From: a virus
IMG/VR virus record: IMGVR_UViG_3300024328_001297
Span: 1 to 27,658 of that record
Reading direction: 5' to 3' (one strand)
Length of the DNA stretch: 27,658 bases
A program made the translations under genes and the position numbers. Positions 1 to 27,658 of the stretch are shown here, in pieces (within the stretch, counting starts at the first letter, position 1; the number at the start of each line of letters is the position of its first letter). Below the pieces are notes generated by a model. It saw only the letters and a list, made by a program, of their open reading frames with translations. It ran no database searches and had not been told where the DNA came from.

Positions 1-822
1 GGGGCGTGGGAGATAGACGGCGTGCGCCGTGACGATCAGGTTCTCGCCAGTGGGCAGCGTATAAGAAAACGCAAGCTCGCAAGCCTCGCCATTGATCGCC
101 TGCTGCACCAGTGTCTGGTCGGCGAAACGCACAACGACATTGCCCGTGAGCGCTGCGATCGAGGGATCCGCGCCATCAATCTTGCCATCTGCGCGGATCG
201 TCTCAATGCGGTCGAGATTGTTGGCATAGGTCAGGTCAGCGGAGACGACATTGCCAATATTCGCCCCGTTCCGTGTAATCGACCCGTTGAAATGCCCAAA
301 GCGTTTCAGGACGATGTTAGCCGGTGTCCCTGCCGCACTGGCCGTGGCGATCTCCTCGCTCTGGGCCACAATGCTGGCCGTGGCCGTCAGCAAGCCTGAT
401 CGCGCCATTTGCCAGTTGAGGCTGTCGACCATGCAGCCGGAATACATCGCAAAGCGGGGCACCTCAGGCATGGCCGTCTCGACCGAGAACGACGGCAGCG
501 CCCAGTTTCCAGAGCGGAACTCGTGGGTGTAGGGTGCGTCAGTTCCAGTCGTCGTAGGCGCTCCAAATGCCGCCTTCAACCAGAAGCCAAAGGCCTCGGC
601 ATCAATCGGGATCACCACATCCCCGTCCGCTGTCACGGCATCCTTGATCGGCGCCTGCGGATCGCGGCCATACCCCAAGAGTTCTGAGGTCTGCAGCGGT
701 TGCTCCGCCCCCAGGGACGTGCTGGCGAAGGGCATTTTGCTGAAGCCGCTCGCAGGCGGCGTGCCATATGTGGTCTCGAACGCTATCGCCATCTGCGCCC
801 GCGCCCCTTGGGCTCGTGCCAT
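1..822 (-). CDS. Phage tail tube (major tail) protein, partial
   Basis: This frame is open from an ATG at 822 to the window edge, giving 274 codons with no stop, so the C-terminus is missing. The start is supported by a GAGGAGA ribosome site a few bases upstream. The product begins MARAQGARAQMAIAFETTYG, a style common to siphovirus tail tube proteins that open with an 'AFETTYGTPP'-type stretch; it is rich in beta-prone Thr/Val/Ala residues and has no membrane segment. It is the last gene of a block syntenic with lambda Nu1 to V, in the position of gpV, which polymerises into the tail tube. The family call rests on sequence style plus synteny; a different tail structural protein is possible but less likely. 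Confidence 0.75.
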   Translation of the reverse strand, partial: MARAQGARAQMAIAFETTYGTPPASGFSKMPFASTSLGAEQPLQTSELLGYGRDPQAPIKDAVTADGDVVIPIDAEAFGFWLKAAFGAPTTTGTDAPYTHEFRSGNWALPSFSVETAMPEVPRFAMYSGCMVDSLNWQMARSGLLTATASIVAQSEEIATASAAGTPANIVLKRFGHFNGSITRNGANIGNVVSADLTYANNLDRIETIRADGKIDGADPSIAALTGNVVVRFADQTLVQQAINGEACELAFSYTLPTGENLIVTAHAVYLPRP

Positions 823-847
823 TTTGTCTCTCCTCAGATTAGCGGGG

Positions 848-1267
848 TCAGCTGAGCGGGTCAGCCGTGGAATAGGAAAGGATTACTGGGATCACAGCTG
901 CTTTCAGGCTTGCCGCACCTTCAACAGGCAGATCGATCGGCTGCGGTGCTTCCGCCTCCACCCAGTCGCAAAGGCCGTCCAATGTTCGATTGGCGGTGAT
1001 CATCGCGCCGATGCTGACGCACAGTGTGTCGAAGGTAGCGTCACGGTCGTTCGTACCTTGCACGACCACCTCTATCTCGGCGCGGTGCTGATAGTGATAG
1101 CGCAGCGGCGACAGCGTGACGTCCGGTTCCCCCGGCTCACCGTCACGCAGGATTAATAGACCCTGAGCCGGGACGCGCTCGGGCAGGACATCCCCGCGCA
1201 GTGCACCAGTAGGCAGCATGGAAAAACGAGTGTGCAGTGCGGTCAGGATGGTTTCGCGCGCACTCAT
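848..1267 (-). CDS. Tail terminator-like / minor tail protein (lambda gpU position)
   Basis: A 139-residue protein starting MSARETILTALHTRF. The ATG at 1267 overlaps the stop of the upstream gene in an ATGA tetrad, which decides the start over an in-frame codon 18 bases upstream. The sequence mixes an N-terminal helix, a 'GLLILRDGEPGEPDVTLSPL' segment and an extended region of hydrophobic beta strands (IEVVVQG), which fits small tail terminator or completion proteins. Homologues in Rhodobacteraceae prophages are, as I recall, often labelled 'acyl-CoA transferase'; nothing here supports that enzyme. It sits between the DUF6441 gene and the tail tube gene, exactly where lambda gpU caps the tail. 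Function is inferred from synteny. Confidence 0.6.
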   Translation of the reverse strand: MSARETILTALHTRFSMLPTGALRGDVLPERVPAQGLLILRDGEPGEPDVTLSPLRYHYQHRAEIEVVVQGTNDRDATFDTLCVSIGAMITANRTLDGLCDWVEAEAPQPIDLPVEGAASLKAAVIPVILSYSTADPLS

Positions 1268-1893
1268 AGTTTTGCCTCTAGCCAATTCGCCACGATCAGC
1301 CCCGGAACTGCCGCCAGCGCGCGGTCAGCGTCGCGCGCCAGATTGAGCCGTTTCGCAAGCTTCACTTGTGGGACCAGCAGAAAGATCGGCACGGTGCTGC
1401 GTCCGCGACCGGTTTTGGACCGAGATGCCACGCCTAATCCACGATTGTTCAACCGACCATCAGCCACCAGCAGGCTTGGCCCGCGCCGCCGATAGACAAA
1501 CCGCAGCCGAAGCCCGCGCCGCCGCTCCCATTCGCCGGGGGTGATCCTACCACCGCGCAGGCCACGACCTGCAGCAGGCGTAGGGATTGCCAGCCAGAAA
1601 CCGTCCTTCGAGCGGATCAACGGCCCGGTCTCATGCGCCCCGATGATCTGGGGCGCCTTCGACCAGACCAGCGCAGCTGCTTTCAAGCTTTCGCCGGTTT
1701 TCGGATAGGTCTGGCTTCGGATCGAATTCGACAATCGCCGACCAAGGCCTGCTTGCGTGATCTGCTCGCGCCATGCGGTTTTCAGGTCCGTGCCAGCTTC
1801 TTGCATAGCCGTTGTCACAGCCTTTTCGCCGGCTTCAATCTCGGCCGCCATCACGGCGACGAGGCGGGGTGTGATGTCGAGGCCAAGCTTCAT
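1264..1893 (-). CDS. DUF6441 family phage protein (lambda gpZ position)
   Basis: A 209-residue basic protein. The N-terminal ~60 residues are helical (MKLGLDITPRLVAVMAAEIE, then AVTTAMQEAGTDLKTAWREQ), followed by an Arg/Gly-rich middle (RGLRGGRITPGEWERRRGLR) and a Lys/Arg-rich end. I recognise it as DUF6441, a family found in tail modules of Rhodobacteraceae phages. Its ATG overlaps the stop of the head-tail joiner (ATGA), so the two are translationally coupled. In gene order it occupies the place of lambda gpZ or HK97 gp10, proteins that complete the tail end that docks to the head; that role is inference from position. Confidence 0.65.
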   Translation of the reverse strand: MKLGLDITPRLVAVMAAEIEAGEKAVTTAMQEAGTDLKTAWREQITQAGLGRRLSNSIRSQTYPKTGESLKAAALVWSKAPQIIGAHETGPLIRSKDGFWLAIPTPAAGRGLRGGRITPGEWERRRGLRLRFVYRRRGPSLLVADGRLNNRGLGVASRSKTGRGRSTVPIFLLVPQVKLAKRLNLARDADRALAAVPGLIVANWLEAKL

Positions 1894-2201
1894 GCGGGGG
1901 TCAGTTCAATCGTCCAAATGAGCCGCTCACGATCCCGCCGCGGCTCACCCTGGATCAGGAAAGTTTCCTCGCTGATCAGGATCTGCTCTTGCGGGCGTGG
2001 TTCCGGAATATCCGCCACCCGAACATCGATCCGGGTGGTGTCAGATATGAGCCGCGCAGCCCCGAACTCAGTGATCTCGTCAGGACGGCGCAGAATACCG
2101 CGCGCTCGGGTGAACTGCCCCTCGCTGTCCCGATGCCAGATATCAACCGAGAGGTTGGCATCAAGGAACAGCACCCCGAGCGCATCAGCGAAGGCGCTCA
2201 T
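1890..2201 (-). CDS. Head-tail joining protein (lambda gpFII-like)
   Basis: A 103-residue protein starting MSAFADALGVLFLDANLSVD. I chose the ATG at 2201 because it overlaps the capsid stop as TGATG; an upstream in-frame start would lie inside the capsid gene. Its shape (short helix, 'ADALGVLFLDANLSVDIWHR', then strands containing 'RGILRRPDEI' and ending 'RLIWTIELTPA') matches small head-tail attachment proteins of the gpFII/Phage_attach type, which bind the portal ring and receive the tail. It lies directly after the major capsid gene, as FI/FII do in lambda. Family assignment is moderate; position is strong. Confidence 0.6.
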   Translation of the reverse strand: MSAFADALGVLFLDANLSVDIWHRDSEGQFTRARGILRRPDEITEFGAARLISDTTRIDVRVADIPEPRPQEQILISEETFLIQGEPRRDRERLIWTIELTPA

Positions 2202-3214
2202 CAGGTGCGCTTGGCCGAGCGCAGGACTTGCGGCCGGGTGCAGATCGGCAGCGGGTTGCTTTCGATTTCGAGACGCACCCATTCATCGCGATCGCGATCG
2301 GGGATCATGCGGGCATAGAGCGGCAGACCCAGAGTATTTACCGTCTCGAACGTGTCGGCCGGGGCGTAGTAGATCTCGAAGAGCCCCTCGACGCCTTCGG
2401 GATAGAAATACGCCTTGTCAGTCGGCACCCCGAAGCCAAGCCCGCCCCGATAGCGACGGAAGGTGATGCCGCCAAAGCTGACCTCTTCGCCCACGCGGCC
2501 GCGCAGATCTGCCGCCGCGGCGGTATTCAGATAGGTCTCGCGCACCTCCTTGTGCGCCACGAGATCGGCGAAGAAGGCCGAGCCGCATTCAGCGCGGAGC
2601 TGCACCTGACCGGCGGCCAGCCCGCCAAGGCTGTCCTCAACGCTTTCGATCATCGCTTGGCAGCGTTTGCGTAGCGCCCCCGAGGCAGGGGTTGCATTGT
2701 CGAGATCAAAATCGACCTCGGCCGCCGGCGTGATGCCGAACTCTGTGTAGTAATTGATGACCGTGGCCCCATCCTTTGGGTCCTTAACCAGGCCCTGAAT
2801 GCCGTTGAAAAGGTGGAACTCGAAGGTCGCCTCGGCGTCGTTGCGCAGTCGCGCCATTTTGCGAGCGACCTCAGTTTGCACCTGTTGGGTGGCAGTATCA
2901 GAGCCGAAGTCACGGATGCCCTGGATCTCGGAGGCCCAAAGCACATCCTGCTTTTTGAACTGGCGGCAGACGAAGGCGCGCATATCGCGGCGCTCTGGCA
3001 CTTGTTGCTCATAGGCCGAACCACGTTCCGAGAACGGGATCAGCGACAGCGTACCATCGCGGCTTTCGATCATCACGGTGCGCTGGCGCACCCCGCGCGA
3101 GCCAAAGAGGTCGGAGCCTGAGAGGATCGCCGGTTTGAAGGGAATGTTTTCAAGTGCACGGGTGAGCTCGATAATGCTGAAGGCGTCGCCTTCAAAGATG
3201 TCCATGGTTGCCAT
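2201..3214 (-). CDS. Major capsid protein, gpE family
   Basis: A 337-residue protein of the lambda gpE type (Phage_cap_E), close to the family's usual length of about 340. Visible family features are the N-terminal 'MDIFEGDAFSIIELTRALEN' arm, the 'VMIESRDGTLSLIPF' strand, the helix-rich spine around 'KMARLRNDAEATFEFHLFNG', and the C-terminal 'YFYPEGVEGLFEIYYAPAD' followed by the 'VRLEIESNPLPICTRPQVL' end typical of this family. It forms the HK97-fold capsid shell. An AAGGA ribosome site precedes the ATG at 3214; an ATG three codons later is possible. It follows the decoration gene, as E follows D in lambda. Confidence 0.93.
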   Translation of the reverse strand: MATMDIFEGDAFSIIELTRALENIPFKPAILSGSDLFGSRGVRQRTVMIESRDGTLSLIPFSERGSAYEQQVPERRDMRAFVCRQFKKQDVLWASEIQGIRDFGSDTATQQVQTEVARKMARLRNDAEATFEFHLFNGIQGLVKDPKDGATVINYYTEFGITPAAEVDFDLDNATPASGALRKRCQAMIESVEDSLGGLAAGQVQLRAECGSAFFADLVAHKEVRETYLNTAAAADLRGRVGEEVSFGGITFRRYRGGLGFGVPTDKAYFYPEGVEGLFEIYYAPADTFETVNTLGLPLYARMIPDRDRDEWVRLEIESNPLPICTRPQVLRSAKRT

Positions 3215-3239
3215 GTGTGGGGGTCCTTATTTCAGAGGC

Positions 3240-3611
3240 TCAGCGCAGAATGATGCCGAGCGAAGCAAGCGCATTAGTGGCCGCGGTGATCTGGGCCTCG
3301 GTCGCGCCCTCGGGCCAGACGAGCTCGTGGCGGTTGACGATGGCAGGGCCGCGCAGGAGCGCGACGCTCGGGGCATCGGCGTCACTCGCGTCACCCCCGG
3401 CCCATAGAATGCCAGCGGCGTTTTGACTGCCGTTCGTCGCAGTCGGTGTGAACCCGGTGTATTTGCCGCCCGTTGTAATCTTCCCAAGCACGGTGCCGGG
3501 CGCGAGCTTTCCGGCTCCGGAGGAGATGGTCACGGTTTCTCGGGTGTAATCGCGCAGGACTTCCCAGACGAGGAAGCCGCCCGCGTGTTTGCCTTCAGTG
3601 AGCGTGGTCAT
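3240..3611 (-). CDS. Head decoration protein (lambda gpD-like)
   Basis: A 123-residue protein of the gpD/HDPD family. It starts MTTLTEGKHAGGFLVWEVLR and carries the family's 'ISSGAGKLAPGTVLGKIT' segment and a Gly/Ala-rich beta-tulip core with 'AAGILWAGGDASDADAP'. In lambda, gpD trimers clamp the expanded capsid and stabilise it after DNA filling. An AAGGATAAG ribosome site lies just upstream of the ATG at 3611. It sits between the head protease and the capsid genes with spacers of a few to about 25 bases, so all three should be co-transcribed and made in large amounts. Confidence 0.9.
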   Translation of the reverse strand: MTTLTEGKHAGGFLVWEVLRDYTRETVTISSGAGKLAPGTVLGKITTGGKYTGFTPTATNGSQNAAGILWAGGDASDADAPSVALLRGPAIVNRHELVWPEGATEAQITAATNALASLGIILR

Positions 3612-3617
3612 GGACGC

Positions 3618-4664
3618 TTATCCTTTCGTCTTGAAAGTACGGGCGATCACATCGCCCCAGGGATTTATGGTAGCCGCGCGCCCAGGCTGGGCATGGGCGG
3701 CGGTGATATCAGGGGTGTTCTCCGCCTTGGCGGCAAGAAGACGGCTCCGGACATCATCGAGGCTGGCATCCTCTTCAAGGAAGCGTCCCGCCATCTGTGG
3801 CTGGCCCGCAAGGCGGCAGAGATCGATTACCGCCCGCGCATGGGCAATGGCCTCGGCACGGATGGCACCGGCATCCTGCGCAGTGTTGGCGACCGCAACA
3901 CTGCTCTCAGACGGGCTGGATGGGCGGGTGTTCTCGTCGGAAACACCCAAACCCGCCCCATCCGCGTCAGAAAGGGTGACAGCAATTGACGTAGCTTCAC
4001 CCGTCAGGGGCTTGACATGGCCAAGATCACCATCGTCGGCGTCGCCGTTGGAATGGTCATCGCCTTCACGCGCCGCTTCGGCCAACTCAGGCGGAGCATT
4101 GCGGAACCGCGCCACATCGAAGGAGGCGGCGATTTTCACAGGCTCGGCAATGCGGTCGATGAACCCAAAGTCCAGCGCATCCTTAGCATCAAGCCAAGTC
4201 TCCGCTGCCATCAGGGCGGCAATATCATCATCGGTTTTGCTTGATTTCGCGGCATAGCCTTGGATCAAGCTGCCTTTGACCTTATCGAGCGCTTTAGCTG
4301 TGGACCGCATGTCTTCGGCCGTGCCCATCACTAGCCCGGATGGATCATGGATCATCAGGAAGGCGTTTTCCGGCATGACGATCTCGTCGCCCGCCATGGC
4401 AATGTAGCTCGCAGCAGAGGCCGCGATGCCGTCGATCCAGACAGTGATCTCACTCTCATGCCGCTGCAGGGCGTTGAAGATGGCCACGGCGTCAAAGACC
4501 GACCCACCCGGGCTATTGAGCCGCAAATCGATCGGAACCCCGTCGGGCAGCGCGCCGAGTTCAGCCAAAAAACCCTTTGCAGTGACGCCATAGGCGCCGA
4601 TTTCGTCATAGATCAGCACTTCCGCCCCGGTGCCCCGGGCGCGGATTTCGTACCAGCTTTTCAT
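3618..4664 (-). CDS. ClpP-like head maturation protease (lambda gpC position)
   Basis: A 348-residue protein with an N-terminal ClpP/SppA-type serine protease domain (residues about 10-200) and a long acidic, low-complexity C-terminus. The oxyanion loop NSPGGSVFDAVAI is at 50-62, the nucleophile is Ser83 in GIAASAASYIAMAG, and the catalytic His is H106 in MIHDPSG. The 'ETWLDAKDALDFGFID' stretch after it is the usual end of the fold. The C-terminal tail may act as a scaffold, as in the lambda C/Nu3 arrangement. The start at 4664 is chosen because its AGGAG ribosome site overlaps the portal stop; a 40-residue upstream extension would lie inside the portal gene and looks like an out-of-frame shadow. 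Confidence 0.92.
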   Translation of the reverse strand: MKSWYEIRARGTGAEVLIYDEIGAYGVTAKGFLAELGALPDGVPIDLRLNSPGGSVFDAVAIFNALQRHESEITVWIDGIAASAASYIAMAGDEIVMPENAFLMIHDPSGLVMGTAEDMRSTAKALDKVKGSLIQGYAAKSSKTDDDIAALMAAETWLDAKDALDFGFIDRIAEPVKIAASFDVARFRNAPPELAEAAREGDDHSNGDADDGDLGHVKPLTGEATSIAVTLSDADGAGLGVSDENTRPSSPSESSVAVANTAQDAGAIRAEAIAHARAVIDLCRLAGQPQMAGRFLEEDASLDDVRSRLLAAKAENTPDITAAHAQPGRAATINPWGDVIARTFKTKG

Positions 4665-4668
4665 CAGA

Positions 4669-6189
4669 TCACTCCTGTGGATTGTTGCGACCGGTCCCTT
4701 TCGGACCGTCGCCATTGCCGGCCTCAGTATCGTCGTTGGAGTCGGGCTGTCGCATCGGCGTCGCTCGTGCCCCCTGCGTCTCACCGGGGCCAGAGCGGTA
4801 GGTCAGGCCCAAGTCTGCTGCGCGTTTCGCGTCCGACGCATTTTCCCAATCGACCTCTTCAATGTCGTAGCCCGTCGCCTCGACAACCTTACGGCGTGAC
4901 GTGAGGCCTGCGTCCATCGCCAGCACCTGCGCCTGAATATCTTTGAGCGGATCGACCCAGTCCCAACGCGGCGGGATCCATTGCACAGGCCACGCAATAA
5001 CCGGATCTGCCTCCAACGCGCCCGAGAGCACGGCTGTTTCCAGCCAACGCCGCCAGATTGGGCGACAAAGCTGATGGGCAATGACTCCGTGCTGCAACTG
5101 ACCGATGCGCCGCCGGAACTCGACCAGTTCGGCCCGAAGGCTTGAGTAGTTCGCCTGCCGGACATCGCCGGTGACAAGGTGATAGGGCAGCCCCAGCGAG
5201 GCCGAGACCGCGAGCAACGTGCGGTACTGGAATGCCTCATACCCGCCGCCAACATCAGCCGGGCTCGAGAACTTCACATCCTCACCCGGCAGCAGAACCT
5301 GCATCGTGCCAGGCTCAAGGCTGGCGAGTGCGGCGCCATCAAGATCGGCTTCGCCTTCGCCCATCATCGGATCTTCAGGCGCGGTCTTGGTGATGAATCC
5401 CGCGAACATTGCAGCCGTCTTTTTGCGGTCAAGCTCGGCGTCATCATATTGGTCCAGCAAAAAGAGGCGCACCATGGCCGGGGCGATATGTGGCAGGCCC
5501 CGGATCTGGCCCGCATCAATGGGGCGGTAGATGTGCAGCACCTCGTCGGCCGGCACGCGTACCGTTTCGGGCACTGCCACCCGCTGATCGGTGCTGTCGC
5601 CCGGATGGCGGCGGCGAAAGTGATAGGCCACCCGCCGCCCAATCAGGTCGAATTCGATCCCGCAGCGGATGCGATTGCCGTTCGGATCCGTCTCGATCTT
5701 CTCGAAAGGCAGCATCTCCGACTGCAGAAGCTGCAACTGCAGCGGCACCAGCAATCCATCCTCCGCCCGCCGTGGCCTCATCCGCACGAAACACTCGCCC
5801 GCGACAAACATCTCGCGAGCGACCATGGCCTGCAAGCCGTAGAAATCGGTCAGCCCATCGGCATCCGCCTCATCCGTCCAGGCGAGCCAGAGCTTCTGAA
5901 CCTGGTCGCGCAGCGCCGCGTCAGCGATGAGCGACGACGGCTTGATGCCATCGCCGACGAGGTTCGCGGCAAAGGCCTCACAGGCGTTCGCCGCGTAGCC
6001 GTTGGTGACGACCAGTTCCCGCGAGCGCGCCAGGAGCTTTGGGCCACCAGAAGCAACCAGCGCGTTTATGTTCTCGAGCGGCGGGTTCCAACCGCGCAGG
6101 CGGCGCTTGGCCATCGCTCCCTCTAGACGGGCGCGCATAGCGTCAGGACCGCCGGTGGCCCGGCGGCGGAACAGGTCGAACATTCCCAT
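4669..6189 (-). CDS. Portal protein, lambda gpB family
   Basis: A 506-residue portal protein of the lambda family (Phage_portal_2), near the usual ~500-530 residues. Recognisable segments include the N-terminal 'RLRGWNPPLENINALVASGG', 'SRELVVTNGYAANACEAFAA', 'AREMFVAGECFVRMRPR', 'ADEVLHIYRPIDAGQIRGLP' and the 'LGLPYHLVTGDVRQANYSSL' motif. The C-terminal ~40 residues are polar and disordered. The portal dodecamer forms the unique vertex through which terminase pumps DNA. It lies between the gpW-like gene and the head protease. No strong ribosome site is seen before the ATG at 6189; a second ATG two codons later is equally possible. Confidence 0.93.
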   Translation of the reverse strand: MGMFDLFRRRATGGPDAMRARLEGAMAKRRLRGWNPPLENINALVASGGPKLLARSRELVVTNGYAANACEAFAANLVGDGIKPSSLIADAALRDQVQKLWLAWTDEADADGLTDFYGLQAMVAREMFVAGECFVRMRPRRAEDGLLVPLQLQLLQSEMLPFEKIETDPNGNRIRCGIEFDLIGRRVAYHFRRRHPGDSTDQRVAVPETVRVPADEVLHIYRPIDAGQIRGLPHIAPAMVRLFLLDQYDDAELDRKKTAAMFAGFITKTAPEDPMMGEGEADLDGAALASLEPGTMQVLLPGEDVKFSSPADVGGGYEAFQYRTLLAVSASLGLPYHLVTGDVRQANYSSLRAELVEFRRRIGQLQHGVIAHQLCRPIWRRWLETAVLSGALEADPVIAWPVQWIPPRWDWVDPLKDIQAQVLAMDAGLTSRRKVVEATGYDIEEVDWENASDAKRAADLGLTYRSGPGETQGARATPMRQPDSNDDTEAGNGDGPKGTGRNNPQE

Positions 6190-6194
6190 TTTTG

Positions 6195-6410
6195 TTAGAG
6201 CCCCTTGGCCGTTGTCACGCAGACCTGCCGCACGATCCGCCGTCCTTCAGCCGCAGCGATCTCACGGTCCAGCGTTTCAATGGCCCGGTCGATTTCGGCG
6301 ACGCTACGATAGTCCACCGTCTTGCCGTCATAGCTGACCCGAGCGACGCCGGAGGATCGCTGTGCCGTGAGCGCCTCGCGGCGCGCGCGCAGTTCTGTGA
6401 TTGTCGGCAT
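6195..6410 (-). CDS. gpW-like head-tail completion protein
   Basis: A 71-residue protein starting MPTITELRARREALTAQRSS. It has the gpW pattern: a basic N-terminal helix, a short beta hairpin containing 'VSYDGKTVDYRSVAEIDRAI', and a second helix 'LDREIAAAEG'. In lambda, gpW (68 residues) plugs the portal ring and helps form the tail attachment site. It follows the large terminase and precedes the portal, as W does in lambda. A GAGG ribosome site overlaps the terminase stop, and the ATG is at 6410. Confidence 0.85.
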   Translation of the reverse strand: MPTITELRARREALTAQRSSGVARVSYDGKTVDYRSVAEIDRAIETLDREIAAAEGRRIVRQVCVTTAKGL

Positions 6411-6413
6411 CGC

Positions 6414-8351
6414 TTACCTCATGTAACTGGACCGTACAGTGCGCCGCTGTTGTCCTGCACGACGAGAAGAGGACATGGTGCTTCCCGCCCCGTCCTCAGC
6501 CATATCCTCTGCTGTGATTCCGACCTGTGCTTCCAGATCGGCCCACCGCGCATCAGACCAACGGTCAGCCCCCAATATCCAAGCGGCTGCACGGGCATAG
6601 ACGCGACAATCCAAAGCTTCATTGCGTTCGCGCAGCTTCTGCCATTCAAGCCGAGCAAAGCCGCGTTTGGTACGCACCGTGATAAGTTGTTCGGCGGTGA
6701 ATTGCTTCAACCACTCGCCGTCCACCCATTTTGGTAGATGGATGGTTCCAGGCGGGCAAGGATGCCCAGCCTCGATGTCCTCCCTAGTCGGTCGGTCCTG
6801 CCGCAAATAGCGATAGGTTTCAGTCTTGAAGGTAGAGGTGGCGACGGTCCAGAGCCGCGCTCCGCGCCGTAGCCGTTTGCCCGCGACGGTCGCGTCCACA
6901 TACGTCGGGCCGGTGACCGGGCTCGCGCGATTGAAGCCTTCGACGCCTTTGACCGGGGCCACCTGCGCGAAGCCGACTTGTCGCGACCAAGCATATACCG
7001 CGCTGGTCTCGTAGCCGGTGTCGATGGCGAGGCGGGCCAAGGTCATCGGATTACCGGAGGCATGCTCCCATGTCTGGCCGAGCAAATTGGTCAACTGCTG
7101 CCAGCATGCAGTGTCGCTGGGCCCACCTTCGATAACAATGTGATCGACGAGCCAGCTTTCGAGCCCGCGGCCCCATGCCCAGACATCGACCTCGATCCGA
7201 TCCTTTTGGACGTCCGCCCCGGCAGTCAGGAACAAGCCCCGCTCTGGAACAATGCTTCCTTCCAAAGTCTCGCGCTGGTCCGCCAAACGCTGCCAGTCCG
7301 GCGCTTCGCCAGTTTCGACCCACGTTTCGCCAAGGATCGTGTTGCGAAACGCCTTGATCGCCTCATCCGACCCTTGAGCCGCGTCCCAGGCCCGCACAAT
7401 CCGTTCCCAGCTCAGCCAGCCGATGGGCGAATAGAGCGCCGAGAGGTGATAGCCGACGGTATTTGGATCCGCCGCCGTGGCGGTTGCCCGCCATTCGCCA
7501 GCCTCCAGCATCGCCGTCTTGTGATGCTCCGCGATAGACGCCTCGCAGCCCTCGCAGTGATATTCCACTGTTTCCGGCTGCCCCTTCTGCCAGCGCAGCC
7601 GTTCAAATTTGAGCCACTGCATCGCGCCACAATGCGGGCATGGGACAAAAAACCGGCGCTGATCACTGGCCTCATAGTCCCGTTCAATCCGGCTCATCCC
7701 CCGTATCGTCGGGGTTGAGACCAAGAACACCTTGCGCCGGTGGGCGAAGGTCAGCGAACGCGCTTCCGCCAGCGTAACCGGATCACCCTCATCGTCGGCG
7801 GACGCCGGATAGGCATCGACCTCGTCGAGAAAAATGTAGCGCGCCGGGGTCGAGCGCAGCCCTACGGCCGAGTTTGCCCCGGTCATGATCAGGATACCGC
7901 CCGCGAATTCCTTGGACAGCATCGTATTGCCCGCGTCACGAGATCGCGCCGGCTTGACCCTCTCGCGGAGCTCCGGGCTCTCATCAATCAGCGGATCTAT
8001 CCGTTGCCTTGAGTTCCGCTTAGCCAGTTCCACGGTCGGCTGGACCGCGAGCATCGGCCCCGGCGCCTGATGGATCGCAAAGCCGATCCAGTTGTTGCCC
8101 GCTTCCGTCGCGCCAACCTGCGCCGCCTTCATGAACACGATCCGCTGTGCCCGGTCGCCAGGCGAAAGCCTGTCCATGATCTCGGCCATATAGGGCGTGC
8201 GCGCTGTGCGATACCGACCAGGTTCCGCCGACGCGCGGCCCGAAAGCATCCGATGTCGGTCCGCCCATTGCGACACGGTCAGGTCCGCATCCGGCGTGAG
8301 ACCCGCGCCCCAGGCACGCAGGATTTCTGCCGCGCCATCGAAATCCGGCAT
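6414..8351 (-). CDS. Terminase large subunit, GpA family
   Basis: A 645-residue DNA-packaging motor of the lambda gpA/GpA family. The ATPase domain shows a Walker A-like KAAQVGATEAG at about 75-85 and Walker B YIFLDEVDAYP at about 172-181, followed by the family zinc motif CPHCG...CEGC at 238-269. The C-terminal half holds the nuclease ('GADVQKDRIEVDVWAWG', 'LAIDTGYETSAVYAW'). It cuts concatemeric DNA and drives it into the procapsid through the portal. I favour the ATG at 8351 (MPDFDGAAEILRAWGAGL) because it follows the small terminase stop by about ten bases; an in-frame ATG at 8414 would overlap the small subunit gene, and no clear ribosome site separates the two. Confidence 0.93.
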   Translation of the reverse strand: MPDFDGAAEILRAWGAGLTPDADLTVSQWADRHRMLSGRASAEPGRYRTARTPYMAEIMDRLSPGDRAQRIVFMKAAQVGATEAGNNWIGFAIHQAPGPMLAVQPTVELAKRNSRQRIDPLIDESPELRERVKPARSRDAGNTMLSKEFAGGILIMTGANSAVGLRSTPARYIFLDEVDAYPASADDEGDPVTLAEARSLTFAHRRKVFLVSTPTIRGMSRIERDYEASDQRRFFVPCPHCGAMQWLKFERLRWQKGQPETVEYHCEGCEASIAEHHKTAMLEAGEWRATATAADPNTVGYHLSALYSPIGWLSWERIVRAWDAAQGSDEAIKAFRNTILGETWVETGEAPDWQRLADQRETLEGSIVPERGLFLTAGADVQKDRIEVDVWAWGRGLESWLVDHIVIEGGPSDTACWQQLTNLLGQTWEHASGNPMTLARLAIDTGYETSAVYAWSRQVGFAQVAPVKGVEGFNRASPVTGPTYVDATVAGKRLRRGARLWTVATSTFKTETYRYLRQDRPTREDIEAGHPCPPGTIHLPKWVDGEWLKQFTAEQLITVRTKRGFARLEWQKLRERNEALDCRVYARAAAWILGADRWSDARWADLEAQVGITAEDMAEDGAGSTMSSSRRAGQQRRTVRSSYMR

Positions 8352-8361
8352 ATCGTCCGCA

Positions 8362-8922
8362 TCATCGGAGATCAGGTTTGACCTCGGCAAGATCGTCGAG
8401 CTGAGCACGGACATGTTTTTCCAAAACTTTCTGCAATGCGGCGGGCTCAACGCCCAAATCGGCCGCCATCAACGCGGCCGCCCGCGCGGGCCAGTTGACC
8501 CAGACATCGCGCTCCTGCCTCGCCAAACGAAACACCAGCGACAGCGCGCGGGCCCGGTCGATCAACTCGCCTTTCAGCTTTTGCAGCCGCAGACGACGTT
8601 CCTGCGCTTTCAGCACCTCATTCGCCGTCTTGGCCTGCAAAAAGGTGGTGCCACCACTATTTGCCGGAGCCTCAAGCCCCTGTTCCTTCAGAGTGTCACC
8701 GACTGCCGACACCGCAGCCTCCGGCACAGGCTTGCGTCTTGGCTGCGGCTTCTTGCGGGTTTTGGATGGGTCGGTTGCCTCAGCACGCAAGGCATCGCTT
8801 GCAACCGCATCGATGCTGCCATCGTCATGCAACACCAGCCGTCCTGTCGCCTTGGCCTTCTGGATTGCACCGCGTGAAAGACCGACGCGGGTGGCGTATT
8901 GGCGTTCGCTCAAACCCTCCAT
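8362..8922 (-). CDS. Terminase small subunit-like protein
   Basis: A 186-residue DNA-recognition subunit. The N-terminus is a helix-turn-helix, MEGLSERQYATRVGLSRGAI, a pattern seen in Nu1/gp1-type small terminases. A basic, proline-rich linker follows (about 50-75), then a coiled helix 'TANEVLKAQERRLRLQKLKG' and 'LVFRLARQERDVWVNWPARA', the segment shared by terminase small subunits that pair with GpA motors. It should bind the packaging site and recruit the large subunit. A GGAG ribosome site sits seven bases before the ATG at 8922. It is the promoter-proximal gene of the minus-strand late operon. Confidence 0.85.
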   Translation of the reverse strand: MEGLSERQYATRVGLSRGAIQKAKATGRLVLHDDGSIDAVASDALRAEATDPSKTRKKPQPRRKPVPEAAVSAVGDTLKEQGLEAPANSGGTTFLQAKTANEVLKAQERRLRLQKLKGELIDRARALSLVFRLARQERDVWVNWPARAAALMAADLGVEPAALQKVLEKHVRAQLDDLAEVKPDLR

Positions 8923-9068
8923 TGCGCGCTCCGATTATCATTCAAAATCATGTGCTTATGTCGTTGATAAGCCTCCGAAGTAGAGCGAACGTGGTCTCAC
9001 GAAGACGATGCAACTCACCACCGCGATCAAGCAGCGCAGCGGTCGCGCAAAACCAAGGAGCCGCCACG
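8923..9068. promoter_or_regulatory. Divergent intergenic region; candidate late promoter and cos/pac site
   Basis: This 146-base gap separates the minus-strand terminase operon from plus-strand small genes, so it must hold promoters for both directions. It is visibly more A/T-rich than its surroundings at 8935-8975, and contains a 6-bp inverted repeat GCTTAT/ATAAGC at 8954-8959 and 8967-8972 with a 7-base spacer. In lambda, cos lies immediately upstream of Nu1, so this is also the natural place for the packaging site. No unambiguous -35/-10 pair is visible. Confidence 0.4.
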
Positions 9069-9338
9069 ATGACCCGATTGAACCCGATCACCACGCCTCG
9101 CCACCAACTGCGCGCCGAAAAGGCCGCGCGGAACCGCGAAGCTGCGATCAAGGCCTTCATGGGCAAGAAAGCCGAGATCGACGACATGCTCGCCCGGCTT
9201 CAGAGCCTCAGCGACGAGCACTTCAACTGCCACCCAGACGAAATCAACTGGGGCCATGTTGGCACCCTTGAGCATTACGCCAGCTTGCTGAAGCGCATCA
9301 CCGACAGTGCCTTCAGTGAAGGCGAGCACGCGGAGTAA
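9069..9338 (+). CDS. Small hypothetical phage protein
   Basis: An 89-residue basic, helical protein starting MTRLNPITTPRHQLRAEKAA. The ATG at 9069 is chosen because a strong AAGGAG site lies 8 bases upstream; the open frame extends 5' well into the terminase gene, which is antisense and not credible as coding. The C-terminal half has 'IDDMLARLQSLSDEHFNCHP' and 'VGTLEHYASLLKRITDSAF', two amphipathic helices. I do not recognise a family. It is the first of three small plus-strand genes, with the next start six bases after its stop, so they are probably one operon. Confidence 0.7.
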   Translation: MTRLNPITTPRHQLRAEKAARNREAAIKAFMGKKAEIDDMLARLQSLSDEHFNCHPDEINWGHVGTLEHYASLLKRITDSAFSEGEHAE

Positions 9339-9343
9339 GCGCC

Positions 9344-9562
9344 ATGGAAACCTGCACAATTCGTATCGCAATTCGTAAACTGCCCGATCAATTCGATCGC
9401 AGCCGCCTCACCACAGTCCTTGACGAGATCGAATGCGCCATGATGGACGACGGTGGCGTTTATGTTCGCGCCTATGCCGACAGAATGACGATCACCATCG
9501 AGGTGCCCACCAATCAACTGCTTGATGCAGCCGCCTGTCTGAAAGACATCGGTCTGGTCTGA
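9344..9562 (+). CDS. Small hypothetical phage protein
   Basis: A 72-residue protein starting METCTIRIAIRKLPDQFDRS. It alternates short strands and helices (TIRIAIRKL, then VLDEIECAMMDDGGVYVRAY, then MTITIEVPTNQLLDAAACL), which resembles a small ferredoxin-like alpha/beta fold. A GGAG sequence at the end of the preceding gene serves as ribosome site, so it is coupled to that gene. No family is recognised and no function is proposed. Confidence 0.65.
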   Translation: METCTIRIAIRKLPDQFDRSRLTTVLDEIECAMMDDGGVYVRAYADRMTITIEVPTNQLLDAAACLKDIGLV

Positions 9563-9583
9563 ACTGCACAGACCTCAAGATAT

Positions 9584-9601
9584 GCCCCGCGCTCGCGGGG
9601 C
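9584..9601 (+). terminator. GC-rich hairpin between small plus-strand genes
   Basis: A perfect 7-bp stem GCCCCGC/GCGGGGC with loop GCTC. It lies about 20 bases after the stop of the 72-aa gene and about 50 before the DUF3489 start. There is no T-run after it, so it may be an attenuating or mRNA-stabilising hairpin rather than a full intrinsic terminator. Confidence 0.4.
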
Positions 9602-9652
9602 CTGTCTCGGGAGAAGGACGCATGTCGCGATCCTCAAATACTGGAGACACTT

Positions 9653-9895
9653 ATGGCTCAGAAATCCATATCCAAAACAACCGTTGCAGCCCCGCGCCAG
9701 ACCAAGCAGCAGATCATGATTGACCTCCTACGTCGGCCCGAAGGCGCGACCATCGAAGAGATCGCCAATGCCACCGAGTGGCAATCACATACGGTGCGCG
9801 GCGCCATGTCTGGCGCGCTCAAAAAAAAGCTTGGCCGCGCTATCAACTCGGAAAAGGTGGAGGAGCGTGGACGCGTCTATCGTATCGAAGACTGA
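9653..9895 (+). CDS. DUF3489 domain protein
   Basis: An 80-residue protein starting MAQKSISKTTVAAPRQTKQQ. I recognise the DUF3489 winged-helix-like pattern: 'TKQQIMIDLLRRPEGATIEE', then 'IANATEWQSHTVRGAMSGAL' and a strand 'VEERGRVYRIED'. These domains look like DNA-binding modules and are frequent in alphaproteobacterial phages and islands; the precise role is unknown. A GGAG site precedes the ATG at 9653. The 3' end overlaps the convergent DUF7220 gene by 19 bases, and a plus-strand terminator-like hairpin lies beyond it at 9952-9976. Confidence 0.8.
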   Translation: MAQKSISKTTVAAPRQTKQQIMIDLLRRPEGATIEEIANATEWQSHTVRGAMSGALKKKLGRAINSEKVEERGRVYRIED

Positions 9896-10197
9896 TCCCG
9901 CGCCTCTGCACTGTCGAAGTCACGGCGGTATGCGAGTCTTGCGCGAACAGAGCCGTCGCTCATCTTGAGCGGCGGCTTTGTCGTTCGGACCCGAATGGCC
10001 TCGAACACCCGCCGCAGGACATAGGACCGCACGATGCTGACGACGGTAAAGACCGCCCCCATTTGCAAGTTCTGGGCCAGCGTCGTGTGCAGCCCAAACA
10101 TCGGGAAGATCAGGATCTGCGTCAGCACAGCGACGCCGTAGCCAACCGTGACATTCGCAATCGCTTCACAAAATGACATCAGACGGGATTGCCTCAT
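9877..10197 (-). CDS. DUF7220 family small membrane protein
   Basis: A 106-residue protein starting MRQSRLMSFCEAIANVTVGY. Two hydrophobic segments are visible, about residues 13-35 (containing VGYGVAVLTQILIFPMFGL) and 45-62 (MGAVFTVVSIVRSYVLRRVF), with basic loops, so it should sit in the inner membrane. I recognise it as DUF7220, a small family next to phage methyltransferase genes in Rhodobacteraceae. Its ATG overlaps the methyltransferase stop in an ATGA tetrad. The C-terminal ~40 residues are charged and cytoplasmic. A holin-like or regulatory role cannot be judged from sequence. Confidence 0.75.
   Translation of the reverse strand: MRQSRLMSFCEAIANVTVGYGVAVLTQILIFPMFGLHTTLAQNLQMGAVFTVVSIVRSYVLRRVFEAIRVRTTKPPLKMSDGSVRARLAYRRDFDSAEARDQSSIR
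9952..9976 (+). terminator. Plus-strand terminator-like hairpin inside DUF7220 gene
   Basis: GCCGTCGCTC pairs with GAGCGGCGGC around a 5-base loop, giving a 10-bp RNA stem with one G-U pair, followed by TTTGTCGTT. It lies 57 bases after the DUF3489 stop and would end the plus-strand transcript before it runs antisense into the methyltransferase. It falls within the convergent coding region of DUF7220. Confidence 0.45.
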
Positions 10198-11453
10198 TGG
10201 CTACCCCGCTCTGAACGCAGATCATCGAAACTGGTCCCGGCGCCTTCAAGAACAGCGTGCTTGCCAGTGAACTGCTGCCACCGCTGAACAGCCACATCGA
10301 CATACGCCGGATTAAGCTCGACCCCGTAGCAGACCCGCCCCGTGGTTTCCGCCGCGATTAGCGTCGTGCCCGAGCCCATAAAAGGCTCGTAGACAGCTTG
10401 GCCCGGACTGGAATTGTTCAGGATCGGACGGCGCATACATTCGACGGGTTTCTGCGTCCCGTGCACGGTTTCAGCATCCTGATCCTTGTTCGCGATCTGC
10501 CATAGCGTCGTTTGTTTGCGGTCGCCCGCCCAGTGGCCTTTGCCGGTTTTCTTCACCGCATAAAGGCACGGTTCGTGCTGCCAATGATAATCACCGCGGC
10601 TCAGCACGAGGCGATCCTTGGCCCAGATGATCTGGGACCGGATATTGAAACCAGAGGTCTCAAGGCTCTCGGCAACTGTCGTCGCATGCAATGCGCCGTG
10701 CCAGACATAGGCCACATCGCCTGGGAAGAGCGCCCAGGCCTCACGCCAATCAGCCCGGTCATCATTCAGGACCTTGCCGGTTCGTTTTGTTGCGGCGGCG
10801 CCTGCCTTGTTGCGCCAGCCGGGATCGTAGTCGACGCCGTAAGGCGGATCGGTCACCATCAGCTGCGGTTTCACATCACCGAGCAAACGCTCGACATCTG
10901 TAGCCACGGTGGCATCCCCGCAGAGCAGTCGATGCTTTCCAAGCACCCATAGATCACCCGCACGGCTGATCGGGGCCTCGGGCGGCTCGGGAACATCGTC
11001 CTCGCCCTCGCGGGATGCTGTTTCAGGGTCGACCTCACCGGCCAGCAACACCTCAAGCTCGGCATCATCGAATCCGATGAGCGACAGGTCGTAGTCCTCG
11101 GCCAGCAGGTCATTCAACTCAGCCGATAGCAACGCTTCATCCCAGGACCCTAGTTCCGTCAGTTTGTTGTCCGCAATCCGGTAGGCCCGACGCTGTGCTT
11201 CGCTCAGATGTCCCAGCACGATCACGGGGGCCTCACGCAGCCCCAGCTGCGTGGCGGCAAGCACACGGCCGTGGCCTGCGATCAATTCTCCGTCGTCCGC
11301 GACCAGGCACGGAACGGTCCAGCCAAACTCGGCCATGCTGGCCGCGATCTTTGCGACCTGATCCGCGCCATGCATCTTTGCGTTCTTCGCATAAGGCTGC
11401 AGCTTTGCAAGCGGCCAAGTCTCGATTGCGTCAGGGGCAAAGCTCAGGGTCAT
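10194..11453 (-). CDS. ParB-domain / N6-adenine or N4-cytosine DNA methyltransferase
   Basis: A 419-residue fusion. Residues about 12-115 are a ParB/Srx-like N-terminal domain with the signature GELIAGHGRVLAATQLGL (about 55-72) and 'YRIADNKLTELGSWDEALL'. After a Glu/Pro-rich linker (about 140-162) comes a beta-class methyltransferase: DPPYG catalytic motif at 202-206 and the AdoMet-binding FMGSGTTLIAAE at 358-369. The order DPPY before FxGxG defines the beta class. These ParB-MTase fusions are common in phages; they modify phage DNA, probably to evade host restriction or mark it for regulation. No restriction gene is adjacent, so it is an orphan. Recognition sequence and exact base modified cannot be read from sequence. 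Confidence 0.9.
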   Translation of the reverse strand: MTLSFAPDAIETWPLAKLQPYAKNAKMHGADQVAKIAASMAEFGWTVPCLVADDGELIAGHGRVLAATQLGLREAPVIVLGHLSEAQRRAYRIADNKLTELGSWDEALLSAELNDLLAEDYDLSLIGFDDAELEVLLAGEVDPETASREGEDDVPEPPEAPISRAGDLWVLGKHRLLCGDATVATDVERLLGDVKPQLMVTDPPYGVDYDPGWRNKAGAAATKRTGKVLNDDRADWREAWALFPGDVAYVWHGALHATTVAESLETSGFNIRSQIIWAKDRLVLSRGDYHWQHEPCLYAVKKTGKGHWAGDRKQTTLWQIANKDQDAETVHGTQKPVECMRRPILNNSSPGQAVYEPFMGSGTTLIAAETTGRVCYGVELNPAYVDVAVQRWQQFTGKHAVLEGAGTSFDDLRSERGSQ

Positions 11454-12022
11454 TTCTTCGGGCCTATCTATTGAGCATTTTGGTTTGGCAGCCAGCCGTG
11501 GTAGTTGGCACGATCGCGCTTTATCCTCGGGTCATCGCGATGGGAGGGGGATGCGGCTGTGCGATATGCTCCAGTCGACGTCATTACGCTCGATACTGAG
11601 CGGGTTCGACGGCACTGCTGGGAGGAGGTGTCGTCGAACTGGGCAGTCAAACTTGGACTCCGGACACCAGCAATAAGCTTGGACTCCACGAAGGGTCCAG
11701 CGGCGGCCAAGGCATCCAGCTCCAAGGGTTTGTTTAATTGTGGTTTTTGTCAGATCACAGGTGGATACCCGCTGGGGTGGCTTCCCAAAAAACGGGCCCT
11801 GTCGCTAGCGATATTGCGCGCCTCGCCCCCCCGTATACGTTTGGGGCCCAGAAGGACCCGCGAATTCAGTGGGTTAGCCCTTTGGATCCCATCTGGACCC
11901 TTGGTTGGACCCCGGAAGCCAGCGCCGCAGGTCGTCCCGCACGCGCCTCTCCCGAGTATATCCAATTTGTAGCCTCTCAGCCGGAAACTGTAACCCTTTG
12001 CGATGTCTCACTGAAAATTCTG
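11454..12022. other. 569-base non-coding gap with short dispersed repeats
   Basis: No open frame here looks real on either strand. It holds a dispersed motif of the form yTGGAyyCC: CTTGGACTCC occurs exactly at 11652-11661 and 11678-11687 (26 bases apart), its relative CTGGACCC occurs inverted at 11693-11700 and direct at 11893-11900, and TTGGACCCC at 11905-11913. It lies upstream of the methyltransferase, so it probably contains that gene's promoter. The repeats could instead be remains of a decayed insertion element end. Confidence 0.5.
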
Positions 12023-12469
12023 TCACAGGACGATTTTCCTTGACAGGTTGTTCGCGTTCTCGACCACGAAACGCCGTGACCGCTTCAAAGGCGGTACGCG
12101 CCCATTGAGCCGCCAGGTGATCAGCGCGAGGCCGTATTGCCAATGGCGGTTGGCCGCCGGGCGGCTGATCCCCATCTCCCAGCAGATCGGTTTCCACGGC
12201 GTGCGTTCGGCACGCAGCCAGACGATCCGGGCATCATCCCGCTCCAGCCAGCGCAGCCAGAGCAATGCCTCCTCGGCCTCAGAGATCTGGCGCGGACCCG
12301 GCCGGGGGCGACGCATCTGCGGTTCCTGTCCGACCTTGTCCGCGAAGCTGTGGAAATACTCGGGCCAGGCGTTGAAGAAGCCCTGGGGCATGACGCCGGG
12401 CAAGGTGCGGAAGACATCGGCCGCACTCTCCAAACGGTCCTTCACGCGCGCTGTGGTCCACTCACCCAT
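12023..12469 (-). CDS. DUF6362 family protein
   Basis: A 148-residue protein starting MGEWTTARVKDRLESAADVF. I chose the ATG at 12469, which overlaps the stop of the preceding gene by eight bases. The N-terminal part has the conserved 'AADVFRTLPGVMPQGFFNAW' stretch, and the C-terminal half 'ISEAEEALLWLRWLERDDAR' followed by 'KPICWEMGISRPAANRHWQY' reads as a helix-turn-helix. I recognise it as DUF6362, found in phage DNA-metabolism clusters; it probably binds DNA, perhaps as a regulator or packaging factor. It is the last gene of the RuvC-led run before a long gap. Confidence 0.75.
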   Translation of the reverse strand: MGEWTTARVKDRLESAADVFRTLPGVMPQGFFNAWPEYFHSFADKVGQEPQMRRPRPGPRQISEAEEALLWLRWLERDDARIVWLRAERTPWKPICWEMGISRPAANRHWQYGLALITWRLNGRVPPLKRSRRFVVENANNLSRKIVL

Positions 12470-12665
12470 GGCGCGCCTCCCGTTCCCGCTTGCCATACAG
12501 GCGCTCGCCAAGCTGGCGCACCAATTCCCGTTCGGGCCAGGTCAGCCGGTCATCGTCGATTGCAACGGCGAGCAGTCCCTGTTCCTTCCAACCATCCCGT
12601 TTGACCTCGTCGGGCTGGCGGCGATGCCCGCCATATCCCTTGGGCGTGAAGCGCATGCCGGTCAT
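12462..12665 (-). CDS. Small hypothetical phage protein
   Basis: A 67-residue basic protein starting MTGMRFTPKGYGGHRRQPDE. The second half is a charged helix, 'LTWPERELVRQLGERLYGKR'. The ATG overlaps the RuvC-like stop in an ATGA tetrad, and its own 3' end overlaps the DUF6362 start, so it is locked in a tightly coupled three-gene run. No family or function recognised. Confidence 0.65.
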   Translation of the reverse strand: MTGMRFTPKGYGGHRRQPDEVKRDGWKEQGLLAVAIDDDRLTWPERELVRQLGERLYGKREREARHG

Positions 12666-13198
12666 TGCGCACCTCCGTGGGTTTCCATGGCCCAGAGCAG
12701 GATCGCGATGGCGTCAGCTTCATTGTCATCGGCCGGGCTGAAGCCACGCGCCCGGACGGCGGCGATCATGGCGTCCTTGTTGGCGTTGCCCTTACCAGTG
12801 GCGTGACGCTTGATCGTCCCGACAGGCACGCCCTGATAAGGCACCCCGCGCATCTCGGCCCATGCGGTCAGCGTCGCCATCAGCCCCCCGTAGACGTGCG
12901 CTGCATCCGTGCCCGCGTGGCGACGGACCTCCTCGAACCAGATGGCGGCGATAGGACCGGACAACCGCTCCAACTCGCCCAGCCAGTTCGTAAAGCGCAG
13001 GTATCGCATCCCACCGCCATCGAACCGGCCGTTGCGGAACGATGCTGTGCCGCTGGTGATCAGCCCTTCGGCGCCATGCAAGGCCCAGCCCGTGGTTGTG
13101 CCAAGATCGAGCGCCAGCAATGTGCGCTGGCCGTTAAGCGCGGGCGGCACATTTCGGACGGCGTTCTGATTGGGGTTGGTCATGGTCTGGTCCGCCAT
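12662..13198 (-). CDS. RuvC-like Holliday junction resolvase
   Basis: A 178-residue protein, close to the length of bacterial RuvC. RNase H-fold catalytic acids are visible: D31 in LLALDLGTTTGWAL, an acidic pair at 89-90 in WFEEVRRH, and D158/D162 in DDNEADAIAILLWA. The lysine-rich 'GTIKRHATGKGNANKDAMIA' segment before the last motif is typical of phage RuvC-like proteins. It would cleave four-way or branched DNA from recombination and replication so that packaging can proceed. The ATG at 13198 has an AGGAG site; the frame stays open upstream to 13564 through the repeat region, but that extension encodes only repeat-derived residues and is rejected. Confidence 0.88.
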   Translation of the reverse strand: MADQTMTNPNQNAVRNVPPALNGQRTLLALDLGTTTGWALHGAEGLITSGTASFRNGRFDGGGMRYLRFTNWLGELERLSGPIAAIWFEEVRRHAGTDAAHVYGGLMATLTAWAEMRGVPYQGVPVGTIKRHATGKGNANKDAMIAAVRARGFSPADDNEADAIAILLWAMETHGGAQ

Positions 13199-13268
13199 GG
13201 GCTTTCTCCTTTTGTGATTGGCTGCTCGAGGGGTGGAACGGGTCAGACTGCGACCCGAGAAATTGCCC

Positions 13269-13319
13269 AGGGGTAGGTGGTGGCTCTCCCCGCCTGTAGC
13301 GGGGAGGACACCTACCCCT
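13269..13319. repeat. Long hairpin with two perfect stems
   Basis: An 11-bp perfect outer inverted repeat, AGGGGTAGGTG (13269-13279) and CACCTACCCCT (13309-13319), encloses an 8-bp perfect inner repeat CTCCCCGC (13286-13293) and GCGGGGAG (13299-13306) with a 5-base loop. The arms are joined by an asymmetric 6/2-base internal loop. No T-run follows on either side, so it is unlikely to be a simple intrinsic terminator; a single-strand initiation or RNA element is possible. Confidence 0.75.
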
Positions 13320-13336
13320 TTAGGGGGGACTTTTCT

Positions 13337-13542
13337 GAAATCTGAAATCTGGCGTAGGACACTGATTTTATTGACCAAATCCAGATTGCGGAGCAAATTT
13401 CGGAAACACCCTTCCGAAATCTGGAAAGGACCTTCCAAGTCTCTGAAACTAAATGGAAAAAGCCAGATTCCAGATTTCGCCAGGATTTCAGATTTCGCAA
13501 AATCTGGCCAGATTTCGGAATTTGGACGCCAGATTTCGGAAT
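13337..13542. repeat. Iteron-like cluster, consensus CCAGATTTCGGAAT
   Basis: The exact 14-mer CCAGATTTCGGAAT occurs at 13508-13521 and 13529-13542, a 21-base period. Near copies start at about 13470 (CCAGATTTCGCC) and 13488 (TCAGATTTCGCA), continuing a spacing of 18-21 bases, and the reverse complement TTCCGAAATCTGG is at 13412-13424. Tandem GAAATCT units stand at 13337-13350, and a perfect palindrome AAATCTGGCCAGATTT at 13500-13515. Spacing of about two helical turns suggests binding of a protein on one DNA face. Confidence 0.8.
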
Positions 13543-13560
13543 GGATCCGGAGCGGAAAAA

Positions 13561-15936
13561 TCATGCGTCACCCCCTTCCGGATAGACCCAGATGGCGGGG
13601 TTTTCGACCGGCAACAGGGCTCCAGTCTGCGGGCATTTGTAGTGGCTGGGGCGCACAGGAACATAAGCTTGGCCAACCTCGCCGGTGTCCGGATCGACCT
13701 TTTCACCATCGGTCGCCAGTTCCATGTATTCCACACAGAGATAGCCGTACTTGCTGCGGTCAGATGCCAGGCCGAGATCGCTCGCCGCGTCGCCTTTGAC
13801 GAACTTGATCACCCCCTTGGTCGTCATCACATTCAGCCGGTCCCGAATGGTTGTCTGCCCACTGAGGCCGCTTTTGTTCTCAAAAGATTCGGCGAACAGC
13901 GTCATCGTGTACATCCGCCCCGCACGCGCTTCGCGATCGAGAATGTTGACGATAACCTCGCCTTTGCGCACACGCTCGGCGTCATGCTTCGCGCCAACCT
14001 CCTGGCGCACCAACCGTTCGTTCATCGGGTTGATCTCGACCCATTGGCCGCCGACCTTGTCGATCACCTTTGGCGGCAACGCGGGGCCATTGCGCAGCTC
14101 GATCTCCAGCTTTCGTTGCGAGCAATCCTCGTCGGGCCGGTGCAGGATCAAGCCGGAGGTATAGAACCCGCGCAGCGCGCTGGCGCCGGAGAGCGCGAGA
14201 AACGGATCGTCCTTCACCTGCTGCTTGCTGAGCTTCTTGGTGTGGTGGATCAGGATCACCCCGCAGTCGGGGTCGATATGATCGCGCAGCACCTCGACCC
14301 GTTCCTTCAGGAAAAACATCATGGCGGTGTTGTCGTTTTCGCCGCCGCCATCGGGCCCGCCGTCAAAGAGGTTCCGGATCGGGTCGACGCAGAGAATGTC
14401 CGGCGGTGCATCCGGGAACGCGTTTTGCACGGCGCGCGCGACCCGCACGCTGCCTTCGTTGTCGAGCAGCATCTTCAGCTTGGGCGTGGCGACGAAGGTA
14501 TCGCGCGCGGCGGCCAACACCTCTGGCGGCAGGGCAATCTGCTTCAAGCGTTCCCGCAGATAGTGATACTGGATCTCGGCCTGCAGATAGAAGACCCGTA
14601 GAGGCCGCGGCGGGGTGAAGCCGAGGAACGGCACGCCTGCGGCCATGTGCACGAGCCAGGAGATCAGCAGGTCGCTTTTGCCAACCTTGGGCGCGCCACC
14701 CAGCACCAGCAGCCCGCCCGGCGTCAGCACGCGCGGCGCAATGATGTCCTGCGGCATGGGGCTCTGGTCGTCCAGCAGCGCGCCGAGCGTGAAGGCAGGC
14801 ATGTCCTCCGGCCCCGGTGCACCATTGGTCAGACGGATCAGGGGCAGTCCGTATTTCTCGACATGCAGGTTCCAGAGCCGCTCGGACTCGCGCTTGAGCC
14901 GTTCCACCGGCCACTGCGGCCGCAGCATGGCGGCGTTGTAGCCACAGATGCCTTCCCAGCCCTCGTCCTTTGTCATCCGGCCCTCGTGGACCATACGGAT
15001 GAAATACCCGATCGCAGCAGATGCGCCCTCGAAGCGGGACCAATCGTCCTGCGCCCCCTCGCGCACCGGGGTGACCAGCACATCGTCCATCGCCGGTTTG
15101 TCGGGATGGCTGAACTCGGGTTGCAGGGACACGCCCGGCGCGGGCGGCATGTCGGTCACGGCCTCCATGAACTCGGCCAGGTCGCGTTCGCGGTCGGCGT
15201 TTAGCTCGACGATCCGCACCTGCGTTTTCAGGCTGTTCTTGTAATAAACGCTGCCTGCCACCCGGATCGGCTGGTGGGCCGAGCGGAAATGCATGTCGCC
15301 ACCGACCTTGGCCGCGATGTCGCCGCGCAGTCGGGTCACATGGCGGATGTCGTCACCCTCGGCAGGCTCGGTCAGTGTCCACCACACGTGCGCTTTCCGC
15401 TGCCCCTCGGGCGTCACACCACCGCTTTCAACCACCATGGTCGGTGCGCCGAGGTGGCGCTCCAGATGGGCACGCTTTGCGGCAATATCGCCGGTGTCGA
15501 GGTCGACGACCACGGTTTGCATCTGCAAGATCTCGGCGGCCTTGGCCTGGCCGGACGCGGCAACGGTGCCGGGAATTACGTAGACCGCTGCCCCCTCCCG
15601 CGAGGCCCATGTGGCGAAGGTCGCCATCTTTTCGGGCGCGGCCTGATCCGCTTCCAGCCAGATGTTATGCGGGCGGCCATCGATGCCCTGGCCTTTGTCA
15701 ATGAAACTACGGACCGGAATCAGGCCTTCGCAGTAGCCGAAGACGACCTGCATGAACTGGGCGATCTGCTCGGGATCGGGCTCGTCGCCGAAGACGTCGA
15801 TCTGCGGGGCCGCGTCGTTGAAATCGCGCCACGGGTTGAAATGGACGATGTTCTCCTTGATCTCATCGGGCGTCGTGTCGTCGCGCATGGTCGGGTCCTG
15901 CTCGGGGTTGGTTGGGTCGGTGGGCTCGTCGGTCAT
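13561..15936 (-). CDS. Primase-helicase (AEP/RepB-like primase plus RecA-fold ATPase)
   Basis: A 791-residue replication protein. Residues about 50-240 resemble an archaeo-eukaryotic/RepB-type primase: VVVDLDTGD at 142-150 supplies the metal-binding acid pair, followed by SGGVTPEGQRKAHVWW and RVAGSVYYKN. A linker domain follows, then a hexameric RepA/KaiC-like ATPase with Walker A GGAPKVGKSDLL at 413-424 and Walker B 'DILCVDPIRNLF' about 90 residues later. The C-terminal ~150 residues include a winged-helix-like stretch 'LSGQTTIRDRLNVMTTKGVI'. It should unwind and prime phage DNA. Its ATG at 15936 overlaps the nuclease stop (ATGA), which fixes the start. It ends beside the repeat region, consistent with acting there. 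Confidence 0.85.
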   Translation of the reverse strand: MTDEPTDPTNPEQDPTMRDDTTPDEIKENIVHFNPWRDFNDAAPQIDVFGDEPDPEQIAQFMQVVFGYCEGLIPVRSFIDKGQGIDGRPHNIWLEADQAAPEKMATFATWASREGAAVYVIPGTVAASGQAKAAEILQMQTVVVDLDTGDIAAKRAHLERHLGAPTMVVESGGVTPEGQRKAHVWWTLTEPAEGDDIRHVTRLRGDIAAKVGGDMHFRSAHQPIRVAGSVYYKNSLKTQVRIVELNADRERDLAEFMEAVTDMPPAPGVSLQPEFSHPDKPAMDDVLVTPVREGAQDDWSRFEGASAAIGYFIRMVHEGRMTKDEGWEGICGYNAAMLRPQWPVERLKRESERLWNLHVEKYGLPLIRLTNGAPGPEDMPAFTLGALLDDQSPMPQDIIAPRVLTPGGLLVLGGAPKVGKSDLLISWLVHMAAGVPFLGFTPPRPLRVFYLQAEIQYHYLRERLKQIALPPEVLAAARDTFVATPKLKMLLDNEGSVRVARAVQNAFPDAPPDILCVDPIRNLFDGGPDGGGENDNTAMMFFLKERVEVLRDHIDPDCGVILIHHTKKLSKQQVKDDPFLALSGASALRGFYTSGLILHRPDEDCSQRKLEIELRNGPALPPKVIDKVGGQWVEINPMNERLVRQEVGAKHDAERVRKGEVIVNILDREARAGRMYTMTLFAESFENKSGLSGQTTIRDRLNVMTTKGVIKFVKGDAASDLGLASDRSKYGYLCVEYMELATDGEKVDPDTGEVGQAYVPVRPSHYKCPQTGALLPVENPAIWVYPEGGDA

Positions 15937-16691
15937 GTGGCCAGCCCCCAGCACCGCTCGGCATGGGCACAGAACCGGCATTCGAAGAAGTCGCGATTGG
16001 AAGCTATCCGCGGTAGCAACTCGCCAGCATCTGTGGCCTGCAGGATCCGCACGGCGCGATCGGACATGCGCTGCGCCAGATCAGCATCGAAGGGGACGAG
16101 CTCGTGGTGCAGCTCGGCCGTGTCCTTGTTGATCGCGGTGAACAGCGCCGGTGCGGACGATATTCCGGGCACCGAGGCCTCCATGTAGGCTTGGTAGATC
16201 GCGATCTGGGCGGCATAGACGGGCTTGGAGACCGTCACGCCGTCCTTCACGCAGGCGCGCCAGTTCTTCGCGTTCATGGTCTTGCATTCCCAAAGCGCCA
16301 GGGTGCGCAGACCAAATGCTGCCGGGGCATCAGCGATGATCCCATCGACATGCCCACGGATGCGACCGCCCGCGACGGAGAAGCCGAACTGGCCGCCATC
16401 GCGTTTCTGGGTGACCAGATCGATCCCGGCTGCGCGCAGCCAGCGTATCGCGAGATCCTCGAGCTGATGCCCGATGGCGAAGATCCGCAGCGTTTGTCCG
16501 CTGAAGTCGGCACCGCCATCCTTCGGCGCACCGGCGAACTCGAACTGCAGCGCGCGTTCGCAGGCGTGGCCCAGGCGGGACGCGCCAAGATAGGTCCTGG
16601 GCGGCGTGGCCTGGCGCTCGGCAATGAGGGCTGCGTCGACCAGTGCGTTGATCCGCTCGGCTGTGGAGGGCCGGTGATTGAAGTCCAGCAT
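15933..16691 (-). CDS. PD-(D/E)XK nuclease with Fe-S cysteines (Cas4/RecB-like)
   Basis: A 252-residue nuclease. Motifs in order are GHQLED (H75/E78), GHVDGII (D116), LWECKTM (E135, K137) and QIAIYQAYM (Q162/Y166), which together make the RecB/Cas4 active site. One cysteine near the N-terminus (C44 in GHACERA) and three at the C-terminus (C238, C241, C247 in ECRFCAHAERCW) match the split four-cysteine 4Fe-4S staple of Cas4/AddB nucleases. It probably resects DNA ends for the adjacent annealing and recombination proteins. Its ATG overlaps the DUF6511 stop as TGATG, and its own stop overlaps the primase-helicase start. No cas1/cas2 or CRISPR array is present, so it is not an adaptation Cas4. 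Confidence 0.9.
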   Translation of the reverse strand: MLDFNHRPSTAERINALVDAALIAERQATPPRTYLGASRLGHACERALQFEFAGAPKDGGADFSGQTLRIFAIGHQLEDLAIRWLRAAGIDLVTQKRDGGQFGFSVAGGRIRGHVDGIIADAPAAFGLRTLALWECKTMNAKNWRACVKDGVTVSKPVYAAQIAIYQAYMEASVPGISSAPALFTAINKDTAELHHELVPFDADLAQRMSDRAVRILQATDAGELLPRIASNRDFFECRFCAHAERCWGLAT

Positions 16692-17101
16692 CAGAATGGC
16701 ACCTCCGGTGTCTGGACCCGGGCGATATCGGACATGGCCTCACGGAAGCCCTCGACGGCCTCTTCGATCAGGGCGCGCACCTGTGCCTCGGTCAGATCGG
16801 CGAAGGCTGTCTGCCAGCCGATCTCGTCCATCAGCAGTGCGACGCGTTTCATGGTGGCGGTGACGGCGGCGCGTTCCTCTTCGGTCAGATCAACCATGGC
16901 AAAACGCTCCCGCGCCAAACGCGTCCAGAAGCCCTGGCAGGGCATCGAGCAGAACCAGGCCGATGGCCGGGGCCGCTTCGACCGGTGTGGATCGCGCCAG
17001 CCAAAACCACGCGTGGGTTGCCGGCAGACAGCACAGAGCGTGCCACGCGGATGCCAGAGACGCTGCCGCTCCTCGGCCGTGATGTGATGTGAAGATGTCA
17101 T
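16691..17101 (-). CDS. DUF6511 zinc-finger protein
   Basis: A 136-residue protein starting MTSSHHITAEERQRLWHPRG. The N-terminal half has a zinc-finger pattern, C23-x2-C26 and C51-x3-C55 (TLCAVCRQ and FCSMPCQGFW). The C-terminal half is helical and acidic ('LTEEERAAVTATMKRVALLM', 'LTEAQVRALIEEAVEGFREA'). I recognise it as DUF6511, a companion of phage replication and recombination genes. It lies between the helicase and the nuclease, with a 3-base gap upstream and an overlap downstream, which suggests it works with one of them, perhaps as a DNA-binding accessory; that is inference. Confidence 0.75.
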   Translation of the reverse strand: MTSSHHITAEERQRLWHPRGTLCAVCRQPTRGFGWRDPHRSKRPRPSAWFCSMPCQGFWTRLARERFAMVDLTEEERAAVTATMKRVALLMDEIGWQTAFADLTEAQVRALIEEAVEGFREAMSDIARVQTPEVPF

Positions 17102-17104
17102 GGG

Positions 17105-18787
17105 TCATGCCGCTCTCCGTTCGGATCCGGCCACCGCGTTTACGGCGGCTTGGATGGCCCGTTTGTTGAAGCCGAAGGTCATCAGCGCCGAGGCGCGGTA
17201 GCGCGTCAGGCCGAAGTCGTGCCGGCACTCAGGCGGCAGGTATTTCAGCTGCTTGTCGGTCGGTGGCTGGCGCAACCACGCCTTGGTCTTGAAGCCGCTT
17301 TCATCGCTCTCGTGGGAGTTCAGCCAGTCGTCGGCCTGCGCGAGGCAGACGGTGCGTTCGCCGACGCCCAGCAAGCGTGGCCGCTCGCCCTTGGCCCCGC
17401 CGATGGCGTACCAGACGCCGTCCATCCAGAAGATGCCGCCCCACGCCGTAAAGCCCGTGGCCATCAATGCATCGTCTGAGCCGAAGAGGTCCACCCAAGC
17501 GAAGCTGGAGCGTTTCAGCATGTCGATCTCGGTCATGACAAAGCCCGAGAGTGGCACTGCCTCCGCGCCCGTTTCGCCTGCATCCTGCAGCAACACCTCA
17601 CCACAGAGCGGGCATTCGGTGGTGGCGAGCGGAATTTCTGCTTCGCAGGTCGGGCAGAATTTAGTGGGGGCTTCACCAGTGCCGATCTTGCCGTCCAGAT
17701 CGACATCCTGTTCCAGCGTGCCGTGGATCAGGCTCGATGTCCCGAAATCTAGCACCACGCAGTCGGTCTTGACGATGCCGGGATGCTCCTCCGGATCAAC
17801 CGTGCGCAGCCCGCGCCCGACCATTTGGATCATGGTAGATTTGTAGGAACTGGGCCGAAGGAGCACGACGCAAGAGGTGGGAGGGTGATCCCAGCCCTCC
17901 GTCAGCACAGCGACGTTCATGATGACGCGGATGACGCCTGCCGCGTAGTCGGCGAGTATGGCCTTGCGGGTCTCGGCCGGCAGATCGCCGTGGATCAGCG
18001 CAGCCGTGATCCCCGCCGCGCGAAACGCCTCGGTCACATGTTCCGCGTGGGCGACGGTGGAGCAGAACACGACGGTCTGCCGGTCGCCCGCCTTCTCACG
18101 CCAGTGGCGGATCACCTCGTCGGTGACTGGCGCGCGATCCATGATGTCGGCCACCTCGGTCATGTCGAAATCCGCACTGGTCTTTCGGACCGATTTCAAT
18201 TCCTCCTGCACGCCAACATCGATGACAAAGGTGCGCGGCGGCACCAGGTGGCCCGAGGCAATCAACTCACCCAGACGCACTTGGTCGGCGACATTGTCGA
18301 AGACCTCGCGCAGTCCCTTGCGGTCGCCGCGGGTCGGCGTTGCCGTCACCCCGAACACCCTCGCGTCGGGATTGGCATCGCGCACCCGGTCGATGATGCG
18401 GCGGTAGCTGTCCGCCACCGCGTGATGCGCCTCGTCGATCACGAGCAGATCGAGGCGTGGCATGTCGGCGAGGTTCGGCGCCCGCGCCAATGTGGGCACC
18501 ATGGCGAAGGTGACATCGCCGCCCCAGGATTTCTCGGTGGCGTCGATCACCGAGGTGGATGCCTCCGGCACCACACGCTGGAACTTGGCGCGGTTCTGCG
18601 CCGTGAGCTCGTCGCGATGCGCCAACACACAGGCCTTGGCGCCATCACCAATCATCTCGCCGGTGACCGCCGAGAGCATGATCGTCTTGCCCGCGCCGGT
18701 GGGTGCCACGCCGAGCGTGTTGCCGCTTTGGCCAAGCGCAGCCACACTGCGCTCGACAAAGGTTTTCTGGCGGGGACGCAGGCGCAT
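17105..18787 (-). CDS. DEAD/DEAH-box superfamily 2 helicase
   Basis: A 560-residue SF2 helicase. Motif I GVAPTGAGKT is at 26-35, motif II DEAH at 118-121 (LLVIDEAHHAV), motif III-like GVTATPTRGD at about 146-155, then the second RecA domain with 'QTVVFCSTVAHAEHVTEAFR', 'LTEGWDHPPTSCVVLLRPS' and motif VI IQMVGRGLR. A four-cysteine zinc ribbon follows (CPTCEAEIPLATTECPLCG), and the last ~100 residues hold conserved phage-specific sequence. It resembles RadD/UvsW-like helicases that remodel replication forks or recombination intermediates. It sits between a probable ssDNA-binding protein and DUF6511/nuclease genes, in one co-directional run. Confidence 0.92.
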   Translation of the reverse strand: MRLRPRQKTFVERSVAALGQSGNTLGVAPTGAGKTIMLSAVTGEMIGDGAKACVLAHRDELTAQNRAKFQRVVPEASTSVIDATEKSWGGDVTFAMVPTLARAPNLADMPRLDLLVIDEAHHAVADSYRRIIDRVRDANPDARVFGVTATPTRGDRKGLREVFDNVADQVRLGELIASGHLVPPRTFVIDVGVQEELKSVRKTSADFDMTEVADIMDRAPVTDEVIRHWREKAGDRQTVVFCSTVAHAEHVTEAFRAAGITAALIHGDLPAETRKAILADYAAGVIRVIMNVAVLTEGWDHPPTSCVVLLRPSSYKSTMIQMVGRGLRTVDPEEHPGIVKTDCVVLDFGTSSLIHGTLEQDVDLDGKIGTGEAPTKFCPTCEAEIPLATTECPLCGEVLLQDAGETGAEAVPLSGFVMTEIDMLKRSSFAWVDLFGSDDALMATGFTAWGGIFWMDGVWYAIGGAKGERPRLLGVGERTVCLAQADDWLNSHESDESGFKTKAWLRQPPTDKQLKYLPPECRHDFGLTRYRASALMTFGFNKRAIQAAVNAVAGSERRAA

Positions 18788-18799
18788 GACCGAACCCCC

Positions 18800-19408
18800 T
18801 TACTGAGCCCAGCTCGGCCGCCCGGGAGCACCGGGGTTGGCTGCTGGCGGATTGGACGAAGGCGTGGCGGCGCTATCCTGCTGCGGGGCACTTCCGCTGA
18901 ACTGAAGAGGCGCCGTGCCCATGATCTGCGCATAGTCACGGTGATCCGGCGTGACCGCGCTGCGGATCTCGTTCTTGTCGTCGCCGCCGGCATCGGTGCC
19001 GATGTCGATGCGGGCGACGAACTCGATGCCGTCGAGATTGGCGAAACCGCTGATGCGCCGCGCGGCTTGCGCCTCGGGCGACATGTCCTTGTCGGAAATC
19101 CCGCGCGCCGAGTTCAGCATGCCGCGCACCAGGCTGCGGCCCATGTTGGTCCAGTCGGGCCCCTTGGGGCTGTAGAGGCCAATCAGCGTGAAGATCTTGC
19201 GCCGGGCATATTGGCCCTCAGTCACGGTGAACTCGCCGTTCAGGTACACCGCGCCAGTGGAGCCGCGCGTCGCATAGCCGCCGGTCCAGCCCTGCGAGGC
19301 ATCGTCGAAGCCGCCGGGGCGGATCGTCAGGCGTACCTTGGCCAGCGTGCCCTTGGGGATGAGGTTGGTGTTGCTTTGCGCGTCGTTGAAATCGTTCCAG
19401 GAACCCAT
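18800..19408 (-). CDS. Probable ssDNA-binding protein (DUF669-like)
   Basis: A 202-residue protein starting MGSWNDFNDAQSNTNLIPKG. The segment 'IPKGTLAKVRLTIRPGGFDD' followed by 'GAVYLNGEFTVTEGQYARRK' and 'IFTLIGLYSPKGPDW' recalls the DUF669/OB-fold phage proteins that stand beside Sak4 genes. The C-terminal ~40 residues are Pro/Ser/Ala/Asn-rich and disordered, as in SSB tails, but without the acidic SSB tip. It directly follows the Sak4-like ATPase, with an AGGAGG ribosome site. I infer that it coats ssDNA for annealing. Homology was judged by eye, so the family name is tentative. Confidence 0.6.
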   Translation of the reverse strand: MGSWNDFNDAQSNTNLIPKGTLAKVRLTIRPGGFDDASQGWTGGYATRGSTGAVYLNGEFTVTEGQYARRKIFTLIGLYSPKGPDWTNMGRSLVRGMLNSARGISDKDMSPEAQAARRISGFANLDGIEFVARIDIGTDAGGDDKNEIRSAVTPDHRDYAQIMGTAPLQFSGSAPQQDSAATPSSNPPAANPGAPGRPSWAQ

Positions 19409-19427
19409 GGGGAACCTCCTTCTATGT

Positions 19428-20303
19428 TCAGGATTGCGGTTGGGATTGGTTGTCGGCCGCCGGATCGGCGGGCGGCGGGGCGTAGGTCAGCCGTTCTGAT
19501 GGAGGCGTCGCAGCTGTCCGGATCTTCGCCATCAAGCGGCCGAGATGAGGCTCTTCGACCCGGTCCAGACGGCCCGAGCGATCCTTGGCCGGAAAACCCC
19601 ACGGATTGATCGTCTGGCAGACAAAGGCCCGGTACAGATCACCGCCGTTGGACGTCAGCTCAGCCATGGTGATCACCTCATCGACGATCCCCGGCAGCTC
19701 GAGTCCGGTCTTGGAGCCGTCGATTTGCGGCTGGAACATCTTGCGATTGAAGTCGTCGAGCTTCTCGTCGAGAATTCCGACAAACCAGACGTTCTTGGCC
19801 CGCGTGTGCTGCAGGTGAGTGAGCCAGCCGATCATCTCGCGGCCGTGCAAACCGTAAGCGCCACGGACATCCGGCTTGCCGGTCTTCTCCGACAGCGCCT
19901 CGGGCTGGCCCTTGCACCAGCCGAAGCACAGCCGCCCGGCGACAGTGATAGAGTCGACGAAAACGGTGTCGTAGCGATCGAGTATTGCGGGATCGCCGAA
20001 GCGCTCGCACACGGCGGCATAATGCGCCGGACTATAGGGTTGCTCGTCGCGAAGCGCCGGGTTGGGTCCGCCGATGAACACCGCGAAATCCCGGCATTCC
20101 GTCCATGTGCGCGGCCGGATGCTGTCACCTGCCCAGCCCTCGATGGCCAGATCGCCCGCTTCGAGATCCATGAACAACGTGCGGTCGGGGTCGAGCGTCC
20201 ACAGAAGGGAGGTTTTCCCAATTCCGCTCTTGCCGAAGATGCAGCCCTTGATGCCGCGCGGCTCGGACAGTCGTTGATCGGCGCTGATGATGGGGAGGCT
20301 CAC
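19428..20303 (-). CDS. Sak4-like AAA/RecA-fold ATPase (single-strand annealing)
   Basis: A 291-residue ATPase of the AAA_24/Sak4 type. Walker A is GKSGIGKTSLL at about 24-34, an acidic strand 'RTLFMDLEAGDLAIEGW' follows at 41-57, and Walker B is YDTVFVDSIT at 111-120. Sak4 proteins are minimal Rad51-like recombinases of phages that pair complementary DNA together with an SSB partner. The start is a GTG at 20303 that overlaps the upstream stop as GTGA; the 68-residue upstream extension lies in the neighbouring gene in another frame and is rejected. The C-terminal tail is Pro/Gln-rich. The next gene is the probable SSB, which strengthens the call. Confidence 0.8.
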   Translation of the reverse strand: MSLPIISADQRLSEPRGIKGCIFGKSGIGKTSLLWTLDPDRTLFMDLEAGDLAIEGWAGDSIRPRTWTECRDFAVFIGGPNPALRDEQPYSPAHYAAVCERFGDPAILDRYDTVFVDSITVAGRLCFGWCKGQPEALSEKTGKPDVRGAYGLHGREMIGWLTHLQHTRAKNVWFVGILDEKLDDFNRKMFQPQIDGSKTGLELPGIVDEVITMAELTSNGGDLYRAFVCQTINPWGFPAKDRSGRLDRVEEPHLGRLMAKIRTAATPPSERLTYAPPPADPAADNQSQPQS

Positions 20304-20788
20304 TGGTCGGCCCCCTGCGCTAGGATCTCGACCTTCAGCGTGCCGGGCCGCACCGTGCGTGCGGGCTCGAAACCGGCGCGGATCGCCTCGGGCCAAGCCG
20401 CGTATTTGCGCTCTGGCACCTTGTAAGCGAGATCGACATATTCGGAGGGATCGTCCCCGGCATCGCGGATCCGCGCGACCATATCGGCCAGCCGATCCTG
20501 ATCCCAATCCACCCGTTTCGGCAGATCAGCGACCACGGTGAAATCGCCGTCGTCGAACCGGGCGGTGCCGGTGTCTTTGTCTGCGGCTTGGCGTTCCTCG
20601 GTGGCGCGAGTGGAGTAGCGAACGGCCAGTCCAGCATCGAAGCGAGTCTTGGCGGCCCTGTCGCGCTTCAGACGCTCGTCGATCTCGCGCTGCAGGATCG
20701 CCAGCAACTCGACCGGCAGCGCCGCGATTTCGGCTGCGCTGAGGGACGGTAGATCGTCCGGCGTTGGGGTGTTCTCGGGGAATGGCAT
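20300..20788 (-). CDS. Hypothetical phage protein
   Basis: A 162-residue protein starting MPFPENTPTPDDLPSLSAAE. The ATG at 20788 is favoured by a GGAGA site seven bases upstream; an ATG at 20833, coupled to the upstream stop as TGATG, is a credible alternative giving 177 residues. The N-terminal ~60 residues are a helical, charged segment ('EIAALPVELLAILQREIDER', 'LKRDRAAKTRFDAGLAVRYS'), and the rest is acidic with 'TGTARFDDGDFTVVADLPKR'. I do not recognise a named family. Overlap with the Sak4-like start suggests a partner role in recombination. Confidence 0.7.
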   Translation of the reverse strand: MPFPENTPTPDDLPSLSAAEIAALPVELLAILQREIDERLKRDRAAKTRFDAGLAVRYSTRATEERQAADKDTGTARFDDGDFTVVADLPKRVDWDQDRLADMVARIRDAGDDPSEYVDLAYKVPERKYAAWPEAIRAGFEPARTVRPGTLKVEILAQGADQ

Positions 20789-20832
20789 GAAATGGTCTCC
20801 GTGATCGGTGAAAAAGGATTGGAATGCAGGCA

Positions 20833-21222
20833 TCACGCGGCAGCCCTGCCACTCGAACCGGTGGCGTGGCCGGGCTGCCCCTGTTCGGCGAGCAGCAGCT
20901 CGGACAGCGAGACGGCAGCGGCCTTCGGCTTGGGCCGGGCGACGGCGATGTAGGCGAACTGATCCGGGCCCACGCGCTCCTGCACGAGATGCACGAGACC
21001 AAGTTCAGCGGCCCAGAAGGCCCGCGATCCAAGCCTGCTCAATTCGGCCCGCGCCGCATCCGACAGTTTTGAGAACATCGGGAAGACGTCGAGCACCAGA
21101 AAGCCGCGATGGTATTCCAGCCGGTCGCCGGGAACGGCTTGCGCCACCCAGGCGCAGAACGCGAGCTCGGACAGCGGTCGGCTGGCGCGAACCGTGATAA
21201 AGGGTGTGGTTTCCATGAACAT
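20833..21222 (-). CDS. Hypothetical phage protein
   Basis: A 129-residue protein starting MFMETTPFITVRASRPLSEL, with an AGGAGG ribosome site just upstream; an ATG two codons later is equally possible. The middle has 'RGFLVLDVFPMFSKLSDAAR' and 'FWAAELGLVHLVQERVGPDQ', consistent with a small alpha/beta protein, and the last ~25 residues are Gly/Ser/Ala-rich. No family or function is recognised. It is part of the unbroken minus-strand early run. Confidence 0.7.
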   Translation of the reverse strand: MFMETTPFITVRASRPLSELAFCAWVAQAVPGDRLEYHRGFLVLDVFPMFSKLSDAARAELSRLGSRAFWAAELGLVHLVQERVGPDQFAYIAVARPKPKAAAVSLSELLLAEQGQPGHATGSSGRAAA

Positions 21223-21239
21223 GTCTCCTCCTTTCCCCT

Positions 21240-21494
21240 TTACTCAGGCCGCCGCGACATCGTCCCACCGGGAACCGAGGCCGCTTCGGCGTCCTTGATT
21301 GAGGCGTTGTGCAGGTCGTCCGGCTGGCCCGCATCGGCGTAGACCGCCACGAGTGGCGTCCCGTCCTGATGGGCACCGGCATTTTCGATGCGGTAGGCAC
21401 GCTGGTTCTGCAGGATTTCCGGCAACTCCCAGCGGCGGTAGAGGCCGGGGATGCGCTTGAGGTCTGCGGACAAGAGGTCGGCTTTGCGGATCAT
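21240..21494 (-). CDS. Hypothetical phage protein
   Basis: An 84-residue protein starting MIRKADLLSADLKRIPGLYR. It has a compact N-terminal half ('RWELPEILQNQRAYRIENAG') and a charged end. The context of a tightly packed run with a 17-base gap to the next gene supports it as real. No family recognised; no function proposed. Confidence 0.6.
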   Translation of the reverse strand: MIRKADLLSADLKRIPGLYRRWELPEILQNQRAYRIENAGAHQDGTPLVAVYADAGQPDDLHNASIKDAEAASVPGGTMSRRPE

Positions 21495-21578
21495 GCTGGT
21501 CGACTTTCGGTTTGAGTGGGGCGCGCGGTGGCGTCTGAATGGGAAAAGCCACCGCGCCGCAGGGATCGGGACATCCGG

Positions 21579-22301
21579 TCAGCGAAATTCTTGCAGGACG
21601 TCGCGCAGACGCCGAGTCGCCCGCTGATAGCGTTTGCGCGTCGCCGCCTCGGACAGCCCCATCTCGGACGCGACCTCGGCCTGGGAGAAACCGTCGATGG
21701 CCACACGGATCACCAGATCCGCTTCCGTGCCGATGATGCGGACCAGATCGCGGTGGAGCAGTTCGGGAATGGCGTCAGCCGACAGCACTTCACCGTCGGC
21801 CGGGATTTCGTCGGGATCGGCCTCACTGCGGAGGCTCTGGCGCCTGTCCTCGCGTTGGCGCGTTCTGATCAGGTCCCGCTCGATGTTCCGCAGGATGGTT
21901 GCCGCGATCCAATTGACCCGCTGCGGATCCAGACCACGAATGGCCTCGGAAGCTCGTGCAAGGATTTCTGATGCAACCTCATCGCCGGTGCCGACCTTGC
22001 GCCAGATCGATCTGCGCCGAACGGCATCCAGCCCCGGCCAGAGCGCCAGCAGCATCAACGTCAGGGCACAATCGGATGTTGCGTCGCCTGACTGCGCGAC
22101 CCTGACCAGTGCAACCAGCAGCCGGTTTTTCTCAGCTGGGCCGCGGCCACTGACGTGCAGCGTGTCCAGCAATGAGGCCGGATCAGCGAAATGTGCGAGC
22201 GGTTCGCTGTTGCGACGAAGCGCTTCGAAGTTACTTTGAAATTCGAGAGTTGAAGAAGACAACATGAGGTGATCACGGATCTCGTGCCACGCGATGGACA
22301 T
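21579..22301 (-). CDS. Sigma-70-family RNA polymerase sigma factor-like protein
   Basis: A 240-residue protein whose C-terminal third looks like sigma region 4: 'LVIRVAIDGFSQAEVASEMG' followed by 'LSEAATRKRYQRATRRLRDV' (about 195-235) is a helix-turn-helix with the ECF-type spacing. The middle ('VNWIAATILRNIERDLIRTR', about 128-147) resembles the region-2-type helix. The N-terminal ~90 residues are not typical of sigma factors. It may redirect host RNA polymerase to phage promoters, or act as a sigma-like regulator. A perfect hairpin at 22302-22330 ends exactly at the ATG, so translation is probably controlled. An internal ATG at 22265 is the alternative start. Confidence 0.7.
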   Translation of the reverse strand: MSIAWHEIRDHLMLSSSTLEFQSNFEALRRNSEPLAHFADPASLLDTLHVSGRGPAEKNRLLVALVRVAQSGDATSDCALTLMLLALWPGLDAVRRRSIWRKVGTGDEVASEILARASEAIRGLDPQRVNWIAATILRNIERDLIRTRQREDRRQSLRSEADPDEIPADGEVLSADAIPELLHRDLVRIIGTEADLVIRVAIDGFSQAEVASEMGLSEAATRKRYQRATRRLRDVLQEFR

Positions 22302-22330
22302 TGGACGCCTGCCTTGCGGCCAGGCGTCCA
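22302..22330 (-). promoter_or_regulatory. Start-abutting RNA hairpin of the sigma-like gene
   Basis: On the minus strand TGGACGCCTG pairs perfectly with CAGGCGTCCA across a 9-base loop. The loop can close two more pairs around a GCAA tetraloop after a bulged G. The 3' arm ends directly before the ATG at 22301, and the only AAGG/AGG ribosome-site candidate (AAGGCAGG) lies in the loop and 3' arm. Translation of the sigma-like gene should therefore be blocked unless the hairpin is opened. Confidence 0.75.
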
Positions 22331-22400
22331 GCGCCTTGTCGTGGCCAGGTCAGGACGTCGTGCGTCTCTGCGATTTCAGGAAATTGGTGAGATGCGCGCC

Positions 22401-22646
22401 TCAGCGCGCGGGTGATTGCGCCTGGTTCAGCGTGCCGCAGCCGCGACACGTGGCCTGAACCGGAAAGCCCACGAAATACTCGTGCCCTCGCGCAAAACGC
22501 AGATGCATGCGGCCGTCCCGGCAGACACCGAGCAGCTTGTCACAACGCGTACAGCGCCATTCGGGGCTGAAAGGGGTGGGTTTCGTCTTGGCGCCACCGG
22601 TCCAGTTCGTCTGGGCTGGCTGGCGAGAAGTGTCGGGAGTCGGCAT
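22401..22646 (-). CDS. Com-like zinc-ribbon protein
   Basis: An 81-residue protein with four paired cysteines, C32-x2-C35 (RCTRCDKLL) and C67-x2-C70 (CRGCGTLN), separated by about 31 residues; a fifth cysteine is at 42. The RCxxCxKLL...CxxCxxxN pattern is that of Com, the phage Mu translational activator of mom, and related zinc-ribbon RNA-binding proteins. The N-terminal ~25 residues are basic and Pro/Thr-rich. It is the first gene of the minus-strand run, and its ribosome site sits inside a hairpin (22651-22676). I infer an RNA-binding regulator that acts on its own leader and on the downstream sigma-like gene. A generic zinc-ribbon protein is the alternative. Confidence 0.65.
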   Translation of the reverse strand: MPTPDTSRQPAQTNWTGGAKTKPTPFSPEWRCTRCDKLLGVCRDGRMHLRFARGHEYFVGFPVQATCRGCGTLNQAQSPAR

Positions 22647-22650
22647 TGGA

Positions 22651-22676
22651 AGTGCTCCTCTTTGCTGTGGAGCACT
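22651..22676 (-). promoter_or_regulatory. RNA hairpin enclosing the Com-like ribosome site
   Basis: On the minus strand AGTGCTCC pairs perfectly with GGAGCACT around the 10-base loop ACAGCAAAGA. GGAG in the 3' arm is the Shine-Dalgarno sequence, eight bases before the ATG at 22646. The hairpin ends four bases before the start codon. Like the hairpin at 22302-22330 it has GCAA in the loop and is followed by the context TCCAATG. Confidence 0.75.
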
Positions 22677-22692
22677 CCTATTGGACGCAAGA

Positions 22693-22734
22693 ATCGGAGT
22701 TCGTCAGACCTCGGAACGGAGCCGGATCGGAGTT
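22693..22734. repeat. Direct repeat ATCGGAGTT
   Basis: ATCGGAGTT occurs at 22693-22701 and 22726-22734, a 33-base period, in the 92-base gap between the Com-like gene and the 724-residue gene. It could be an operator in the early promoter, or a trace of the junction where the cargo gene was inserted. Confidence 0.4.
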
Positions 22735-22738
22735 GATC

Positions 22739-24913
22739 TCAGATCGCGATTTCCCACCACTTACGTTTCGGAGATCGGACAAAGTCTGCCTTGAGCTTTT
22801 TCCAAAGCACAGACCCAAAAATGTTGGACAATGATTGGTCCTCAATGCCTGAAATAAGATCTGCTGTTACGATTGGTGCGGGGCCATTATTGTGGGCGTC
22901 CACAAGCCGCTGAACGACGAGCAGCCTCTGTTCACCCGATATGTCGATGGATCCCTTTCCCGGCACAAAAAGCGTTCCGGAATTTTCGCCAGTGCGTTCA
23001 AGCTGCACGGTCAGCCCGCCTCGCGCGAGAGATTGGTCGCGTCGAAAGATGGCCTTGAGCTTGTCCGCAACCAAGGTGATTTCCGGTTCGTCGGCTTCCA
23101 TGTGATCGGCAAGAGGCGTCAGAACATTCGCAGCAAGGCACGCCCCCGCCGCGTTTCCAGCCTGCAGCACCAGCCCAATCCCAAGGCTGCTGCGTGCCCT
23201 TAGCTCTCCGTCGACCGACGCCCTGACTTTTTCCTGGTCCAGACTGCGAGCCAGGTAGATCGGAACATCCCGGTTGTCGATCTCGAGCGTGCCAAGATAC
23301 TGCAGATGTTTATTCAATTCCTCGATGGCAGGCGCATCCAGCGTATCTGCCAATCGGGCGCGAAGATGCTCCTCGACCCAGCCATCGCGCACACGATAAA
23401 TTCTATAACGATCTGGACTGCCACCACTGGGGGTAACATGGCCCTCTGCGACTTTGAGAGCGACCTCGTCCGGTTGTGCAACGACTTCTGCCGCAACCGG
23501 GCCAATTCCGTCTTCGTCATCGATCAGGTCGTCGCCTTCCCAGCCCGCGGGCACAAGGAAACCCAATTCTGTCAGAAGAGCCGGATCGATTCCGCGATCC
23601 AGCAGCCATGCGCCTGCGATCCTGTCGGCGCCGATGTCCCAGATGGCGAGCAGTGCAGGCACAATGGCCATGCCTTCATCAGCGCTCGGGGCGCGCCCCT
23701 CCCGCATGATGTTCCAACGCCGAAGCAACCGGTGACCGAGTACGCGCTCGAAATGATCGTCCAAGCTGAGCAGGCTGCTTGTGTTTCGGTCGGTCAAAGT
23801 GAAATTGAGTGTTTTCTCATGTGATACGCCGGCGCGGCGATACCTGACTGCAATTTCCACAAAGCGGATCGCGACGGCGCGGGAGAAAATGCGGTCAAGA
23901 CCGGGCTGACCACCAATAATTGTAGATAAGTTTTGATTTATCGTCGTCGATAGAGAAAGGCGATTTGCCAAATTAACAACGCTGATTTCAGCACGGATCA
24001 CCTGAGCACGTAGGATTACTGCGTCTTCCAGTTCAGGCGTTTCCAGATGAAACCCGTTCAGGAATTGCGAGATATCGTACGCCTGAAAATCGACCGGCTG
24101 GTTCGAATACGTCTGATCCAAAGCCGTCTCAATGAACCGCTCGGCGATGGTGTGGCGTAAGGTTCTGTTGCCTGCCCGAACATGAACCCGACCTGTCGAA
24201 GGCGTGTAGACGATCATCGCTTCACCCGGCGGTCGGAAATAGATGCGGGACCGATTGCCGGAATCATCAATCTCTCGAACGCTGGTCGGAGGGTTGGGGT
24301 GAAATAGCAGATACATCTCGGCAGCCGGTTCGTCCCCATCCTCCGGAATGTCGAACCGGTCAATGCTATATCCGTCTCCTCGATCCAGCTCGGTATTCAG
24401 CTGGGAAAGCAGCGCATCGAGTATTTCGCTGCCAGCGTCAGGACCACCGTCCGTGGACGGATCGGCCATAAACGTCTGATAGTGCTTGTCGTAGCGACGG
24501 TACATGCGCAGGTGCAGGCTGTTTTCGGCCGCTTCGAACAGGCTCTGTTCGCGAGTGAAGGCCCAAAGGCTGCGCGCAAGCTGATCCCGCTGGTTCATGA
24601 GTTCCCGGGAGCGCTCCGGTTCGAGCTTCGCCTTGGCCAAGCCTTCGAGCACGAATTGACCTCGGTCCGCGATGAGGGTGGCAATGCGCGCGGCCTCCGA
24701 CTCTAGTGGCCCCAAGCGGTCCTTGTTTTCCTGATGCAGCATTTTGCTGGCGGTAGCAGGACCTTCCAGGCTATCAGGCTCGAACTGGTAGTTCTCCAGC
24801 CAGTCCAGCCTCTCGAATGACCTGCTACGTAAAAATGCAGATAGCAATGACGGCTCTGCGTCATTGAGCAATCGAGAGAGATTCGGGCAGGTTTTGGCTG
24901 GGGCACGTACCAT
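22739..24913 (-). CDS. Unrecognised 724-residue protein (accessory cargo candidate)
   Basis: A large soluble protein with no family I can name. The N-terminus (about 1-150) is helical, with an Arg/Glu-rich coiled-coil-like stretch ('ESEAARIATLIADRGQFVLE', 'KLEPERSRELMNQRDQLARS'). Residues about 200-300 are strand-rich ('RSRIYFRPPGEAMIVYTPST', 'GRVHVRAGNRTLRHTIAERF'). A middle region follows with 'LGHRLLRRWNIMREGR', and the last ~75 residues ('DISGEQRLLVVQRLVDAHNN' to 'LKADFVRSPKRKWWEIAI') look like a DNA-binding winged helix. No Walker, nuclease or membrane motif is visible. A GGAG site precedes the ATG at 24913. The gene is more A/T-rich than its neighbours, lies beside the recombinase operon and is divergent from it, so it looks like cargo or a large DNA-binding regulator. 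Confidence 0.8.
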   Translation of the reverse strand: MVRAPAKTCPNLSRLLNDAEPSLLSAFLRSRSFERLDWLENYQFEPDSLEGPATASKMLHQENKDRLGPLESEAARIATLIADRGQFVLEGLAKAKLEPERSRELMNQRDQLARSLWAFTREQSLFEAAENSLHLRMYRRYDKHYQTFMADPSTDGGPDAGSEILDALLSQLNTELDRGDGYSIDRFDIPEDGDEPAAEMYLLFHPNPPTSVREIDDSGNRSRIYFRPPGEAMIVYTPSTGRVHVRAGNRTLRHTIAERFIETALDQTYSNQPVDFQAYDISQFLNGFHLETPELEDAVILRAQVIRAEISVVNLANRLSLSTTINQNLSTIIGGQPGLDRIFSRAVAIRFVEIAVRYRRAGVSHEKTLNFTLTDRNTSSLLSLDDHFERVLGHRLLRRWNIMREGRAPSADEGMAIVPALLAIWDIGADRIAGAWLLDRGIDPALLTELGFLVPAGWEGDDLIDDEDGIGPVAAEVVAQPDEVALKVAEGHVTPSGGSPDRYRIYRVRDGWVEEHLRARLADTLDAPAIEELNKHLQYLGTLEIDNRDVPIYLARSLDQEKVRASVDGELRARSSLGIGLVLQAGNAAGACLAANVLTPLADHMEADEPEITLVADKLKAIFRRDQSLARGGLTVQLERTGENSGTLFVPGKGSIDISGEQRLLVVQRLVDAHNNGPAPIVTADLISGIEDQSLSNIFGSVLWKKLKADFVRSPKRKWWEIAI

Positions 24914-24973
24914 ATAAGTCTCCGAAAACGCTTATTTACTCTGCAGTCTGCAAACGTGGCGTCATATTCTGAA

Positions 24974-25117
24974 TTAGAAATTGCGATGGCCTGTTGCGCA
25001 ATTGGGAACGGGATTGACGCATTTCCGAACGGACTGTGCTGCTCGGGTAAGGTCAATGCGCGCCTCTTCGATCAACGCCAGGATATTGGGACCGATCGGA
25101 CTTGCTTTGCGTGCCAT
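24974..25117 (-). CDS. Possible 47-residue small protein upstream of the cargo gene
   Basis: A short ORF starting MARKASPIGPNILALIEEAR with a GAGG ribosome site seven bases before the ATG at 25117. The N-terminal half is a clean amphipathic helix (ILALIEEARIDLTRAAQSV); the rest contains two cysteines and ends in NF. The next gene begins 60 bases downstream with its own ribosome site, so the two could form a two-gene operon. It could also be the surviving front of a decayed gene. No family is recognised. Confidence 0.4.
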   Translation of the reverse strand: MARKASPIGPNILALIEEARIDLTRAAQSVRKCVNPVPNCATGHRNF

Positions 25118-25126
25118 GAAATTACC

Positions 25127-25174
25127 TCAACGATTGCTTGCTCTCTGCCTGCTCTAGCCTTTGATCATCGTTGA
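25127..25174. repeat. 8-bp inverted repeat upstream of the 47-aa ORF
   Basis: TCAACGAT at 25127-25134 is the perfect inverse of ATCGTTGA at 25167-25174, with a 32-base spacer. On the minus strand the downstream arm runs into the GAGG ribosome site of the 47-aa ORF, so it may be an operator or a leader stem. Confidence 0.5.
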
Positions 25175-25199
25175 CGAGACTTTCTTTCGCAATAGGGTA

Positions 25200-25219
25200 T
25201 GTTCACTATGTGTTCACAC
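25200..25219. promoter_or_regulatory. TGTTCAC direct repeats, operator-like
   Basis: TGTTCAC occurs at 25200-25206 and 25211-25217, one helical turn apart, and the second copy lies in a small palindrome GTGT-TC-ACAC (25210-25219). It lies in the divergent control region about 100 bases before the recombinase operon. This arrangement would suit a repressor dimer binding on one DNA face. Confidence 0.4.
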
Positions 25220-25272
25220 GTAATGGCCAGCACAGGGTGCGGCATGTCCCAAAAGGGGCTTCGGGATGGCTT

Positions 25273-25299
25273 TTGATTGGTAACGACACGACCAATCAA
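25273..25299. promoter_or_regulatory. Perfect 9-bp inverted repeat before the recombinase operon
   Basis: TTGATTGGT (25273-25281) and ACCAATCAA (25291-25299) are perfect inverses around a 9-base spacer; an overlapping alternative pairs GGTAAC (25279-25284) with GTTACC (25301-25306). The element ends 13 bases before the first start codon of the operon, so it could be an operator or an RNA switch with two competing stems. Confidence 0.55.
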
Positions 25300-25312
25300 G
25301 GTTACCCAATAC

Positions 25313-25516
25313 ATGAAACGACCCAACCCATTCCCGCCCGACCAGATGACCCCAGCGGAACGCCGCTCCGACCTATGCGGGATGCTGGCTCTCGGACTGG
25401 TTCGCTTGCGGATGCGGGACCGAGCGGAAGTATCTGACAATATTAGAGAAAGTTACCTACACTATCCGGCCGACGAATGGCGTCATGCAACTCCAACTCA
25501 ACGGAGAAATGCATGA
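25313..25516 (+). CDS. Small protein of the DUF2924-recombinase operon
   Basis: A 67-residue basic protein starting MKRPNPFPPDQMTPAERRSD, with a conserved helix 'LCGMLALGLVRLRMRDRAEV' and a polar end. Similar short proteins precede DUF2924-recombinase pairs in alphaproteobacteria, as I recall them. It begins 13 bases after the 9-bp inverted repeat and its stop overlaps the DUF2924 start as ATGA. The frame opens further upstream to 25277, but that would run through the inverted repeat; I prefer 25313. The function is unknown; the coupling suggests regulation or assistance of the recombinase. Confidence 0.65.
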   Translation: MKRPNPFPPDQMTPAERRSDLCGMLALGLVRLRMRDRAEVSDNIRESYLHYPADEWRHATPTQRRNA

Positions 25517-25965
25517 CCAAACAAGATCCCATTCCCGCGCGCCTGGCCGCGCTCAAGACCACGTCGACGCCAGACCTGAAGCAACAATGGCGCGACCTGT
25601 TCGACAGTGAGCCGCCGCCGTTCAATCGTCGTTATCTCGAGAGCCGGTTGGCCTACCGCATCCAGGAACTGGCTTATGGCGGCCTGAAGCCGGACACGAT
25701 CCGGCGACTGGAAACCCTCGGCGAACAGCTGGACGGGGGCGATCGCAAGAAGAGCCGCATCCGCGCCGACCTGACACCTATCGTCGGAACACGGCTGATC
25801 CGAGAATGGCAGGGCATTGAGCATCTCGTCACCGTCACTTCTGACGGCTTCGACTGGCAGGGCCGCCCTTACAAATCGCTGTCGGCCATTGCCCGCGCGA
25901 TCACCGGCACGCGCTGGAACGGCTGGGTGTTCTTTGGCCTGAAAAACCACCGGAGAGGCGCATGA
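25513..25965 (+). CDS. DUF2924 domain protein
   Basis: A 150-residue basic protein starting MTKQDPIPARLAALKTTSTP. Family hallmarks are the N-terminal 'LKQQWRDLFDSEPPPFNRRY', 'LESRLAYRIQELAYGGLKPD', and the C-terminal 'IVGTRLIREWQGIEHLVTVT' with 'GFDWQGRPYKSLSAIARAIT' and 'GTRWNGWVFFGL'. DUF2924 genes are regularly found immediately before serine recombinase genes. I infer an accessory DNA-binding protein, possibly the recombination directionality factor, but this has no direct evidence here. Both its start and its stop sit in ATGA overlaps with the neighbours. Confidence 0.88.
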   Translation: MTKQDPIPARLAALKTTSTPDLKQQWRDLFDSEPPPFNRRYLESRLAYRIQELAYGGLKPDTIRRLETLGEQLDGGDRKKSRIRADLTPIVGTRLIREWQGIEHLVTVTSDGFDWQGRPYKSLSAIARAITGTRWNGWVFFGLKNHRRGA

Positions 25966-27269
25966 CCAAACCAATCGTCAGGAAGCTGCGTTGCGCTGTC
26001 TACACCCGGAAATCATCCGAGGAGGGTCTTGAGCAAGAATTCAACAGCCTCCACGCCCAGCGAGAGGCCTGCGAGGCGTACATTGCCAGCCAGCGATCCG
26101 AGGGCTGGGTATTGGTGCGGGATCAATACGACGATGGCGGCATCTCTGGCGGCACGCTGGAACGCCCCGGCCTGAAACGCCTGCTAGCTGATGTCGAGGA
26201 TGGGCTGGTGGACGTGGTTGTCGTGTACAAGATCGACCGCCTGTCGCGGTCGCTGATGGACTTTTCCAAGCTGGTCGAGGTGTTTGACCGGAATGGCGTC
26301 ACCTTCGTGTCGGTCACCCAGTCCTTCAATACCACAACGTCCATGGGACGGTTGACGCTGAACATCCTGCTGTCGTTCGCCCAATTTGAGCGCGAGGTGA
26401 CGGCGGAACGTATTCGGGACAAGGTCCGCGCCAGCCGGATGAAGGGCATGTGGATGGGCGGCGTGCCGCCACTGGGCTATGAAGTGAAGGACCGCAAGCT
26501 GATCATCAAGGAAGCCGATGCTGCCAATGTCCGCTGGATCTTCGCGCGTTTCATCGAAATCGGATCGGGCACCTTGTTGGCACGGGAACTGGCGGCGCAC
26601 GGTATTCTGACCAGCCGTGGCAATCGGATCGACAAGAAATACCTGTACCGCCTGCTCAATAATCGCGCCTACATTGGCGAAGCCGTCCACAAGGGCAACA
26701 GTTATCCCGGCGAGCATGACGCCATCATCGACCGCGCTATCTGGGACAAGGTCCACTCCATCCTGACCGAAAGCCCCCGCAAGCGCGCCGCCCGCACGCG
26801 CGCCGATACACCCGCGCTACTCAAAGGGTTGCTCTACGGCCCAGATGGTGCCGCGTTCTCGCCGACGCACACGCGTAAAGGCGACAAGCTTTATCGGTAC
26901 TATGTCAGCCAGTCGGTATTGAAGCACGGCGCGGGGTCGTGTCCGGTCGGCCGAGTTCCGGCAGGCGAAATTGAAACCGCCGTCATCGACCAGCTCCGCG
27001 CCGTGTTCCGCCAGCCTGAGATTGTGGCGGGCACATGGAAAGCGGCACGCACGCAGGATGACGAGATCACCGAGGCCGACGCCCGTGACGCGCTGATACG
27101 CCTTGATCCGCTCTGGGACGAACTCTTCCCTGCCGAGCAGGCACGCATTGCAACACTTTTGGTTGAGCGGGTCGACATCGGTACCGATGGCCTTAATGTT
27201 CGCCTCCGCATGGATGGCCTGAGTGGGCTGGCACGCGAAATGATGGCAGATCTCGGGACGGCGGCATGA
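25962..27269 (+). CDS. Serine site-specific recombinase, zinc-ribbon cysteines absent
   Basis: A 435-residue recombinase. The catalytic resolvase domain (about 7-155) has the YTRKSSEEG motif, with Ser18 as the likely nucleophile, YKIDRLSRS, and 'SFAQFEREVTAERIRDKVRA' in the long E-helix. The recombinase domain follows ('GGVPPLGYEVKDRKLIIKEA', 'RLLNNRAYIGEAVHKGNSYP'). The next domain keeps the zinc-ribbon outline, 'LLKGLLYGPDGAAFSPTHTR' and 'YRYYVSQSVLKHGAGSCPVG', but the paired cysteines of typical large serine recombinases are gone. It is also short for the class (usually 450-700). It should integrate or excise the element. It is translated with DUF2924 and the following gene through ATGA overlaps. 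Confidence 0.92.
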   Translation: MTKPIVRKLRCAVYTRKSSEEGLEQEFNSLHAQREACEAYIASQRSEGWVLVRDQYDDGGISGGTLERPGLKRLLADVEDGLVDVVVVYKIDRLSRSLMDFSKLVEVFDRNGVTFVSVTQSFNTTTSMGRLTLNILLSFAQFEREVTAERIRDKVRASRMKGMWMGGVPPLGYEVKDRKLIIKEADAANVRWIFARFIEIGSGTLLARELAAHGILTSRGNRIDKKYLYRLLNNRAYIGEAVHKGNSYPGEHDAIIDRAIWDKVHSILTESPRKRAARTRADTPALLKGLLYGPDGAAFSPTHTRKGDKLYRYYVSQSVLKHGAGSCPVGRVPAGEIETAVIDQLRAVFRQPEIVAGTWKAARTQDDEITEADARDALIRLDPLWDELFPAEQARIATLLVERVDIGTDGLNVRLRMDGLSGLAREMMADLGTAA

Positions 27270-27658
27270 CCCGCGCGACGCCAGGACCGGAAACGGTGAC
27301 GGTCCACATCCCGTTCCGTCTCGTGAAGCGCGGCGGCCGCAAGGAGATGCAGATGCCAGACGGGGCATCCAACCAAAGCAAGATGGACAACACGCTGGTC
27401 AAGGCGCTGGCCCGTGCTTTTCGCTGGAAGCGGATGCTGGAAAGCGGCGAGTTCACCACCATCACCGAGCTAGCCAAGTATGAAAACCTCGCCCTGACTT
27501 ACTTGACCCGCGTCCTGCGCCTCAGCCTACTAGCACCGGATATCGTTGAGGCAATTCTGGACGGGCGGCAGTCGCCGGAAATGACTCTGGCGGCACTGCT
27601 GGAGCGGTTTCCGATGGAGTGGAACCTTCAATCAGGAAGCACTCCCAAGGCATCCTGA
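27266..27658 (+). CDS. Small HTH-like protein of the recombinase operon
   Basis: A 130-residue basic protein starting MTRATPGPETVTVHIPFRLV. The second half resembles a KorB/ParB-type helix-turn-helix: 'FTTITELAKYENLALTYLTR' then 'VLRLSLLAPDIVEAILDGRQ'. The middle 'VKALARAFRWKRMLESGEF' is a basic helix. It follows the recombinase in an ATGA overlap and ends with a stop at the last base of the window, so it is complete. It is probably a DNA-binding accessory or autoregulator of the operon; I have no direct evidence for its target. Confidence 0.75.
   Translation: MTRATPGPETVTVHIPFRLVKRGGRKEMQMPDGASNQSKMDNTLVKALARAFRWKRMLESGEFTTITELAKYENLALTYLTRVLRLSLLAPDIVEAILDGRQSPEMTLAALLERFPMEWNLQSGSTPKAS

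Follow-up and report, generated by a model that had tools for sequence, protein, structure and literature searches.

On the minus strand of a 27.7-kb, prophage-like contig from a virus record, a gene for a small Com-like zinc-ribbon protein is followed by a gene for a sigma-like factor. This gene order raises the question of whether the first gene controls the translation of the second through the RNA between them. The original prediction, made from the letters of the window (the whole stretch analyzed here, 27,658 nt), placed a hairpin at each of the two successive start codons. Both hairpins are found at the predicted positions, both are more stable than 199 of 200 shuffled sequences, and both are conserved among relatives. 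We propose that the Com-like and sigma-like genes and the RNA between them may form a Com-type translational on-switch, a reading to which we assign a probability of roughly 0.55. Elsewhere, the contig carries genes for a terminase, a portal, a head protease, head decoration, and a major head protein, as well as for a helicase, a primase/helicase, a Sak4-like protein, and a serine integrase.

The Com-like gene (positions 22404 to 22646, minus strand) encodes 81 amino acids with a CxxC...CxxC pattern and the sequence KLLG. Two CxxC pairs with KLL after the first pair, the features that characterize the Mu Com zinc ribbon, are present in the Com-like proteins (49 members), and residues W30, R31, C32, C35, K37, L38, L39, G40, P62, C67, C70, L73, and N74 are invariant across 49 relatives. 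A profile search against the Pfam family of Mu Com (PF10122; gathering cutoff, 22.9 bits) bore out the predicted Com-like identity in part: the window copy falls below the cutoff (12.3 bits), but two orthologous relatives exceed it (L151 with 28.0 bits and L182 with 25.2 bits). The comparison of Mu Com with the Com-like profile was weak (hhalign probability of 36% over 15 columns), and a fold search of the PDB with the model of the Com-like protein returned no match. Through these relatives, the placement of the small gene with Mu Com is supported.

The sigma-like gene (21582 to 22301, minus strand) encodes a putative ECF-like sigma factor of 240 amino acids. Its product contains sigma region 4 (Sigma70_r4_2, PF08281; 27.8 bits against a Pfam cutoff of 25.7), and the same region was matched (E value up to 0.01) in 54 of the 56 sigma-like relatives listed; a search of the protein for Pfam region 2 gave no match. 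The AlphaFold model (pLDDT of 86) finds sigma factors, mostly of the ECF type, as its best PDB matches, with E values of only about 1e-2. In Foldseek, whole ECF chains align to the model (E value of about 1e-2; TM score below 0.5).

Directly after the sigma-like gene lies an 84-amino-acid gene (21240 to 21494, minus strand) without a family match. It is kept in 107 of the 108 loci that have enough downstream sequence and is probably a third member of the module; an anti-sigma or cofactor role is conceivable. Upstream of com, the product of a 724-amino-acid gene (22739 to 24913, minus strand) matches phrog_37634, a family of unknown function, and was detected, in two divergent forms, in 79 of the 102 loci whose upstream sequence reaches far enough. 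The leader that precedes com (22677 to 22738, minus strand), taken with its equivalents in relatives, comes in two or more conserved types, among them GGTCTAACAAACCGCTGATTATTGG and GGTCTGAC...CTCCGATTC, which are possibly a promoter or an operator.

Searches with both proteins and with the DNA of the element preceding the sigma start yielded several hundred loci; the 346 fetched loci that match the sigma-like protein contain 120 distinct variants of this element. Of 391 genomes sampled from one order, 31 (∼8%) encode the sigma-like protein. The named genomes that carry the module belong mostly to the Rhodobacterales; the few exceptions include Chelativorans and one bin of the Burkholderiaceae. 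A search of 50,697 records of isolated phages matched neither protein. In some genomes, for example, G002 and G369, the sigma module is present two to four times. The com-like gene is directly upstream in every full-length sigma locus inspected, its match starting about 300 to 348 nt, mostly 345 nt, before the sigma start. In loci L346, L220, and L076, the Com proteins are 90, 74, and 83% identical to the window type, while the sigma proteins are just 34 to 39% identical. The presence of close Com proteins before very different sigma proteins suggests that the sigma gene has been exchanged behind com.

The element comprises the last 68 nt before the sigma start and shows almost no insertions or deletions across the 120 variants. 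Between loci with a sigma protein identity below 70%, the element is 93.5% identical, compared with 46.6% at the fourfold-degenerate sites of the sigma gene, and an identity so far above these sites indicates strong selection of a noncoding kind. Its layout consists of a hairpin (P1), a Shine-Dalgarno (SD)-like purine run, a second hairpin (P2), and the start codon; an outer helix joins codons 1 to 6 to the SD region, and near-invariant single-stranded linkers lie within the element. Unguided RNAalifold on the alignment returned P1 (22354 to 22366), P2 (22302 to 22330), and the outer helix. In this structure, 97.4% of the cells are paired, compared with 23 to 48% in slid controls. At the gathering score, Rfam had no family for the element and gave only a chance-level microRNA match.

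The sigma start at 22301, rather than the alternative at 22265, is correct: all 120 aligned relatives have a start codon there (118 ATG, 1 GTG, and 1 TTG); GTG and TTG are also found in deep relatives. Hairpin P2 ends directly at this codon, as had been predicted. The SD-like run (22334 to 22339, minus strand) is located 5′ of P2; it is weak in the window (ACAAGG) and reads AGAAGG, AGGAGG, AGGAGGTG, or GAGAGG in relatives, with AGGAGG or AGGAGGTG in several deep lineages. Columns −36 to −33 are RAGG in 119 of the 120 variants. The existence of a conserved RNA element is nearly certain, and it likely provides translational control.

P2 (22302 to 22330, minus strand) is the second of the two predicted hairpins. 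It has 8 to 9 bp, a 3-bp top, and a GCAA loop (−29.0 kcal/mol; z = −3.9; 1 of 200 shuffles as stable), and 99.3% of its stem cells are paired. As it has no T run, we rejected a role for P2 as a terminator. Covariation, which had been named as a check on both stems, was found to some extent, with changing pairs in the hairpin at the com start and compensatory changes in P2, but the evolutionary events are few. The outer P2 pair (−29:−1) swaps between U-A and C-G with six coincident changes, although this ranks only within about the top 3% of rate-matched column pairs. In a single lineage, L347, P2 has undergone three double compensatory changes.

The ribosome site was originally placed within both hairpins. 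This is not so for P2, which has no SD of its own, the run lying outside it, and the idea that P2 alone hides the ribosome site gives way to a larger fold around it that covers the start. This closing fold (22286 to 22345, minus strand) pairs 22342 to 22345 with 22286 to 22289 and 22332 to 22335 with 22297 to 22300; according to both single-sequence predictions and the alignment, it encloses the SD-like run, P2, and the ATG. Changes in the outer helix are mostly one-sided among the variants. In 23 of 28 lineages, codons 2 to 7 pair with the leader more strongly than do synonymous alternatives (P = 1.7e-4), and four control codon windows show no pairing signal (P = 0.47 to 0.96). Early codons are generally thought to avoid structure, and codon selection toward pairing is therefore informative. 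The closing fold was not significantly weaker when leaders were exchanged among lineages (P = 0.14 to 0.15). As modeled, the RNA alone folds into a closed state that hides the sigma start.

The P1 hairpin (22352 to 22369, minus strand) consists of GACG-CACGA-CGTC (22354 to 22366) and an AG/CT extension, and we propose it as the first Com site. Its motif, GRYG[CT]NNGACGYC, is present in 117 of the 120 variants; in the loop, C is found in all 120, G in 119, and A in 118, with two variable bases. Among 60 sequences, the pair −64:−54 is A-U 42 times and G-C in the other 18, without a mismatch. On the protein tree, this corresponds to about four changes, which occur jointly with columns −36 and −21, and with so few evolutionary events, the phylogenetic covariation is only suggestive. 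Searching the window with the P1 pattern revealed a second copy, P1′ (22323 to 22335, minus strand; GGCG-CTGGA-CGCC), the proposed second Com site. P1′ is kept in 116 of 120 variants, and its variable positions are exactly the two loop positions NN.

The two copies share the consensus G-R-Y-G-Y-N-N-G-A-C-G-Y-C, with near-invariant loop C, G, and A, and are spaced 31 nt apart in 98 of 102 tandem contexts. Elsewhere in the loci, the motif is rare (0.02 per kb). A third match in the window (21085 to 21097, minus strand) lies inside the coding sequence of a 129-amino-acid gene and is probably due to chance. When bacterial genomes were scanned with the tandem motif alone, chance hits in GC-rich DNA overwhelmed the output. 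P1′ shares bases with the SD-like run and with the 5′ arm of P2; if it forms, P2 and the closing fold cannot. L385, the most distant relative, has lost P2 and kept P1 and P1′. By this analysis, the likely Com sites are P1, which lies outside both hairpins reported originally, and P1′, which overlaps the second of them.

Hairpin 1 (22651 to 22676, minus strand), located at the com start, is formed by AGTGCTCC and GGAGCACT (8 bp) with the loop ACAGCAAAGA (−17.2 kcal/mol; z = −2.9; 1 of 200 shuffles as stable). Here, the ribosome site is inside the hairpin as predicted: the com SD, GAGGAG, sits in the loop and the 3′ arm. The core GCTC/GAGC is present in 88 of 89 distinct leaders, and the pairs below it vary; lower-stem pairs 1 to 3 exceed all 300 shuffles and pair 4 ties with the best (the relatedness of the leaders being uncorrected). 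As the hairpin is conserved, has changing pairs, and holds the SD, com is probably itself translationally controlled. The proposal that the two hairpins share one Com signal found no support. GCAA and TCCAATG do occur at both hairpins in the window but are not conserved in relatives, whose hairpin 1 loops are mostly ACTCAGTCAGAG, CACATAGAG, CCTGAAACGAG, and similar sequences, and GCAA is therefore no shared signal. Autoregulation by Com through a shared site is likewise unsupported, since the P1 motif is absent from hairpin 1, which has just a loosely similar CC...GAG with a longer spacer.

How might the switch operate? Before Com is present, P2 and the closing fold would mask the start codon together with the SD-like run. 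The Com-like protein encoded upstream would bind the C-N-N-G-A loop of P1, and a second copy would capture P1′, which can form only once P2 and the closing helix have opened. The sigma start would thereby be freed, the sigma-like protein would be made, and a later phage transcription program would begin. The analysis shows the conserved element, its predicted folds, the tandem motif, the linkage, and the codon selection for the closed fold; that Com binds, that it activates and does not repress, and that a regulon follows are inferences. Com is probably the ligand of the element, and the odds that it acts as an activator seem about even. The SD in use may be the upstream run with P2 folded, in the style of a T4 split site, or alternatively, a weak AAGG/AGG within the opened P2. 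In a more specific model, a Com-family protein governs a phage ECF-like sigma factor through a deeply conserved and hitherto undescribed RNA switch with two sites: tandem C-N-N-G-A hairpins lie 31 nt apart, the second excludes P2 and the outer helix, and Com occupancy would directly select one of the two folds and start the phage transcription cascade. We put the odds of this model slightly below even. The original prediction knew of no Com-type switch before a sigma gene, and our literature search on the Com-sigma pair found none either.

An unlikely alternative to the Com-type on-switch is a split ribosome site without Com control, where an always-folded P2 brings the SD beside the ATG, activating translation and setting only its level. 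SD-like purines at a fixed distance 5′ of P2, the end of P2 exactly at the start codon, and the strong SDs of several deep lineages all suit such a site, and T4 genes 38 and 25 have the same arrangement (PMC3014915). However, such a site would explain neither P1 and the tandem motif nor the near-invariant linker, the constant com neighbor, or the codon selection for the closed fold; L385 lacks P2 yet keeps P1 and P1′, and the window SD is weak. As to the sign, the main alternative is that the Com-like protein is a repressor: bound to P1 and P1′, it would keep the SD within the P1′ stem and thereby turn sigma off after a burst. The sign could be repression because the final GG of the SD is paired once P1′ forms; two neighboring sites would suit cooperative repression, and site conservation is equal to that under the activation model. 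We nevertheless regard repression as improbable: it would be redundant for an RNA that is already closed on its own, and the Mu precedent is activation (PMC6483171).

It is also rather improbable that the Com-like protein acts elsewhere and that the element responds to the ribosome, to temperature, to a host RNA-binding protein, or to some other ligand. The near-invariant single-stranded linkers do suggest some trans factor, but the Com-like gene is linked in every full-length locus and the loop is identical to the Com target motif. A DNA element (operator, origin, or recombination site) or an overlapping coding sequence, as the strong primary-sequence conservation with almost no indels might suggest, is very unlikely given that the element always ends at the sigma start codon and shows compensatory stem changes and codon selection for pairing, that a conserved TGA stands in the sigma frame 51 nt upstream, and that in some relatives a stop codon interrupts one alternative frame (CTT TGA in L004).

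Com is known as an activator of one modification gene, mom. If a relative of Com gates a sigma factor across prophages that occur in about 8% of the genomes sampled from one order, Com would be a general regulatory tool and not an oddity of Mu, and if the on-switch is real, a phage transcription cascade would be controlled at translation. Com-RNA recognition can be tested directly, given the strict motif, the tandem spacing, and the many variants that occur in nature.

The closest known system is com-mom of phage Mu. There, as here, a gene for a small zinc-binding protein (a putative one here, by its zinc ribbon) lies directly upstream of its target gene, and a hairpin with a C-N(2-3)-GA loop stands just 5′ of a fold that hides the SD and the start (PMC6483171). 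The Com target defined for Haemophilus and Mu is 5′-CC(N)2-3GAG in a hairpin loop, with a crucial GA, and in Mu it adjoins and partly overlaps the mom inhibition structure (PMC6483171); motif copies overlap the inhibition fold in part here as well, with CNNGA in the loops of both P1 and P1′. The loop-closing pair differs, being G-C here (GC(N)2GAC) and C-G in the Com SELEX motif. Moreover, the target here is a sigma-like gene instead of mom, two near-identical 13-nt hairpin motifs lie 31 nt apart, the inhibition fold holds a separate internal hairpin (P2), and com, which does not overlap its target, is itself behind a hairpin.

In T4 genes 38 and 25, the SD, a hairpin, and then the start codon follow one another as they do here, and folding shortens the spacing from 22 to 5 nt and from 27 to 11 nt, respectively (PMC3014915). 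All variants except L385 have this geometry, in which a hairpin reaches to the start and the SD lies on its 5′ side; the SD is strong in some lineages only. Unlike the T4 sites, the element has an extra outer fold over the SD and the start, its SD is weak in the window, and one arm of its hairpin doubles as a putative protein site. The sigma-like protein, finally, resembles ECF sigma factors in its region 4, which exceeds the Pfam cutoff, and in a predicted helical fold that matches ECF structures, although with E values of only about 1e-2. It departs from them in lacking a Pfam region 2 match and in being phage-borne and tied to a Com-like gene.
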